Shown here piece after piece: positions 1 through 64,000 of a stretch of DNA of 64,000 bases. Position 1 is the stretch's first letter; each line of letters opens with the position of its first letter. Origin of the DNA: Antrihabitans auranticaus (GTDB lineage: Bacteria > Actinomycetota > Actinomycetes > Mycobacteriales > Mycobacteriaceae); the NCBI RefSeq assembly GCF_016481275.1, contig NZ_JAEMNW010000001.1, forward strand, positions 1,081,531 through 1,145,530, given 5' to 3'. The notes beneath the pieces were generated by a model. That model was not told where the DNA came from. It did not search any database and saw nothing but the letters and a program-made list of their open reading frames with translations. The position numbers and the translations under genes were made by a program.

Positions 1-578
1 TCGGTGCGCATCGCCATCTCGTCGACCGCATCGGTACCGACCGCGACGACGTGCACTCCCGAAGTCAGTGCGTGCCACAGGTTGCCGACGACATCGGGAT
101 CGAGCGTCGGTTCGAGATCGCCCTGCTCGATCGCCCGCGCCGCGAGTTCACGCTGCGTTTTTCCCCAGAAGATCGCGATGTTGTCGCCCTGGGTGCCCTT
201 GTAGTCGCCGATCTGATGATTCAGTTTCAGCATTGCCGCAACCATCGGATCCGTACGCGTCAGATCGGCGACGACGTAAGAAATGCCGATGCATGCTTCG
301 AGCGCCGGCACACGACTGTCGAAGAAGCCCTTGCACGATTCGGTCAGGCGTTCGTTGCCCTGATCGACGACCGCGCGCGCAAGTTCTTCCTTCGAACCGA
401 AGTGGAAATACAGTGCGCCTTTGGTGACATTCGACTGCGCAATGATCTCGCTCAGGCTCGCATTTGCATAGCCGAGCCTGAGAAATACATCGGCCGCACC
501 AGCCAGCACCGAGTCGCGGGTTATTTCCGCGCGCGCCTGCCTAGCCAATTGTCTCGCCTCGCCATCCCCGGATAACAC
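1..578 (-). CDS. TetR-family transcriptional regulator (3' end outside window)
   Basis: About 190 residues are visible and the C-terminus runs off the window edge. The N-terminal half holds a TetR_N helix-turn-helix (LSEIIAQSNVTKGALYFHFG, roughly residues 33-52). The pattern resembles the ArpA/ScbR (gamma-butyrolactone receptor-like) branch, but ligand and targets cannot be read from the sequence. The start is taken as GTG at 578 because this frame has no ATG before the HTH; a TTG at 605 is an alternative. The 140 bp before the next gene (579-718) would carry its promoter. Likely a DNA-binding repressor of neighbouring genes outside the window. Confidence 0.8.
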   Translation of the reverse strand, partial: MLSGDGEARQLARQARAEITRDSVLAGAADVFLRLGYANASLSEIIAQSNVTKGALYFHFGSKEELARAVVDQGNERLTESCKGFFDSRVPALEACIGISYVVADLTRTDPMVAAMLKLNHQIGDYKGTQGDNIAIFWGKTQRELAARAIEQGDLEPTLDPDVVGNLWHALTSGVHVVAVGTDAVDEMAMRT

Positions 579-718
579 CGACGTCCCGAACCGAACAGCA
601 CACAAAGGTTGGGTGAACCGTACCACCGGGCGACTTCGTGCCCATGCGATCCTCCAAGGTCAGCCTCCTGTGTGACAAGCGGGCAACACTCCCCGGGTCA
701 TATTTGTAGCGAGGGCAA

Positions 719-1366
719 TTATCCAGTGCCCAACTGGGGGTTCGGTTCGAGATTGGTGAGCCCGTTCCAGCACAAATTCACAAGGTGTGCGGCGACGACT
801 TCTTTCGTCGGCGAACGCTCGTCCAGCCACCATGTCGCGGTCGTCGAAACCATGCCGACGAGTGCCTGGGCGTATAACGAAGCAAGCGCGGGATCTAGCC
901 CGCGCCTGCTGAAATCTCCGCCGAGAATATGGCTGACCTGGCTTATTGCCTCGTTAAGCAAGCTCGAGTAGGTACCGTCTGCCGCCGTCGCGCGCTGATC
1001 ACGAACAAGAATACGAAAGCCGTCGGTGCGCTCTTCGACATACGTCAGCAAAGCGAGCGTGACGCTTTCGATCCGTACCCGCGAACGATTCTGGGTCAGC
1101 GACGACGTGATCATCTCGTTCAGCGTCGACATCTCGCGATCCACCACAACGGCGTAGAGGCCCTCTTTGCCACCGAAATGTTCGTAGACAACCGGTTTCG
1201 ACACATGGGCGCGTTGCGCTACTTCCTCGATGGAAGTCGCGTCGTAACCGCGCTCGGCAAACAGTGTCCGTGCGATCTCTACCAGTTGCTGCCTGCGCTG
1301 AGTTCCGGTCATCCGGGTACGCGGCGCGCGCTCCCCGGCTGCCGCGTTATCGGGTGCGCTCGACAC
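719..1366 (-). CDS. TetR-family transcriptional regulator (Rv1019-like position)
   Basis: A 215-residue TetR protein. The HTH (TSIEEVAQRAHVSKPVVYEHFG) sits at about residues 40-61 and is followed by an all-helical ligand-binding domain with the segment ATWWLDE near the C-terminus. The start is GTG at 1366, with a G-rich stretch just upstream; ATG at 1312 is the alternative. A much longer open frame extends to 2065, but upstream of 1366 it reads antisense through the tRNA and glmU and is not credible. In M. tuberculosis a TetR gene (Rv1019) lies next to glmU, so this is probably the ortholog. A 12-bp perfect palindrome (CCTATCGATAGG, 1443-1454) lies in its promoter region and could be an autoregulatory operator. 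Confidence 0.85.
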   Translation of the reverse strand: MSSAPDNAAAGERAPRTRMTGTQRRQQLVEIARTLFAERGYDATSIEEVAQRAHVSKPVVYEHFGGKEGLYAVVVDREMSTLNEMITSSLTQNRSRVRIESVTLALLTYVEERTDGFRILVRDQRATAADGTYSSLLNEAISQVSHILGGDFSRRGLDPALASLYAQALVGMVSTTATWWLDERSPTKEVVAAHLVNLCWNGLTNLEPNPQLGTG

Positions 1367-1583
1367 CTGCAGCCCCCACAGTGTCGTAACGCATGATTCG
1401 TCCCTTCGAACAACGTGATCGAAATTTGGGTCCGCAAGAGACCCTATCGATAGGCACCAGGCTTTTCGCGAGGCGGTTCGACTATGACGCTTCGACATGC
1501 GAGGATCGTTGGCGCAGTGGCGGGCCGATCGGGGCGAGCTGGGGTTGCCTGGCACGATTCGAGACGCTCCGCGACTCGGGCAA

Positions 1584-1654
1584 TCCGCCGTAGTGTAATG
1601 GCAGCACCTCTGATTTTGGTTCAGATAGTTCAGGTTCGAGTCCTGGCGGCGGAG
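1584..1654 (+). tRNA. tRNA-Gln (anticodon TTG)
   Basis: The acceptor stem TCCGCCG (1584-1590) pairs with CGGCGGA (1647-1653), with discriminator G at 1654. The anticodon stem TCTGA/TCAGA encloses the loop TTTTGGT, giving anticodon TTG. The T-arm carries GGTTCGAGTCC. CCA is not encoded. It lies between the divergent TetR gene and glmU. Confidence 0.95.
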
Positions 1655-1713
1655 CGAGGCTTGCGGGCGACAATGTCGCCGGGAGCGAGGCTTGCCGACC
1701 GACAATGTCGCCG
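1651..1713 (+). repeat. Imperfect tandem duplication abutting the tRNA-Gln 3' end
   Basis: Two copies (1651-1681 and 1682-1713) share GGAGCGAGGCTTGC followed by CGACAATGTCGCCG. The first begins inside the tRNA acceptor stem, so the last tRNA bases are duplicated downstream. Each copy ends in the small palindrome CGACA-A-TGTCG, which could act in tRNA 3' processing or termination. No function is proven. Confidence 0.7.
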
Positions 1714-1750
1714 TCAAGCAGTAAGAACTGTTGGTACCTAGAGGAGCTGT

Positions 1751-3268
1751 ATGCACGAGCAGACCGCCGTTGTCGTCCTCGCCGCAGGCGCAGGCACACG
1801 GATGCGGTCGAAGACTCCGAAGGTTCTGCACCCGCTGGCGGGGCGCTCGATGCTTGCGCACTCCATTTACGCAGCTCAGGGTATAGAACCTGACTATCTG
1901 GTCACGGTCGTCGGGCACGATCGCGAGCAAGTCGGAGCAGCCGTCGCGGACCTCGCACGCGAGGTCGGCCGCGAAATCGATCTGGCATTCCAACCGGAGC
2001 AACTGGGCACGGGCCATGCCGTGCAATGTGCGCTCGAAGTGCTGCCGGACGACTTCGTCGGCCATATCGTCGTCACGGCCGCAGACGTCCCGCTACTGGA
2101 CAGCCACACACTGAATGCGCTGCTCGACGAGCACCGCAGCTACCCCGAACGCGCCGCCGTCACCGTCCTCAGTTTCATTCCGGACGATCCGAACGGCTAC
2201 GGGCGTATCGTCCGGACGCCTGACGGCGAGGTCCTCGAGATCGTCGAGCACGCGGACGCGACAACAGAACAGGCCGCGATCACCGAGGTCAACTCGGGTG
2301 TGTACGCGTTCGACGCCTCCGCTCTTCGCGACGCGATCAGCCACTTGAGCACGGAGAACGCCCAACGCGAGTTGTACCTGACGGACGTCCTCAAGATCTC
2401 GCGGCAGAACGGGCATGCCGTGTACGGCGCTGTCCTGGCCGATCCGATCCGGGTCACCGGCGTCAATGACCGCGTCCAGCTATCTGTGGCGTCGGCCGCG
2501 CTCAACAGGCACATCCTCGAACGGCACATGCGCTCGGGCGTCACGGTTGTCGATCCGAGTTCGACGTGGGTCGACGCGAGCGTCACGATCGGTCGCGACG
2601 CAGTCCTGCGGCCAGGTGTGCAGCTCCTGGGCAAGACGATCATCGGCGAAGACGCGGTCATCGGGCCCGACTGCACGTTGACCGACGTCACGGTCGGCGA
2701 CTCCGCGTCGGTCGTGCGCAGCCATGCCGAGAAGTCGACCATCGCCGCGCACGCGACGATCGGCCCGTTCAGCTATCTGCGGCCGGGAACGGTCGTCGGC
2801 ACGTCCGGCAAACTGGGCGCATTCGTCGAGACGAAGAACGCCGAAATCGGACCGCATTCGAAGGTTCCGCACCTCAGCTACGTCGGCGACGCCACGATCG
2901 GCGAGCACACCAACATCGGCGCATCGAGCGTCTTCGTCAACTACGACGGCGTGAACAAGCACCGAAGCGTGATCGGATCGCACGTCCGGACGGGTAGCGA
3001 CAACATGTTCGTCGCGCCGATTTCGATCGGCGACGGCGCCTACACGGCAGCCGGAACAGTCGTCCGCCGAAATGTTCCACCGGGGGCGCTCGCCGTCTCC
3101 GGAGTTGCACAGCGCAATATTGACGGGTGGGTGCAGCGGAAGCGCCCGGGAACGCCCGCGGCGCGAGCCGCATCGGCAGCAGTGGCCAACGCCAAGGACG
3201 CAGCAGCGCGTCAGGGTGAGAACGTGGCTGAAGAAGACACCAAGAATGAGGACGGCGGACAGCAGTGA
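1751..3268 (+). CDS. glmU: Bifunctional GlcNAc-1-P uridyltransferase / GlcN-1-P acetyltransferase
   Basis: 505 residues. It makes UDP-GlcNAc, the cytoplasmic precursor of peptidoglycan and the arabinogalactan linker. The N-terminal pyrophosphorylase domain opens with the nucleotide-binding signature [20 protein letters not shown] (about residues 12-31) and has GTGHAVQ and the metal-binding AADVPLL. The C-terminal left-handed beta-helix acetyltransferase domain has many hexapeptide repeats and the FVNYDG.NKHR segment expected at the acetyl-CoA site. An Ala/Glu-rich tail of roughly 30 residues follows, as in other actinobacterial GlmU proteins. ATG at 1751 follows GAGGAG closely. The stop overlaps the GTG of prs (GTGA), so the two are translationally coupled. 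Confidence 0.97.
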
Positions 3269-4245
3269 GCGGTATTTCAGTGAACAACCAGAAGAACATG
3301 ATGCTGTTCACTGGTCGTGCTCATCCGGAGCTCGCCGAGCAGGTCGCCAAGGAACTCGACGTCGCCGTGACGCCGCAGACCGCACGCGACTTCGCAAACG
3401 GTGAGATCTTCGTACGTTTCGAGCAGTCCGTCCGCGGCTCGGACGCGTTCGTCCTCCAGAGCCACCCGTGGCCACTGAACCAGTGGTTGATGGAGCAGCT
3501 CATCATGATCGACGCGCTCAAGCGCGGCTCCGCCAAGCGGATCACCGCTGTGCTGCCGTTCTACCCGTATGCGCGCCAGGACAAGAAGCACCGTGGTCGC
3601 GAGCCGATCTCCGCGCGCCTCGTCGCCGACCTCCTGAAGACCGCGGGCGCGAACCGCATCATCACGGTCGACCTGCACACCGACCAGATCCAGGGCTTCT
3701 TCGACGGTCCCGTCGACCACATGCACGCGCAGGGCCAGCTCGCGGACCACATCCGCAACGGCTACAACCTCGACAACATCACCGTCGTCTCGCCTGACGC
3801 GGGCCGCGTCCGTGTCGCCGAGAAATGGGCGGACTCGCTGGGTGGCGCGCCGCTGGCGTTCATTCACAAGACGCGTGACCCGCTGGTGCCCAACCAGGTC
3901 AAGTCGAACCGCGTGGTCGGCAGCGTAGAAGGTCGCACCTGCATCCTGATCGACGACATGATCGACACCGGTGGCACGATCGCCGGCGCCGTTCGCGTAC
4001 TGAAGGAGGCGGGCGCCGGCGACGTCGTCATCGCCGCGACGCACGGTGTGCTCAGCGACCCCGCCGCCGAGCGGCTCGCCGCATCGGGCGCGAAGGAAGT
4101 TGTCGTCACCAACACACTGCCGATCACCGAAGACAAGAAGTTCCCACAGCTCACGGTGCTCTCTATCGCACCGCTGCTCGCCCGGACCATTCGCGAGGTC
4201 TTCGAAAACGGATCCGTGACGAGTCTGTTCAACGGCAACGCGTAG
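3265..4245 (+). CDS. prs: Ribose-phosphate pyrophosphokinase (PRPP synthetase)
   Basis: 326 residues, the normal class I length. It converts ribose-5-phosphate and ATP to PRPP for nucleotide, His and Trp synthesis and, in mycolata, for decaprenyl-phosphoryl-arabinose. Seen: the NGEIFVRF segment, ATP-loop region [14 protein letters not shown], metal/ATP site [12 protein letters not shown], flexible-loop HKTRD, and the PRPP-binding loop [13 protein letters not shown]. The start is the GTG overlapping the glmU stop; the later in-frame GTG and ATG codons would trim the N-terminus. Co-transcription with glmU is the usual arrangement in Mycobacteriales. Confidence 0.97.
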
Positions 4246-4267
4246 GGCGGCTGCGGACACGGGCAGC

Positions 4268-4273
4268 TACGCT
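4268..4273 (+). promoter_or_regulatory. Putative -10 box (TACGCT) for a leaderless gene
   Basis: TACGCT fits the actinobacterial TANNNT consensus and ends 6 nt before the GTG start at 4280. There is no Shine-Dalgarno sequence in between, so transcription probably begins at or next to the start codon. Confidence 0.45.
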
Positions 4274-4279
4274 GCCTGT

Positions 4280-4906
4280 GTGTTCACAGGCATCCCTGCC
4301 GCGGCTCTCGACTTCTACGAAGATCTGGCCGCTGACAACAGCAAGGCTTTCTGGACTGCGCACAAGGACGTTTACGACAGCGCGGTGAAGGCTCCGATGA
4401 CGGCGCTCATGGCCGAACTCGAACCGGAATTCGGCACGGCGAAGATCTTCAGGCCGTTCCGGGACGTGCGTTTTTCCAAGGACAAAACGCCCTACAAGAC
4501 GGCGCAGGGCGCGGTGGTTCGTACCGGTGCCGGCGCGGGTTACTACGTGCAGATCGACGCGTCCGGGCTGTACCTGGGCGGCGGTTTCTATTCGGGGATG
4601 CCCGAGCAAGTTGCGCGCTTCCGGGCGGCGGTGGACGAAGAGGTCCGCGGCGCGGAGTTGATCGCGATCCTGGACAAACTACGCAAAGCGAAGTTCACGG
4701 TCGGCGGCGATCAACTGAAGACGAAGCCGAAAGGGTACGAGGCCGATCACCCGCGCATCGAACTGCTTCGGCACAAATCGCTCGTGGTCAGCAAGTCGGT
4801 CGGGTGCCCCGACTGGCTACACACCAAGCGCGCGGCGACGGAGGTACGCAAGTCCTGGGAAGCCATCCGACCGTTGGTCGAATGGCTCGCCGCCGTTGTC
4901 GGTTAG
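4280..4906 (+). CDS. DUF2461 family protein
   Basis: 208 residues. It matches the DUF2461 (TIGR02453) pattern: an N-terminal FYEDLAADNSKAFWTAHK segment, then FRPFRDVRFSKDKTPYKT and YYVQIDASGLYLGGGFY. The family is widespread and cytosolic, with no established biochemical role. The GTG start has no ribosome-binding site but follows a TANNNT box, so it looks leaderless. It is convergent with egtD and their 3' ends overlap by 4 bp. Nothing in the sequence links it functionally to the ergothioneine genes. Confidence 0.85.
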   Translation: MFTGIPAAALDFYEDLAADNSKAFWTAHKDVYDSAVKAPMTALMAELEPEFGTAKIFRPFRDVRFSKDKTPYKTAQGAVVRTGAGAGYYVQIDASGLYLGGGFYSGMPEQVARFRAAVDEEVRGAELIAILDKLRKAKFTVGGDQLKTKPKGYEADHPRIELLRHKSLVVSKSVGCPDWLHTKRAATEVRKSWEAIRPLVEWLAAVVG

Positions 4907-5874
4907 CTCCGCGTAGCGAGCACCAGCGCGAACCGGTCCTCCGGATCGGTCCACACATGCTCTATCCCGAACTCTGCAGCGCGCAGCTCGTCGGCAATGC
5001 CGTCGAGGCGGAACTTCGCCGAGATCTCCGTGCGCATCTGCTCCCCCGCCGCGAATGACACCGTGAGGTCGAGGTCGCGGACGTGCACCGTCATATCGGA
5101 CGTCGCTTCGAGGCGCATCTCGATCCACTCGCTGTGCTCATCCCAGAGCGCGATGTGTTCGAAGCGCTCCGGCTCGAAGTCCGCAGCCAGTCGCTTGTTC
5201 AGCACGTGCAGCACATTTCGGTTGAACTCCGCGGTGACCCCCGCCGCGTCGTCGTACGCGGGAACCAGCACTGCCGGGTCGATGACCAGCCCGACGCCCA
5301 TCAGCAGGTGCTCCCCCGGGTCCAGTACCTCTGCGATGCTGCCCAGAAACTCGGAGCGCTCCTCCGGGACGAGGTTACCGAGTGTGCCCCCGAGGAACGC
5401 GATCGTGCGACGACCGCCGCTGGGCAGGTTGTGCAGAGTGTCGGTGAAGTCGCTGACGACACCGTGGACGTTCAGCCCCGGAAAGTCCAGGCGCAGCTGG
5501 TCGATTGCCCCGGACAAGGCCGACGGCGAAACATCTTGCGGCACATACTGCTCCAAGGTTCCCTCGGCGGTCATCGCATCCAGGAGCAGCATGGTCTTCT
5601 CCGACGATCCGGAGCCGAGCTCGACCAAAATCTGCGTGGCACTGAGCTTCGCGATCTCGGCTGCCTTCGCCCGCAACAGTTCTCGTTCGGTTCGTGTCGG
5701 GTAGTACTCCGGCAGTTCGGTTATCGCACCGAACAGTTCGCTGCCGCGGGCATCGTAGAACCACTTGGGCGGCAGCGACTTCGGCGTGGCAGTGAGTCCT
5801 GCCGATGCGTCCTGCCGAAGCGCTTCGGTCATCTGATCTTCGGACAGGTGGATCTCAAGCGTCGGCGCGCTCAT
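4903..5874 (-). CDS. egtD: L-histidine N-alpha-methyltransferase (ergothioneine biosynthesis)
   Basis: 323 residues. It trimethylates histidine with three SAM to give hercynine, the first committed ergothioneine step. Seen: PPKWFYDARGSELF (Tyr of the His site), the SAM motif VELGSGSSEKT, FLGGTLGN with the Asn that contacts the substrate amine, and RTEISAKF carrying the Glu-x-Ser pair expected in the imidazole pocket. ATG at 5874 is chosen because GAGGAG lies 5 nt upstream. A GTG at 5910 overlapping the egtC stop would add 12 unlikely residues. It is last in the egtA-B-C-D operon. Confidence 0.95.
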   Translation of the reverse strand: MSAPTLEIHLSEDQMTEALRQDASAGLTATPKSLPPKWFYDARGSELFGAITELPEYYPTRTERELLRAKAAEIAKLSATQILVELGSGSSEKTMLLLDAMTAEGTLEQYVPQDVSPSALSGAIDQLRLDFPGLNVHGVVSDFTDTLHNLPSGGRRTIAFLGGTLGNLVPEERSEFLGSIAEVLDPGEHLLMGVGLVIDPAVLVPAYDDAAGVTAEFNRNVLHVLNKRLAADFEPERFEHIALWDEHSEWIEMRLEATSDMTVHVRDLDLTVSFAAGEQMRTEISAKFRLDGIADELRAAEFGIEHVWTDPEDRFALVLATRS

Positions 5875-5906
5875 CGTTCTCCTCGAATGTTGCGAATCTG
5901 CCCGGT

Positions 5907-6638
5907 TCACAGCGGTTCGATCGAGACGTGTCCCGGTCGTGCAATGACGAGGCGTCGGTCGGGAATGGATTGCCAGGCAGGGTTGCCGTCGTAGGGTTCG
6001 GAACTGACACAGACACTGTCGTCATCGACGAGCACCGACAGCGAGTGGTAATAGGTAGTTGCCCAGATACTTTCGCCGTCGCCGAGCAAGAGGTTGAGTC
6101 GCGCGCCCGCGACGGCGACCCGCTTGATCACTTCCACAAGCGCAAGTTCGGGAACGTCGACTTGCAGGCACGCTTGCAACAGCAGCCAAAGTCCCGCCGA
6201 GTCGGTCGGCGACTCGAGGTCGAGCAACGCAACGTCTCCGACGTCCGGTGCCGCCGCGGCGATCGACTGCCGCCAGTCTGGCACGACCCCGTTGTGGCTG
6301 AATGCCCAACGGCCCGACGTGAACGGCGCGCACGCGGACCGCTCGACCGGCATACCGACCGTCGCCGACCGGACAGCCGCAACTACCGCGGTAGACCTGA
6401 TTTCCGAGAGCACCTCGTCGACCGCCGGATCCGACCAGATCGGCATCGGGTTTCGGTATCGTCGCGCGTCGGAGCCGGCCTGTGGCCACCAGGCGACGCC
6501 GAACCCGTCGGCGTTGATCGTGCCCCCACCACGCGTGTCCCGCGGGGCCCACGACTGGGTGCGCAGCGAATGCGCGCCCCGCGTCACCGGTTCGGCGACG
6601 GGTACCGCGGGACCTACATAACCCAGATGACGGCACAT
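5907..6638 (-). CDS. egtC: Gamma-glutamyl-hercynylcysteine S-oxide hydrolase
   Basis: 243 residues, class II glutamine amidotransferase fold. It removes the gamma-glutamyl group from the EgtB product. The N-terminus is MCRHLGYVG, so after Met removal Cys2 is the expected N-terminal nucleophile. NADGFGVAWW and HNG segments, typical of Ntn amidotransferases, follow. It starts 3 bp after the egtB stop, consistent with one transcript. Only the order and motifs are seen; the activity is from knowledge of the mycobacterial pathway. Confidence 0.94.
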   Translation of the reverse strand: MCRHLGYVGPAVPVAEPVTRGAHSLRTQSWAPRDTRGGGTINADGFGVAWWPQAGSDARRYRNPMPIWSDPAVDEVLSEIRSTAVVAAVRSATVGMPVERSACAPFTSGRWAFSHNGVVPDWRQSIAAAAPDVGDVALLDLESPTDSAGLWLLLQACLQVDVPELALVEVIKRVAVAGARLNLLLGDGESIWATTYYHSLSVLVDDDSVCVSSEPYDGNPAWQSIPDRRLVIARPGHVSIEPL

Positions 6639-6641
6639 GGT

Positions 6642-7961
6642 TCAGCGCAGCTCGTCTTCGGAAAGATCACGTGCACAACGGAATCCGGAGAATATCTGTC
6701 GCCTGATCGGGTGATCCCAGTTCCGGAAGGTACCCCGGCACGCAACCGGATCGGTGCCGAACGAGCCGCCACGCAGGATTCGGTAGTCACCACCGAAGAA
6801 GACCTGCGAATATTCGGCGTACGGGAACACCTCGAAACCCGGATAGGGCTCGAAACCGGACGACGTCCACTCCCACACATCGCCGATGAGCTGATGCACG
6901 CCTGCGGCCGATGCGCCGGAAGGATACGCGCCGACATCCGCAGGTTCGAGGTGCTGCTGACCCAGGTTTGCCCGCACAGCCGTCGGCTCGTCGTCACCCC
7001 ACGGAAAGCGCCGGGCTGCGCCAGTTTCCGGGTCGAACCGCGCAGCCTTCTCCCATTCGGCTTCGGTCGGCAGTCGCCTGCCCACCCACCGTGCGTACGC
7101 CTCGGCTTCGTAGAAGCACACGTGCACGACCGGCTGCGCCGGGCGTAGTGGCGTCATCACTCCGAATTTGCGGCGCCACCAGCGACCGTTCGGATCCTGT
7201 TCCCAGAACTGCGGCGCGGTCAGTTGCGCCTCCTGCCTGTGCGCCCAGCCACGCTCACTCCACAGTTCGGGACGTTCGTACCCGCCGTCGTCGATGAACG
7301 CCAGGTACCGCTCGTTGGTGACTGGTGCCGCGTCGATTGCGAAGGCGGGAACGTGGACTCCGTGCGCGGGTTTCTCGTTGTCCAGCGCCCACGGGTCGGT
7401 CGAGGTACCCATCATGAACTCGCCGGCCTCCACGACAACCTCACCAGCGACCTGAACACCGGCCGCTGGGGGCGGGGGCGCATCGAGAACGGCTGGGCCA
7501 CTGCGCAGTTGGTGTGTAGCGAGCATTGTCTCGTCGTGCTGCTGTTCGTGTTGAGCGATCATCGCGAAAGCGAAACCGTCCTGCTCGATTCGCCTTCCCC
7601 GCAACGGACTTCGGTCGAGCACGTCGAAGACCTTGTCGCGCACAGTGCCGACGTAGGACCGCGCTTCCTTCGGCGTCAGCAACGGCAGGGCAGGCCTGTT
7701 CGCGCGCGCGTGTTTGAAAGCGTCGTACAACTCGTCGATGTCACTACGGACGGGTTCCCGCCCACCGACATCGCGCACGAGCCATAGCTCTTCCTGGTTT
7801 CCGATATGCGCGAGGTCCCAGACCAGCGGGCTCATCAGCCGTGAATGCTGGGCCACCAGTTCATCTTCGTCGAGGCAATCGGTGAGCGCGATGGATCGTG
7901 CGCGACTGCGTTCGAGCACCTCACCCAGCTTCCCGCGAAGCAACTCGGTGTCGCTGCTCAT
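6642..7961 (-). CDS. egtB: Hercynine oxygenase (sulfoxide synthase)
   Basis: 439 residues, two domains. The N-terminal DinB-like domain carries the non-haem iron ligands (His52 in WDLAHIGNQEE and the two His of QHEQQHDETM). The C-terminal formylglycine-generating-enzyme-like domain has RLPTEAEWEKAAR, GDVWEWT and RGGSF, with FRNWDHP providing a conserved Asp. It joins gamma-Glu-Cys to hercynine with O2. ATG at 7961 overlaps the egtA stop (ATGA) and is preceded by GGAGGA, so the two are translationally coupled. Confidence 0.96.
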   Translation of the reverse strand: MSSDTELLRGKLGEVLERSRARSIALTDCLDEDELVAQHSRLMSPLVWDLAHIGNQEELWLVRDVGGREPVRSDIDELYDAFKHARANRPALPLLTPKEARSYVGTVRDKVFDVLDRSPLRGRRIEQDGFAFAMIAQHEQQHDETMLATHQLRSGPAVLDAPPPPAAGVQVAGEVVVEAGEFMMGTSTDPWALDNEKPAHGVHVPAFAIDAAPVTNERYLAFIDDGGYERPELWSERGWAHRQEAQLTAPQFWEQDPNGRWWRRKFGVMTPLRPAQPVVHVCFYEAEAYARWVGRRLPTEAEWEKAARFDPETGAARRFPWGDDEPTAVRANLGQQHLEPADVGAYPSGASAAGVHQLIGDVWEWTSSGFEPYPGFEVFPYAEYSQVFFGGDYRILRGGSFGTDPVACRGTFRNWDHPIRRQIFSGFRCARDLSEDELR

Positions 7962-9190
7962 CCTTGCTCCTCCTTCGTGGGTGGCCGGCCGGTGCGACAT
8001 CGCTGCGCTGCGTCGGACAGTAGCGATTTGCCTTCGGGCCACACCACACGTTCGGCGGCGAGGTCGAGCAAAGCGACTGCGGTAGAACGCAACTCAGCGT
8101 CGGCGAGGCCGAACTCCGCCGCATCCCACCACCGATGTGCGGTGGCAGCGGCTATGTCTGTCGCCTGGGCGACCACCTCGGGGGCGGACATGAGCGCGTC
8201 GAAGACTGCGATCGGCACCTGCCAGAGGTCGCCCGGTTGCGCGTCGATGTAGCGGACTTCGAGATGGCCGGCGGCCCGCACGGGCGGGAACAAGGTAGTG
8301 AGGTGATAGTCGAGATCCTGACGGGTCGGCCTGCGGCCGATCTCCTCGTCGAGCGAGCCGTCGATCCACGCACCGAAGGTCGCCCCGGCGGGAGCAGCCC
8401 AATTGGTGCCCGGCCGGCCGACGACACACAGCAACGGAACATCGAGTGCCCAGCGGGCGTACCCCGCGATCGGGTCGGCGTCGGTCACCGGAACGGAGGT
8501 CCTGCTCGGGTCGAGTTGCAGCCACGCCCGCATGCGTTGCGAAGCCCAGCTGCCGGCGGGCGCGCCGTGCAAGTTCGGCGAGCAGGCGAATGCGGCCAGC
8601 AGCGCCGGGCCGATCGCATTGAGCGCGCTCCAACGGGCCGCGATGTCCTTCTCGTCTGCACCGGCATCGACGCTGACCTGCGTCGCAGCTGTGTTGCACA
8701 TCATCTGTGTGCCGAATGAACCCACTGCACCGAACACATCTTCCATGGCGCAGTAACGCGAGGACAACAAGATTCGGCGTGGGGGACGGTGTGCGTCGGC
8801 AGCGTGGTCGACCGTTGCGATGGAATGTGCTGCGAGCAGACTGCGCAGATATGCGGCGTCGGCGGAAAGCGAGCGGCAGAGTTGCTCAGCGGACGAAAAG
8901 GGTGCGCTGGAAATTTCGATTTGGCCACCAGGTTCGACGGTGACGAAGCTTCCTCCCGGGAGTGGCCTGGCCGGTGCGGACGAAGCAATTGTCTTGGGTG
9001 CGTACGACCCGAGTGCGACAGCAAGGGTCGAGGAGCTCGGCCTCGAACAGTCCCCGTCGTCACATACGGTCAGCCATTCGAGTTCGGCACCGATCAATTC
9101 GGGTGGACCGACCTTGAAGCACACACCACCGACGTACGCTTCGGCTGCAGCGCGTGAATTCAGCAGCTTGGTATCGAGCGCTATCGCCAT
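7958..9190 (-). CDS. egtA: Glutamate-cysteine ligase for ergothioneine synthesis
   Basis: 410 residues, GCS2-like family. It makes gamma-Glu-Cys for EgtB. Seen: IGAELEWLTV at the glutamate site, GGQIEISS, MMCNTAATQVSVD, and a C-terminal HLEVRYIDAQP. ATG at 9190 is preceded by GGAGGT at 4-nt spacing; an upstream frame to 9253 would add 21 residues without support. It is first gene of the egtA-B-C-D operon, whose promoter should lie in 9191-9468, shared back-to-back with the lipoprotein gene. Confidence 0.94.
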   Translation of the reverse strand: MAIALDTKLLNSRAAAEAYVGGVCFKVGPPELIGAELEWLTVCDDGDCSRPSSSTLAVALGSYAPKTIASSAPARPLPGGSFVTVEPGGQIEISSAPFSSAEQLCRSLSADAAYLRSLLAAHSIATVDHAADAHRPPRRILLSSRYCAMEDVFGAVGSFGTQMMCNTAATQVSVDAGADEKDIAARWSALNAIGPALLAAFACSPNLHGAPAGSWASQRMRAWLQLDPSRTSVPVTDADPIAGYARWALDVPLLCVVGRPGTNWAAPAGATFGAWIDGSLDEEIGRRPTRQDLDYHLTTLFPPVRAAGHLEVRYIDAQPGDLWQVPIAVFDALMSAPEVVAQATDIAAATAHRWWDAAEFGLADAELRSTAVALLDLAAERVVWPEGKSLLSDAAQRCRTGRPPTKEEQG

Positions 9191-9468
9191 GACGACCTCC
9201 GATCTCGGCCAGTAATACCCACTCCCGGCGATGTTAGACACTGCCTCCGACACTAAACGCGGATCGAGGCGCCTGCACCCACCAGTTCACGATTTCGTCA
9301 GATGTTCGACCGCGGGAAACCGGCACACCGGATGGGTGTGAGCGGCTGGGTAACCGAGCGCCGATCGCAATGCGATTGCAGCGCGCGGCGGTGAGGTCCG
9401 GCTATACAGTTGCAGCGCATTCACATAGAGCGCATCTCCTGTGCAGCGCCGCAGCGAAAGGCCTTTCC

Positions 9469-9855
9469 TTGACCAGAGCAGTTCTCGTAACACTCGCAAT
9501 CGCCGGATCGCTCTGTGTGGCCGGGTGTTCGGAGACGACGAACAACGAAGAGGCACCCGCGAGCAGTTCGACGGCAACGTCCGCGAGCACGACGCCGACC
9601 AGCGCGACCGTCACCAACGCGCCTGTGCCGCCGCCGACCGTTGTACCGACCTTGCCACCTGCTCCGCCGACAACCCATGCGACCGGCCTGCTGCCGCCGG
9701 AGACCACACACGAGACCGGCCTGCTGCCACCCGAAACCACACACGAGACCGGCCTGCTCCCGCCCGAAACCACCCACGAAACCGGCCTGCTCCCGCCCGA
9801 GACGACGCCGGCGACGGGTCTGCTGCCGCCCGAACCGATCGATCCGAACAACTGA
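9469..9855 (+). CDS. Small lipoprotein with 11-residue tandem repeats
   Basis: 128 residues from a TTG start at 9469 (AAAGG 7 nt upstream); longer frames begin in non-coding DNA. The N-terminus is a lipoprotein signal peptide (LTRAVLVTLAIAGSLCVAGC) with lipobox VAGC, so the mature protein should be diacylated at Cys20 and membrane-attached outside the cell. A Ser/Thr/Ala/Pro-rich stalk follows, then about five TGLLPPETTHE units. No catalytic domain is visible. The Pro/Thr-rich make-up suits a cell-wall spacer and possible O-mannosylation, which is inference. Confidence 0.75.
   Translation: MTRAVLVTLAIAGSLCVAGCSETTNNEEAPASSSTATSASTTPTSATVTNAPVPPPTVVPTLPPAPPTTHATGLLPPETTHETGLLPPETTHETGLLPPETTHETGLLPPETTPATGLLPPEPIDPNN
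9682..9846 (+). repeat. 33-bp coding tandem repeat (five units)
   Basis: Units begin at 9682, 9715, 9748, 9781 and 9814, each starting ACSGGYCTG-like and encoding TGLLPPETTHE or a close variant. The exact 33-bp period and near-identity point to expansion by slippage or recombination, so copy number may vary between strains. Confidence 0.85.
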
Positions 9856-9882
9856 CAGCCCTGATCTGTCGGACCGACTCGC

Positions 9883-9888
9883 TACCGT
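9883..9888 (+). promoter_or_regulatory. Putative -10 box (TACCGT) of the lipase gene
   Basis: TACCGT ends 6 nt before the ATG at 9895. No Shine-Dalgarno sequence is present, suggesting a leaderless transcript. Confidence 0.45.
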
Positions 9889-9894
9889 AGCGGT

Positions 9895-11031
9895 ATGGGG
9901 ATCCTGGGGCGCGGGCTGTCGATTGCATTGCTGGCAGCGCTTGTCGGCGTAGGCCTTCCAGGTTCCGCAGCAGCCGATCCGGCGCCGGGAACAGTCACAT
10001 CGACGAGTTCCCTCGAACCCGAGTTCGCGATTCCGGGTGCCGCTTCGTCGACACGGGTGACCTACTGGACGACGGGGCCTACGCAGAGCCCCGCGCTCAG
10101 TACCGGCGTGGTGTCGCTCCCGCCGGGCACTCCTCCGCCGGGCGGGTGGCCTGTTGTTTCGTGGGCGCACGGCACTGTTGGCGTCGGAGATCAGTGCGCT
10201 CCCTCGGTTCGCCCGCTGGACGCCAGGGACAGCCGATACCTCGCGCACTGGCTGGCCCAGGGCTACGCGGTCGTCGCGACCGACTACGCCGGCCTCGGCT
10301 CTCCCGGGCCGCATGCGTACCTCGAGAAGACATCCGCTGCCAGAAGTGTCGTCGACATGGTGCGGGCGGGCCGTGCGGTCGAGCCCACCCTGTCGGACCG
10401 CTGGCTGGCTGTGGGCCAGTCGCAAGGTGGCCACGCCGCCGTGCAGGCGGCGCACATCGCGACCGCCTACGCACCGGAACTCGACTTCCGCGGCGCGGTT
10501 GCCACGGGTACCGCTTCGAATCTCGAGTACGCATTTCAGATCGGCGGGCCGTGGATCCCCGGCCTCGGCGTCGACGGACTCAACGTCTTCGCCGCCTACA
10601 TCTTGGCCGGCTTGCGCGAAGCCCGTCCCGACGTGGACGTCGACAGCTATCTGACACCGATCGGCAAAGCCGAAGTCGACGGCGTCGAAGACAGTTGTCC
10701 GGGAGACTTGCGGGCCGAGCACGAGTCGGTCGGCGCAATGCTGTCGCGGCCGATCGGCGGTTCGGCGATGTTCGACGCCTTGTCGCAATACCTCGGCGTC
10801 CCGACCGCCGGCTACGACCGGCCGCTTTTCCTCGGCCAGGGCGTCATCGACACCATGGTCCCTTCGCCACTATCGGTGAAGTTGCTCGCGGATCTGCGTG
10901 CGTCGGGGACCGACGTGACCTACGTGCCATACCTGTTCGCCGACGGCGAGTTCGTCGGACACGGTGGCTCGATGATCGCGTCACTTGCCGATACGACGCC
11001 GTTCGTTCACCGCCTGCTCGATCCTGCGTGA
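9895..11031 (+). CDS. Secreted lipase/esterase (secretory lipase, alpha/beta-hydrolase)
   Basis: 378 residues. A Sec signal peptide (about residues 1-27, hydrophobic LSIALLAALVGVGL, then AAA-DPAP) precedes an alpha/beta-hydrolase of the secretory lipase (LIP) type. Visible catalytic triad: Ser176 in GQSQG, Asp319 in GVIDTMVP, His356 in GHGG. HGTVG near residue 92 is a likely oxyanion-hole segment. It probably hydrolyses acyl esters outside the cell; the substrate is unknown. It looks leaderless (TACCGT box) and has its own promoter rather than read-through from the lipoprotein gene. Confidence 0.88.
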   Translation: MGILGRGLSIALLAALVGVGLPGSAAADPAPGTVTSTSSLEPEFAIPGAASSTRVTYWTTGPTQSPALSTGVVSLPPGTPPPGGWPVVSWAHGTVGVGDQCAPSVRPLDARDSRYLAHWLAQGYAVVATDYAGLGSPGPHAYLEKTSAARSVVDMVRAGRAVEPTLSDRWLAVGQSQGGHAAVQAAHIATAYAPELDFRGAVATGTASNLEYAFQIGGPWIPGLGVDGLNVFAAYILAGLREARPDVDVDSYLTPIGKAEVDGVEDSCPGDLRAEHESVGAMLSRPIGGSAMFDALSQYLGVPTAGYDRPLFLGQGVIDTMVPSPLSVKLLADLRASGTDVTYVPYLFADGEFVGHGGSMIASLADTTPFVHRLLDPA

Positions 11032-11044
11032 CGGTGGCCGTGGG

Positions 11045-11050
11045 TACTGT
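11045..11050 (+). promoter_or_regulatory. Putative -10 box (TACTGT) of the class V aminotransferase gene
   Basis: TACTGT ends 7 nt before the ATG at 11058 with no ribosome-binding site between them; a leaderless start is likely. Confidence 0.45.
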
Positions 11051-11057
11051 CGCTGCC

Positions 11058-12224
11058 ATGCCTTTCGATCTGGATCGCGTGCGGCAGGACACACCGGGCT
11101 GCTGGGACAAGGTTTTCCTCGACAGCGCCGGATCGTCGCTTCCCCCAACGGTTGTCGTCGATGCCGCGGTCAGCCATCTGCGGCGGGAAGCGGAGGTCGG
11201 CGGCTACCGCGCGGCCAACGAGCGTCTCGCGGACCTCGCCGCTGTCAAGTCGTCGATCGGTACCCTTATCAACGCACCCGCGAGCTCGATTGCCCTGAGC
11301 GACAGCGCAACCCGATCCTGGACCGACTTCTTCTACGCCGTCCCACTCGGTCCGGGTGACCGCATTCTGATCAGCGAGGTCGAGTACGCGAGCAACGGCA
11401 TTGCGGCTCTGCAACGCGCGGCCCGGGCCGGCGCCCGAGTCGAAACGATTCCCAGCGACAGCTCCGGCCAAGTCGACCTGGAGGCTCTGGACCGGATGCT
11501 CGACGACCGCGTCGCGATCGTCTCCCTCGTCCATGCACCGACCAACGGTGGCCTGCTGAATCCTGTGCGCGAAGTCAGCGACCTGGCGCATCGGGTCGGC
11601 GCGCTCGTGCTGCTCGATGCCTGCCAGTCCGTTGGTCAGGTCGTCGTCGACGTCGCCGAACTACAGGTCGACGCACTTTCCGTGACGGGCCGAAAGTGGC
11701 TGCGCGGGCCGCGCGGGACCGGATTTCTCTACATCGATCCGGCGCTCGATCTGGCGCCCGCGACTCTGGACCTGCACAGCGCCCAATGGTCGACCGAGAC
11801 CGAGTTCCGCGTTGCCGACGACGCGTCGCGGTTCGAGTTCTGGGAGTGCGATGTGGCGGCCCGACTGGCCTTGGGCGCCGCTGTCGACTATCTCCTCGAC
11901 ATCGGCCAAGCGACCGTGCGGACCGAAATTGCAGACCGCGCCACCTACCTTCGCGACGCCCTGCAGTCGGTCCCGAACGCCACGGTCCGCGACCTTGGCA
12001 CCCTGCAGAGCGGCATCGTCTCGTTCACCGTCGACGGTGTCGAACCGACGGACGTGCGGGACCGGCTCGCCACCGCGGACATCACCGTCACGGTCAGCCA
12101 TCGCAGTTCGACGTTGCTCGATATGAGCCACCGAGGGCTGCAAGCGGTCGTGCGAGCATCGCCGCACTACTTCGTCTCCTACCCCGAACTGGACCGTTTC
12201 GTCGATGCAATTTCGGCTCTGTAG
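11058..12224 (+). CDS. egtE: Class V aminotransferase-fold PLP enzyme, EgtE-like
   Basis: 388 residues. PLP type I fold: HAPTNGG, VLLDACQSVGQ (Asp contacting the PLP ring nitrogen), and Lys213 in TGRKWLRGPRGTG as the Schiff-base lysine. The N-terminal REAEVGGYRAA motif resembles EgtE, the PLP C-S lyase that releases ergothioneine from hercynylcysteine sulfoxide. In M. tuberculosis egtE follows egtD in one operon; here the gene is on the other strand beyond egtA. EgtE is therefore likely from context, but another cysteine desulfurase-like or kynureninase-like activity is possible. ATG at 11058 is chosen; the frame upstream to 10146 reads through the lipase gene out of frame. Confidence 0.7.
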   Translation: MPFDLDRVRQDTPGCWDKVFLDSAGSSLPPTVVVDAAVSHLRREAEVGGYRAANERLADLAAVKSSIGTLINAPASSIALSDSATRSWTDFFYAVPLGPGDRILISEVEYASNGIAALQRAARAGARVETIPSDSSGQVDLEALDRMLDDRVAIVSLVHAPTNGGLLNPVREVSDLAHRVGALVLLDACQSVGQVVVDVAELQVDALSVTGRKWLRGPRGTGFLYIDPALDLAPATLDLHSAQWSTETEFRVADDASRFEFWECDVAARLALGAAVDYLLDIGQATVRTEIADRATYLRDALQSVPNATVRDLGTLQSGIVSFTVDGVEPTDVRDRLATADITVTVSHRSSTLLDMSHRGLQAVVRASPHYFVSYPELDRFVDAISAL

Positions 12225-12235
12225 TGCACCTGCGG

Positions 12236-12241
12236 TAAAGT
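12236..12241 (+). promoter_or_regulatory. Candidate -10 box of rplY
   Basis: TAAAGT lies just after the preceding stop and about 160 nt before the rplY ATG, implying a long 5' leader. No convincing riboswitch fold was recognised in the leader. Confidence 0.35.
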
Positions 12242-12399
12242 ACTCGGCGTTGTCTCGGCGAGGGTGACTGCGAAGATGTCAGCTTGCTTCGCTCACCGTG
12301 ATCGACGCGGCTACGGCTCCCGGCCGTCCCCGTCTGTCCGCTCCTTGCCGCGACGAGTTGACCACCGCCGGATATCAGTTTCAAGGAGCCGTTCCCCTC

Positions 12400-13059
12400 A
12401 TGGCAGACAAGAATCGCCTCACCGCAATCGTCCGCACCGAATTCGGCAAGGGCGCGGCTCGACGCACCCGTCGCGACGGCCAGGTGCCTGCCGTGCTCTA
12501 CGGCCACGCAACCGACCCACAGCACCTCGCGCTCGATTCGCGCGCGTTCGCGAAGGTTCTGCGTGACAACGGCACCAACGCGCTGCTGTACCTCGACATC
12601 GCAGGTAAAGAGCAGATCGCGCTGACCAAGTCGGTCGTCGTGCACCCGATCCGTCGCTACATCGAGCACGCCGACCTCCTTGTGATCAAGAAGGGCGAGA
12701 AGGTTACCGTCGACATCCCGGTCATCGTCACCGGCGATGCCGCCCCCGGCACCCAGATCGCACAGGACGCCAACACCATCTCGATCGAGGCAGACGCCCT
12801 CAGCATCCCCGAGTCGGTAGAGGTTTCGATCGAGGGCCTCGAGGCCGGCAGCCAGATCCTCGCAGGTCAGATCGCACTGCCCGAAGGCTCGACCCTGCAG
12901 TCGGACCCGGAGACGCTCGTCGTGAACGTCAACGTCGAATCGGCGGCCGAAGAGCCCGAGACCGAAGAGGGCGAAGCGGCCGAGGGTGAAGCTGCTGAAG
13001 GCGAAGCCGCTGAAGGCGAAGCTGGCGAGGGCGAAGCAGCCGAGGCTTCCGAGAGCTGA
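12400..13059 (+). CDS. rplY: 50S ribosomal protein L25/general stress protein Ctc
   Basis: 219 residues. The N-terminal L25 domain binds 5S rRNA ([24 protein letters not shown]), followed by the TL5/CTC beta domain, then an acidic tail of about 25 residues built from EGEAAE repeats. ATG at 12400 follows AAGGAG at an 11-nt spacing. The stop overlaps the pth start (TGATG), so pth is coupled. The rplY-pth pair is conserved in Mycobacteriales. The length of the acidic tail is repeat-driven and likely variable. Confidence 0.95.
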
Positions 13060-13640
13060 TGTCGAGTCCGACGACGGGCCCGGCGCTCGTCGTCGGACTT
13101 GGAAATCCCGGCACCCAGTACGAAAAGACTCGGCACAACGTCGGGTTCATGGTTGCCGATGTGCTTGCCGACCGAGTCGGCGCCAAGTTCGGCCTGCACA
13201 AGAAGTCGGGTGCAGATGTTGTAGAAGCGCGGCTCGGCGATCGCAAGATCGTAATCGCCAAGCCGCGCTCGTTCATGAATGTCTCGGGCCAACCGGTTGC
13301 GGCTCTGGCCCGCTTCTTCTCTGTTCCGGTAGAGGACATCGTCGTGTGTCACGACGAACTCGACATCGATTTCCGTGTTGTTCGGCTCAAGCGCGGCGGC
13401 GGCGAGGGTGGCCACAACGGCCTGCGTTCGATCTCCAGCGCCGTCGGCACGAAGGAATACCTGCGGACGCGGATCGGGATCGGCCGTCCGCCCGGTCGCA
13501 TGGATCCAGCCTCCTACGTGCTGAAACCGTTCTCTGCCGCGGAACGCAAAGACCTCGGCGTCGTATGTGAGGAAGCCGCCGATGCGGTCGAGCTACTGCT
13601 GCAGGTCGGCCTCGAAGCCGCGCAGAACAAGCTGCACTAG
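13059..13640 (+). CDS. pth: Peptidyl-tRNA hydrolase
   Basis: 193 residues, normal for Pth. It rescues tRNAs from stalled peptidyl-tRNA. Motifs: [20 protein letters not shown] with the catalytic His, [16 protein letters not shown] with the Asp partner, and [13 protein letters not shown]. It overlaps rplY by one base. Its TAG and the stop of the convergent gene share the palindrome CTAG at 13637-13640. Confidence 0.97.
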
Positions 13641-14131
13641 CCCACCGACAGGCAGCCCTGCAGCGTCTGGAAGTCACCGGCAAACCCGAAGCCGCCCGAG
13701 CAGGTCGGCCGCGTGACGCCATCGATCGCGACGGTTGCTCCGGGACCCGCAATTCCGATCGACAAGCCAGGGCGGACACCTTCCGCGGACACAACCGCGC
13801 CCGGACCGACCGCGATGGCCGCGGGACCGGACAGGTTCTGCGATTCCGATGCGGCGACGCCGCCACCCTGCGCAATCGCGAGCGCGAGGCTTTGCGGACC
13901 CGCGTCGGCCGTAGCATCGGCGCCGAGTCCGTATGCCGCTGCAGCACTACCGCCGACGCTGGTCGCGGAACAACTCGAGTCGTCGCCCGGAACCGACGAA
14001 CTGCTCGCACCGGGCGCCTGGCAGGGTGCGACGGGCGCAGCGCCCGCGCTCGGCGCACCGAGGACCGCAAGGGAACTCGTTACACCGACACCGAAACATA
14101 CTGCAATTACACGATTTCTGATCGACGGCAT
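13637..14131 (-). CDS. Secreted small protein, Gly/Ala-rich, unknown function
   Basis: 164 residues. A clear Sec signal ([24 protein letters not shown], cleavage near residue 32, AGA-AP) precedes a low-complexity Ala/Gly/Ser domain. Its short hydrophobic repeats ([23 protein letters not shown]) suggest a beta-rich or beta-helical fold. Four Cys in the mature part could form disulfides. I do not recognise a family with confidence; similar small secreted proteins occur in Rhodococcus and Nocardia. It ends tail-to-tail with pth. Confidence 0.7.
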
Positions 14132-14155
14132 TGTCTATCTCCTTTGGATGTGTTG

Positions 14156-15127
14156 TTACTGAGTGATTCCTGTTGCGGCGCAGCAGTATTGCCACAATGT
14201 TTCCAGCTCGCCGCTGGACTCACGAGTACGGCGGACGTAATGCGTGGGCCGTGGTCGACGGTCGTGCCAGAACGTCCCGCCAGGGGGTGCGGGTTCGGTG
14301 GCCGCTAGCCACAAAATCGTGTCCGCGCCCTGATCGGGTGTGCGCAGCAGCGGTTCGGTGATGCGCCGGAAGGTTGGAAGCGATTCCGCGACACCGGGCG
14401 TGTCGGCCCAACCGGGATGCATGCAGTACGTCGAGATCCCGTGCGCAGCCCAGCGCCGATTCAGCTGCGGCGTCAGCGCGACCTGCATTCGCTTCGTCCT
14501 CGCGTAGGCGGTCGCAGGTTTGTATTCGCTTGCGCGGTAGTCGATATCGTCGGTAACCAGCGACTGCGCGTACATGCCACCCGACGACACGAGAATCACG
14601 CGTGGATCGTCGGCTGCAGCGAGTGCCGGAAGGACGCTTTCGGTCAGCCGCATCGGGCCGAGCACATGGGTCGCGAGCGTGAGTTCGTGCCCTTCGACGG
14701 TCTCTTCGCGCGACGGCGGCATGACTCCCGCGTTGTGGACGAGCACGTCGATCCGCTCGACTCGCTCGCACAACCGCGCACCCAGCGTTCGCACGTCGGC
14801 CAGATTCGCAACGTCGCAGATTTCGACTCGGACGTCTGCGCTCGGTACCGCGCGACAGATGGCGTCGCGCGCGTTCTCGCCCTTCTGCAGATTCCGAACT
14901 ACAACGACCACCACGGCGCCCAGCCTTGCGGCCCCGCGAGCGGCGGCGAGGCCGAGCCCCGCTCCAGCGCCGGTCACGACGACCGACTTACCTGACAGCG
15001 CAGACGGACCTGGGTCGTCGTCCCAGCGCATCGACCGCACGGCGTACCCGAGACGGCTGTAGCCGGGCACGATCGTGCGGTCGAGCACGCTGTCCAGAAC
15101 CCCCGCGACACCCGACTTGATACTCAT
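14156..15127 (-). CDS. Short-chain dehydrogenase/reductase
   Basis: 323 residues. Rossmann SDR with TGAGAGLG (NAD(P)-binding TGxxxGxG), HNAGV, a catalytic Ser in LVSSGGMYA and YARTK (YxxxK). The long N-terminal extension before the Rossmann start and the C-terminal FWHDRRPRPTHY region resemble the DHRS12-like/oxidoreductase group, whose substrate is uncertain. ATG at 15127 overlaps the stop of the upstream gene (ATGA), so the two are coupled. The longer frame to 15550 lies antiphase inside that gene. Confidence 0.88.
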   Translation of the reverse strand: MSIKSGVAGVLDSVLDRTIVPGYSRLGYAVRSMRWDDDPGPSALSGKSVVVTGAGAGLGLAAARGAARLGAVVVVVVRNLQKGENARDAICRAVPSADVRVEICDVANLADVRTLGARLCERVERIDVLVHNAGVMPPSREETVEGHELTLATHVLGPMRLTESVLPALAAADDPRVILVSSGGMYAQSLVTDDIDYRASEYKPATAYARTKRMQVALTPQLNRRWAAHGISTYCMHPGWADTPGVAESLPTFRRITEPLLRTPDQGADTILWLAATEPAPPGGTFWHDRRPRPTHYVRRTRESSGELETLWQYCCAATGITQ

Positions 15128-16638
15128 GACGCCACCGCCAGATCGGCACGCTCGGCCTTGTTCGAGACGTTGGCGAGCATGCCGCTGAAGACGAGGCCAT
15201 GGAACGGCAACACGGAGTACCAGTACGCCCGGCCGGCGAGCCCGCGCGGAACGAAAATGGCACGTTGGTCCAGCCTGGCGCGGTGCGGACCCAGGCGAGT
15301 CACACGGAACTCCAGCCACGCGCGACCGGGCACTTTCATCTCTGCTCGCAGCCGAAGTACCCGACCGCGCTCGATGTATTCGACGCGCCAGAAGTCGAGG
15401 GCCTCCCCGGTGTGCAGGCGGCGCGGATCTCGGCGCCCGCGCCGCAAGCCCACGCCGCCGGCCCAGCGATCGATCCACCCGCGCACAGACCACGCCAACG
15501 GGAACGAGTACCAACCGTTCTCTCCGCCAATGCTTTCCACGACGTCCCACAGGTCTGCGGGATCGGCATCGCAGTCGCGAGCGCGAAAGTCGGTGTAGAC
15601 GGTCTCCCCCGACCAGTCCGGGTCCGACGGCAGCGCATCCGACGGTGCGCCGTGGATCGTGGCATTCGACCAGCTCGTCTCGGTGTCACCATTTTCGATG
15701 CGCTTCAGTGCGAGGCGGACCGCCTCTCGATAGGTCGTCAGTCCGCCCTCTGGCGGGGCGATCAGATCTTCGATGCTGTGCTCGCGGGCGATCGCCTCAC
15801 ATTGCACGGACTCGACGAGCGGCGCGGCCAGACCATGTGGGAGCGGTGTGACGAGGCTGATCCAGCCCTTGGCAAGTCTCGGCGTGAGGACCGGAAGCAC
15901 AAGGATGCGACGCTTACGCAAGCCCGCGACCTCGGCGTACACCTTCATCGTGCTCTCGTAGGTGAGCACGTCGGGGCCGCCGATGTCACTGGCCTGGTTC
16001 ACCGGTTCCCGCAGTTGCGCGGCGGCGAGCAAGTAGTGCAGGACGTCCCGGATCGCGATCGGCTGAATCTTGTTGTGGACCCACTTCGGTGTCGTCATGA
16101 CGGGAAGCCGGTTGGTGAGATGGCGAATCATCTCGAAAGACGCAGAGCCCGAACCGATCACGGTTCCGGCCTGCAATGTCAGGCAGGGCACCCCGGATTC
16201 GCGCAGAATCCGGCCCACCTCGGCTCGCGATTTCAGATGTGGAGACAGGGTGCCGCCGGGTGGATGGAGACCGCCGAGGTAGACGATCTGGCGCACGCCC
16301 GCCTTCCGGGCGGCCGCGGCGACGTTCAGCGCGCTCTCCCGTTCCGCGTCGGCGAACTTCGCCGCGGAACCCATCGAATGGACGAGGTAGTACAGCACGT
16401 CGATGTCGCGACACGCGTCTTCCAGCGTGGCCGGATCGCTCAGGTCGCCCTTCACGATATCGACGTCGTCCGCCCACGGTACGTCGCGCAATTTGTCGGG
16501 TGTACGCACCAAAACGCGAGTCGGATGACCTGCTGCCGCCAGCCGTGGCGCGAGGCGGCCGCCGATGTAGCCGGTGGCTCCGGTTACGAGACACCTGGCG
16601 GACGTGTTTTCCGGTCCGGTTGCGGACATATTCGTCAT
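15124..16638 (-). CDS. NAD(P)-binding epimerase-like protein fused to DUF2867
   Basis: 504 residues. The N-terminus has an extended-SDR nucleotide site (LVTGATGYIGGRLAPRL), DVLYYLVHSMGS and IVYLGGL. The C-terminal about 160 residues are a DUF2867/SRPBCC-like domain, as in the YbjT family. The combination suggests an NAD(P)-dependent reductase or cofactor-binding protein acting on a hydrophobic ligand; the substrate is unknown. It is translationally coupled to the downstream SDR, so the pair probably works together. Start ATG at 16638; an internal ATG at 16629 is equally possible. Confidence 0.85.
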   Translation of the reverse strand: MTNMSATGPENTSARCLVTGATGYIGGRLAPRLAAAGHPTRVLVRTPDKLRDVPWADDVDIVKGDLSDPATLEDACRDIDVLYYLVHSMGSAAKFADAERESALNVAAAARKAGVRQIVYLGGLHPPGGTLSPHLKSRAEVGRILRESGVPCLTLQAGTVIGSGSASFEMIRHLTNRLPVMTTPKWVHNKIQPIAIRDVLHYLLAAAQLREPVNQASDIGGPDVLTYESTMKVYAEVAGLRKRRILVLPVLTPRLAKGWISLVTPLPHGLAAPLVESVQCEAIAREHSIEDLIAPPEGGLTTYREAVRLALKRIENGDTETSWSNATIHGAPSDALPSDPDWSGETVYTDFRARDCDADPADLWDVVESIGGENGWYSFPLAWSVRGWIDRWAGGVGLRRGRRDPRRLHTGEALDFWRVEYIERGRVLRLRAEMKVPGRAWLEFRVTRLGPHRARLDQRAIFVPRGLAGRAYWYSVLPFHGLVFSGMLANVSNKAERADLAVAS

Positions 16639-16708
16639 GTATCTCTCAGCGTCGGTCGGTGAAAGGACTCACCCCACCGTACGCCGGATGCATCGTTAGT
16701 GCATCGAT

Positions 16709-18349
16709 TTAGTCTCGTCCGCCGATAAGGGCCGTGGAGTTCGACCGCCGCAGCTTGCCCGACGAGGTCTTCGGAATCGCACCCGGTCCGAGCACGGCCA
16801 CTGTCCGTGGCCGCACCCCGACCTCCGAGAACACCGCGTGGACGACCTCGCGCTCGATTCGCTTCACCTCGTCGTGATCGTCGATCCGATTGGTCTCGAC
16901 CGCGACGGCAAAGCTTTCCCGCTTCTCACCCGCGTCGAGTCGCACGGCAACGGCATTGCCCGGCCGGACGCCGCGAACCGACGCAGCTGCCCGCTCGATG
17001 TCGGTCGGGTAGATGTTGCGACCACCCATGATGATGACGTCCTTGACTCGACCGCAGACGACGACAAGACCCTCTTCGGTGAAGTAGCCGACGTCACCGG
17101 TGTTGAGCCAGCCGTTCTCGTCCTGCGCAGGACGGTGCCCGTCGACGGTGATGTAGCCCGGCGTGACAGCCTTTCCGCGCACCTCGATGGTGCCGACACC
17201 CCGCGCGCCGAGCACGCGACCGTCCGCGTCGACCACTCGACCTTCGAGGTTGTCGACGAGATGACCGAGAGTCGCGAGCTTTCGCACGTTGCCCTTCGTC
17301 GCTGGAACGGCACGGCCGACCGCTTCGAGGAGGTCGGCGTCGACTATGTCGAGCACTTGGCCGCGACCCGGATCCGGCACCGAGACAGCGAGAGTCGTCT
17401 CCGCCATCCCGTAGACCGGCGTCAAGGCCATCGGATCGAGCCCGAACCGTGCGCCCGCCTCGGCGAGCGCGTCCATGGTGTCGGGGTCGACCGGTTCGGC
17501 GCCGTTCCACATGTAACGAACACTCGACAGGTCGAGGTCGCTGTCCGGCGCTTGCGCGAGCCGACGTGCCAGCAGCGAATAGGCGAAATTCGGTGCCGCC
17601 GTGACGGTTCCGCGGTACTTGCTGATCAATTCGGCCCACAACAGCGGCTTGCGCAGGAAGTCGAGCGGCGTGACACTGACCACCTCGGCGCCGTATTGCA
17701 TTGGCACGCTGAGGAATCCGACCATCCCCATGTCGTGGAACAGCGGCAACCAGCTGACCATCACATCATGGTCGGTCTGGAATTTGATGCGGTCGATCAT
17801 CGCGTAGGCGTTGACGTAGAAGTTCTCGTGCGTGATCTGCACAGCCTTCGGGCTGCCGGTCGAACCGGAGGTCAGCTGCTGCAACGCGATATCGGACTCG
17901 CTGGTTTCGACCGGGTCGATGTCGCGGCCCTCGTGCATGCGGTCGATCGTCAGGATGCCGATGCCACGCTCGAGCAGCAGCGGCGCAGCCGCTTCGAACG
18001 GCGCGCCGAGGACGACCGCCTTGGCCGAGATCATCCCGATCACGGCCTCGGTATCTTTCGCCCAGGCCGCGAGGTCGGTGCGGGGAGTCGGCTGATGCAA
18101 CATCGTCACGGCGGCGCCGCGCATCCAGGCAGCCTGGCAGGCCGGTGCAATATCTGCCGGCTGACCAGCCAAGATACCGACCGCATCGCCGTGCCCGATC
18201 CCGGCGTCGGCAAGCGCTCCGGCCATGCGCCGCGCCGCTCGATGGATCTCACCCCACCCCTGGCGCCGCGGTGCATCGGGCTCGCCCGTGACCAGTCCGC
18301 GGGACGACGTCGCCGCGGTTGCATACATTTCGTCGGTAAACCTGCTCAT
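16709..18349 (-). CDS. Fatty acyl-AMP ligase-type acyl-activating enzyme (Pks16-like)
   Basis: 546 residues, ANL superfamily. Seen: [18 protein letters not shown] (P-loop), YGMAETT (A5), [10 protein letters not shown] (adenylate site), [20 protein letters not shown] hinge region, and the C-terminal [12 protein letters not shown] lysine. The length and the position between pth and ispE fit M. tuberculosis Pks16 (Rv1013), a fatty acyl-AMP ligase-like protein despite its name. It activates a long-chain acyl group as acyl-AMP; the acceptor is not evident, as no PKS is nearby. ATG at 18349 follows TAGGAG. It starts 32 bp after the thioesterase stop, so it is probably co-transcribed. Confidence 0.88.
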
Positions 18350-18381
18350 GCGAACTCCTACGAGGAAGCGGCCCGCCCGGT

Positions 18382-18834
18382 TCAGCGGTGGATGATGCAG
18401 GTGGTCGTACCGTGCGCGACCAGACGCCCCTTGTCGTCGACGACCCGCCCTTCGGCGGTAGCCGTCTTGCCACCCACGTGGATCGTCGTTCCTGTCGCGG
18501 TGAGCCGGGTGCCATCGACGGGCACCGGCCGAATGTAGTTGACCTTGAGCTCGAGGGTGCCGTATCCGACGCCCGCCTCCAGCGTGCTGTGGACTGCACA
18601 CCCCATGACCGAATCGAGGAGCGTCGCGCAGATGCCGCCGTGCAGGGTGCCGAGCGGGTTCGAGAAGTTCGGCCGGGTGCGGAGGCCGAAGACGACCCTG
18701 CCGTGCTCGATCTCGTCCATTTCCATCCCGAGCAGGTCACCGATGAATTCAGGGCGATCCGGCGTGGTCATCGCCAGGCGGAGGAGTTCCAGTCCGGTCA
18801 ACTTCGTCACGTCGAATACGGCTTCGGCAGTCAC
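18382..18834 (-). CDS. PaaI-type hotdog thioesterase
   Basis: 150 residues from GTG at 18834, which has GGGGAC 6 nt upstream. A longer frame from 18870 would begin inside the operator. Hotdog fold with [20 protein letters not shown], the HGG.(x).D signature of PaaI/4-hydroxybenzoyl-CoA thioesterases, and LKVNYIRPV. It probably hydrolyses acyl-CoA; the substrate is unknown. It is first in a likely two-gene operon with the fatty acyl-AMP ligase, so it may edit or supply acyl chains. It is divergent from the TetR gene across the double palindrome and is its probable target. Confidence 0.88.
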
Positions 18835-18853
18835 ATCTGTCCCCAATCGTCTG

Positions 18854-18903
18854 TGGACCGATTGGTCCATGTGTTTCTATGAGAACATGGACCAATCGGT
18901 CCA
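18854..18903. promoter_or_regulatory. Double palindromic TetR operator
   Basis: A perfect 19-bp inverted repeat (18854-18872 and 18885-18903) has a 12-bp spacer. Each arm is itself a dyad TGGACC-N4-GGTCCA, so there are two operator-like sites in the 94 bp between divergent start codons. The core resembles the GACCRATCGGTC-like boxes of LmrA/YxaF-type TetR repressors. It should let one repressor control both directions. Confidence 0.8.
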
Positions 18904-18928
18904 TGCAAGAAGCTGTGAGGAGCGCAAC

Positions 18929-19519
18929 ATGACCGCGGAAGGCCCTGGCCCGCGCGAGCGGCTGATCGCGAGCGCTATTGCCCTGGTTCGCGAAGAAGGC
19001 GTGCACGCCGCCGGGCTCGCCGAGCTCCTAGCCCGCAGCAATACCGCCCGAAACTCTCTCTACCAGCACTTTCCCGCCGGTAAGAGCCAACTGATCGAAG
19101 AGTCGACGCGAGTCGCGGGCGCGCACATGACGCGCACGCTGACCAAGCTGACCGAAGGCGGATCTCCCGAAGAGTGGATCGCGAAGTTCGTCGGATGGTG
19201 GAAGAAGAACCTGCAGGCGACCGAGTACGTCTTCGGCTGCCCGGTCGTGGGTGCCGCACTCGCCGAATCCGAACCGGCAATTCAGGCCGCTGCAGGCGAG
19301 GCCTTCACGACGTGGGGCGAGATCATCGCCGCATCACTGATCGGCGCCGGAGTGCCCGAGCAAGACGCGGGGTCGTTGGGCAGGTTTGTGCTCTCCGCTA
19401 TCGAGGGCGCCGTCATCCAAGCGCGGGCGACGAAGTCGGTCGTAGCGCTCGACGATGCGCAGCGGTACGTGGTCGACTGCGTCGCCCGTGCGCGGTTGGC
19501 GAGTCCAGGGACTCGCTGA
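18929..19519 (+). CDS. TetR-family regulator, LmrA/YxaF-like
   Basis: 196 residues. N-terminal HTH (GLAELLARSNTARNSLYQHFP) and a C-terminal domain with YVFGCPVVGAALAESEP, a Gly-Cys-Pro segment characteristic of the LmrA/YxaF-like group. ATG at 18929 has GAGGAG 6 nt upstream. A longer frame from 18888 would read through the operator as MDQSVH and is rejected. It probably represses itself and the thioesterase/FAAL operon through the double palindrome; the inducer is unknown. Its 3' end forms half of a long hairpin. Confidence 0.9.
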   Translation: MTAEGPGPRERLIASAIALVREEGVHAAGLAELLARSNTARNSLYQHFPAGKSQLIEESTRVAGAHMTRTLTKLTEGGSPEEWIAKFVGWWKKNLQATEYVFGCPVVGAALAESEPAIQAAAGEAFTTWGEIIAASLIGAGVPEQDAGSLGRFVLSAIEGAVIQARATKSVVALDDAQRYVVDCVARARLASPGTR

Positions 19520-19532
19520 CCGCGCACGGGCG
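19483..19532. terminator. Long GC-rich hairpin between convergent genes
   Basis: A 23-bp stem (19483-19505 with 19510-19532, two GU pairs) has a 4-nt loop and spans the TetR stop codon. There is no U-tract. It sits between convergent genes, so bidirectional termination is likely. A related palindrome occurs at 49714-49755. Confidence 0.65.
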
Positions 19533-19566
19533 TGTAGAAGTCGCGGCAGAACCGACTGCCGACCGG

Positions 19567-20709
19567 CTAGGTCACCCGCGCGAAACGGCGCACGTGCTGA
19601 TCGACGGTGCCGTATTCGTTCTCGATCGCGGTCAGTCGCTTGAAGTAGTGCCCGATTGCCAGCTCCTCGGTCATGCCCATCGCACCGTGCAGTTGCACAG
19701 CGTTCTGACCGACGAACCGAGCCGCTCGACCTATTGTCACCTTGGCAGCCGATACTGCACGCGCGCGTTCGTCGGGCGCCGAATCCAGTTTCAGGACAGC
19801 GAGATACACCGCTGCGACGGCCTGCTCCAACTCCATGTACATGTCGACCATGCGGTGCTGCAGCGCTTGGAAACTGCTGATCGGCTGACCGAACTGTTGG
19901 CGCTGCTTCGTGTATTCGACGGTGTCGGCGAACACCTTTCGCATCAGTCCGACGGCTTCCGACGCAACAGCGGCGGTCGCTTCGTCGAGCGCTCGTTCGA
20001 CCGAGTTCCACGCCTCACCCTCGACTCCGAGAAGCGCATCGGCGGGCAACCGCACGTCTGTGAGAACGATGTCCGACGCGCGGCGGTCGTCGATCGTTCT
20101 GTAGCTCTCGACGCTCACACCGGAGGGCGGGTTGCTCGCATCGAAATCGACGACGAACAGCGAGATTCCGGCCCCGTCACGCTGCTGTCCAGACGTACGC
20201 GCGGTGACGAGCAGATGCGTCGCAAGCGGCGCCGCCGATACGACGATCTTCGTGCCGTTCAGAACCCACGAGTCGCCCTCGCGGCGGGCCGTGGTCGAAA
20301 CATCCCGAAGGTTGTAGCCCGACGTCGGTTCGGTCGCTGCGAGCGCCGTGACGAGATGGCCGGACGCGATTCCGCTCAACAGTTCCTCGGCACGTTCACC
20401 GCCCGCGCGCTGCAGCAACCCGCCGCCGATCACAACGGTGTCGACGTACGGCTCGGTCACGAGCGCGTGGCCGAGAGCCTCTGTCACGATCATCATCTCG
20501 ACGGGACCACCGCCCAGGCCGCCGACCTCCTCGGGAAACGTCGCACCGAGAATGCCGAGTTCGTCGGCAAAGCTGCGCCAGACGTCCGGCTGCCAACCGG
20601 CACCGGTCTTGGCGGCGATCCGGCTCTTCTCGAGGTCGTAGCGCGTCGAGAGAAACTTCACGACGGTGTCGCGGAGGAGTTGCTGCTCGTCGGTCAGTGT
20701 GAAATCCAT
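19567..20709 (-). CDS. Acyl-CoA dehydrogenase (FadE), subunit of a heteromeric pair
   Basis: 380 residues. ACAD fold: N-terminal helical domain, middle beta-domain with AATEPTSGYNL, C-terminal helical domain with QRQQFGQPISSFQALQHRMVDMY and AVQLHGAMGMTEELAIGHYFKR. It starts one base into the stop of the upstream fadE (TGATG), so the two are coupled. Mycobacteriales often encode alpha2beta2 ACADs as adjacent pairs for steroid side-chain or branched acyl-CoA oxidation; the substrate here is unassigned. The family uses FAD and passes electrons to ETF. Confidence 0.9.
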   Translation of the reverse strand: MDFTLTDEQQLLRDTVVKFLSTRYDLEKSRIAAKTGAGWQPDVWRSFADELGILGATFPEEVGGLGGGPVEMMIVTEALGHALVTEPYVDTVVIGGGLLQRAGGERAEELLSGIASGHLVTALAATEPTSGYNLRDVSTTARREGDSWVLNGTKIVVSAAPLATHLLVTARTSGQQRDGAGISLFVVDFDASNPPSGVSVESYRTIDDRRASDIVLTDVRLPADALLGVEGEAWNSVERALDEATAAVASEAVGLMRKVFADTVEYTKQRQQFGQPISSFQALQHRMVDMYMELEQAVAAVYLAVLKLDSAPDERARAVSAAKVTIGRAARFVGQNAVQLHGAMGMTEELAIGHYFKRLTAIENEYGTVDQHVRRFARVT

Positions 20710-21938
20710 CAGAGCCCCAATGCTGCTTTGGCGAGAATGTTTCGCTGAATCTCGTTGCTACCCGCGTAGATCGAGCCCGCGCGGTCGTTGAAGTAACGCA
20801 GTGGCGCAACGGCCTGCCACTCGTCCCCGCTGACGTAACCGTCTGCAGGAGGGGTGAAATCCGGGATCGGACCGCCGGGTTTCGTCGCATGCGGTTGGTA
20901 GACGCGACCACGTGGTCCGGCTGCTTCGAGCGCGATTTCGGTGATCGCCTGACTCAGCTCGGTGCCGAGGATCTTCAGCATCGACGACGCCGCACCGGGG
21001 TTCTTTCCGGCGGCCATCGCCGAGATGGTCCGGTACTCGAGCACCTCGAGGACGTCGGTCCGGATGCGAGCCTCTGCCAGTTTCGCCGAGAAGGCGGGGT
21101 CGTCGAGAAGCGGTCCGCCGTCGGGTCCGGGCTGGGTCGCTGCGACTTCGGCGATCGAATCGGTCCACACCTGCAACATCGGCGCGAGCGCGCCGCCGCG
21201 CTCGAAGACGAGGAGGTACTTCGCGACGGTCCAGCCCTCGTCGATCTTGCCGAGCACATTCGCCTTCGGCACCCGCACGTTGTCGAAGAAGACCTGGTTC
21301 TGGACCTCTTCACCCGACGTCATGACGAGCGGCCTGATCTCGATGCCCGGAGTGTTCATGTCGATCAACGCGAACGTGATGCCCTGCTGCTTGCGACCGG
21401 TCTTCGAGGTGCGTACGAGGCAGAAGATCCAGTTCGCCTCGGTCGCGTGGGTGGTCCAGATCTTGCTGCCGGTGCACACGAGATCGTCGCCGTCGTCGAC
21501 GGCTGCCATGCTCAGCGACGCTAGGTCGGACCCGGACTCGGGCTCGGAATACCCCTGGCAGAAGAACACCTCGCCGGTCAGGATTCGCGGCAGGAAGTAC
21601 GCCTTCTGCTCGGGAGTTCCGAAGCCGACGATCGCGTGTGCGACCATCCGAATGCCCATCGGCGAGAGGAAGGGCGCTCCGGCGAGCGTCGATTCGCGGC
21701 TGAAGATGTAGTGCTGGGCAAGGTTCCAATCGCAACCGCCGTGCTCGACCGGCCAGCCCGGCGCTGCCCAACCCCGCTCGTGCAGGATGTGCTGCCACTC
21801 CATGCTGGCTTCGTGATCGGAATACACACTCGTCATCAACCGGCCGGCGCGGCGCAGGTCCGGCGTCAGCTTCTCGTCCAGGAAAGCGCGCACCTCGTCC
21901 CGAAAGGCGAGGTCGGCTTCCGACCACTCCAGATCCAT
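20709..21938 (-). CDS. Acyl-CoA dehydrogenase (FadE), partner subunit
   Basis: 409 residues. Seen: CQGYSEPESGSDLASL (FAD/substrate segment), GSKIWTTHA, FFDNVRVPKANVLG, FERGG, and the C-terminal GSIYAGSNEIQRNILAK. It is promoter-proximal in a two-gene operon with the second fadE. Together they are expected to form a heterotetramer introducing a 2,3-double bond in an acyl-CoA. An inverted repeat lies just upstream and may be its operator. ATG at 21938 has only a weak ribosome-binding site (AAGGAG in TTAAGGAGCGCG). Confidence 0.9.
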   Translation of the reverse strand: MDLEWSEADLAFRDEVRAFLDEKLTPDLRRAGRLMTSVYSDHEASMEWQHILHERGWAAPGWPVEHGGCDWNLAQHYIFSRESTLAGAPFLSPMGIRMVAHAIVGFGTPEQKAYFLPRILTGEVFFCQGYSEPESGSDLASLSMAAVDDGDDLVCTGSKIWTTHATEANWIFCLVRTSKTGRKQQGITFALIDMNTPGIEIRPLVMTSGEEVQNQVFFDNVRVPKANVLGKIDEGWTVAKYLLVFERGGALAPMLQVWTDSIAEVAATQPGPDGGPLLDDPAFSAKLAEARIRTDVLEVLEYRTISAMAAGKNPGAASSMLKILGTELSQAITEIALEAAGPRGRVYQPHATKPGGPIPDFTPPADGYVSGDEWQAVAPLRYFNDRAGSIYAGSNEIQRNILAKAALGL

Positions 21939-21965
21939 TCGCGCTCCTTAAGTCAGCGTGGGTCA

Positions 21966-21994
21966 GTGAGAGAGTATCGCTACTTATCTCTCAC
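21966..21994. promoter_or_regulatory. Inverted repeat upstream of the fadE operon
   Basis: GTGAGAGA (21966-21973) and TCTCTCAC (21987-21994) form an 8-bp inverted repeat with a 13-bp AT-richer spacer, 28 bp upstream of the first fadE start. The position and symmetry suit a repressor operator. It does not match the KstR or KstR2 motifs as I know them. Confidence 0.5.
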
Positions 21995-22094
21995 GCGTCG
22001 AATCGGACTATACGCCGTACGTCTGGCACTTCCGAATTCACGTCTCGACTGCCCACCCAGGTAACGTAGGACGACGACTACTAGGAGGAACAGC

Positions 22095-23738
22095 GTGACC
22101 ACGGCGCCAGAACCGGCGAATTTCGAGGCGGCGCCCGGAACCCTGCAAGGCGAGGCCACGCGGCGACGGACATTCGCCGTCATTTCCCATCCCGACGCAG
22201 GCAAGTCCACGCTGACCGAAGCCCTCGCCCTCCACGCAAAGATGATCTCCGAGGCCGGTGCCATCCACGGCAAGGCCGGCCGCCGCTCGACCGTCTCCGA
22301 CTGGATGGAGATGGAGAAGGCCCGCGGCATCTCGGTGAGTTCGACTGCGCTGCAGTTCAATTACCGGTCCGCCGACGGGTCCGAGAACGTCATCAACCTG
22401 GTCGATACTCCCGGCCACTCCGACTTCTCCGAAGACACCTATCGCGTCCTCACAGCGGTCGACGCCGCAGTCATGCTCATCGACGCCGCAAAAGGTCTCG
22501 AACCGCAGACCCTCAAGCTCTTCCAGGTCTGCCGCCACCGGGGTATCCCGGTCATCACAGTCATCAACAAGTGGGACCGCCCAGGTCGGGAGCCGCTCGA
22601 ATTGCTCGACGAGATCAACGAGCGGATCGGTCTCGTCCCGACTCCCCTGTTCCTTCCGGTCGGTATCGCAGGTGATTTCCGTGGCCTGCTGCGCCGCGGG
22701 ACCGACGGTGAACCGCTCGAATACATCCGCTTCACGCGTACCGCCGGTGGCGCAACCATCGCGCCGGAAGAATTACTGACGCCCGAAGCCGCAGCCGCCC
22801 GCGAGGGCGCGGACTGGGAGACGGCTGTCGAGGAAAGCGAGCTGCTGTCAGCAGCCGAGCAAGACCACGACCAGTCTCTGTTCCTTTCCGGGAACACCTC
22901 GCCCGTCATCTACGCGTCCGGAATGCTCAACTTCGGCGTCCGTCAGCTTCTCGAGACACTCGTCGAACTCGCGCCGCCGCCACGCAGCCGCGACGACATC
23001 GCCGGTAACCCGCGCGAGATCTCCGACCCGTTCAGTGCGGTCGTGTTCAAGGTCCAGGCGGGCATGGACACTGCGCATCGCGACCGGCTGGCGTTCATGC
23101 GAATCGTGTCCGGCATTTTCGAGCGCGGCATGGTTGTCACGCACGCCCAGACCGGCAAGCCGTTCACAACGAAGTACGCGCTGACCGTGTTCGGCCGGGA
23201 ACGGTCGACGGTCGAGTACGCGTACCCAGGTGACGTGGTCGGGCTGGTGAACGCGACGGCGCTGGCACCGGGGCACACGCTGTACGTCGACAAGAAGGTC
23301 GAGTTTCCGCCGATCCCGTCGTTCGCACCGGAGCACTTCTCGATCCTGCGTGCCGAAAGTGCCAGCAAGTACAAGCAGTTCCGCCGCGCGGTGGACCAAC
23401 TCGATTCCGAGGGCGTTGTCCAGGTGCTGCGCAACGACATTCGCGGCGATGCGTCACCGGTGCTCGCTGCCGTCGGTCCGATGCAGTTCGAGGTCGTCAG
23501 TGCGCGCATGAAGGCCGAGTTCAACGTCGAGGCCCGCATGGAACCGCTCGGCTACGGACTGGCCCGGCGCACCGACGCTGCCTCGGCCGACGAGCTGGGT
23601 CGCCAGCGTGGTGTGGAGGTATTCACGCGTTCGGACGGGGTCCTTCTCGCGTTGGTCACCGACAAGTGGCGGCTACAGTACATCCAGAAGGAACTGCCGC
23701 AGCTGACGCTCGAACCGTTGGTCGCGACGGCCGACTGA
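22095..23738 (+). CDS. prfC: Peptide chain release factor 3 (translational GTPase)
   Basis: 547 residues. RF3 recycles RF1/RF2 from the ribosome. G1 at residues 31-39 (SHPDAGKST), switch I region EKARGISV, G3 DTPGHSDF, and G4 as NKWDR rather than the usual NKxD with small x, still a guanine-specificity match. RF3-type domains II and III follow (NPREISDPFSAVVFKVQA and GPMQFEVV). The GTG start is preceded by AGGAGG. It is divergent from the fadE operon and ends 6 bp before the convergent PNPOx gene. Confidence 0.96.
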   Translation: MTTAPEPANFEAAPGTLQGEATRRRTFAVISHPDAGKSTLTEALALHAKMISEAGAIHGKAGRRSTVSDWMEMEKARGISVSSTALQFNYRSADGSENVINLVDTPGHSDFSEDTYRVLTAVDAAVMLIDAAKGLEPQTLKLFQVCRHRGIPVITVINKWDRPGREPLELLDEINERIGLVPTPLFLPVGIAGDFRGLLRRGTDGEPLEYIRFTRTAGGATIAPEELLTPEAAAAREGADWETAVEESELLSAAEQDHDQSLFLSGNTSPVIYASGMLNFGVRQLLETLVELAPPPRSRDDIAGNPREISDPFSAVVFKVQAGMDTAHRDRLAFMRIVSGIFERGMVVTHAQTGKPFTTKYALTVFGRERSTVEYAYPGDVVGLVNATALAPGHTLYVDKKVEFPPIPSFAPEHFSILRAESASKYKQFRRAVDQLDSEGVVQVLRNDIRGDASPVLAAVGPMQFEVVSARMKAEFNVEARMEPLGYGLARRTDAASADELGRQRGVEVFTRSDGVLLALVTDKWRLQYIQKELPQLTLEPLVATAD

Positions 23739-23744
23739 ACCCGT

Positions 23745-24410
23745 CTAGGGCCACAACACATCCCGCACCCACCCGGCATCTTCACGCCGGTAGCGCCAGC
23801 GCAGATGTCGCCGGCCCGGGTCGGCCTGCCAGAACTCCACCGTCTCAGGTTCGAGGCACCACGCGCGCCAATGCTCGGGAACGTGATCCGGATCGGCCGC
23901 CACACGCGCGGCGGCCCGATCCACTGCGCCGCGGTAATCGTCGTCGCTCCGCAAAACCTCACTCTGGCGACTCGCCGCCGCGACGGCCCGCGCGGTCGGT
24001 GAGCGGTCGCGGAAATCGCGCGCCGCGACATCGGAGTCACCTGCGGACACCGCACCCGAGACTCGAACCTGCCGACCGTGTTCGCGCCAGTAGAAGGCCA
24101 TCGAGGCTGCCGGGTTGGCCTTCAGCGCAACACCTTTCGGCGAAAATTCCGGACCGGAAAACCACCAGCCGGAATCGGTGACGTCACGCAGAACGACCAC
24201 CCGGGCATCGGGGCGACCCGCCAGCGCCGTTGCGACCACACAGATGTGCGCCTCCTCGATGCCGCTCGACGCGGCCGTTTCGAGCCACTCCAGAAAGACC
24301 TCGTGGGGTGCGAGTCCCGCAGCCGGCGGCGCAGTATCGGGAATGGTCAGTTGCGCCATGGGCAATGAACGCAACCACGCTCTGGTGTCAGGAAAATTCG
24401 CCCTGCTCAC
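23745..24410 (-). CDS. Pyridoxamine 5'-phosphate oxidase family protein
   Basis: 221 residues. Flavin split-barrel with ARVVVLRDVTDSGWWF, MAFYWREHGRQVRVSG and a C-terminal WRAWCLEPETVEFW and RWRYRR arrangement typical of PdxH. It could make PLP from pyridoxamine/pyridoxine 5'-phosphate with FMN, though related enzymes have other substrates. GTG at 24410 overlaps the VOC stop (GTGA) and is preceded by AAGGGCGAGGA. It is third in the SnoaL-VOC-PNPOx operon. Confidence 0.85.
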   Translation of the reverse strand: MSRANFPDTRAWLRSLPMAQLTIPDTAPPAAGLAPHEVFLEWLETAASSGIEEAHICVVATALAGRPDARVVVLRDVTDSGWWFSGPEFSPKGVALKANPAASMAFYWREHGRQVRVSGAVSAGDSDVAARDFRDRSPTARAVAAASRQSEVLRSDDDYRGAVDRAAARVAADPDHVPEHWRAWCLEPETVEFWQADPGRRHLRWRYRREDAGWVRDVLWP

Positions 24411-24814
24411 TCCTCGCCCTTCGCCGGCCCGGTCAGCATCCACCGATGACCGAACGGGTCGATCAGGGTCGCGTTCCGGCGGCCGTAGTTCTCCGAGATC
24501 CAGCGCTCGACCGTCCCACCGGCGTCGTGCGCCCGTGCCAGCACTTCGTCTGTGTCGTCGACGGGCAGCATCAAGCTCACCGAGGTCGCGCCTGCCTCCG
24601 GCGCCGTCAGGCCCATCTCAGGGAATTCGTCTGCGAGATAGACGATCCCGGTCGGCAGCCGGAGTTCGGCGTGGCCGACCCGACCGTCCTCCATGACGAT
24701 CGGCTCACCGATCAGCTCCGCACCGAAGGCCCGGCGGTACCAGTTGATGGCGCCCATCGCCCCACGGACCGTCAGATACGGCAAGGCTCCTGGCTGCGGG
24801 AACTGTCCGTCCAC
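24407..24814 (-). CDS. VOC (glyoxalase/bleomycin-resistance) family protein
   Basis: 135 residues with paired beta-alpha-beta-beta-beta modules: LPYLTVRGAMGAINWYRRAFGAEL, GHAELRLPTGIVYLAD, and TLIDPFGHRWML near the C-terminus. Metal-ligand His/Glu positions appear at GHAELR and FGHRW. It is related to PhnB/YdeI-type VOC proteins; substrate unknown. AGGAG precedes the ATG. It lies 9 bp after the SnoaL-like gene and overlaps the PNPOx gene. Confidence 0.85.
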   Translation of the reverse strand: MDGQFPQPGALPYLTVRGAMGAINWYRRAFGAELIGEPIVMEDGRVGHAELRLPTGIVYLADEFPEMGLTAPEAGATSVSLMLPVDDTDEVLARAHDAGGTVERWISENYGRRNATLIDPFGHRWMLTGPAKGEE

Positions 24815-24823
24815 GGCTGTCTC

Positions 24824-25315
24824 CTACTGCGCGCGCGGTGATTCGAACAACGGACCCGTCGGCAACGCCCACCTGTTGAACGTGAGCTTGAAACTCGGCA
24901 AATCCGTTGTCTTGACGACGACTTCGTACGTGCGCTCGTAACCGGTGTGCGAAATTCGCCATTCGCCGTCGTCGCACAAAACGTAGGAATCCGAATAGAA
25001 GGCGGCACCCCGCAGCACCATATTGTGCTCGGGAATCAGCACCGTGTCGGCGAGGTACCAGGTGCCGGTTGCAGTGTCGCCTTCGACATTGATTTCGGGA
25101 TGGTCGCAATGATGTTCCGTGATCACGTGCGGGCCAAGGGTGTTGCGCATGAAATCGACCAGCGCATCACGGGATTCGAATTGCAGGTCGACACCGTAGG
25201 TCGCCGTCGCCTTCGGAACGAGCGTGTCGGAGAACTCGTCCCACGACTTCGTATCGAGGGTGCGGAGATATCGGTACTTCAACCGGCTGATGGCTGCGAC
25301 CGCCTCGAGGTCCAT
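24824..25315 (-). CDS. SnoaL-like / NTF2-fold protein
   Basis: 163 residues; ATG at 25327 would add four. The NTF2-like pattern is ISRLKYRYLRTLDTKSWDEF, then HHCDHPEI, then GEWRISHTGYERTYE. Actinobacterial members are often annotated as nuclear transport factor 2 family or hydroxylating dehydratase-like proteins and may bind a hydrophobic small molecule. First gene of a compact three-gene operon; no specific function can be assigned. Confidence 0.82.
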   Translation of the reverse strand: MDLEAVAAISRLKYRYLRTLDTKSWDEFSDTLVPKATATYGVDLQFESRDALVDFMRNTLGPHVITEHHCDHPEINVEGDTATGTWYLADTVLIPEHNMVLRGAAFYSDSYVLCDDGEWRISHTGYERTYEVVVKTTDLPSFKLTFNRWALPTGPLFESPRAQ

Positions 25316-25353
25316 GGTGCATACCATGCCATTACAAAGCGGAATTCATCGCC

Positions 25354-26184
25354 TTATCGCGCGTTGTTGTTCTTCTCGAGTGGAAAACATGTCTCGCAGA
25401 AGTCTTCGCCGAATGCGGAGAGCCGCATACTCTTCCGGACGATCTTGGGAACGCGACCGGCTTTCTTCAATGCCTCGCTCACGTTCGGCTGGACTTCGAC
25501 AACCATATACAGGCTCAGCTCGGTCGGCTCGTCGGAAACCCAGACCAGTCCGAGGCGAACCAAGTTGACCAGATACGACTTCGCACGCTCGGGGCGGCGG
25601 CAGCCGGCCTTCTCCGGAACCATGCTCAGATTCGACGCAATTGTTTCCGCGCCGATGTTCAACGGGCGGTTCGTCCGGACATCGACACACGGCTGCGGAC
25701 CGTTGTTTGCGAGATACCGCAGGATCCGCGCTTCGTCGGGCGCCAACTCGTCGAGGATGCGTGCGTACGCGGGGTGCAGTTCGTCGGAGCTGTAGACATC
25801 CGCCGACATCGCGAGCAGCGCCTCGCCCTTTTTGCGCAACTCTTCCGGCGTCGACGCACCGGCGGTCAGCGCGGCCATCGGACTCGACTGCGGCAACTGC
25901 AGGCTCGACGGCACATAGCTGACGATCTCGCGGACAGAGCCCTCGGTGACTCCGAGCGTGTTCCGCACGAGCGTCTGAATGGCCGACGACGCCATCTCCG
26001 CGATCTCTGCGTTGGATTCACCGTCCATCGCCGCCTGCACGATCTGCCTGCCGATGTCTACCGCCGAACCGCCGGCTCGCCACGCTGATCCCGCGACCAG
26101 ACTCGCCAACCGGAATCCACCGCGAAGCAGACGTGCTTCGTTGCTGATCTGACGCTGACCGGGTACTGCGATTTCGTTGCTCAT
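25354..26184 (-). CDS. Abi_alpha (DUF4393)-like protein, copy A
   Basis: 276 residues. The N-terminal half is amphipathic/helical (LLRGGFRLASLVAGSAWRAGG). The central segment LHPAYARILDELAPDEARIL matches the DUF4393 'abortive infection alpha' signature, then LVNLVRLGLVWVS, then a C-terminal FGEDFCETCFPLE with CxxC. The name comes from family annotation; no anti-phage role is shown. The start is one of three tandem ATGs (26190/26187/26184); the last has the best spacing to AGG. The stop of the upstream DUF445 gene overlaps these ATGs, so expression is coupled. It is paralogous to the gene ending at 35483. Confidence 0.78.
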   Translation of the reverse strand: MSNEIAVPGQRQISNEARLLRGGFRLASLVAGSAWRAGGSAVDIGRQIVQAAMDGESNAEIAEMASSAIQTLVRNTLGVTEGSVREIVSYVPSSLQLPQSSPMAALTAGASTPEELRKKGEALLAMSADVYSSDELHPAYARILDELAPDEARILRYLANNGPQPCVDVRTNRPLNIGAETIASNLSMVPEKAGCRRPERAKSYLVNLVRLGLVWVSDEPTELSLYMVVEVQPNVSEALKKAGRVPKIVRKSMRLSAFGEDFCETCFPLEKNNNAR

Positions 26185-26186
26185 CA

Positions 26187-27464
26187 TCATCCTGGGGGAA
26201 AAAGCGCTAGGTGGAGGAAGCCTGCAAACGCGCCGAGGACCCCACCGTGCACGAAGAGTAACCACTCGTCCTGCTTGACCGCCGCACGAAGCATTTGGCC
26301 GAAATCCTCGTTGCTGAGTTTACTCATCTGAGTTGTGACGAAGACGCTGATCTTGCTCGCTTGCTTGTCCATGAACTCCGAGTCGACAACGACGTTCGGC
26401 ATGAACTCGAGGGCGGTGGGAATTACCGACGACTTCATGCGCTCGTATTCGGCGCTACCGATAGCAGTTTTGACGGCGACCCGGGCCCGGCCGACCGCCG
26501 AATCCACAGTCTCGTGCATCACCGTCTCGAGTAACTGCATTGCGCGGTCGGAGCGGGGGCCGTGCATGAGTTCGTCGGCCATGTTCTCCAGCGTGATGAC
26601 TTCTTTGGAAAACATCTCGCCGAACCCGACGGCGATCTCGTCGCGGCGCTTGAGCAGCAGACCTTGGCGCCACGGAATCCACTTGCTGCGATCGACAGGC
26701 TCGAAAATCATCGTGAGACCGATGTAGTTGACGATCCAGCCGATGATCACGCCACCCAGCGGCAGCACCCACCAGTAGGGCAGTACCTGCAGGACCGCGA
26801 CCAGGACGAAGCCCATCGGCAACCCGAAGTAGAAGCCGAAGTTCTGCATGAACCGCAGCTCTTTGGCACCCATAGTGCGGAAGATGTCGTTCAGCAGCTT
26901 CGGGTTCTGCGTGAGGATCCGGATCGCCATGAACTTGGCGTCGATCAGGTCGGTGAGATGCTCGCCGATCGCATCGGTGATCTTGCTCGCGTTGGCCGGA
27001 AGTTCGGCCTCGACCTTCTTGTAGACGAGTTCCTTCGCAAAGCTCGGCATGTTGTACCAGAGCCGCGGGTTCTCCTTGATCATGATCTGGTCGACGAGAC
27101 CCCTGACTTCGGGCGTCATGACGCTGACGAAGTACTCCGCAATGGTGTCGGGCTCGAGCTCGCGATAGAAGTCGGAAATATTGCCCAGTTTGACGAGACT
27201 CTTGTCGACGGCGATGCTCGCCATCTTCTCGGCCCGCGACGGGACCATCCCCTGCCAACCGAACCGGTGACCATCCTTGAAGGTCGGCAGCACCTGGATG
27301 CGCCGCGGCCAATAGGGAAACAGGAATTTCAGACCCGGCACATGAAAGCCGCGGAACTCGATCGGCACGAACAACATGAGGACACCGGTCCAGTTCGTGA
27401 TGTACCCGATGACTCCTGTGAACAACGGGACGGTGATCAGTTCCATCATCAAATGCTTATCCAC
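26187..27464 (-). CDS. DUF445-type membrane protein, copy A
   Basis: 425 residues. GTG at 27464 has AGGAGG 6 nt upstream. An N-terminal membrane segment with the signature ELITVPLFTGVIGYITNWTG is followed by a long soluble helical part. A central pair of hydrophobic segments (GFVLVAVLQVLPYWWVLPLG and VIIGWIVNYIGLTMIFE) and a C-terminal hairpin WLLFVHGGVLGAFAGFLHL complete it. DUF445 proteins (YheB/YjiN type) have no settled function. It is very close to copy B (30626) and more distant from copy C (33125). It is translationally coupled to the Abi_alpha-like gene and divergent from a universal stress gene. Confidence 0.85.
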   Translation of the reverse strand: MDKHLMMELITVPLFTGVIGYITNWTGVLMLFVPIEFRGFHVPGLKFLFPYWPRRIQVLPTFKDGHRFGWQGMVPSRAEKMASIAVDKSLVKLGNISDFYRELEPDTIAEYFVSVMTPEVRGLVDQIMIKENPRLWYNMPSFAKELVYKKVEAELPANASKITDAIGEHLTDLIDAKFMAIRILTQNPKLLNDIFRTMGAKELRFMQNFGFYFGLPMGFVLVAVLQVLPYWWVLPLGGVIIGWIVNYIGLTMIFEPVDRSKWIPWRQGLLLKRRDEIAVGFGEMFSKEVITLENMADELMHGPRSDRAMQLLETVMHETVDSAVGRARVAVKTAIGSAEYERMKSSVIPTALEFMPNVVVDSEFMDKQASKISVFVTTQMSKLSNEDFGQMLRAAVKQDEWLLFVHGGVLGAFAGFLHLALFPPG

Positions 27465-27584
27465 GAACGAACCACCTCCTCGAAGACTCGGGCACGCGAA
27501 CGATACCTTGCCCGAGTCCGATTCCGAGACTCCGAGGGCCTCCACCTGGGAAAACGTGTCCAATCGAACACCGCTGCGTGGCGC

Positions 27585-27598
27585 CGGTGGTAGCGTCG
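27585..27598 (+). promoter_or_regulatory. Shared promoter-like box upstream of universal stress gene A
   Basis: CGGTGGTAGCGTCG occurs identically here and at 31954-31967, in both cases upstream of a universal stress gene. It contains TAGCGT, a TANNNT -10 candidate about 80 nt before the start codon. Confidence 0.4.
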
Positions 27599-27677
27599 GG
27601 CAGCAGTTCGACCGTGCTTCGAAAGCCGGGAAAAGGCGACCGTGCCAGGTGTATCAGAGACACTCGAAGGGCGACTG

Positions 27678-28475
27678 ATGGACGCGTATCCACGAATCGT
27701 GATCGGCGCAGACGGCTCCCCCGAAACCTCGCTCGCGGTCGAAATGGGCGCGGTTCTCGGGTTGCGTCTGAAGGTTCCGGTCACCGTGGTCACGGTGTGG
27801 GACGGATTCACCAACGTCCCCGACCCGCAGAGCCTGGAATGGGCGCGCGGCATTTCCGCGGCCGCGGCTGCTGTCGTGCGTGAGGTCGGCGTCGCGGACG
27901 TCACGACTCACGAGCCGACCGGGTCCGCCGCAGACGTGCTGATCGATTACGTCGACGACCAACCGGAGTCACTCCTTGTGATCGGCGGCTCCAGTCTCAG
28001 CAGCCCGAAAGACCGTGTTGTCGGGAGCGTCGCCAACCGCCTTTCCCATCACAGTCCGGCCGACGTCTTCTTCGCGACGAAGCGGCTTCCCGCGAGCTGG
28101 GGCGCAGTCGGTCTCACGACAGACGGCTCGTCGACGTCGCGCCTCGCTGTCCGACGCGGGCTGAAACTTGCACTCGCGGTCGGCGCAGCACCGCACCTGG
28201 TCACAGTTGCCAAGGACCGCGAGGAGGGCAGCAGGCTGATGTCCGCCGCGATCGGCGAACTCGATCTCGACGAGCCCGGGCTGCAACTCGAGCAAGACGT
28301 CCTGATCGGTCTGCTGGCCGCAAAGACCCTGGTCGACAACAGCGCCGACTACGACCTTCTGGTCATCGGCAACCGCGGCATGAGCGGGCCGTCACGACTG
28401 CTGGGATCCGTCGCGAACAAGGTCACGCACGGACTCGAAACAAATCTGCTCCTGGTGAATACAACCCGCGACTGA
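27678..28475 (+). CDS. Universal stress protein, tandem UspA domains, copy A
   Basis: 265 residues, two UspA domains (about 1-135 and 145-265). Domain 2 has the ATP-binding signature VIGNRGMSGPSRLLGSVANK (G-x2-G-x9-G-S type); domain 1 has VIGGSSLSSPKDRVVGSVAN, a partly degenerate version. It is probably a cytosolic ATP-binding stress or dormancy factor. ATG at 27678 is preceded by GAAGGG; a GTG at 27642 would add 12 residues. It is divergent from DUF445 copy A across about 210 bp and paralogous to the gene at 32072. Confidence 0.9.
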   Translation: MDAYPRIVIGADGSPETSLAVEMGAVLGLRLKVPVTVVTVWDGFTNVPDPQSLEWARGISAAAAAVVREVGVADVTTHEPTGSAADVLIDYVDDQPESLLVIGGSSLSSPKDRVVGSVANRLSHHSPADVFFATKRLPASWGAVGLTTDGSSTSRLAVRRGLKLALAVGAAPHLVTVAKDREEGSRLMSAAIGELDLDEPGLQLEQDVLIGLLAAKTLVDNSADYDLLVIGNRGMSGPSRLLGSVANKVTHGLETNLLLVNTTRD

Positions 28476-28638
28476 TTCGCGTGCTTGTGCGGCGGCACCT
28501 AGTGTGACGCGCGCCTCATTCTGTGGTCGATGGCGTGCCGCGAACGTCGAATAGCTGCCGATAACCGCTGTTCGAAGCCTTGCGCCGCAACGATTGTGGC
28601 AGCGGTCACAGACCCCCGGAGTACTGAGAGGGCGGTCT

Positions 28639-28695
28639 CTTTCCCCTTCCATCCGGACTCTGGAACCTCGAGACTCGGTTCTACAAGGTACGAAC
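28639..28695 (+). promoter_or_regulatory. Leader element L1, homologous to 29107-29164
   Basis: About 57 nt upstream of the first small membrane gene align with the leader of the second. Shared blocks are CTTTCCC, TTCCA, GG(A)..CTC, TCGA, GGTT-TA-AAG and GAAC. The conserved GAAC ends 54 nt before the ATG here and 56 nt before it in the second copy. Confidence 0.6.
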
Positions 28696-28748
28696 TTCCG
28701 CGCAAACCCCGCCGGCCATTCACCTGAAATCCTGACAAAGGAGAGACC

Positions 28749-28970
28749 ATGTCTTCGCTTCCGATTCTGATCGTCGCGTACTTCTTCAGTGCGGTCGAGC
28801 TTGCGTGGAGCTACGCCTGGCTGGTCCTGCCGCTGTCCGTCGCAGCCTGGTTGCTGCTCTTCGTCCCCAGCGAAAAGTGGGCGTCGATCCGATCCTCGAT
28901 CGCTAACGCGTTCGGCCCGCGCACCGCGCGGGTAACCCTCGACAAGCGTGTGGCCGCTTTCAGCCGATAA
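28749..28970 (+). CDS. Small membrane protein, twin copy 1
   Basis: 73 residues, ATG preceded by AAAGGAGAG. Residues 4-40 are continuously hydrophobic (IVAYFF, AWSYAWLVLP, AWLLLFVP), fitting a tight two-helix hairpin or one long helix. A basic cytoplasmic tail (WASIRSS, then ARVTLDKR) follows. It is closely similar to the 80-residue protein at 29220: AYFF, AWS.AWLV.P, AWLLLFVPS and W(A)..IRS are shared. No family is recognised. It has its own leader and intrinsic terminator, so it is probably a monocistronic and possibly abundant transcript. Confidence 0.75.
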   Translation: MSSLPILIVAYFFSAVELAWSYAWLVLPLSVAAWLLLFVPSEKWASIRSSIANAFGPRTARVTLDKRVAAFSR

Positions 28971-28996
28971 TCGGCCCTTGGCGTCCAAACGCAGCG

Positions 28997-29033
28997 GCAC
29001 CCCCGACAACGGCGTCGGGGGTGCATTTTTTTT
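28997..29033 (+). terminator. Rho-independent terminator of small gene 1
   Basis: An 11-bp perfect stem GCACCCCCGAC/GTCGGGGGTGC (28997-29007, 29014-29024) with a 6-nt loop is followed by A and eight T's. Confidence 0.92.
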
Positions 29034-29106
29034 GCCTTCGGAATACTGAATTCCGTTGCTCATGTGCGCGCGCTCACAAACGTGGGGACCATTGTGAATG
29101 CCGACG

Positions 29107-29164
29107 CTTTCCCTTCCAATCGGGAACTCCCAAGATCGACAATAGGTTGTAGAAGATATTGAAC
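29107..29164 (+). promoter_or_regulatory. Leader element L2, homologous to 28639-28695
   Basis: Second copy of the conserved leader block, ending 55 nt before the ATG of the second small membrane gene. A shared promoter or RNA control element is likely. Confidence 0.6.
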
Positions 29165-29219
29165 ATGACGCCAAAGCCGACGCTGTTCATCTATTTTTGA
29201 CAACTCGGGGAGGCACCAA

Positions 29220-29462
29220 ATGGCTGGAATTCCGATCGTGATAGTCGCGTACTTCTTCGGCGGCGTTTCCTGGGCATGGAGCCACGCTTGGCTCGTGGTT
29301 CCCGCGCTGGTGGTCGCCTGGCTCTTGCTGTTCGTGCCGAGCAGTACCTGGGCTCGGATTCGATCGACACTGGTTGCACCACTGCGACGTTCGCCGCGCG
29401 TGGAGGCGCCGGCGGTTTCGCTGCACAAACGTGACGGGCGCGAACTGATCCACAGCCGCTGA
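29220..29462 (+). CDS. Small membrane protein, twin copy 2
   Basis: 80 residues, ATG preceded by GGGGAGG. The hydrophobic core (IPIVIVAYFFGGVSWAWSHAW, then LVVPALVVAWLLLFVP) and basic tail mirror copy 1, with a longer C-terminus ending in KRDGRELIHSR. Gene, leader and terminator are all duplicated relative to copy 1, so the pair arose by duplication of a complete transcription unit. Function unknown; it might be a membrane-active peptide or a small subunit of the neighbouring DUF445 proteins, which is inference. Confidence 0.75.
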   Translation: MAGIPIVIVAYFFGGVSWAWSHAWLVVPALVVAWLLLFVPSSTWARIRSTLVAPLRRSPRVEAPAVSLHKRDGRELIHSR

Positions 29463-29479
29463 CTCAGAAAATTCCGAAC

Positions 29480-29514
29480 GCACCCCCGGGCAAATAGCCT
29501 GGGGGTGCTTTTTT
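29480..29514 (+). terminator. Rho-independent terminator of small gene 2
   Basis: A 12-bp stem with one GU pair, GCACCCCCGGGC/GCCTGGGGGTGC (29480-29491, 29497-29508), is followed by six T's. The GCACCCCC/GGGGGTGC part is identical to terminator 1. Confidence 0.92.
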
Positions 29515-29652
29515 GTGGGCTCGAGAAAGTGGCGCGTCAAGCTAGGCTCCGATCGCGCTGCGATCACAATTTCGCGCCGGATGTCTCCTGCGCCACACAA
29601 TTCGGCATAATTCACGGCGATCGTATATTTCGATATCCCATTCGGAGGGCGC

Positions 29653-30264
29653 ATGGTCACGAGCACGCCCGCACGGCGGGTCCTGCTGGCCATCGCCGCC
29701 GCGCTTGCCGCACTGCTCGTCGCGTTCGTCGGCGTGGCCCTGCTCGCAGTCCCGATCAAAGGGACGAGCATGGAACCGACGCTGCACGAAGGCGATCGAG
29801 TCGTGGTCAATCCCTTCGACAGATCGCCCGACGTTCGTCGTTTCTCCATCGTCATCGGTCGCTTCAGTCGCAACGGTGCCGAGGTCGTCAAACGGGTGAT
29901 CGGCCTGCCGGGCGACCGTGTCCGGATCGAGAAGATCGGCGTACGGCCAGGCATCGTGTCGGTCCAGCCAGGTGGCACCGGACCCTGGCAAGTCGTCGAC
30001 AACCCCGCTTGGCACGACCGCTGGGGTCAGTCCGCGTCCAATTGTTGTACTGACGCCGGCAAGCTGACAAATGTCGCGACTCCGCAGGTAGTTCCCCCAG
30101 GCATGGTGTTTCTGCTCGGCGACAACTTCGCCTCGTCGGATGATTCCCGCGCGCACGGGTTCGCGCCTCTCGAGCTGATCCGAGCGACCACTTCGTGGCG
30201 CATCTATCCGCTCGGCGCGATAGGCCGCCTCTCGGACGACGTCACTCTGACCCCGGTTCCGTGA
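29653..30264 (+). CDS. Signal peptidase I (S26 family)
   Basis: 203 residues. One N-terminal membrane anchor (about residues 9-33), then box B IKGTSMEPTLHEGD with nucleophile Ser39, Lys80 in VVKRVIGLPGD as general base, and LGDNFASSDDSRAHG (box E). The catalytic domain is extracytoplasmic. It is smaller than the housekeeping LepB of mycobacteria and lies away from the rplS/rnhB locus where lepB is usually found, so it is probably an accessory peptidase dedicated to local substrates. GGAGGG precedes the ATG. Confidence 0.88.
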   Translation: MVTSTPARRVLLAIAAALAALLVAFVGVALLAVPIKGTSMEPTLHEGDRVVVNPFDRSPDVRRFSIVIGRFSRNGAEVVKRVIGLPGDRVRIEKIGVRPGIVSVQPGGTGPWQVVDNPAWHDRWGQSASNCCTDAGKLTNVATPQVVPPGMVFLLGDNFASSDDSRAHGFAPLELIRATTSWRIYPLGAIGRLSDDVTLTPVP

Positions 30265-30625
30265 ATTCGTCGATCGATATCCGTATCGGCCCGAAACAAT
30301 TATCCCGGCATTTGCCGCGACCGCGCGTCACAGTTATCGGTTCCGCGGGTCTTCGCGAATTCTCCGCACCGCAAACATGCAGCAAGCGAATATCCTCGCA
30401 GCGATTTCCGACGGAGGTATTTACCCGCCCGCAGTTTCGCGACCCGCCCCGCGCCACGACCGAACTCGTTCATCGTGGCCCGCCGGGACTTGCTGCGGTG
30501 CTAGTTTGACCTTGGCCGACAGCAGCAACTGGTCTTGACACCCCGGCACGCCGCCGGTCAACCTCTGCGGATACCGTGTGCCGGAGCCAGAGGGCTTGTC
30601 GTTTGCCGTCTGGTTAGGAGGTGCC
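30265..30625. other. 361-bp intergenic region upstream of DUF445 copy B
   Basis: No convincing coding frame, hairpin terminator or repeat was seen. A TTGACA hexamer is present at 30535-30540 but lacks a well-spaced -10. It presumably carries the promoter of DUF445 copy B. Confidence 0.5.
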
Positions 30626-31912
30626 GTGCTTCACCAATACAACACGCTCCTGATGGAGCTCATCACGGTGCCGCTGTTCACGGGCGTGATCGGGTACATC
30701 ACGAACTGGACCGGCGTGCTGATGTTGTTCAAGCCCTTGGAGTTCCACGGCTTCCGACTTCCCGGCCTGCGACTGCTCTTTCCGCTGCTTCCCAAGCGCA
30801 TCCAGGTACTGCCGCTGTTCCGCTCGGACGGCCGCCTCGGCTGGCAGGGCATCGTGCCTTCGCGCGCAGACAAAATGGCGAGCCTCGCAGTCGACAAAGG
30901 CCTCGCAAAGCTCGGCAGCGTGTCGGATTTCTACCAGACGATGGAACCCGACAAAATTGCAGCGCATTTCACCAAGGTGGCGGAAAGCCAGATTCGCGAA
31001 ATTGTCGAGAAGATCATCGAACGCGAGAATCCTAATCTCTGGCGCAATCTGCCGACTCCGATCAAAGAAGCGGTGCACGCGCGCGTCAAGCAACAACTGC
31101 CGGAAATCGTCGAAGAATTGGCCGCCAATATTGGCGACAATATCGACGAGCTGATCGACGTCAAACTGATGGTTATCAAACACCTCAGCTCGAACCCGCA
31201 ATTGCTCAACGATCTCTTCATGGTCATCGGCCGCAAAGAGCTCACCTTCATGCAGAACTTCGGCTTCTACTTCGGCGTTCCCATGGGCTTCGTGCTGGTT
31301 GCGTTTCTCGAGTTCGTGGCGCGCGAGTGGTACGTACTGCCCGTCGGCGGCATCATCATCGGTTGGGTCGTCAACTACATCGGCATCTCGATGATCTTCG
31401 AACCCGTGTTCCCGAAGTGGTATTGCCCATGGCGCCAAGGACTTCTGCTCAAACGGCAGCCCGAAATCACAGTGCACTACGCCCGCATGGTTGCCGAAAA
31501 CGTCATGACCCTCGAGAACATCGGCAACGAGCTGATTCACGGACCGAGTGGTGATCGCACCTTCGCCATCCTCGAACGCACTCTCCGCCCCGCCACCGAC
31601 AAGGCGTTGGGGCCGGCGCGACTCGCGGTGAAAGTAGCGGTCGGAACGAAAGAGTACGACCGCATACGGGACTCGATGGCGCCGGAGGTCTCCGCTCTGG
31701 CGCCCTTCATCTACGAGGATGCGGACTTCGGCAGCGAACAGGCCGAGAAGATTAACGACTTCATCGCCCGGCAGATGGCCGCGATGGGACCGGACGACTT
31801 CGTTCAACTACTTCGGTCCGCCATCAAACAAGACGAGTGGCTGCTATTCGTCCACGGCGGTGTCCTGGGCGCGTTTGCGGGCCTCCTGCATTTAGCAATT
31901 TTCGGCGTCTGA
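30626..31912 (+). CDS. DUF445-type membrane protein, copy B
   Basis: 428 residues. GTG at 30626 has AGGAGG 4 nt upstream; the frame to 30578 is not needed. It is nearly colinear with copy A: ELITVPLFTGVIGYITNWTG, LGWQGIVPSRADKMAS, FMQNFGFYFGVPMGFVLVA, VLPVGGIIIGWVVNYIG, and the C-terminal QDEWLLFVHGGVLGAFAG. An N-terminal anchor, a central hairpin and a C-terminal hydrophobic segment flank long helical soluble regions. Function unknown. No Abi_alpha-like gene follows it directly; a universal stress gene does, 159 bp downstream. Confidence 0.85.
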   Translation: MLHQYNTLLMELITVPLFTGVIGYITNWTGVLMLFKPLEFHGFRLPGLRLLFPLLPKRIQVLPLFRSDGRLGWQGIVPSRADKMASLAVDKGLAKLGSVSDFYQTMEPDKIAAHFTKVAESQIREIVEKIIERENPNLWRNLPTPIKEAVHARVKQQLPEIVEELAANIGDNIDELIDVKLMVIKHLSSNPQLLNDLFMVIGRKELTFMQNFGFYFGVPMGFVLVAFLEFVAREWYVLPVGGIIIGWVVNYIGISMIFEPVFPKWYCPWRQGLLLKRQPEITVHYARMVAENVMTLENIGNELIHGPSGDRTFAILERTLRPATDKALGPARLAVKVAVGTKEYDRIRDSMAPEVSALAPFIYEDADFGSEQAEKINDFIARQMAAMGPDDFVQLLRSAIKQDEWLLFVHGGVLGAFAGLLHLAIFGV

Positions 31913-31953
31913 CCCCGACAAGAATTTCTGAACCGCGCCACCGCGCCATCGCT

Positions 31954-31967
31954 CGGTGGTAGCGTCG
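31954..31967 (+). promoter_or_regulatory. Shared promoter-like box upstream of universal stress gene B
   Basis: Identical 14-mer to 27585-27598, including TAGCGT, about 105 nt before the start codon of the second universal stress gene. Confidence 0.4.
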
Positions 31968-32071
31968 TGCGCGTCGTGCTGGCGCTGATCTCACCGACTC
32001 GCGACGCACTGACCAGGCGAAACAATTCGAATGCCCTCTTTGCGTTGCAGGCGGACCGGAAGGAAGAATTT

Positions 32072-32854
32072 ATGGAGTCTTACGCGCGCGTCATCGCCGG
32101 GACGGACGGATCGCCAGACGCAAGTGCGGCGGTACGCCTTGGCGGACGCATCGCAGGCAAGCTAGGTGTTCCGTTCGAGGTAATCGTCGCTTACGACGGC
32201 GACAACGGGCGCGACCGCAGTTGGGCAGAAGCGACTGCCGCGGCGGCCGAAACATTGGCCAAGACGTCCGGCGCCACCGAAACCTCGGCTAAAGCCGTCG
32301 CGGGCGAGGCCGACGAGATTCTGCTCGCTGCCGCGGAAGTCCAGCCGGAAGCCCTGATCTCGGTCGGATCCGCAGGTCTCTCGAAGGGTGCGAGCCGAAT
32401 CTTCGGCAGCACGTCGAACAAGCTTGCGCACCACAGCCTTGCGGACGTCCTGTTCGTTCGCGATCCACTGCCGACCGCCTGGAACTTCGTCGCGCTCGCA
32501 ACCGACGGCTCCGATACTTCTGTCAAAGCCGCCCAGCGCGGACTTATCCTCGCCCGCGCATTGGACTCCCGTCCGCGCCTGATCACCTCGGCAAAGAATC
32601 AAGAGGAAGGCAACAAAATCCTCGCCGACGTATCCACCAAGATCAGCGCGAACATCGGCGTCGATATCGAGCAGGAGGTGCTCGAAGATTCCGGTGCCGG
32701 CGGTGCGCTCATCAGCAAAGCGTGGAAGTTCGAGATCGTCGTTATCGGCAACCGCGGAATGAGTGGGGCGTCCCGGCTGCTCGGGTCGGTTGCCAACAAG
32801 GTCACCCACGGCATCGAGACAAACTTGTTGCTGGTGAACACAACCCGGGGCTGA
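32072..32854 (+). CDS. Universal stress protein, tandem UspA domains, copy B
   Basis: 260 residues. Domain 2 carries VIGNRGMSGASRLLGSVANK; domain 1 has SVGSAGLSKGASRIFGSTSN. It ends ETNLLLVNTTRG, almost the same as copy A (ETNLLLVNTTRD), so the two are recent paralogs. ATG at 32072 has GGAAGGAAG upstream; the frame back to 31967 is not supported. It sits between DUF445 copies B and C on the same strand. ATP binding is expected from the motif. Confidence 0.9.
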   Translation: MESYARVIAGTDGSPDASAAVRLGGRIAGKLGVPFEVIVAYDGDNGRDRSWAEATAAAAETLAKTSGATETSAKAVAGEADEILLAAAEVQPEALISVGSAGLSKGASRIFGSTSNKLAHHSLADVLFVRDPLPTAWNFVALATDGSDTSVKAAQRGLILARALDSRPRLITSAKNQEEGNKILADVSTKISANIGVDIEQEVLEDSGAGGALISKAWKFEIVVIGNRGMSGASRLLGSVANKVTHGIETNLLLVNTTRG

Positions 32855-32877
32855 CGGCTCTCGATTCACCGAGCGCA

Positions 32878-32913
32878 CACGCGCCCCGCACTGTTGGTTC
32901 CGCTGGGCGCGTG
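32878..32913 (+). terminator. Possible hairpin terminator after universal stress gene B
   Basis: A 9-bp stem CACGCGCCC/GGGCGCGTG (32878-32886, 32905-32913) with an 18-nt loop and no U-tract. Moderate support only. Confidence 0.35.
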
Positions 32914-33124
32914 AACTCGGATCATGTTGCGGGCCAACGCATTCGAGCTCGCAACCGCAGCCCAGGCGCGCCGGGCCGCACGGTTGGATAAATCCCTACA
33001 AACCAGGTCGTGCATCCATGTTTATGGGTCATTTCCAGGACGGCACGGCGGGCTACAGGCCAAGATAGGGTGCACCACCGCTAACAGACACCAGCTTCAT
33101 GCGCAACGCTAAGGGAGCGACGCT

Positions 33125-34522
33125 TTGTCCCACCTCACGAGCCTTCTAGCCGAGGGCGGAATACCGACGAACATCCTGCAAATTCCGTGGGGCGACATCA
33201 TGGAATCGGTCGGCCTGCCACAGGACAAGTTTCTGCTCGAGCTGATCACGATTCCGATTTTCAGTGCGATTGCCGGCCTGCTGACCAACTGGACCGGCGT
33301 GCTCATGCTGTTCGCGCCCGCACGATTCACCGGCTTTTACACACCGGGTGTCAAAACCCTTTTCAACTTCCTGCCGCGAAAAGTGCAGGTGCTACCGATC
33401 TTTGCGCCCGGCGGAATTCTCGGTTTCCAGGGTTTCATTCCGGCTCGTGCGGAGAAGATGGCAGCGATCGTCGTCGATAAAGCGGTCTACAAGATCGCAA
33501 CGATCAACGACATCTTCCAGGAAATGGATCCGGACGCGATCGCCGAACATGTCGCTGAGTTCGCCAAGGAGGACATTCGCGGCATGACGGCGCAGATCAT
33601 GGAGCGAGATCATGCCGAGTTGTGGGCAAGCCTCACCCCCCAGGTCCGCGAGGTGGTGTTCCAGCGTGTCGAAGCCGAACTACCCGGAATCGTCAAGACT
33701 GCGTTCAAGAAGGTCGGAGACAACGTCGACCAACTCGTCGATATCAAGTTGCTCGCCGTCGGCTATCTTCGAGCGAACCCCGACGTCCTGAAGGACCTGA
33801 TCTACGGCGTCGCCCGTCCCGAACTGAAGTTCATGGTCAAGATCGGCTTGCTCGGCTTCCCGTTCGGTGCGGTCCTGGCAGTGTGGCTGCACTTCTACCA
33901 CCACATTCCGCTGATCGGCGCCATTCCCGGTTGGCTGATGGTGCTGACCGGCGCCGCCCTCATCGGCATCGTCGTCAACATCTTCGCAATCCGCATCGTG
34001 TTCACGCCCGGTGAGCCCCAGCCGCGGTACAAGTACCTGTGGAAGCAGGCGCTGCTCGCGAAGCGGCAGCCCTCGGCTGCAGCCGATCTGGGCCATGCCT
34101 TTGCCTACCAGGTGCTCACATTGCCTTTGATCGCCAACGAGATCCTCAACGGACCGCGCGGCGACAAGACACGCGGCCTGCTCGACAACATCGTCAGCAC
34201 CGAGGTCGACCGGATCCTCGGACCCCTCAAGCAGGTCGTCCGCGTTGCAGTCGGCGGCGGTGAGTTCGACGCGATCCGGATGGACACGGCCGGCGCGGCG
34301 CTCGAGTTCGCACCGCAGTTCCTCGAGGACGAAGAGTTCGCAAAGGTTCAAGCCGCGAAGATCGACAAATTCGCCACGGAAAAGCTGCGCGCGCTTCCGC
34401 CTGGCGAGTTCATGGAGATGATCTATTCCGCGATCGAGCAAGACGCCTGGCTTCTCTACCTGCACGGCGGCCTGCTCGGAATCGTCGTCGGTGCCGTTCA
34501 CATTCTGATTTTTGGAGCCTGA
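33125..34522 (+). CDS. DUF445-type membrane protein, copy C
   Basis: 465 residues from a TTG start preceded by AAGGGAG. It has a longer N-terminus than copies A and B, then ELITIPIFSAIAGLLTNWTG, LGFQGFIPARAEKMAA, a central hairpin (LLGFPFGAVLAVWLHF and MVLTGAALIGIVVNIFAIRI) and a C-terminal QDAWLLYLHGGLLGIVVGAVH. It is clearly homologous to A and B but more diverged. It ends one base before the Abi_alpha-like gene, repeating the DUF445-Abi_alpha order seen in copy A. Function unknown. Confidence 0.85.
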   Translation: MSHLTSLLAEGGIPTNILQIPWGDIMESVGLPQDKFLLELITIPIFSAIAGLLTNWTGVLMLFAPARFTGFYTPGVKTLFNFLPRKVQVLPIFAPGGILGFQGFIPARAEKMAAIVVDKAVYKIATINDIFQEMDPDAIAEHVAEFAKEDIRGMTAQIMERDHAELWASLTPQVREVVFQRVEAELPGIVKTAFKKVGDNVDQLVDIKLLAVGYLRANPDVLKDLIYGVARPELKFMVKIGLLGFPFGAVLAVWLHFYHHIPLIGAIPGWLMVLTGAALIGIVVNIFAIRIVFTPGEPQPRYKYLWKQALLAKRQPSAAADLGHAFAYQVLTLPLIANEILNGPRGDKTRGLLDNIVSTEVDRILGPLKQVVRVAVGGGEFDAIRMDTAGAALEFAPQFLEDEEFAKVQAAKIDKFATEKLRALPPGEFMEMIYSAIEQDAWLLYLHGGLLGIVVGAVHILIFGA

Positions 34523-34523
34523 G

Positions 34524-35483
34524 ATGACCCACGCCGCACCTGAAAACCCGGACACCGAGTCGGGCGAAGCTGCCCCCGCAGATCCCGATAAGCAGTTGAA
34601 CGAAGCTGCTGCCGCCGCCGCGGGCAACTCCAGCCTCCTCAGCGACATCGCGAAAGCCGGTGTCGATGCAGGTAAAGACCCCAACGACGCGGCGGGTTTG
34701 GCCAAACTCGCGGGCAAGTCGTTCATGCGCGCGATGGGCGCCCTCACGAAGGGCGGGATCGACACCGCCAGCGAAATCGCGCACGACGTTTCTGCGGGTG
34801 AGTCGATCACCGGCATCGTCGACCAGCGCGTCGAGCAGGTGCGGTCTGCCGCGTGGAGCGTACTGGGACTCGAAGGCGGCGGAAAGGGTGTTCCGAAGCT
34901 GAAGGGCGCATCGTTCCGTGACCTGAAGGCGCACGGCGACGCACTGCTCGACAGTTCATGGAACATCGCCAATCAGCCCCGCGAAGAGCATCCGGCGTTT
35001 GCTCAGATCCTCACCGCGTTGACGCCGGACGAAGCGCGCATCCTGCGCTTTCTCGCGGTGTCGGGTCCGCAGCCCGCGATCGACGTCCGGACCAAGACGC
35101 CGTTCGGCGTCGGTTCGGAGCGTCTCGCCGGTGGCATCAACATGATCGCGGACATGGCAGGCTGCGCGTGGCCGGACCGGGATCAGCACTACCTCGCCAA
35201 CTTGAACCGCCTCGGCCTGGTCCGCTTCTCCGAAGAGCCGGTCGAAGATTTCCGGCGGTACTCGTTGCTCTCGGCCCACCCGAACGCGATGGCGGCGGCG
35301 GACAAGGCCAAGAAGGTCATCGAGGTGTACCGCAGCATCTACCTGTCGCTGTTCGGCCACCAGTTCTGCGAAGCGTGCTTCACGATCGAGGGCTACGACG
35401 CCGGCGGCTGGAGCACATACGACCCGGGTGACAAGTACATCGGTAAGGGTCCGCGCGTGTACAAGAAGAAGGAAGCTCACTAA
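34524..35483 (+). CDS. Abi_alpha (DUF4393)-like protein, copy B
   Basis: 319 residues. An acidic, low-complexity N-terminus (about residues 1-40), then helical segments, EHPAFAQILTALTPDEARIL (DUF4393 signature), YLANLNRLGLVRFS, FGHQFCEACF (CxxC) and a C-terminal tail of about 35 residues rich in Gly, Tyr and Lys absent from copy A. ATG at 34524 follows GGAG within the DUF445 copy C stop region. The conserved partnership with DUF445 in two copies argues for a physical or functional pair. No catalytic motif is obvious. Confidence 0.78.
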   Translation: MTHAAPENPDTESGEAAPADPDKQLNEAAAAAAGNSSLLSDIAKAGVDAGKDPNDAAGLAKLAGKSFMRAMGALTKGGIDTASEIAHDVSAGESITGIVDQRVEQVRSAAWSVLGLEGGGKGVPKLKGASFRDLKAHGDALLDSSWNIANQPREEHPAFAQILTALTPDEARILRFLAVSGPQPAIDVRTKTPFGVGSERLAGGINMIADMAGCAWPDRDQHYLANLNRLGLVRFSEEPVEDFRRYSLLSAHPNAMAAADKAKKVIEVYRSIYLSLFGHQFCEACFTIEGYDAGGWSTYDPGDKYIGKGPRVYKKKEAH

Positions 35484-35502
35484 GTCCGACGAGGACCTGG
35501 CA

Positions 35503-35537
35503 AATGCGTCCCCAGACCGCCCGGCTGGGGGCGCATT
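35503..35537 (+). terminator. Hairpin terminator closing the DUF445/Abi_alpha block
   Basis: A 13-bp stem with one GU, AATGCGTCCCCAG/CTGGGGGCGCATT (35503-35515, 35525-35537), loop 9 nt, 20 bp after the stop. No long U-tract. Confidence 0.7.
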
Positions 35538-35616
35538 GCTGCCTGTACACGCACGCCGGATATGTCCAAGTTGATACGCTCGAACCCGATACAAACGGCG
35601 GCAGAAGGGTGCATCC

Positions 35617-36564
35617 GTGGTTGTAGATACGCGCCCAGCACGCCCGATAATGGGTCGGCTCACCGAGGTCATTCGGATCTCGCGGCCCAGCGTGTGGATA
35701 ACGTCGCTGCTGCCTTTCTGCCTCGGTTACGTTCTGGCGACCCACCGCTTCGTGCCCGCATCGTGCACTCCCCTGACGGGTTCGTGCCTGAGTGACATCC
35801 GGCCGCTGCTCACCGGAATTCTCATCATGGGTCCGCTCATGTGGCTGGCCATCCTGGCGATAAACGATGCCCACGACCTCGCGGGTGACCTCAACAATCC
35901 ACGAAAGATCGACAAGCCCCTCACCACCGGGCGTATCTCGGCAGAGAAGATCAAAATTGTCGCCTACGTCGCCGCCGTGATCGCGCTCGTCGCGTCGTCG
36001 ACAATCGGATTCGCCATTGCCGCACTGACTTTCGCATTTCTTGCGCTCGGCTGGATGTACAGCGTGCCACCGTTGCGGCTGAAGACGCGGCCGGGCTGGG
36101 ACGTTGCGACGAACGCCGTTGCCGTCGGCGGCCTCGCACTTGTCGCGGGCTGGACGGTCGCCGAGCCGATCTCCGACTTTCCTTGGATCATGTCGGTTCT
36201 CGGTTTGCTCGTAGGCAGTGCCCTCTATCTGCCGACCACGCTGGCCGACTACCAAGCCGACGTGGAAGCCGGTTACACGACGGTCGGGGTGCGACTCGGA
36301 CGGCGCAGGGCGCACTACATCGGCTTGGCAACGTTGACGGTCGCCTGCGCAATAACGATCGTGCTGGCTGCTCGCGGCTACGTTTTTCCCCAGCGCATGT
36401 TGTGGCTACAGATCGTCGCGGCGCCGATTCTGATCGGTGCCTATCACTTCCTACTGGTCAACGCACGACAGCCCGCGGCGGTAGTCCGCGGGGCCGTCGT
36501 GGTGACCCTGCTGTTCAGCGCCCTCAACGTAGCGTTCACGGCGATGTACGTCGGCTGGATCTAG
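35617..36564 (+). CDS. UbiA-family prenyltransferase
   Basis: 315 residues with eight or nine membrane segments. The first Asp-rich motif is NDAHDLAGDLNNPRK (NDxxD type) and the second DYQADVEAGYTT, binding Mg-prenyl diphosphate. It attaches a prenyl group to an aromatic or other hydrophobic acceptor; candidates include menaquinone-, chlorophyll synthase-like or mycobacterial decaprenyl-phosphate-linked branches, and the substrate cannot be told. GTG at 35617 with AAGGG upstream. Separated from the Abi_alpha block by a hairpin, it is probably an independent unit. Confidence 0.87.
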   Translation: MVVDTRPARPIMGRLTEVIRISRPSVWITSLLPFCLGYVLATHRFVPASCTPLTGSCLSDIRPLLTGILIMGPLMWLAILAINDAHDLAGDLNNPRKIDKPLTTGRISAEKIKIVAYVAAVIALVASSTIGFAIAALTFAFLALGWMYSVPPLRLKTRPGWDVATNAVAVGGLALVAGWTVAEPISDFPWIMSVLGLLVGSALYLPTTLADYQADVEAGYTTVGVRLGRRRAHYIGLATLTVACAITIVLAARGYVFPQRMLWLQIVAAPILIGAYHFLLVNARQPAAVVRGAVVVTLLFSALNVAFTAMYVGWI

Positions 36565-36573
36565 CTCTCGGCG

Positions 36574-38142
36574 TCAGCGCGACGTTGCCGAGACCGGCGC
36601 GGCCCCGCCGTGCGATGCCCCGGTCATGAGCATGACGATCTCGGCCTTGTCCGCTTCCGACGGCTGACCCCATCCGACGTCGTAGCCGTAGACATCACGC
36701 AGCGGTGTCCGCGATTCGCAGCCGTTGAGAATGTCGAGATCGTCCGCGGTGATGAGACCCGGATGCGGAACTCCGCACGCCTCGCTGACCTTGAGGAGGT
36801 CGCGACGCAGGGTCTTGACGTAGTTCGCGGCGCGCTGCGACTTCAATGTGGGATCGAGACCCCTTGTCAGCCAAGCGTTCTGGGTCGTGATCCCGGTCGG
36901 GCAGGCATCGGTATGGCATTTCTGTGCCTGGATGCACCCGATAGACAGCATGATCTCGCGGCCCACGTTGACCATGTCCGCACCGAGCGCGAACGCCACG
37001 ACCGCGTTGTCGGGCAGCCCGAGCTTGCCGGACCCGATAAACGTGACCTTGTCGGTGATCCCCGCCGTGGCGAACCGCCGGTAGACCTCGGTGAAGCCGA
37101 CCCTGAAGGGGTAGGCAACCGATTCGCTGAAGATGAGTGGCGCCGCACCGGTTCCGCCTTCACCACCGTCGACCGTGATGAAGTCGACGCCGCGATCGGA
37201 GATCGCCATCTTCGCGACGAGGTCGTCCCAGAAGTCCATGTTGCCGACCGCGGACTTGATGCCGACCGGCAAACCGGTTTCCGCCGCAATGAATTCAACC
37301 CAGTCGAGCATGCTGTCGACGTCGTGAAATTCTGCGTGCCGCGACGGGCTGGCGCAGTCCACGCCTTCCGGAATGCCGCGGATACCGGCAATCTCCGCGC
37401 TGACTTTGGCGCCCGGCAACATTCCGCCCAGCCCCGGTTTCGCACCTTGACTGAGCTTGATTTCGATTGCCTTCACCGGTCCGGACTCGACGACGTCCTT
37501 CAGCTTCGCAATATCGAAGCGGCCCTTGTCATCTCGGCACCCGAAGTACGCGGTTCCGATCTGGAGGATGAGGTCGCCACCATTGCGGTGGTACGGCGAA
37601 AGCCCGCCCTCACCGGTGTTGTGCATCGACCCGGCGATCGCCGCGCCACGGTTGATGGCCTCGATCGCCTTCGACGACATCGAGCCGAAACTCATCGCCG
37701 AAATGTTCACGATCGAACGCGGCCGAAATGCCTTCGCGCGACCACGCGGGCCACCCATCACCTTCGCCGAAGGGATGGCATCCTCTTCACCCGAATGCTG
37801 GCCGGCGGCGGGGCTGATGTCGGCGAATGTCCGGTGTTTGATGATGGGGTAACCCTGGGTGTACTCCATGTTGTTGTCGGTGCCGAAGCCGTAGTAGTTG
37901 TTCTGCAGCTTCGACGACGCATAAATCCACCGGCGCTGATTTCGGCTGAACGGGCGTTCTTCGTCATTGCTCGTGACGATGTACTGCCGAAGTTCTGGAC
38001 CGATTTCCTCGAGGAAATAGCGCAGGTGGCCGAGTACTGGATAGTTCCGCAAGAGTGCGTGCGGCTTCTGGACGAGATCGTAGGCGGCGAGGGCAGCGAC
38101 ACCTACAACAGGAACGGCGGGCAGGGCATAGCTCCACTTCAT
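36574..38142 (-). CDS. FMN-binding glutamate synthase-like protein (GltB2 family), membrane-anchored
   Basis: 522 residues. An N-terminal hydrophobic segment (YALPAVPVVGVAALAAYDL) precedes a complete glutamate synthase FMN/alpha-ketoglutarate TIM barrel: INISAMSFGSMS, NTGEGGLSPYH, EIKLSQGAKPG, VDGGEGGTGAAPLIF, and the Cys-rich CIQAQKCHTDACPTGI for an Fe-S cluster. The N-terminal amidotransferase and C-terminal GXGXG domains of GltB are absent. Such stand-alone proteins are common, and their physiological acceptor is unclear. The start is ATG at 38142, without a good ribosome-binding site. Confidence 0.88.
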   Translation of the reverse strand: MKWSYALPAVPVVGVAALAAYDLVQKPHALLRNYPVLGHLRYFLEEIGPELRQYIVTSNDEERPFSRNQRRWIYASSKLQNNYYGFGTDNNMEYTQGYPIIKHRTFADISPAAGQHSGEEDAIPSAKVMGGPRGRAKAFRPRSIVNISAMSFGSMSSKAIEAINRGAAIAGSMHNTGEGGLSPYHRNGGDLILQIGTAYFGCRDDKGRFDIAKLKDVVESGPVKAIEIKLSQGAKPGLGGMLPGAKVSAEIAGIRGIPEGVDCASPSRHAEFHDVDSMLDWVEFIAAETGLPVGIKSAVGNMDFWDDLVAKMAISDRGVDFITVDGGEGGTGAAPLIFSESVAYPFRVGFTEVYRRFATAGITDKVTFIGSGKLGLPDNAVVAFALGADMVNVGREIMLSIGCIQAQKCHTDACPTGITTQNAWLTRGLDPTLKSQRAANYVKTLRRDLLKVSEACGVPHPGLITADDLDILNGCESRTPLRDVYGYDVGWGQPSEADKAEIVMLMTGASHGGAAPVSATSR

Positions 38143-38345
38143 CGGCACAGTTAATACCAAGCACACGCCCGTACGCGGCGGTTTCGCGACGATGTCCGAA
38201 ACCGCAACCGACCTTTCGCGCGAATTGGCCGTCACGTCGAAAGATTGTCAAAGGCGCCACTGCGACGGCGCCGCACGCCTAGGCTCGAAATCAGACATTC
38301 GGCAGGGGAACACGAATCTGTTCCACTCGAAGAGGAACGGCGACA

Positions 38346-38633
38346 ATGAACAACGACCTGATGAAAGCACTGACCGATCTGCAGTCGTACGCGATGCCGC
38401 TGGTAGACAAGTTCCAGCCGGCGCTCAAGGGGGCGCAGGAAACAGAGCTGGATCCGACGGGCTGCAGCGGTTGCCCGCTGTGCACGCTCGCGCGTGAGCG
38501 CGGCGCAGACGACGAACTCGTGAAGCGTTTCGCGACCGCCGGCATCGCCTTGCTGCGCATGTTCAATCAGATCCCCGAAGACGCTGCAGGCAAGCACACC
38601 GACACCTCGGCCAACGGCAGCGCGACGCCGTAG
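38346..38633 (+). CDS. Small conserved-looking protein with CxxCxxC motif
   Basis: 95 residues. Mainly helical, with CSGCPLC at residues 40-46 and a hydrophilic tail (HTDTSANGS). AAGAGG precedes the ATG at a loose spacing. Three clustered Cys could bind zinc or an Fe-S cluster, or act in redox. No family recognised. Divergent from the GltB-like gene and convergent with the ABC-F gene. Confidence 0.65.
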   Translation: MNNDLMKALTDLQSYAMPLVDKFQPALKGAQETELDPTGCSGCPLCTLARERGADDELVKRFATAGIALLRMFNQIPEDAAGKHTDTSANGSATP

Positions 38634-38641
38634 CTAACTGC

Positions 38642-40420
38642 CTATTCGTGGTCCTCGGCCAGCTCGAGCCACCGCTCCTCTGCTTGCGCCTTGTCTGCAG
38701 TCACCTGCTTCAGTTCGGTGCCCAACGCCACCAGCCGGTCGGGTTGCGTTGCGGCGTCAGCGAGTGCCGCGTGCAACTCACGCTCACGGTCGTCCAACTT
38801 CGCGACCTGTCGTTCGAGTTTGGCCAGTTCTTTGCGCGCAGCGCGGTGAGCCGCAGCGTCGGTGGGCGCGGTCGCGCTGGTATTCGCCGCGGTAGCCGTC
38901 ATGGACGGTGCGAGGGCAGCACGCCGTCGCAGGTATTCGTCGATGCCGCCGGGCAAGTTGGTCAGCTTCCCGTCGCCGAACAGGGCCCACGTCGAATCAC
39001 AGACTCGCTCGATGAGGTACCTGTCGTGACTGATCACGACCATCGTGCCCGCCCAGCCGTCGAGCAGGTCCTCGAGCTGCTGCAGGGTGTCGATGTCGAG
39101 GTCGTTCGTCGGCTCGTCGAGCAGCAGAACGTTGGGCTCGGCCATGAGAATTCGCGTCAACTGCAACCGACGACGCTCGCCACCCGAGAGGTCAGCGACC
39201 GGCGTTCGCTGCCGTGCGGGCGTGAACCCCAACCTTTCCGCCAACTGACCGGCAGAAATCTCCTTGTCGCCGAGCATCATTCGCTCGGCCACATCCTGAA
39301 CCGCCTCCAGGACACGCATTCCCAGCGGCAGATCGTCCAATTCTTGTCGGAGCCAACCGATCTTGACGGTCTTGCCCTGCTTGCGTGAACCCGCCGCAAG
39401 TTCGATGTCACCCGCGAGAGCACGCAACAGCGTCGTCTTGCCCGACCCGTTGACACCGACCAGACCGACCCGCTCCCCCGGCGCCAAACGCCACGTCAGG
39501 TCGCGGACCAACTCGCGGCCGTCAGGGGACTGCAAGTGTGTGTCTTCGAGTTCGACCACGACGCGCCCCAACCGGCTGCGCGCGAAAGACGCAAGCGCCA
39601 CGCTGTTCCGCGGCGGGGGAACGTCGGCGATCAGAGTTTCGGCGGCTTCGATTCGGTAGCGCGGCTTCGATGTTCGGGCCGGCGGACCTCGGCGCAACCA
39701 CGCGAGTTCTTTGCGGGCCAGGTTGCGGCGGCGTGCTTCGGCGGCGTCGGCCTGGCGGTCACGCTCGGCGCGCGCGAAAATCCAGTCGCCGTACCCACCC
39801 ACGTAGCTTTCGACCTTGCCGCCGACGACCTCCCACGTGCGGGTCGCGACCGTATCGAGGAACCAGCGATCGTGGGTCACGACGACGAGGGCGCTGCGGC
39901 GCGCGAGCAGATGTTCGGCGAGCCACTGCACGCCTTCGACGTCGAGATGGTTGGTCGGCTCGTCCAGCACCAGGAGGTCGAGGTCCTGCACCAGTGCGGC
40001 AGCGAGGGCCACCCGACGCCGTTCGCCACCCGACAGGTTGTCGACCGGCGTGTCGAGACCGTCGCCGCCGAGGGTGGAAAGGCCTATGCCCGACAAGATG
40101 TTTCGGATCCGCGAATCGCCGGCCCATTCGTGTTCCTCGCCGCCGAGCGGGTGCAGGACCACGTTGGCGACGGTCGATCCGGGCGGCAGCACGCCGCGCT
40201 GGGTGACAACGGCCATCCGCAGCCCACCGACCCGGCTCACACGTCCGGAATCCGGTTCCTCGAGCCCGGTCAGCACCTCGAGCAGGGTCGTCTTGCCGCC
40301 TCCGTTGAGCCCGACGACGCCGATGCGTTCGCCCTCGTGGACGCCGGTCGACACGGCGTCGAGCAGCGGCGCGACACCGAAGGACTTGGAAACTTGTTCG
40401 AGATTGATCAGATTGGGCAC
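38642..40420 (-). CDS. ABC-F family ATPase (Uup/EttA-like)
   Basis: 592 residues, two ABC domains in one chain with no membrane segments. Walker A GLNGGGKTT and GVNGSGKTT; signatures LSGGERRRVALA and LSGGERRRLQLT; Walker B LLVLDEPTNHLD and VLLLDEPTNDLD. A linker between domains and a C-terminal coiled-coil (AARKELAKLERQVAKLDDRE) resemble Uup. ABC-F proteins act on the ribosome or DNA rather than in transport. It lies 13 bp after ispE on the same strand, so it is co-transcribed. Confidence 0.93.
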   Translation of the reverse strand: MPNLINLEQVSKSFGVAPLLDAVSTGVHEGERIGVVGLNGGGKTTLLEVLTGLEEPDSGRVSRVGGLRMAVVTQRGVLPPGSTVANVVLHPLGGEEHEWAGDSRIRNILSGIGLSTLGGDGLDTPVDNLSGGERRRVALAAALVQDLDLLVLDEPTNHLDVEGVQWLAEHLLARRSALVVVTHDRWFLDTVATRTWEVVGGKVESYVGGYGDWIFARAERDRQADAAEARRRNLARKELAWLRRGPPARTSKPRYRIEAAETLIADVPPPRNSVALASFARSRLGRVVVELEDTHLQSPDGRELVRDLTWRLAPGERVGLVGVNGSGKTTLLRALAGDIELAAGSRKQGKTVKIGWLRQELDDLPLGMRVLEAVQDVAERMMLGDKEISAGQLAERLGFTPARQRTPVADLSGGERRRLQLTRILMAEPNVLLLDEPTNDLDIDTLQQLEDLLDGWAGTMVVISHDRYLIERVCDSTWALFGDGKLTNLPGGIDEYLRRRAALAPSMTATAANTSATAPTDAAAHRAARKELAKLERQVAKLDDRERELHAALADAATQPDRLVALGTELKQVTADKAQAEERWLELAEDHE

Positions 40421-40433
40421 GTGCTGGTTCCCG

Positions 40434-41369
40434 TCATGGTTTCTTTACCGCGTCGACGTCGACCACGCGCGCCCCGTGAAACGGACCGGTGGCGACGCGA
40501 ACGCTACGGCATACCCCGGCGCCGGCAAGTTCGGCACTGATGGCGATGGCCGCGTCGGCGCCGGCGCACAGGAACGCACACGTGGGCCCGGATCCCGACA
40601 CGATTCCCGCCAGCGCACCTGCGTTCACACCTGCACGCAGGGTCCGGCGCAGTTCCGGTTTCAACGACAACGCCGCGGCTTGCAGGTCGTTTCCGAGCAG
40701 CGGCGCCAACTGGTGCGGATCGCCCGCGGCCAGCGACTGCAGCAACTGCTGGGCGTCCCCCACCCGCGGCGGTTGGCCTGCGCCACGCAGCCGGTCGAGT
40801 TCGCGGTAGACATCCGGTGTCTTCAGTCCACCCTTGGCCAACGCGAGAACCCAGTGAAACGTGTTGCGAGACAACACCGGTAGGAGCTTCTCGCCACGTC
40901 CCGTGCCGATGGCCGTGCCGCCGTGCAGCGAGAACGGCACATCGCTGCCGAGCTCGAGCGCGAGTTCGAACAGCTCCGCGCGGGTGAGGTCGAGATGCCA
41001 GAGCGCATTGAGCGCGAGCAGCGTCGCCGCCGCGTCCGCGCTACCGCCGGCCATTCCACCGGCCACCGGGATGCCCTTGTCGATGGCGATCTCCACGTTG
41101 GGCTCGCGTCCGACTTTGTGCGCGAGCCGCGTCGCCGCCTTCCAGACGAGATTCCGGCGATCGGTCGGGACATCGCGGGCACCTTCGCCACGAACCCGGA
41201 TCGTGAGCGTTTTCGCCGGTACGACCTCGACCTCGTCCGCGAGCGACAACGCCTGAAAGACGGTGGTCAGCTCGTGGTAGCCATCGGGACGCACGTCACC
41301 TACGGCAAGGTGCAGGTTGACCTTGGAGGGTGCGCGGACCGTAACCGGGCGCGGAACGACGGATAACAC
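40434..41369 (-). CDS. ispE: 4-diphosphocytidyl-2-C-methyl-D-erythritol kinase
   Basis: 311 residues, GHMP kinase. MEP pathway step phosphorylating CDP-ME. Motifs: [29 protein letters not shown] (ATP-binding glycine-rich loop), and [15 protein letters not shown] at 41369 is 7 nt from a TACTCT box on the same strand, so it is probably leaderless. In M. tuberculosis ispE follows ksgA directly; here an 8.3-kb block separates them and the gene has its own promoter-like box. Confidence 0.95.
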
Positions 41370-41376
41370 AGGTGCA

Positions 41377-41382
41377 AGAGTA
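41377..41382 (-). promoter_or_regulatory. Putative -10 box (TACTCT) of ispE
   Basis: TACTCT on the minus strand ends 7 nt before the GTG start. It touches the end of the upstream hairpin, so termination of the exporter transcript and ispE initiation are adjacent. Confidence 0.5.
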
Positions 41383-41428
41383 GTGCCCGGCAGGTCGGTC
41401 GCTGAACGCTACCGACCAGCCGGGCACT
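41382..41428 (-). terminator. Strong hairpin after the ABC exporter genes
   Basis: AGTGCCCGGC (41382-41391) pairs with GCCGGGCACT (41419-41428) and inner GGTCGGT with ACCGACC, interrupted only by a symmetrical A-A mismatch. This gives 17 bp around an 11-nt loop. Confidence 0.8.
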
Positions 41429-41454
41429 CTCTACGGGTCGCTAAGTTACGTCCC

Positions 41455-42204
41455 TCAGTTACGTCGCAGCATCCGAACGCCTACCGACAGGCCGATCACA
41501 GCCACTGTCACCGCTGCGACCGAACCTGCGAGCAGTTGAGATGCCGCGAAGTTACCCGCGAACAGTGCCCGTTCGGTGTCGACCACGTGGCGCAGGGGGT
41601 TGACCGTGACCAGTGCGCGCATCCACCCCGGCGCGTTGTCCAGCGGCAGCATCGTGCCCGACAGGATCAACATCGGGAACATCAGAGTCTGCTGCACAGT
41701 CCAGAAGACCCAGTCCTGATCTCGAACCGCGAGCGCCAATGCGTACGACAGGGCGCCGAGACCGACCCCGAACACCCCTAGAATCGCGATGCCGATTGCC
41801 GCACCGAGTGGGTTCAGGTCCAAGCCGAGCGGAAGGGCGACGAGCAGAATCAGCACGGCCTGTGCGGCGAGCGGAATCATTTCTTTGCACGCACGGCCGA
41901 TGAGCAACGACGAACGATGCAGCGGGGTCACCAGCATTCGTTCATGGGATCCGTCATGCATTTCCTGCAGCAGGTTCGAGCCCGTCATCGAGGTGCCGAA
42001 GATCGCAATCATGGCAAGAACGCCTGGGACGAACCAGTTCCACACCTTGTCACCCATGCCCGGAATGCCGTCGAGCAGCGGACCGAACAGGGCCAGCAGG
42101 ATCAGCGGCTGGGTCAAGCTGAAGATGATGGTGAAGGGATCGCGCGCGGCTGGCCGCAGTTCGCGAGTCATGACGATGGCGCTGTCTTTCACGATTGTGC
42201 TCAT
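41455..42204 (-). CDS. ABC-2 type exporter permease (DrrB-like)
   Basis: 249 residues with six predicted membrane segments. The motif around NLLQEMHDGSHERMLVTPLHRSSLLIGR is the ABC-2 coupling region. The C-terminal end (PLRHVVDTERALF) matches DrrB/daunorubicin-resistance-type permeases. It partners with the ATPase immediately upstream; substrate unknown, probably a hydrophobic compound. ATG at 42204 is chosen; an in-frame start at 42252 would overlap the ATPase gene. Confidence 0.87.
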   Translation of the reverse strand: MSTIVKDSAIVMTRELRPAARDPFTIIFSLTQPLILLALFGPLLDGIPGMGDKVWNWFVPGVLAMIAIFGTSMTGSNLLQEMHDGSHERMLVTPLHRSSLLIGRACKEMIPLAAQAVLILLVALPLGLDLNPLGAAIGIAILGVFGVGLGALSYALALAVRDQDWVFWTVQQTLMFPMLILSGTMLPLDNAPGWMRALVTVNPLRHVVDTERALFAGNFAASQLLAGSVAAVTVAVIGLSVGVRMLRRN

Positions 42205-42226
42205 GATGGTGTGGTTTCCCTTCGAA

Positions 42227-43192
42227 TTATCGAGCGACGGTGTGGGTTTCACGGAGGCTGCGCCCGGTCAGACCGAGGAAGACGTCGTCGAGGGTCGGCC
42301 TGCTGAGTTCGACCGCGACAGCGCGCGCGCCGACGGCCTCGCTCTCGCGGAGCAACTCGGGAATGACCGTGTCGCCGTTGCGACTCCTGATCTGCAGTCG
42401 ATTGCCTGTGACGGTGACGTCGCGGACCGTCGAGATCCGTTCTGCGACAGCGGCGGCGCGGGCCGCAGCGCTCGCGTCCGACATCGAGACGACGACCAGG
42501 TCGGAGGCGAGTTCGTCTTTCAGCGCCGTCGCGGTGTCGTCGGCGATCACGACGCCTTTGTCGATCACGACGACTCGTTCCGCCATCGAATCGGCTTCTT
42601 CGAGATAGTGCGTCGTCAGGACGATGGTTGCGCCGGTCTCGGTCCGCAGGCGAAGGATGTGCTCCCACAGATTCGCCCGGCTCTGCGGATCCATACCTGT
42701 AGTCGGTTCGTCCAGGAAGATCAGCGGCGGCCGGTGAACCAGGCCGAGTGCGATGTCGAGTCGGCGGCGCTGCCCGCCCGACAGGGTGCTCACGGTGCGA
42801 CCCGCGAACTCGCTGAGGTCGAGAGCGTCGATCAGCTCGGCGGCGCGCTCGCGCGACTCCTTCTTCGCCATCCCGTAGCAGAGCCCCTGCGTAAAGAGCT
42901 CGTCCCGAACGCGCTGGTTGTTGCCCGCGCCGCTCCCCTGCCCGACGTAACCGATGCTGCGCCGGACCGCGTCCCGATCGTCGACAATGCTGTGACCCGC
43001 GATTTGCGCCGTTCCCGACGTCGGCGTCAGCAATGTTGTCAGCATGCGCAGCGTCGTCGATTTGCCCGCGCCGTTCGGTCCCAGCAGCGCGACGAGTTCG
43101 CCCTCGCGCACGTCGATGTCGATACCGCGGACGGCCTCGACGATGGACTTGCCCCGCGTGAACGTCTTGGTGAGACCTCGAGTTCGAATCAT
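42227..43192 (-). CDS. ABC exporter ATPase (DrrA-like)
   Basis: 321 residues. Walker A GPNGAGKST, signature LSGGQRRRLDIALGL, Walker B LIFLDEPTTGMD, H-loop TTHYLEEAD. The C-terminal extension (RPTLDDVFLGLTGRSL) is typical of DrrA. Start ATG at 43192 or 43195, following GGGGAG. It forms an operon with the permease and is divergent from the WYL regulator, which is its likely controller. Confidence 0.93.
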   Translation of the reverse strand: MIRTRGLTKTFTRGKSIVEAVRGIDIDVREGELVALLGPNGAGKSTTLRMLTTLLTPTSGTAQIAGHSIVDDRDAVRRSIGYVGQGSGAGNNQRVRDELFTQGLCYGMAKKESRERAAELIDALDLSEFAGRTVSTLSGGQRRRLDIALGLVHRPPLIFLDEPTTGMDPQSRANLWEHILRLRTETGATIVLTTHYLEEADSMAERVVVIDKGVVIADDTATALKDELASDLVVVSMSDASAAARAAAVAERISTVRDVTVTGNRLQIRSRNGDTVIPELLRESEAVGARAVAVELSRPTLDDVFLGLTGRSLRETHTVAR

Positions 43193-43282
43193 CATTTCTC
43201 CCCTTCTCGTTGATTGGCTCGAAAACCAAGGTAGAAGGGATTTAGGACAACTTCGGTCCTCGATCGATGGCATTCTTTGGCT

Positions 43283-44251
43283 ATGTGGGAAACATCAGCG
43301 CGACTGCTCCGCTTGCTGTCGCTCCTTCAGACACGTCGCGAATGGTCTGGCGCCGAACTCGCCGAGAAGTTGGACGTCACCTCGCGGACCGTGCGTCGTG
43401 ACGTCGATCGGCTACGCGACCTCGGCTATCCCGTCAACGCGTCGGTCGGCGTCGGCGGCGGCTATCAACTCGGCGCCGGCGCAGAAATGCCGCCACTGCT
43501 GCTGGACGACGAAGAAGTACTCGCGGTGGCCTTCGGTTTGCAATCCGGTGCGACCGGACCCGTCGTCGGAATCGGCGAAGCGTCCCTGCGCGCTCTGACC
43601 AAGCTGCGCCAGGTCATGCCGTCACGTTTGCGCCACCGGCTCGACAGTTTGCAGGTCGACGTGGTCGCCAGGCCGCAAGCACGGTCGGCAGTCGAAGCCG
43701 GCGTGCTGTCCGCGATCGCGGCTGTCTGCCACAACCGCGAACGACTGCGCTTCGACTACAAGACCCACGGTGGCGAGGAGAGCCGCCGCGAGGTCGAGCC
43801 CTATCGACTCGTTCGCGCCGGAATGCGGTGGTATCTCGTCGCGTGGGACCTCTCGCGCGAAGACTGGCGTTCGTTCCGCGTCGACCGGATGACGCCGAAG
43901 ATCCCGACCGGTCCACGATTCACCGCACGTGAGCTACCGCCCGGCGGCGCCGCGGAATTCGTTGCGGGCGGGATCAATCGGGCGACGTCTCAGGCGCGCG
44001 CGAGAGTTCACCTGCAGGCACCGATCGAGCAGATTGCGCACATGGTGCACCCGGACTGGGGCAGCGTGGAAGGTGGTGACGACGGAACGTGTGTCGTTGT
44101 GCTGAGTTCCAACTCGCTCGGGTCGGTGGCATGGTGGCTGGCGAAATTCGATGTCGACTTCACCGTGCTCGATCCGCCCGAACTGCGAGACGAATGTCGG
44201 GCGATGGCCGAGCACCACGCGCGCCTGCACGCGCGATATTCGTCTGCGTAG
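43283..44251 (+). CDS. HTH-WYL transcriptional regulator
   Basis: 322 residues. N-terminal DeoR-like HTH (WSGAELAEKLDVTSRTVRRDVDRL), then a WYL domain with RLVRAGMRWYLVAWD and SFRVDRM, and a C-terminal WCX-like part. WYL domains sense ligands or nucleic acid in several systems. ATG at 43283 is preferred over TTG at 43277. The 90-bp divergent spacer to the ABC genes contains AGGAC-N7-GTCCT (43244-43260), a possible operator. It ends 3 bp from the convergent P450 gene. Confidence 0.9.
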   Translation: MWETSARLLRLLSLLQTRREWSGAELAEKLDVTSRTVRRDVDRLRDLGYPVNASVGVGGGYQLGAGAEMPPLLLDDEEVLAVAFGLQSGATGPVVGIGEASLRALTKLRQVMPSRLRHRLDSLQVDVVARPQARSAVEAGVLSAIAAVCHNRERLRFDYKTHGGEESRREVEPYRLVRAGMRWYLVAWDLSREDWRSFRVDRMTPKIPTGPRFTARELPPGGAAEFVAGGINRATSQARARVHLQAPIEQIAHMVHPDWGSVEGGDDGTCVVVLSSNSLGSVAWWLAKFDVDFTVLDPPELRDECRAMAEHHARLHARYSSA

Positions 44252-44254
44252 TTT

Positions 44255-45622
44255 CTAGCAGTACTTCCGGGTTATGGACAGCCGGACGCCACTGCGCGGG
44301 AGCATGACCGGTCCCCGCCGCACTGGCGTATCGGGATTCGGATCCGCCGCCGCGAACTCCGCGCGGGTGAGGAGAACTCGAAGAACCGTCCGCAGTTCCG
44401 TCTGGGCGAAAGCAGCGCCGAGGCACCGCTTCGCGCCGCCGCCGAAAGGTATCCACGCGAACGTGTTCGGCGAGCTGTGCAGGAAGCGTTCAGGCCGGAA
44501 CCGATGCGGGTCGGGGTAGGTGGCGGCGCGGTGGTTGACGCCGCGGATGTAGGCGACAATCCACGTATCGGCCGGGAGTAGCCATTCACCGAGCCGAAAC
44601 GGTTGTGCCGTGACGCGCGCGGTTCCGACCACAACCGGCCGCATTCGAAGAGTCTCCGCAATTACCGCGTCGCAGTACTCGGTGTCGCCCGTGGTTGCGT
44701 CGACGGTCAATCGGTCGGCAAGTTGCCTGTCGTGGACGAGATGATCGAAGATCCACGCCAGCGTGGTTGCCGTCGTTTCATGACCGGCGAGGAGCAGGGT
44801 GATCAGGTCGTCTCGAAGCTCCTGATCCGAAAGCCGTTGTCCATCTGCTGTTTCGGAGCCCATCAGCAACGCCAAGATATCGCGCCGATCGGATTCAGGC
44901 TGGCTGCGGCGACGATCGATGAGCGCCTGGAGTACATCGTGGACCTCCACGGTCGCCTTGTTGAGTCCGCGCCAGTAGCGGACGGTTCCAGCTCGGCGAG
45001 TCAGGTAGCGGAGGACGATCTGTTCACTCACGCCGTAGGCGAGCAGTCGCTCGAGCCGGGGAGCGACCGCGGCGAGTTCAGCGGAGTCGTCGATGCCGAA
45101 GACGACTCGCATGATGATTTCCAGAGTCAGCTCGCGAGCGGCTTCCAACATAGAGAACGGCTGTCCGACAGGCCACCGCGCGACCGCGCGTTCGGCGACG
45201 TCGACGATCGTGTCCTGGTAGCTCTGCAACGCGCTGCCGTTGAAGCCAGGTGTCAGCATTTTGCGGCGCCGCAGGTGTTCGGGCTCCTCTTGCACGAACA
45301 TCGAGCCGGAACCGTAGATCACAGCCGAAGGCGACACACCTTTGCCGCCGAGCAGGACGTCGGGCTTGGCTGTGAAGATCTGTTTGATCAGGTCCGGGTC
45401 ACTGACGACGACCGCTCTGAGGTTGGAGCCGGGAGCGCACACGGTGAAGGTATCGCCGTAGCGCTCGATCAGTTCGTCACCGACGACCTCTCCGCGACGC
45501 AGATAGTCGACGAGGTAGCGGCTCACCGAGTACAGATCGCGAATGCCGCGGGCGCCCGGTCCGGGCGGTAGCCGATAGCCAGAGTCGTTGTGCTGGTTGG
45601 AATGTACTGCAATTTCTACCAT
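44255..45622 (-). CDS. Cytochrome P450 monooxygenase
   Basis: 455 residues. I-helix LLAGHETTATTLAW, ExxR in AETLRMRP, PERF, and haem loop FGGGAKRCLG with Cys400 as thiolate ligand. The overall pattern resembles the actinobacterial CYP138-like/class I soluble P450s needing ferredoxin and reductase, not encoded nearby. Substrate unknown. It starts 9 bp after the TetR gene, preceded by GAGGAG, so the two are co-transcribed. Confidence 0.93.
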   Translation of the reverse strand: MVEIAVHSNQHNDSGYRLPPGPGARGIRDLYSVSRYLVDYLRRGEVVGDELIERYGDTFTVCAPGSNLRAVVVSDPDLIKQIFTAKPDVLLGGKGVSPSAVIYGSGSMFVQEEPEHLRRRKMLTPGFNGSALQSYQDTIVDVAERAVARWPVGQPFSMLEAARELTLEIIMRVVFGIDDSAELAAVAPRLERLLAYGVSEQIVLRYLTRRAGTVRYWRGLNKATVEVHDVLQALIDRRRSQPESDRRDILALLMGSETADGQRLSDQELRDDLITLLLAGHETTATTLAWIFDHLVHDRQLADRLTVDATTGDTEYCDAVIAETLRMRPVVVGTARVTAQPFRLGEWLLPADTWIVAYIRGVNHRAATYPDPHRFRPERFLHSSPNTFAWIPFGGGAKRCLGAAFAQTELRTVLRVLLTRAEFAAADPNPDTPVRRGPVMLPRSGVRLSITRKYC

Positions 45623-45631
45623 CTCGGCTCC

Positions 45632-46267
45632 TCAGTCTCGCCCGGCGAAGCGGACGATGAAGTCGAGAACGACAGTCCGGTAGGCGCGGCGAACGCCATC
45701 GTCGCCCGGATGTTTGACAAGGGTCAGCAGTGCGGACATACCGAGACCCAATGTGGCGCGCGCCGCCGAAGCGACGTCGAGGTCCGGACGGAAGTAACCG
45801 CGTTCGATCCCGGTCCCGTAGTAATCGACGACCATCGCCTCGAGAGTGTCCGTGACTGCCAGCAACATCGAGCCGATCTGCGGATCGACCGACGGCGCCT
45901 GGACAAGCAGCAATTGGACAGTGTCCGTCTCGTGGTCCAGCAGCGCGAACACCTGGTCGAGGATGTCGCCGGCCCGGTCCCGGTATTCGGCGAGCGAACC
46001 GATTGCGGCCGGTGCGTTGAGCCCGGCGAAGGGAGCGATCATCCGCTCGATCTTCGATTCCAGAATCGCTTCCAGCACTTGCCGTTTGCTGTCGAAGTAA
46101 CGGTAAAAAGTGCCTTGCCCCGCACCCAGGCGGCTGACGATGTCGGCGATCCGGGTGTCGTGGTAACCCTTCTCGGCGAAAACCTCCGCTGCCGCGGCGA
46201 CCAACTGCGCGCGGGTCTCTGCCTTCCGGCGTTCTGCCAGGGTCGCTGGCTGCGCTGCTTTGTTCAC
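45632..46267 (-). CDS. TetR-family regulator upstream of the P450
   Basis: 211 residues. HTH RIADIVSRLGAGQGTFYRYFDSK. GTG at 46267 is preferred because the longer TTG-initiated frame from 46303 runs through a palindrome that looks like its own operator. First gene of a TetR-P450 operon; autoregulation through 46286-46301 is the simplest model. Confidence 0.87.
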   Translation of the reverse strand: MNKAAQPATLAERRKAETRAQLVAAAAEVFAEKGYHDTRIADIVSRLGAGQGTFYRYFDSKRQVLEAILESKIERMIAPFAGLNAPAAIGSLAEYRDRAGDILDQVFALLDHETDTVQLLLVQAPSVDPQIGSMLLAVTDTLEAMVVDYYGTGIERGYFRPDLDVASAARATLGLGMSALLTLVKHPGDDGVRRAYRTVVLDFIVRFAGRD

Positions 46268-46285
46268 AGCGCCAGACTTGCACGG

Positions 46286-46301
46286 GACGGACTGGTCCGT
46301 C
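46286..46301. promoter_or_regulatory. Palindromic operator, TetR-P450 operon
   Basis: GACGGAC-TG-GTCCGTC is a perfect 7-bp dyad located 19 bp upstream of the TetR GTG. A second dyad, CGGACT-CGAA-AGTCCG, is at 46307-46322 and shares the CGGAC half-site. Confidence 0.65.
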
Positions 46302-46344
46302 AACTACGGACTCGAAAGTCCGCCGGACGACGGGGTTGCCGTCG

Positions 46345-46361
46345 GTACCCCTTGGGGGTAT
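46345..46361. promoter_or_regulatory. CsoR-like copper operator
   Basis: GTACCCCTTGGGGGTAT has the TACCCC/GGGGTA dyad typical of actinobacterial CsoR/RicR sites, upstream of copZ. A second weaker dyad ATACC-N7-GGTAT follows at 46381-46397. No csoR gene is in the window. Confidence 0.7.
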
Positions 46362-46427
46362 GGTTCAGCGTGCACGGCAGATACCCCAACGCGGTATCCC
46401 CATCCACGCACGAGGAGGAGTTTCGAC

Positions 46428-46637
46428 ATGTCGACGTCTCGATACACCGTCACGGGAATGACCTGCGGCCATTGTGTTGCGTCGGTCCGCGAGGAGGTCG
46501 GCAACATCGACGGCGTTACCACGGTCGACGTCGACCTGGCTTCGGGCCGTTTGACCTTCGAAAGCTCTGCGCCGATCGCCGAAGCCGACGTGCTCGCAGC
46601 GGTCGACGAAGCCGGCTACGTGGCGGTGCCGGCCTGA
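46428..46637 (+). CDS. copZ: Copper chaperone, HMA domain
   Basis: 69 residues. Ferredoxin-like heavy-metal-associated domain with the Cu(I)-binding motif GMTCGHC near the N-terminus. It should deliver Cu(I) to CopA. ATG at 46428 follows GAGGAGGAG. Its stop overlaps the next ATG (TGATG). Control by the CsoR-like operator is expected. The open frame back to 46260 crosses the operator and is rejected. Confidence 0.93.
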   Translation: MSTSRYTVTGMTCGHCVASVREEVGNIDGVTTVDVDLASGRLTFESSAPIAEADVLAAVDEAGYVAVPA

Positions 46638-47515
46638 TGCGCACACCCGTGAAGCTAGCTCTCTTCGCTGTGGGACTGCTGGTGCTCTTCGGTGTCGGAC
46701 TTGGCATCGGAAAGCTCAGCGACGGACCGACAGAGAAGGCATCCGCTCACTCGCACGACGAGACCGCGGCTATGGAACACGCGACGCCCGCCGGTCTGCA
46801 GGTCTCGCAGAACGGATACACGCTCGGCCCCGTTGCAGCACCGGCCGTAGCCGGACGGCCCGGCACATTGAACTACACGATCCTCGATGGCACTGGTTCT
46901 GCGACAACAGGTTTCGATACGCTACACGAGAAGCAGCTGCACTTGATCGTCGTCCGTTCGGACACGATGGAATACCGCCACGTTCATCCGACGATGGCCG
47001 CCGATGGCACCTGGTCGATCGACTGGACGTGGCCGACCGGGGGAACCTACCGCGTCTTCACCGACTTCGATCCGGCGGGCGATGCCGAACAGGTGACACT
47101 GAGCCGCACCGTCGAAGTCGCGGGTTCCTATGACCCGCAACCCCTGCCCGCACCGACGCGCACAGCCGAAATCGACGGCTACACAGTTCGATTGACCGGG
47201 GATCTCACGACCGCAGGTGAAATGCTCGAGTTCACTGTCGAACGTGACGGCCGACCGGTCACCGATCTGGAACCGTACCTGGGCGCGAACGGCCATCTCG
47301 TCGCTCTTCGCGTCGGCGATCTCGCCTACCTGCATGCGCACCCGGAAGAGGCTGAAGGCGATGCGATCACCTTCCATGTGCAGGCGCCGACTGCGGGACA
47401 GTATCGGCTCTATCTGGACTTCAAGCACGAAGGTGTCGTCCGCACAGCAGAGTTCACAGTCGATGCCGGGAACGTTCAGGCCGCGACCAACGGTCACTCA
47501 GGAGGTCACGGGTGA
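46637..47515 (+). CDS. Membrane-anchored metal-binding protein of the copper operon
   Basis: 292 residues. One N-terminal hydrophobic segment (LALFAVGLLVLFGVGLGIG), then an extracytoplasmic part with a His-rich stretch (HSHDETAAMEH), MEYRHVHPTM and YLHAHPEE clusters suitable for copper, and two beta-sandwich-like repeats ending in YRVFTDF and YRLYLDFKH. C-terminus GHSGGHG. Similar proteins accompany copZ-copA in many actinobacteria. A role in holding or handing off copper at the outer membrane face is inference. It overlaps copZ and copA by 1 and 4 bp. Confidence 0.82.
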   Translation: MRTPVKLALFAVGLLVLFGVGLGIGKLSDGPTEKASAHSHDETAAMEHATPAGLQVSQNGYTLGPVAAPAVAGRPGTLNYTILDGTGSATTGFDTLHEKQLHLIVVRSDTMEYRHVHPTMAADGTWSIDWTWPTGGTYRVFTDFDPAGDAEQVTLSRTVEVAGSYDPQPLPAPTRTAEIDGYTVRLTGDLTTAGEMLEFTVERDGRPVTDLEPYLGANGHLVALRVGDLAYLHAHPEEAEGDAITFHVQAPTAGQYRLYLDFKHEGVVRTAEFTVDAGNVQAATNGHSGGHG

Positions 47516-49725
47516 GCACGAATACCGTTGAACTCGCAATCACGGGAATGACCTGCGCATCGTGCGCAGCCCGGATCGAGAAGAAGCTGAACAAGCTCGA
47601 CGGCGTCAGCGCAACGGTCAACTACGCCACGGAGAAGGCGAAAGTAAGCTATCCGCAGTCGATTTCGACCGATATCCTCGTGGAGCAGGTTGCGAGCGCG
47701 GGGTATTCTGCCGCACTGCCCGCAGCTGAAAAGGCTCCTCTCGAAGACGCCGACCCGGAGCTGACGTCGCTACGAACGCGGTTGCTCGTCAGCGTGGCAC
47801 TTACGGTTCCTGTAATTGCGATGGCTATGGTTCCTGCGCTGCAGTTTTCGAACTGGCAGTGGTTGTCGCTCACATTGGCCGCTCCTGTGGTCGCCTGGGG
47901 TGGGCTCCCGTTCCACCGCGCCTCCTGGACGAACCTGCGTCACGGTGCGGCGACGATGGACACCCTGATTTCGCTCGGCTCGATTGCCGCTTTCACCTGG
48001 TCGGTGTATGCGCTGTTCTTCGGCGCGGCAGGCGAATCCGGCATGAAACACCCGTTCACCTTCGCCGTCGACCGCGGTGACGCGACGTCGAACATCTACC
48101 TCGAGGTCGCCGCGGGCGTCATCGTGTTCATCCTCGCGGGCAGGTACTTCGAGACGCGAGCCAAACGCCGCGCCGGCTCCGCTCTGCGTGCCCTGCTCGA
48201 ACTGGGTGCGAAGGAAGTCACCGTCCTGCGGTCGGGCATCGAAACGTTGATTCCAGCAAGCGAACTGAGCGTCGGCGAGTTGTTCAAGGTCCGGCCGGGC
48301 GAGAAGGTGGCCACCGACGGCGTCGTCACCGATGGTCGCTCGACGATCGACATGAGCATGCTCACCGGCGAATCCGTTCCCGTGGACGTCGGCATCGGTG
48401 CCGACGTCGTGGGTGCGACGATCAACGTCGGCGGTGCACTCACTGTGCGCGCCACAAAGATCGGGGCCGATACGGCGCTCGCGCAGATGGCGGCGCTGGT
48501 CGAAGACGCGCAGAACGGCAAGGCGCCGGTCCAGCGGCTCGCGGACCGGATTGCGGGGGTATTCGTCCCCGTCGTCATCGGGATTGCTGCGCTGGCACTG
48601 GGCTATTGGATCGGGACCGGGAACCCAGTCGAGTTCGCATTCGGAGCCGCGGTTGCGGTGCTGATCATCGCGTGCCCCTGCGCGCTCGGACTAGCCACTC
48701 CCACAGCACTTCTGGTCGGCACCGGGCGTGGTGCGCAGCTCGGCATTCTGATCAAGGGCCCGGAAATTCTGGAGTCCAGCCGTCGAATCGACACCGTCGT
48801 ACTCGACAAGACCGGGACCGTCACAAGCGGCCGGATGACCCTCGTCGAGACGATTCCGGTCACCGGTGAGTCGGTCGAGAACCTGCTTGCCTTGGCCGCG
48901 GCGGTCGAAGGCGAGTCGGAGCATCCGATCGGGCGGGCGATAGTCGAGGGAGCCGGGGCTGAACGTGCGACCGCAGTCAAGGATTTCGTCAACCACGGCG
49001 GTCGGGGCGTCGAAGGAACCGTCGATGGCACGCGGGTGCTCGCAGGACGGGCAGCGTTTCTGCGCGAGAGCGGCTTGACCGTCGACGACATCGAGACGCC
49101 GCTCGCCGACGCAGAGAACCGCGGCGGCACAGCAATCGTCGTCGGCTGGGACGGTCGCGCCCGCGGCGTGCTTGTCGTTGCGGACGTCGTCAAACCGGCC
49201 AGTGCCGAAGCGATTTCGGCGCTCCGCGACCTCGGGCTCGAGCCGGTGTTGCTGACGGGCGACAACGCAACGATCGCACGTTCGGTCGCTGCGGAGGTCG
49301 GCATCGAGACGGTGATCGCGGAGGTCCTGCCCGCCGACAAAGTCGACGCGGTCAAGCGGTTGCAGGACGAGGGCCACGTCGTCGCGATGGTCGGTGACGG
49401 CGTCAACGACGCCGCAGCACTGGCACAGGCCGATCTCGGGCTCGCGATGGGCACCGGCACGGATGTTGCGATCGCGGCGAGCGACATCACCCTGGTTCGC
49501 GGCGACCTCCGCTCGGTCGCCGACGCGATCCGGCTGTCGCGCCGCACCCTGCGCACCATCAAGGGAAACCTGGTCTGGGCGTTCGGCTACAACGTCGCCG
49601 CGATCCCGCTTGCCGCGGCAGGCCTGCTGAACCCGATGCTCGCCGGTGCTGCGATGGCGCTGTCGAGTGTGTTCGTCGTGACGAACAGCCTGCGCCTGCG
49701 GGGCTTCGCCCCCGTGCGCGGTTAG
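47512..49725 (+). CDS. copA: Cu(I)-exporting P1B-type ATPase
   Basis: 737 residues. N-terminal HMA domain with Cys15/Cys18 (GMTCASC), eight membrane helices, actuator TGES, CPC at 388-390 (Cu(I) site in helix 6), phosphorylation Asp432 in DKTGT, SEHP in the nucleotide domain, and GDGVNDAAAL. It exports Cu(I) from the cytosol using ATP. The GTG start overlaps the preceding stop (GTGA). Last gene of the copZ-linked operon. The stop codon lies inside a hairpin shared with the convergent ksgA side. Confidence 0.95.
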   Translation: MSTNTVELAITGMTCASCAARIEKKLNKLDGVSATVNYATEKAKVSYPQSISTDILVEQVASAGYSAALPAAEKAPLEDADPELTSLRTRLLVSVALTVPVIAMAMVPALQFSNWQWLSLTLAAPVVAWGGLPFHRASWTNLRHGAATMDTLISLGSIAAFTWSVYALFFGAAGESGMKHPFTFAVDRGDATSNIYLEVAAGVIVFILAGRYFETRAKRRAGSALRALLELGAKEVTVLRSGIETLIPASELSVGELFKVRPGEKVATDGVVTDGRSTIDMSMLTGESVPVDVGIGADVVGATINVGGALTVRATKIGADTALAQMAALVEDAQNGKAPVQRLADRIAGVFVPVVIGIAALALGYWIGTGNPVEFAFGAAVAVLIIACPCALGLATPTALLVGTGRGAQLGILIKGPEILESSRRIDTVVLDKTGTVTSGRMTLVETIPVTGESVENLLALAAAVEGESEHPIGRAIVEGAGAERATAVKDFVNHGGRGVEGTVDGTRVLAGRAAFLRESGLTVDDIETPLADAENRGGTAIVVGWDGRARGVLVVADVVKPASAEAISALRDLGLEPVLLTGDNATIARSVAAEVGIETVIAEVLPADKVDAVKRLQDEGHVVAMVGDGVNDAAALAQADLGLAMGTGTDVAIAASDITLVRGDLRSVADAIRLSRRTLRTIKGNLVWAFGYNVAAIPLAAAGLLNPMLAGAAMALSSVFVVTNSLRLRGFAPVRG

Positions 49726-49755
49726 CGAGTCGCTGGACACTCTCCAACCGCGCAC
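49714..49755. terminator. Palindrome between copA and ksgA
   Basis: GTGCGCGGTT (49714-49723) pairs with AACCGCGCAC (49746-49755) over a 22-nt loop containing GCGAGTC. It is sequence-related to 19483-19532. Convergent position suggests bidirectional termination. Confidence 0.6.
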
Positions 49756-49759
49756 AGGG

Positions 49760-50638
49760 TCAGGTTGCTGCGAGCCGCACGAACGCCGCCGTATCGAGAG
49801 TCTCGCCACGTGCGGACGGTGAAATCCCCGCGGCAACCAGCCTCCGTTCGGCCTCGGCCGGTGAACCGGCCCAACCAGCCAGCGCGGCCCTCAGCGTCTT
49901 GCGGCGCTGCGCAAAGGCGGCATCGACAACTGCGAAGACCCGCTTGCGGTGTTCGGTGTCCATCGGCCAGGGCGGTTCGGCGTACCGGTCGATCCGAACC
50001 AGTCCCGACTCGACCTGCGGGACCGGCCAGAAGACCTGCCGACCGACCGAGCCGGCGCGGCGCACCGTTCCGAAGAATCCGGCCTTGACGCTCGGTACTC
50101 CGTAGATCCGGCCACCCGGCGGCGCGGCCAGGCGTTCGGCGACCTCGGCTTGCACCATTACGAGCGACGTCCGAATGGACGGTAACTCGGCGAGCAGATG
50201 CAGCAGAACGGGCACGGCGACGTTGTACGGAAGGTTCGCGACGAGCGCGGTCGGGACGGCGGGCAGATCGCTCGCACGCACCTGCAGTGCGTCGGCACCC
50301 ACGACGCTCAGCCGGTCCGCCAAGCCAGGTGCTCGGTCGGCAACCGTTGCGGGCAGCCGACCCGCCAGGACCGGATCGATTTCGACCGCCACAACCCGGT
50401 CGACGACGTCGAGCAGCGCCAGCGTGAGCGATCCGAGCCCGGGCCCGACCTCGAGTGCAACGTCGTCGGAATCCACTCCGGCGACCGCGACGATGCGGCG
50501 CACGGTGTTCGCGTCGTGGACGAAATTCTGGCCGAGTTGCTTCGTCGGCCGTACAGACAGATCCGCGGCGAGGGCGCGCACCTCGACTGGCCCGAGGAGC
50601 GCGGCCTCGCCGCGGGGGGTACTACGAACGTCCGTCAC
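49760..50638 (-). CDS. ksgA: 16S rRNA (adenine1518/1519-N6)-dimethyltransferase
   Basis: 292 residues. RsmA/Ksg[10 protein letters not shown] at the N-terminus, SAM motif [16 protein letters not shown], catalytic NLPYN, and the C-terminal head domain with [10 protein letters not shown]. It dimethylates two adenines in helix 45. It follows rpfB after 38 bp, as in other Mycobacteriales. Confidence 0.96.
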
Positions 50639-50676
50639 CCCAGAAATCTAGCGTGTGGGACGACTGGGGCCGTCTA

Positions 50677-51897
<1,221 letters not shown>

Positions 51898-51954
51898 TTA
51901 GATAACGGGTTTGTCGCGAGCCGGAAAATCTACTCCGGTCGAGGTCACGGCAGA

Positions 51955-52788
51955 TTATCGCGGCAGCCGGTAGACCCGCTCCGCGGTCGCCGTCGCGGCC
52001 TCCGCCAGGTCGGTGGGATCTTGGTCACGCAGCGCCGCAAGAGCGCGAACCGTGTACGGCAGGCAGTAAGGCTCGTTGGGTGCGCCGCGATACGGATGCG
52101 GAGTCAGATAGGGCGCGTCCGTCTCGACGAGCAGCTGGTCGTCGGGCACCAGTTTGGCCGCCTCGTGCAGTTCGCGCGCATTCCGGAAGCTGACCGTTCC
52201 CGAGAAGCTGAGGACGTAGCCCGCCTCGATGCATGCCAGCGCCATCGTCGCGTCGGAAGAGAAGCAATGGAAGATGACGGTGTCCGGCGCGCCTTCGTCG
52301 AGAAGTACCGCAAGGAGGTCGTGATCGGCCTCCCGGTTGTGGATCATCAGCGGCTTGCGGACCCGCTTGGCGAGGTCGATGTGCCAGCGGAAACCCTCGA
52401 CCTGCGTCTCGACGTCGGCACAGCCCTCGAGCTTGCCGGGCCAGTAGTAGTCCAGCCCAGTTTCCCCCACCGCAACCGTGCGCGGGTCGCGGACAAGGCG
52501 CTCGATCTCTGCCTTCGTGTGCTCGTCGAGTGCGTTGGCTCGCGTGGGATGGATGGCAACGGCGGCGAACACGCGGGGGTCCCAGTGCGCCGCGTCGACG
52601 GCGAATCGAGCGGCCGCGAGGTCGTCCGCAACCGTCACGACGCGGCCGACGCCCACGCTCGCGGCCCGGTCGACGACCGCCCGAACGGTCTCGGCGTCGC
52701 TCGCGCCACACGCATCGAGGTGCGTGTGCGCGTCGACGAGCGGTGACAGGGGCTCTGGCAGGTCAGGTGCGGGACGGTCGGACTTCAC
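51955..52788 (-). CDS. tatD: TatD-family DNase/metal-dependent hydrolase
   Basis: 277 residues from GTG at 52788. Motifs: LVDAHTHLD (metal His pair), [12 protein letters not shown] (Glu ligand), MIHNREA, HCFSS, and ETDAPYL. It is a metal-dependent 3'-exonuclease-like hydrolase. The start lacks a ribosome-binding site but is 7 nt from TATCGT, so it looks leaderless. Divergent from metG with only 22 bp between start codons. Confidence 0.93.
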
Positions 52789-52810
52789 GCCGATTACGAT
52801 AAGCGCCACT
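52789..52810. promoter_or_regulatory. Bidirectional promoter core between tatD and metG
   Basis: TACGATA at 52795-52801 reads as TACGAT toward metG and TATCGT toward tatD, both TANNNT. Start codons lie about 10 nt and 7 nt away. Both mRNAs would be leaderless and share one melted region. Confidence 0.5.
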
Positions 52811-54373
52811 ATGACTGCCACACAGGAGGCCTCCGGCCGGCCGACGTTCTACATCACCACCGCGATCGCGTATCCCAACGGCGCGCCCCACATCGGGCAC
52901 GCCTACGAATACATCTCGTCCGACGCGCTGGCCCGCTTCAAACGACTCGACGGCTTCGATGTCTTCTTCATGACCGGCACCGACGAGCACGGCCAGAAGA
53001 TGCAGCAGACGGCAGCAATCGAAGGCATTCCCGTCGAAGATCTCGCGGCACGCAACTCCGACGTGTTCGAGGCGATGGACAAAGCCCTCGATATCTCGTT
53101 CGACCGCTTCATCCGCACGACCGACGACGACCATCAACTCGCGAGCGTCGAGATCTGGCAGCGGATGCTGGCGAACGGCGATATCTACCTCGACAAGTAC
53201 GCAGGCTGGTACTCGGTTCGCGACGAGGCGTTCTATACCGAGGGCGAAACAACCCTGCTCGACGACGGAACCCGCATCTCCACGGAGTCGAAGACGCCGG
53301 TCGTGTGGACCGAAGAGTCGACGTACTTCTTCCGGCTCTCCGCATATCAGGACAAGCTTCTTGCGCTCTACGCCGAGCATCCCGAGTTCCTCGAACCGGC
53401 CACACGCCGCAACGAGATCACGAGTTTCGTCAAGGGCGGCCTGCGCGACCTGTCGATTTCGCGGACGACCTTCGATTGGGGTGTTCCGGTCCCCGGCGAT
53501 CCCGCGCACGTCATGTACGTCTGGGTCGACGCGCTGACCAACTACCTCACCGGCGTCGGTTTCCCCGACGTCGATTCCGTGGCCTTCCAGCGCTTCTGGC
53601 CGGCGGACGTCCACATCATCGGCAAGGACATCACGCGTTTCCACGCGGTGTACTGGCCCGCGTTCCTGATGTCGGCAGGTATCGAATTGCCGAAACGTGT
53701 TTTCGTGCACGGGTTTCTGTACAACAAGGGCGAAAAGATGTCGAAGTCGGTCGGCAACGTGGTCGACCCGCTCGCGCTCGTCGAGCAGTACGGCGTCGAC
53801 CAGCTCCGCTTCTTCCTGTTGCGCGAAATCTCCTACGGCCAGGACGGCAGCTACAGCCACGAAGCGATCGTCGGACGGATCAACGCCGACCTCGCCAACG
53901 AACTCGGCAACCTCGCTCAGCGGTCGCTGACGATGGTGGCCAAGAACCTCGACGGACTTGTGCCCACGCCCGGCGAGTTCACGCCAGAGGATCGCACAAT
54001 GCTGGACCTGGCAGGCGGTCTGCTCGACAAGTGCCGGGCCGAATTCGATGTGCAGGCAATACATCTCGGGGTCGAGGCGATCTGGTCCGTGCTCGGCGAG
54101 ACAAACCGCTACTTCTCCGCGCAGGCACCGTGGGTGCTGCGCAAAACCGATCCCCCACGGATGGCGACGGTCCTCTACGTCACCCTCGAGGTCGTGCGGA
54201 TCGTCGGGATCCTTGTCCAGCCCCTGATGCCAGGGTCGGGTGCGAAGATTCTCGACCTGCTCGGCCAGGACGAGGGGAAGCGGCAGTTCGCGGATATCGC
54301 CACCCCGATTGTTGCGGGGACGCCCCTGCCCCCGCCGGCTCCGGTGTTCCCCCGCTTCGTCGAACCCGAGTAG
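52811..54373 (+). CDS. metG: Methionyl-tRNA synthetase
   Basis: 520 residues, the short form without a C-terminal EMAP-like tRNA-binding domain. Class I signatures: [15 protein letters not shown] (HIGH) and KMSKSVGN. No zinc-knuckle Cys cluster is visible in the connective peptide, as in the MetRS2-type enzymes of mycobacteria. ATG at 52811; the frame to 52478 is antisense to tatD. A 670-residue frame on the opposite strand is codon-bias shadow. Confidence 0.96.
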
Positions 54374-54384
54374 GCCACGAGGTG

Positions 54385-54415
54385 ACTCGGCGTGTCTTTG
54401 GGTGACACGCCGAGT
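54385..54415 (+). terminator. Hairpin terminator after metG
   Basis: A perfect 12-bp stem ACTCGGCGTGTC/GACACGCCGAGT (54385-54396, 54404-54415) with a 7-nt loop, 11 bp after the stop. No U-tract. Confidence 0.75.
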
Positions 54416-54423
54416 ACCTGCCC

Positions 54424-54898
54424 AGCCGCACCCCTCCTCGGGATCCGCACCCCGACTTGCCGAACGACACGCCGAGGCCGCCCCGAAAAGGGGTGCGAGG
54501 CACCGTGGATCGCCGAACAGGCCCCCGCCGCGACGACCACTCGCCAGGTACTCCGCCAAAGACCTGCTCGGCGCGGCGCGCAGTGACACCCCGAGCACCC
54601 CCACAGCCGCACCCCTCCTCGGGATCCGCACCCTGACTTGCCGAACGACACGCCGAGGCCGCCCCGAAAAGAGGTGCGAGGCACCGAGGATCGCCGAGCA
54701 GGCCCCTGCCGCGCCGACCACTCGCCCAATGCTCCGCCAACAACCTGCTCGGCACCCCCACCCGGCACGGCCCACAGCGACTCACCGCGCACCCCCACAG
54801 CCGCACCCCTCCTCGGGATCCGCACCCCGACTTGCCGAACGACACGCCGCGGCCGCCCCTAAAAGAGGTGCGAGGCACCGAGGATCGCCGAACAGGCC
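54424..54898. repeat. Three tandem GC-rich repeats, about 105-bp core each
   Basis: Cores begin near 54424, 54605 and 54799 (spacing about 181 and 194 bp). Each runs AGCCGCACCCCTCCTCGGGA ... CTTGCCGAACGACACGCCG ... GAGGCACCG(A/T)GGATCGCCG. The first two spacers are also related (GACCACTCGCC, ACCTGCTCGGC). The 604-bp stretch from 54416 to 55019 has no convincing gene; long open frames on both strands are GC-bias artefacts. GACACGCCG also appears in the metG hairpin. Confidence 0.85.
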
Positions 54899-55019
54899 AA
54901 CCGAGCCACGCCCACTCCCCGCCAGATCCCGGAGTAGTCACCGATCTTTAACCGAATCGTTCCCGCGCTCAAACGGCGCGGCGACGAAACTTGTCGGTGG
55001 GGTGGTGCAGACTCACGGC

Positions 55020-56162
55020 ATGAACTCTAGAACACACGTTCGAGGTCGCAACTTGTACTCCGTCCCAGCTCAGATGGACAACACCGCCGTTCTGGACGCC
55101 CTCGCGGCGGTCTACGAAAGGGGCTGGCAGCCTGCCGACGTCCTCCACATAACGAGGCGCACGCTCGGCAACGGCGAGTCCCGCCTGGCCGTCTGGGCGA
55201 TCTTGTACGAGTCGGCGCTCTCGCGGGCCGAAGATCGCGCGCCGCTTGCCTGGGTGACGCAATTGCGAACGATCGCCGAGCAGAACGCGGATCCCGGGTC
55301 GAACAGCGCGACCACCGTCCAGCGGACCGCCGTGGCGCACCTGTGGCGCCACCTGCCGCGCCTTGCGGGCGAATGCGCGCGGCCCTCGGCCTGGCCGGAC
55401 CACCGCGCGGTGGAATCGATCCCGGAGGCGACCGGCGGCGACCCGAAGGTGCTCGGCAAGATCCGGGGACTGCTCGCGAAGGCAGAATCGACCGAGTACG
55501 CCGAGGAAGCCGAAACTTTCACCGCCAAAGCCCAGGAGTTGATGACCAAATACGCGGTAACCGCCGCACTGTTGGGCGCACGCGGCGAAGGCGGGACGCG
55601 AACCATCGTGCGCAGCAGCCGAATTCACCTCGAGAATCCGTATGTGAAGGAGAAGGCGCTGCTGCTCTCCGAGATCGGCAACGCAAATCGGGTGCGGACC
55701 GTTTGGTTCAACAAACTCGCGATGGCAACCTGCGTGGGAACACCGATCGATCTCGAACAGTCCGAGCTCCTGTTCACGTCCCTTCTCGTGCAGGCCACGA
55801 GGGCCATGCAGGAGGCATCACTTCGCGCCAAGTCGATCGATCCCGAAGGTTCACCGACTTCGTTTCGACGCGCGTTCCTCTACGGTTTCGCCATTCGCAT
55901 CGGCCAGCGTTTGAAGCTCGCCGGCCAGGCGGTCATTGCACAGGCCGCGGCCGGAGCGGATGTTTCGGTCCGCGACGCATTGCCCGTATTGGCCGACCAG
56001 GCAGCCGCGGTCGATGCAGCCTTCGACCGTATGTTCCCGGCGACGAAAGCGACACGCTCGAGCAAGATCGACGAGTCCGGCTACTTCGCGGGCCGTTCCG
56101 CAGCCGATCGTGCGTCGTTGCACAACGACGGCTTCTCCGGGCGGGTCGCAAATGCCGGCTAG
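55020..56162 (+). CDS. DUF2786 domain protein
   Basis: 380 residues from ATG at 55020, which has no clear ribosome-binding site; an ATG at 55074 is possible. The middle carries the DUF2786 signature VLGKIRGLLAKAESTEYAEE followed by ETFTAKAQELMTKYAV. The N-terminal 130 residues are helical and Leu/Ala/Arg-rich; the C-terminal half is helical with DUF7168-like character. Function unknown; DUF2786 proteins occur in phages and bacteria. Convergent with rsmI, 3' ends overlapping by 4 bp. Confidence 0.82.
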   Translation: MNSRTHVRGRNLYSVPAQMDNTAVLDALAAVYERGWQPADVLHITRRTLGNGESRLAVWAILYESALSRAEDRAPLAWVTQLRTIAEQNADPGSNSATTVQRTAVAHLWRHLPRLAGECARPSAWPDHRAVESIPEATGGDPKVLGKIRGLLAKAESTEYAEEAETFTAKAQELMTKYAVTAALLGARGEGGTRTIVRSSRIHLENPYVKEKALLLSEIGNANRVRTVWFNKLAMATCVGTPIDLEQSELLFTSLLVQATRAMQEASLRAKSIDPEGSPTSFRRAFLYGFAIRIGQRLKLAGQAVIAQAAAGADVSVRDALPVLADQAAAVDAAFDRMFPATKATRSSKIDESGYFAGRSAADRASLHNDGFSGRVANAG

Positions 56163-57019
56163 ACCGCCCGCCGCGATGCGAGCACAGCCTCGTACAACTC
56201 GCGCTTTGAGACGCCCGGAGTCGCCGCTCGAGCACACGCATCCTTCAGACCCACACCCGATTCGACCAGCGCCTCGACCGCATCGACAAGGTCGACGGGC
56301 TCTGCCGCCGTCAACTGCGCTCCTTCGAGGACGACTGTGACCTCACCCCGGACCCCACCGGCCGCCCATTCGGCAAGCTCACCGAGCGAACCGCGGACGA
56401 CCTCCTCGTACGTCTTCGTCAGCTCCCGGCACACCGCGGCGCGGCGGTCGGCGCCCAAGACCGCGACGGCATCGGCCAGGCAATCCTCGAGTCGATGCGG
56501 CGCCTCGAAGAACACACACGCGCGGGACTCGTTCACGAGCGTTTCGAACCACGCGCGCCGCTGGCCGCCCTTGCGAGGCGCGAAACCGTCGAAACAGAAC
56601 CGCTCGACCGGAAGACCCGACAACGCCAACGCAGTCGTTACCGCAGACGGACCTGGCAAGCAGGTGACAGCCAGCTTCGCGTCGATACAGGCAGCGACAA
56701 GTCGATATCCCGGGTCGCTGACCGACGGCATACCGGCGTCGGTCACGAGTAGGACCGTGAGACCGCTGGCGATGTCCGCGACCAGCGCGGGTATCCGGGT
56801 CTCCTCGACGTGGTCGTAGAAACTCACGACGCGGCCGCCGATCGTGACGCCCAGGGATTTCGCCAAAGTCTTGGTGCGCCTCGTATCTTCGGCGGCGACG
56901 ACGTCCACGGTCGACAGCGCCTCCCGCAGCCGGTCCGATGCGTCACGGACCTCTCCCAATGGCGTCGCGGCGAGAACCAGCCTGCCGACCGCCGGGTCGT
57001 GCTCACGCCCGCCTTCCAT
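56159..57019 (-). CDS. rsmI: 16S rRNA (cytidine1402-2'-O)-methyltransferase
   Basis: 286 residues, tetrapyrrole-methylase fold. LVLAATPLGEVRDAS, AAEDTRRTKTL, VTDAGMPSVSDPGYRLV, CLPGPSAVTTALALSGLP, FFEAPHRL, and the RELTKTYEEVVRG segment. It 2'-O-methylates C1402 in the ribosomal P-site. ATG at 57019 lies 7 nt after TATGCT (57032-57027), so it is probably leaderless. Divergent from the pmt gene, as in M. tuberculosis. Confidence 0.95.
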   Translation of the reverse strand: MEGGREHDPAVGRLVLAATPLGEVRDASDRLREALSTVDVVAAEDTRRTKTLAKSLGVTIGGRVVSFYDHVEETRIPALVADIASGLTVLLVTDAGMPSVSDPGYRLVAACIDAKLAVTCLPGPSAVTTALALSGLPVERFCFDGFAPRKGGQRRAWFETLVNESRACVFFEAPHRLEDCLADAVAVLGADRRAAVCRELTKTYEEVVRGSLGELAEWAAGGVRGEVTVVLEGAQLTAAEPVDLVDAVEALVESGVGLKDACARAATPGVSKRELYEAVLASRRAV

Positions 57020-57026
57020 TCGAGAC

Positions 57027-57032
57027 AGCATA
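57027..57032 (-). promoter_or_regulatory. Putative -10 box (TATGCT) of rsmI
   Basis: TATGCT on the minus strand is 7 nt from the rsmI ATG with no Shine-Dalgarno between them. Confidence 0.45.
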
Positions 57033-57069
57033 CGATCGGAGGCGTGACTCAGCTGACGGACGGGGGCCT

Positions 57070-58632
57070 GTGACAACTGCAGTCGCCTCGCCGCCTCCCG
57101 CGCGCGTGGATTCCGAACGCCCGGTGACCAGTCCTGCGCCGCTCCTCCCCGCACTCGATCCTGGACCGACGGACACTTTGCGCGGCTGGGTCGTCACTGG
57201 TTTCATCACGCTGATCGCGGCCGTCACGCGTCTCACGATGCTCAACTACCCGACCGATGGCGGCACACCGGTTTTCGACGAAAAGCATTACGCGCCGCAG
57301 GCCTGGCAGGTGCTCACGGGCGGCTGGCTCGAAGACAATCCCGGATACGGGCTGGTCGTTCATCCCCCGGTAGGTAAGCAACTGATCGCGCTGGGTGAGG
57401 CGATCTTCGGCTACGAATCATGGGGCTGGCGATTCTCGTCCGCCGTAGCGGGGACGTTGATCGTCCTGCTGGTCGTGCGGATCGTGCGGCGCTTGTCACG
57501 GTCGACGATGGTCGGCGCCATCGCGGGGATCTTGATGATCGCCGAGAGCGTTACCTTCGTCTCGTCCCGGCTCGGCATGCTCGATATCTTCCTGGCCTTG
57601 TTCGCGGTCGCTGCGCTGGGCTGTCTCGTCGTCGATCGAGACGAGATGCGCCGCCGCTATGCGGTAGTGGCGGCCCAGCAACGAATGGGTCTGTCCGAAT
57701 TCGGACCGCGCATGGGCGTGCGCTGGTGGCGTTTCGGTGCGGGCGTCATGCTCGGCCTTGCCTGCGGAACCAAGTGGTCGGGGATCTACTTCATCGCGTT
57801 CTTCGGTGTGCTCTGCATCGGTTTCGACATCGCTGCGCGGCGGGCTTACGGCGTGCAACGCCCCTGGCTGGGCACCGCACTGCGCGACCTCGGACCCGCG
57901 CTCTACGCCTTGGTTCTGGTTCCGGTCGCGGTCTACCTGGCGACCTACTGGCCATGGTTTGCGAGTGAAACCGGCGTCGACAGGCACGCCGTCGGCGTGA
58001 AAGTCGGCACCGACGGACCGTTCTCCTTCATTCCGGACGCCCTGCGCTCCCTCTGGTACTACAGCGGAAACGTTCTGAACTTTCACGAGGAGCTGACCAA
58101 CTCCGCGGGCAACCGGCACCCGTGGGAGTCCAAGCCGTGGACCTGGCCGATGGGCCTGCGGCCGATGCTGTACTACTTCGTCGACGGCGACTCCGTCAGC
58201 GGGTGCGAGCACACGAGCTGCGTGAAGGCGATTCTGCTCGTCGGCACGCCGGCGATGTGGTGGCTCGCGCTCGCGATCCTCGCGTGGGGCATGTGGCAGT
58301 TCCTCGTCCGGCGGGACTGGCGCTACGCGACGGTGCTGACTGCCTACGGCGCGGCGCTGTTGCCGTGGTTCCTCACGCTGGACCGGCAGATGTACTACTT
58401 CTACGCCGTCGCCCTTGCACCGTTCCTGGTGATGGCACTGGCGCTCACGCTCGGCGACATCATCGGGAAAGCATCGAATTCGGACGAACGACGATCAACC
58501 GGTTTACTCGCGGTAAGTCTCTACATCGGACTTGTCATCGCCAACTTCGTCTGGTTGTGGCCGATCCTGACCGCGGCGCCGATCTCTGCCTCGAATTGGG
58601 ACCTGCAACAGTGGCTCCCAAGCTGGCGCTGA
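57070..58632 (+). CDS. pmt: Dolichyl-phosphate-mannose-protein mannosyltransferase (PMT family)
   Basis: 520 residues, about 10-11 membrane helices. GT39: the extracytoplasmic loop with FDEKHYAPQAW carries the catalytic Asp-Glu pair. WYYSGNVLNFHEELT and the C-terminal MYYFYAVALAPF are typical of mycobacterial Rv1002c. It transfers mannose from polyprenyl-phosphate-mannose to Ser/Thr of exported proteins, so the Thr/Pro-rich lipoprotein at 9469 is a conceivable substrate. GTG at 57070. Confidence 0.94.
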   Translation: MTTAVASPPPARVDSERPVTSPAPLLPALDPGPTDTLRGWVVTGFITLIAAVTRLTMLNYPTDGGTPVFDEKHYAPQAWQVLTGGWLEDNPGYGLVVHPPVGKQLIALGEAIFGYESWGWRFSSAVAGTLIVLLVVRIVRRLSRSTMVGAIAGILMIAESVTFVSSRLGMLDIFLALFAVAALGCLVVDRDEMRRRYAVVAAQQRMGLSEFGPRMGVRWWRFGAGVMLGLACGTKWSGIYFIAFFGVLCIGFDIAARRAYGVQRPWLGTALRDLGPALYALVLVPVAVYLATYWPWFASETGVDRHAVGVKVGTDGPFSFIPDALRSLWYYSGNVLNFHEELTNSAGNRHPWESKPWTWPMGLRPMLYYFVDGDSVSGCEHTSCVKAILLVGTPAMWWLALAILAWGMWQFLVRRDWRYATVLTAYGAALLPWFLTLDRQMYYFYAVALAPFLVMALALTLGDIIGKASNSDERRSTGLLAVSLYIGLVIANFVWLWPILTAAPISASNWDLQQWLPSWR

Positions 58633-58645
58633 GCCTGCAGCCGAC

Positions 58646-59038
58646 CTAAGCGTTGGCCGGATCCTGGACATTCAGCGCAGCGACCACCAGCTCGACGGCG
58701 TCGGCGTCGGTGAGTCCGAGCCGTCGCACCTCCGCGACGTACTCGGTAGCCGCCAAACCCGCCCGGTCGCGAGTCGGATCGCCGGTCGACGAAATGAACG
58801 AACCCTGCCGACCGCGCGTTTCGATCACGCCGTCCTGTTCGAGTTCGCGATAGGTTCGCGCGACAGTGTTCGGCGCAAGCCCGAGATCTTCTGCCAGCTT
58901 GCGAACGGTCGGAATTCGCGTGCCGGCCACGAGTTCACCCGCCTGGACCCGCGACATGATCGCGAGGCGCAACTGCTCGAACGGCGGTGTCGACGCCGAA
59001 TCATGATCGATCGCAATGTGCAGAAGGTCCGTCGTCAC
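58646..59038 (-). CDS. GntR-family regulator (YtrA-type)
   Basis: 130 residues. The N-terminal winged HTH (IPTVRKLAEDLGLAPNTVARTYRELEQDGVIETRG, shown by its core RKLAEDLGLAPNTVARTYRE) is followed by a short helical tail, as in the YtrA subfamily. GTG at 59038 overlaps the stop of the upstream NAD(P)-binding gene (GTGA), so the two are coupled. Likely dimeric repressor; targets unknown. Confidence 0.88.
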   Translation of the reverse strand: MTTDLLHIAIDHDSASTPPFEQLRLAIMSRVQAGELVAGTRIPTVRKLAEDLGLAPNTVARTYRELEQDGVIETRGRQGSFISSTGDPTRDRAGLAATEYVAEVRRLGLTDADAVELVVAALNVQDPANA

Positions 59039-59700
59039 AACGCTTTCACCGCCTCGGCGATCGAGCTGTCTCCCGCCGTCAACATCAGGGTCGTGCCCTT
59101 TGTCCCGGGAGAGTCGAGCAGCGCGATGATAACCGCCGCAACGTCGGCACGCGAGACATCGCCCTTCGGGATCTGCCCCGCGGACAGCGTCACCAAGCCG
59201 GAAGGGTCGTCGTCGGTCAAGCGTCCCGGCCGCAGGATCGTCCAGTCCAGCCCGTCCCGTGCGCGAAGGTCGACTTCGGCGGCCGTTTTGGCCGCGATAT
59301 ACGCGGCCCAATTCTCATCGGCGGATGCAGGTACCGCCTCGCCCGCGCCGAACGAGCTGATTTGTACGAACCGCCGCACACCGGCACTTTCTGCGGCCGC
59401 CGCTAGCAGTACCGCGGCACCGCGATCGACGGTGTCCTTGCGTGCCGCTCCGCTACCCGGACCGGCACCCGCCGCGAAGACGATCGCGGTCGCACCGCTC
59501 AGAGCATCCGCGACCTCGGATTCCGATGCCTGCTCCAAATCGAGCACAAGCGGGCGAGCGCCCCATGCAGTGACCTCGTCGGTGTGCGCTGGATTGCGGA
59601 TGAGCGCGACCGCGTCGATGCCCCGATCCGCACACAGCTCGATCATGTGCCGCGCGATCTGACCGTGTCCACCGGCAATGACTACACATGGCGCCGTCAT
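59035..59700 (-). CDS. NAD(P)H-binding protein (SDR, NmrA/YwnB-like)
   Basis: 221 residues. Rossmann motif VVIAGGHGQIARHM, then FAAGAGPGS and ISSFGAGE. The atypical SDR lacks a clear YxxxK, though YIAAKTAAEVDLR carries Tyr and Lys in similar spacing. It may act as a reductase, isomerase or redox sensor. ATG at 59700 preceded by AGGA; divergent from arsC. Confidence 0.85.
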   Translation of the reverse strand: MTAPCVVIAGGHGQIARHMIELCADRGIDAVALIRNPAHTDEVTAWGARPLVLDLEQASESEVADALSGATAIVFAAGAGPGSGAARKDTVDRGAAVLLAAAAESAGVRRFVQISSFGAGEAVPASADENWAAYIAAKTAAEVDLRARDGLDWTILRPGRLTDDDPSGLVTLSAGQIPKGDVSRADVAAVIIALLDSPGTKGTTLMLTAGDSSIAEAVKAL

Positions 59701-59732
59701 ACTGGCATCCTGCCGCATGGACAATGGCAACC

Positions 59733-60080
59733 ATGGCGAAAACTGTCACGATCTACCACAACCCGCGCTGCAGCACGTCACGCAAGGTTCTGGGAATGAT
59801 CCAGGAATCCGGCGTCGAGCCCACGATCGTCAAGTACCTCGACACACCGCCTTCGCACGACGGCCTGCGGAAGCTGCTCGACGACGCCGGCCTGCGCCCT
59901 GGCCAAGCAATCCGTAGACGCGAAGCGCTCTACGCCGAGCTCGGCCTCGCCGATGCCGACGACGATGCGCTCATCGACGCGATGGTCGCCAACCCGATCC
60001 TCATCGAACGCCCGATTGTCGTGACAGACAAGGGCACTCGAATCGCTCGACCGGCGGAGTCGGTCGCCGAAATTTTGTGA
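59733..60080 (+). CDS. arsC: Arsenate reductase, ArsC/Spx glutaredoxin type
   Basis: 115 residues. Thioredoxin-fold ArsC: YHNPRCSTSRKVL with catalytic Cys about residue 12, and the anion-binding Arg in NPILIERPIVV and TRIARP. It reduces arsenate to arsenite using glutaredoxin or mycothiol-linked thiols. No arsenite exporter is nearby, so a role other than arsenate is possible. ATG at 59733; an ATG at 59724 adds three residues. Convergent with arcA. Confidence 0.9.
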   Translation: MAKTVTIYHNPRCSTSRKVLGMIQESGVEPTIVKYLDTPPSHDGLRKLLDDAGLRPGQAIRRREALYAELGLADADDDALIDAMVANPILIERPIVVTDKGTRIARPAESVAEIL

Positions 60081-60084
60081 CAGC

Positions 60085-61329
60085 TCAGGCACTCCGCCAG
60101 ATCGGGCACGACATACACCGCGGACCACCACGACCGGAGCCGAGTTCGGACCCTGAAATTCGGAGCACCTCGATTCCGGAGGCCTCGAGGCGGTTGTTGG
60201 TTTCGACGTTGCGTTCGTAGGCGACGACCACACCGGGCTCGATCGCGAGCGTGTTGTTGCCGTCGTCCCACTGTTCTCGCTCCGCGGTGATCGAGTCGAT
60301 CGCCGTGTCGATCACACGCAATTTCCCGATGCCCATCGCGCTCGCCGCCGCTTCGACGAACGGCACCGGACCGCGAATGTCGACACCCGAGTCCTCGCGG
60401 TGAATCGTGAACGCCGACAGCTCGTCGTGCACTGCCTGGTACATGACGACGGCGTCGTCGTCGACCATCGTGCAGACGGTGTCGAGGTGCATCGTCGCGC
60501 GATTCTGTTCGATCGGTACGACAAGAACCGTGTGCGCAAGGTCGTCGTCGAAGAGGCTGCGCGCCAGCGCTTCCGCGCCTGCAGGTGTCGTCCGCTCCCC
60601 GACTCCGACGGCGACCACACCACTCGAGAGCAGCAGCACATCACCGCCCTCGACGGGCGCGGTGTGCGATTCGTACGCCCGACGCACACCGAGGAAACGC
60701 GGGTGGAAGGCGTAGATCAGATCGGTCAGCGAGGTCTCGCGCTTGCGGGCCGGCATCGCGAGCGCTGTGATCGCCACGCGACGGCCGATCCAGAACGACG
60801 AGTCTCTGGTGAACATCAGGTTCGGGAGCGGGTCGATGACGAAGTCCGAGCCGTGATACATCCGCCGGACCAACGACGCTTCGCTGGGACCGATGGGTAG
60901 CTCGTCGAACGTCATCCCGGCCATGAGGATCGTCGCGAGTTCGCCAGGAGCAATCTGGCGTAGATGGCCGGCCAATTCATCGGCCAATGCGCGCCCGAGC
61001 CGTCGCGGCTCGACCGCTGCGGTCACGCCCTGAACGCGCGCGGCGCCGCTGACCGCGAAAGTCTCCGTGAGCATCTGCGCCAGCAGCAGGACCTCGACCC
61101 CCCGGCTCCGCAGCAGATCCGCGAAAACGTCGTGCTCGGCTTGCGCGCGGTCCACCCACGGCACCCCGTCGAAGAGCAACTGATCGTTGTTTCGCGGGGT
61201 CAGGCGCTTCAGCTCGTCACCGGGCCTGTGCAACAGCACCGTCCGCAGCCGGTCGACCTCGGAGGTCGCGCCGAATTCCGGCACGGCGCGCCGCTCACCT
61301 GCTGACCCCGCCGACACGCCGGATTTCAT
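60085..61329 (-). CDS. arcA: Arginine deiminase
   Basis: 414 residues. Guanidino-modifying enzyme: [22 protein letters not shown], the Glu/His pair within EGGDVLLL and [11 protein letters not shown], and the catalytic Cys405 in [11 protein letters not shown]. It converts arginine to citrulline and ammonia. No arcB or arcC in the window, as in M. tuberculosis, where arcA (Rv1001) stands alone next to pmt. The start is ATG at 61329 adjoining AAGGG; GTG at 61317 is an alternative. Confidence 0.93.
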
Positions 61330-61393
61330 CCCTTCACGGTATGTCAGCAGCGGCCACAATGGCCGGCCACCCGGCCGTGCGACGAACCTCGAG

Positions 61394-61399
61394 TAATGT
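61394..61399 (+). promoter_or_regulatory. Putative -10 box (TAATGT) of soxR
   Basis: TAATGT is 6 nt from the soxR ATG with no ribosome-binding site; a leaderless start is likely. Confidence 0.45.
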
Positions 61400-61405
61400 T
61401 GTGGA

Positions 61406-61873
61406 ATGGACAAACCGGACTGGAAAGCCAAGGAGCTCACGCCGGGGCAGCTTTCCGAACGGAGTGGCGTCGCCATTTCTGCTTTGCATTTCTACGAACG
61501 CGAAGGGCTGATCACCAGCCGGCGGACGAGCGGCAATCAGCGCCGCTACCACCGCGAAACCCTGCGCCGAGTCGCGTTCATCCGGATCTCGCAAAGAGTC
61601 GGAATTCCACTGGGCGATATCCGCACAGCGCTCGACACCCTCCCCGAGGGTCGGACTCCGACGCGCAAGGACTGGGCGCGCCTCTCGACCGCCTGGCGTA
61701 CGGACCTCGATCAGCGGATCACTCAGCTGACCCGCCTGCGCGACAACCTGGACGGTTGCATCGGCTGCGGCTGCCTCTCGCTCGGCAGCTGCTCACTCGT
61801 CAACTCACACGACCAGCTCGGCCAGAACGGTCCTGGCGCAAGGGTTCTCGACGTCGAGCTCAATCACCCTTGA
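61406..61873 (+). CDS. soxR: Redox-sensitive MerR-type activator SoxR
   Basis: 155 residues. MerR HTH ([20 protein letters not shown]), a dimerisation helix, and the [2Fe-2S] motif Cys118-x2-Cys121-x-Cys123-x5-Cys129 diagnostic of SoxR. In actinobacteria SoxR responds to redox-cycling compounds and usually controls efflux or oxidoreductase genes rather than soxS. Its 3' end overlaps the convergent SDR gene by 14 bp. arcA lies divergently upstream across 76 bp. Confidence 0.93.
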
Positions 61874-62717
61874 CGACGGGTGGCAGGAACCTGCTGAACC
61901 GGTCGTTGGCTGCCTGCATCGCAAGCTCGTACGGCAGAGCGAACTTGCGTGCCCACCAGTAGCCGAAGCGGATATCGAACGACGTGTACACCATGAATCG
62001 ATTCTTCTTGATGCCTGAGATGATGGCGCTGGCCGCCTTTTCCGGCGTGATCGCACGCTTTTCGAAGGCGTGAATGTAGCGCGCGACCTTGGGATCCTCT
62101 CGGTCGATCCCCGCGATCTCGACAGTGCCGACAAGCGGCGTCTTCACCGCACCCGGCACGACGAGGTGCACTCCGATCCGGTGGCGTTTCAGGTCGTAGC
62201 GCAGCACCTCCGACACGCCGCGCAGACCGAACTTGCTCGCGCTGTACGCCGCATGCCACGGCAGGGCCAACAGTCCGGCCGCCGACGACACGTTCACGAG
62301 ATGACCGCCGCGACCTGCGCGCACCATCGGCGGAACGAACGTCTCGATGACGTGAATGGGACCCATCAGGTTGACATCGATCAACGACTTCCAGTGCCGG
62401 TGCTCGAGGTTTTCCACCGTGCCCCATGCGGAGATACCCGCGACGTTCATGACGATGTCCATGCTGCCGAACTGGTCGTGTACCTCGGCCCCGAAGAGCG
62501 TCACAGCGTCGTAATCGGAGATGTCGAGCGCCTTTGCGAAGCTGACCGTGCCGCCGTTCGCGATCACCAACTCGGCGGTCTCCTTGAGACCCTTCTCGTT
62601 GATATCGGTCAGGAACAGCTCGGCACCCTCCGCCGCCGCCGCGAGCGCGGTTGCTCGACCGATACCGCTGGCCGCACCGGTGACGAGCGTCTTTTTGTCG
62701 TTCAGGATGCTGACCAC
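61860..62717 (-). CDS. Short-chain dehydrogenase/reductase
   Basis: 285 residues. Classical SDR: TGAASGIGRATAL, NVAGIS, Ser in VNVSSAAGLL, YSASK. The C-terminal RFMVYTSFDIRFGYWWARK and final ALPYELAMQAANDRFSR resemble actinobacterial SDRs of lipid or aldehyde metabolism (AcrA1-like). GTG at 62717. It could be a SoxR target, as SoxR regulons include SDRs, but no operator was found. Confidence 0.88.
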   Translation of the reverse strand: MVSILNDKKTLVTGAASGIGRATALAAAAEGAELFLTDINEKGLKETAELVIANGGTVSFAKALDISDYDAVTLFGAEVHDQFGSMDIVMNVAGISAWGTVENLEHRHWKSLIDVNLMGPIHVIETFVPPMVRAGRGGHLVNVSSAAGLLALPWHAAYSASKFGLRGVSEVLRYDLKRHRIGVHLVVPGAVKTPLVGTVEIAGIDREDPKVARYIHAFEKRAITPEKAASAIISGIKKNRFMVYTSFDIRFGYWWARKFALPYELAMQAANDRFSRFLPPVVKGD

Positions 62718-62768
62718 GTTATGTCCTTGTCCACGTCGTCAATCTACTGTTCCGTAGGGTACAGCCGT

Positions 62769-63884
62769 TCAGGCAGTCGGCTCCAACTCGAGCGCCGAGA
62801 GCATGCCGCCGACCGACGCCGGCCACCCGAACTGCTCGGCCCGCGACCGCGCCGCACGTCGTCGTCCCGCCTGCGGCAGCGTCAGCACGTCGTGCACCGC
62901 ACCTGCGAATGCGTACGGATTGTTGTCTGCAACAGCACCGCATTCGGCGGTGACGATGTCCGCGAGAGCCGAGGACCGCGACGCCACAACCGGAGTCCCC
63001 GCAGCCAGCGCCTCCAGCGCAGCCAGACCGAAGGTCTCGTGCGGTCCGGGCGCGAGCGACACATCGGCAGTGGCGAGCAGGGTGGCGAGGCGCTCGCGGT
63101 CTCCGATGAACCCAGCGAAGTGCACTGGTAGGCCGCGGGCACGCCGCTCGAGAGACTCGCGGCGAGGTCCGTCACCGGCGATGACCAGCCGCACGTCGAT
63201 CCCCTGCTTGCGCAGCGCTGCAACGGCTTCGACACTCCGATCGACGCGCTTCTCGACCGACAACCGCCCGCAATGGACGAGCAGGGGTCGCGTCGACTCC
63301 GCGAGACTGGACCGGAGTCCCGGGTCGTGCCGACCGGGCCGAAAAAGCTCGAGGTCGACTCCGAGCGGAACCCGGCGCACGTTCGTCGCTCCGATTCGAC
63401 AGAATTCCTCGCGCGCGAATTCGGTTGTGCAGACGACGGTGTCGTAGTTCTCGGCGGTGTGGCGATTCGCCAAATCGGCGGCGCGGCGCGCGATGTCGTC
63501 CGGCAGCACCTGGCCGAGCAGGCGGTCGAGGCGCTCGTGCGAAATCATCACACTGACGACGTCGCGTGCCCGCGCCCAACGTCCGAAACCTCGCAGGGTC
63601 AACCGATCCGAAACCTCGAGCGCGTCGGGGGCCAACCCGGCAAGGACATCCGCCACGCGCCTCGGATCGGCCGCCCGGTACCCACCGGTGAATGGAATTT
63701 CCAACGCAGGCAGCGTGATTCGCAGTACCCCGCTCGAAAGAATCTGCTCGGTCCGACTCGGCCCCGGCACGATGAGAACGACCTCGTGACCGCGTTCGAC
63801 GTATCCGGCACCAAGGTGGTGCAACGCCGTCTTCAAGCCGCCCGAACGCGGACCGTAGAAATTCGCCAGCTGAATGATCCGCAC
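62769..63884 (-). CDS. mgtA: GDP-mannose-dependent alpha-mannosyltransferase MgtA
   Basis: 371 residues from GTG at 63884; an upstream GTG at 63905 adds seven. GT4/GT-B fold: QLANFYGPRSGGLKTALH at the N-terminus, ISHERLDRLLGQ, VPLGVDLELFRP, HCGRLSVEKRVDRS, and APGPHETFGLAALEALAAGT (EX7E). It strongly resembles M. tuberculosis Rv0557, which mannosylates glucuronosyl-diacylglycerol in lipomannan-like glycolipid synthesis. Confidence 0.9.
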   Translation of the reverse strand: MRIIQLANFYGPRSGGLKTALHHLGAGYVERGHEVVLIVPGPSRTEQILSSGVLRITLPALEIPFTGGYRAADPRRVADVLAGLAPDALEVSDRLTLRGFGRWARARDVVSVMISHERLDRLLGQVLPDDIARRAADLANRHTAENYDTVVCTTEFAREEFCRIGATNVRRVPLGVDLELFRPGRHDPGLRSSLAESTRPLLVHCGRLSVEKRVDRSVEAVAALRKQGIDVRLVIAGDGPRRESLERRARGLPVHFAGFIGDRERLATLLATADVSLAPGPHETFGLAALEALAAGTPVVASRSSALADIVTAECGAVADNNPYAFAGAVHDVLTLPQAGRRRAARSRAEQFGWPASVGGMLSALELEPTA

Positions 63885-63957
63885 GCAACGATGGTGTCTG
63901 TGCACGCGCCCCGGACAACGAACTGCGCGTGAACTGCGGTCGAAAAGCTGGCGACAC

Positions 63958-64000
63958 CTACACCGGAACGGGCGTCCGGCGTACGCCGAGGGACACGATG
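63958..64000 (-). CDS. Possible 3' end of an upstream minus-strand gene
   Basis: One minus-strand frame reads VSLGVRRTPVPV and then stops at 63958. It would be the C-terminus of a gene continuing beyond the window, upstream of mgtA. Too short to identify. Confidence 0.35.
   Translation of the reverse strand, partial: IVSLGVRRTPVPV

Follow-up and report, generated by a model that had tools for sequence, protein, structure and literature searches.

The window, that is, the whole 64,000 nucleotide stretch of Antrihabitans auranticaus DNA that was analysed, encoded an island with two tightly coupled DUF445–Abi_alpha pairs and, in addition, a lone DUF445 gene. Pair 1 was on the reverse strand and consisted of D445A, a gene for a divergent DUF445 membrane protein (26187–27464), followed by AbiA of the Abi_alpha family (25354–26190). 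The other genes were all on the forward strand, divergent from pair 1. These encoded a two-domain universal stress protein (USP-A, 27678–28475), two small membrane proteins of 73 aa (28749–28970) and 80 aa (29220–29462), signal peptidase I (29653–30264), a second divergent DUF445 membrane protein that had no partner here (D445B, 30626–31912), another two-domain universal stress protein (USP-B, 32072–32854) and pair 2, with the divergent DUF445 membrane protein D445C (33125–34522) as its first gene and the Abi_alpha family protein AbiB (34524–35483) as its second.

All of the genes named in an initial annotation of this DNA were present in the window. Both Abi_alpha proteins scored above the PF14337 gathering cut-off of 29 (AbiA 149.5 bits, AbiB 125.9 bits), with the first 32 or 46 of the 196 profile positions unmatched. 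Of the three DUF445-type proteins, D445A (52.6 bits) and D445B (62.8 bits) exceeded the PF04286 gathering cut-off of 33.8, the profile matching two stretches in each; D445C fell below it at 21.4 bits, yet was 42% identical to D445B over 427 aligned residues and is therefore a divergent DUF445 relative. The signal peptidase I scored 96.7 bits against TIGR02227. The small membrane proteins were indeed twins, sharing 52% identity and having two hydrophobic segments apiece. Their genes (28749–29508) look like single-gene units, each ending in a strong hairpin-T-run terminator (28997–29024 and 29480–29508). The universal stress proteins, which had been described as tandem, each contained two PF00582 stretches (112 bits for USP-A and 85.7 bits for USP-B), but their genes were not adjacent. 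The tight DUF445/Abi_alpha junctions could be read directly on the sequence. On the reverse strand the TGA stop codon of D445A (26189–26187) overlapped the ATG at 26190 as ATGA, taking the first of three ATGs (26190) as the start of AbiA, and on the forward strand the TGA of D445C (34520–34522) was separated by one base from the ATG of AbiB at 34524.

Compared with DUF445 proteins of the YheB/YjiN type (PF04286), the island proteins were membrane proteins that carried the DUF445 signature at a low score, and they formed a divergent subfamily of about 425–465 aa; the canonical DUF445 of this genome was encoded by a separate gene (396.5 bits). Four hydrophobic segments were found in D445A and five in D445C, whereas AbiA had none. 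Modelling predicted that four helices of DUF445 lie in the membrane and that its two large helical domains are both on the same side of it; the model contained long helices and had no confident match in the PDB. Abi_alpha was predicted to be soluble with a C-terminal winged-helix domain. The AlphaFold2 model of AbiB was confident at about 131–300, and over this domain it shared the fold of the uncharacterised Alcanivorax borkumensis protein ABO_0056 (PDB 3H35). Judged from the model of AbiB, the C-terminal Abi_alpha domain of AbiA would also be a winged helix. Comparison of the Abi_alpha C-terminal half with MarR-type winged-helix regulators gave no clear-cut result for a common fold.

The whole island was syntenic in A. 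stalagmiti (locus L006). Much of it was also syntenic in a Skermania sp. (L008) and in A. stalactiti (L007, truncated where the fetched sequence ends). A scan of named genomes yielded seven relatives, from the genera Antrihabitans, Skermania and Mycolicibacillus. Of the fetched loci, only L006–L008 had homologues of small membrane protein 1, and homologues of either small protein were seen only in Antrihabitans and Skermania. Outside the island, between 22095 and 25312 of the window, a release factor 3 gene and a SnoaL-like gene stay with an AbiA relative in genus g3 and Nocardia farcinica (L044, L050, L099), where this relative is divergent from a DUF445 gene.

The main test set by the initial annotation was recurrence of DUF445 with Abi_alpha beyond this genome, and the module did recur in different genera, families and classes. 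Of 200 genomes sampled from the order, 36 had a PF14337 match and 39 had the D445C protein (both in 35, Abi_alpha only in 1, DUF445 only in 4). By genus (61), the same sample gave 17 with both, 1 with Abi_alpha only, 1 with DUF445 only and 42 with neither. A sample of 246 genomes of the class, queried with D445B, contained 16 with both, 2 with Abi_alpha only, 3 with DUF445 only and 225 with neither; it overlaps the order sample, five positive genomes being common to the two. Fisher values for co-occurrence were 2e-33 for the order sample, 3e-20 for the class sample and 6e-13 by genus, and serve for scale only because the genomes are related. As a control, PF04286 as a whole matched 154 of the 200 order genomes, with a strong canonical match in all but four (G004, G033, G103, G153), which shows that the link of Abi_alpha is with the divergent DUF445 subfamily and not with DUF445 at large. 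In a sample of the phylum, PF14337 was found in 8 of 198 genomes; the three strong places outside the class (in G474, G535 and G572) and the second place of G474 all had an adjacent DUF445 gene.

A total of 91 distinct Abi_alpha places were listed, of which 87 were fetched with their flanks (one each in G478, G493 and G612 and the second of G535 were left out). When profiles derived from these loci were used for scoring, a divergent DUF445 gene lay within 400 bp in 71 of the 87, on the same strand in 69. DUF445 came first in 40 of these 69 and Abi_alpha in 29. Eleven further Abi_alpha places, from the seven Antrihabitans, Skermania and Mycolicibacillus loci, included 9 with adjacent genes, 8 of them same-strand. 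Beyond the phylum one pair was seen, on the Marinobacter adhaerens plasmid pHP-187, where Abi_alpha is followed by DUF445 19 bp on; this Abi_alpha protein matched PDB 3H35 (E 2.5e-7). There is good support for DUF445 and Abi_alpha forming a functional pair in the genomes of actinobacteria. The Marinobacter DUF445 gene (L093, 5956–7177) was annotated as two overlapping pieces. In family f14, one to three DUF445 genes lie away from the Abi_alpha pair (L106, 7893–11671; L108, 7882–9117; L110, 7692–10341; L116, 7375–11845) and, judged by eye from the frames, adjoin an apparent metal-uptake ABC transporter. In Acinetobacter (L096, 4247–6140) a DUF445-like membrane protein gene was preceded by one for a 172-aa protein with no Pfam or PDB match, possibly another DUF445 partner.

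The Abi_alpha tree was unrooted and contained 83 rows after one short row (L076) was dropped, the Marinobacter row being on a very long branch. It revealed one group of 40 rows with DUF445 first in 33 (support 100/98), a second of 32 rows with Abi_alpha first in 21 (100/99) and a third of 11 rows (99/89), which comprised every one of the nine stand-alone forms tested from phages or plasmids and two unpaired actinobacterial proteins. Within the first and second groups, 5 and 10 rows respectively had no same-strand partner. The tree suggests that the partner has been retained, or else acquired, in either gene order. Distances among DUF445 proteins and among their Abi_alpha partners correlated at 0.91 over 56 pairs, with a single DUF445 from each of L044 and L050 entered twice, at 0.89 over 32 DUF445-first pairs and at 0.93 over 15 thinned Abi-first pairs; much of this is given by shared descent alone. 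The five pairs within this genome gave a correlation of 0.966, a value that 2 of 120 relabellings reached, counting the true pairing, and this is not explained by species descent as all of the pairs are in one genome.

The island had also been described as a module expanded by duplication. Copies do exist, but they are old and not the product of a recent expansion, as their identities are low (36% for the Abi_alpha pair, 39–57% for DUF445 and 44% for USP) and each Abi_alpha copy is closely related to a different set of proteins from other genera. The module appears to have multiplied long ago in this genome. In Skermania L008 a relative of D445B (11069–12385) is followed by its own Abi_alpha gene (12298–13239), so that the third DUF445 of the island, D445B, has probably lost its Abi_alpha partner.

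In family f41, PF14337 was found in 22 of 61 genomes, and G335 and G353 from the class sample brought the carriers to 24, all fetched except G612. In 13 carriers (L081, L083, L084, L085, L087, L088, L152, L153, L154, L156, L157, L158 and L159), about half and from four genera, the pair was located at the dnaK-grpE-dnaJ-hspR locus. It was on the same strand as the dnaK operon in 12 of the 13 and convergent with it in L158, and the fetched sequence included clpB in 10. Between hspR and the DUF445 frame there were 115 bp in L085 and about 12.5 kb in G335. According to PMC6102357 and PMC9775585, which describe the HspR/HAIR regulon of actinomycetes, the HspR box has the consensus CTTGAGT-N7-ACTCAAG. 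A search of the f41 loci for TTGAGT-N7-ACTCAA with at most one mismatch found HAIR boxes before dnaK in 12 of 13 (all but L158) and before clpB in 10 of 10. The pair thus shares the locus of this regulon in 13 genomes, but at the same threshold no box lay directly before DUF445 in the f41 loci, and the window had 0 matches with up to two mismatches. The pairs of the remaining f41 carriers, in either gene order, had no chaperone or hspR genes within the fetched stretches. The f41 heat-shock locus offers a direct experimental handle on the pair. Elsewhere, a Tsukamurella plasmid record (L098, 5026–9495) encodes an MmyB-like regulator, DUF445, groES and groEL in a row, with no Abi_alpha annotated. 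In genus g3, HspR-type boxes with one mismatch lay before a gene judged by eye to encode a Lon-like protease (L104, 13609; L105, 2278), about 4–6 kb from a partnerless DUF445 gene.

Neighbours other than the heat-shock genes were lineage-bound. Universal stress proteins did not hold up as general partners; with tblastn (E ≤ 1e-4) they were beside the pair only in the window, in the Antrihabitans or Skermania loci L006–L009 and in L033, another locus of the same genome. At L033 (C12, 1173–10858) Mce genes come first on one strand, followed by genes for an ABC ATPase, Abi_alpha, DUF445 and finally USP, and the ABC ATPase ends 33 bp before the Abi_alpha frame. Mce (MlaD) genes were present at L033, at L092 and at the syntenic L102, L104 and L105, although the DUF445 genes of these last three loci were not of one subtype. 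PAP2 phosphatase homologues were found in f2 loci (L037, L038, L040–L043 and L109; Pfam checked for L041 only), and in a single genus of f14 seven loci had a patatin-DUF3376 gene 3′ of the pair (L054 being the one checked with Pfam). L081 and L090 likewise had a signal peptidase next to the pair, and L089 a partial match. DUF6230 and DUF6114 genes were seen beside the pair in L007 (1455–5728), L008 (2555–6521), L045 (5035–6032) and L090 (8687–12847), and DUF6114 alone in L081 (10394–13615). These loci belong to different families and four of the five have signal peptidase I; at the same site the window keeps the peptidase and has the twin small membrane proteins instead.

The initial annotation had proposed a membrane-sited stress or defence module. 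A recurring DUF445–Abi_alpha module was supported, with a leaning towards stress from the heat-shock locus in part of f41 and the USPs here, but a role in defence was not. The Abi-alpha of Enterococcus faecalis prophage 6, as described in PMC6356687, is a single prophage gene (DUF4393, PF14337) that causes premature lysis of phage-infected cells. The island proteins belong to the same Pfam family and match most of the profile length, its C-terminal end included, but are coupled to DUF445. The same source characterises defence Abi-alpha as a single gene mostly on prophages or other mobile DNA, and the island genes do not fit this description. AbiB as query matched none of 50,697 phage records, and scanning IMG/VR with patterns taken from the alignment of each protein (A1, A2) revealed no relative. 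A stand-alone Abi_alpha from a Pseudoalteromonas plasmid, in contrast, matched the full profile (209.7 bits, positions 2–196) and 76 phage records. In eight regions around stand-alone Abi_alpha genes no DUF445 was annotated, the plasmid gene tables being incomplete. The paired forms, including those of the island, clustered in different clades from those phage- and plasmid-borne forms that were tested, in a tree from which the E. faecalis protein is absent.

Several observations are still consistent with a phage-defence system in which DUF445 would be a membrane effector or anchor and Abi_alpha would trigger early lysis of infected cells, as in E. faecalis. Besides the shared family and the lysis phenotype of the stand-alone protein, AbiA and AbiB gave weak matches to the PADLOC candidate PDC-S47 (43–66 bits, in the C-terminal part only, with no curated cut-off given), and there were phrog_2232 matches at 1.4e-16 and 1.2e-10. 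A minority of paired copies are on plasmid records, among them a 0.4 Mb Tsukamurella record filed as plasmid, with DUF445 and Abi_alpha side by side, and a 2.7 Mb Nocardia farcinica record filed as plasmid, with the two adjacent and divergent. The phage-record and viral-contig results and the clade separation argue against defence, as do the syntenic sites in related genera, the f41 heat-shock locus and the lack of any PADLOC match among the other eight of the ten island proteins, and we regard it as rather improbable. A membrane-stress device is likelier than phage defence because the pair recurs in many actinobacterial genomes and stands at heat-shock chaperones in about half of the f41 carriers seen.

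A complex for envelope or lipid maintenance without regulation has a stronger claim than defence but still seems somewhat unlikely. DUF445 would then handle lipids or brace the membrane, and Abi_alpha would be a cytosolic adaptor that assembles the complex, its winged helix binding protein and not DNA. The long helices of the DUF445 model and the lipid-linked neighbours in several lineages (Mce and ABC ATPase at L033, PAP2 in f2, patatin-DUF3376 in f14) suit such a role, although each of these neighbours is limited to one or few lineages and the model has no confident PDB counterpart. Mce operons are common in these genomes, and some proximity to the pair is therefore expected. That the two genes have no joint function, being chance neighbours or parts of a shared duplicated block, is hardly credible: some DUF445 and some Abi_alpha genes do stand alone, but the co-occurrence, the adjacency, the two opposite gene orders and the Marinobacter pair already disfavoured this explanation.

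Our preferred interpretation, advanced tentatively and at a little under an even chance, is that the conserved pair is a membrane-anchored envelope-stress switch. A response to envelope stress can reasonably be deduced from the heat-shock locus in f41, the USPs found locally and the lipid-linked neighbours, and is more in favour than defence. DUF445 would sit in the cytoplasmic membrane and hold Abi_alpha there; damage to the membrane or its proteins by heat, lipid or redox stress would change the state of the complex, upon which Abi_alpha would act. As a guess from fold and topology, Abi_alpha may be a membrane-tethered regulator, most likely a DNA- or protein-binding regulator of envelope repair. 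Chaperones and USPs would be companion stress functions in particular lineages.

DUF445 and DUF4393 are large families without settled function, and both gain a partner and a testable setting. If the envelope-stress interpretation is right, annotation of a large number of actinobacterial genes has been misled by the name "abortive infection" (1,052 proteins matched AbiB at E ≤ 0.001 among the candidates scored), and the phage gene would have been borrowed from a host envelope-stress device or have been a source for it. A bolder proposal, which we consider unlikely as it stands, is that the two together represent a new class of stress switch, a winged-helix protein tethered to the membrane. This class would be ancient in actinobacteria, would occur in at least one gammaproteobacterium and would be wired to DnaK/HspR in one family, with phage Abi-alpha as a cut-loose relative whose stress trigger was turned into an early-lysis device.
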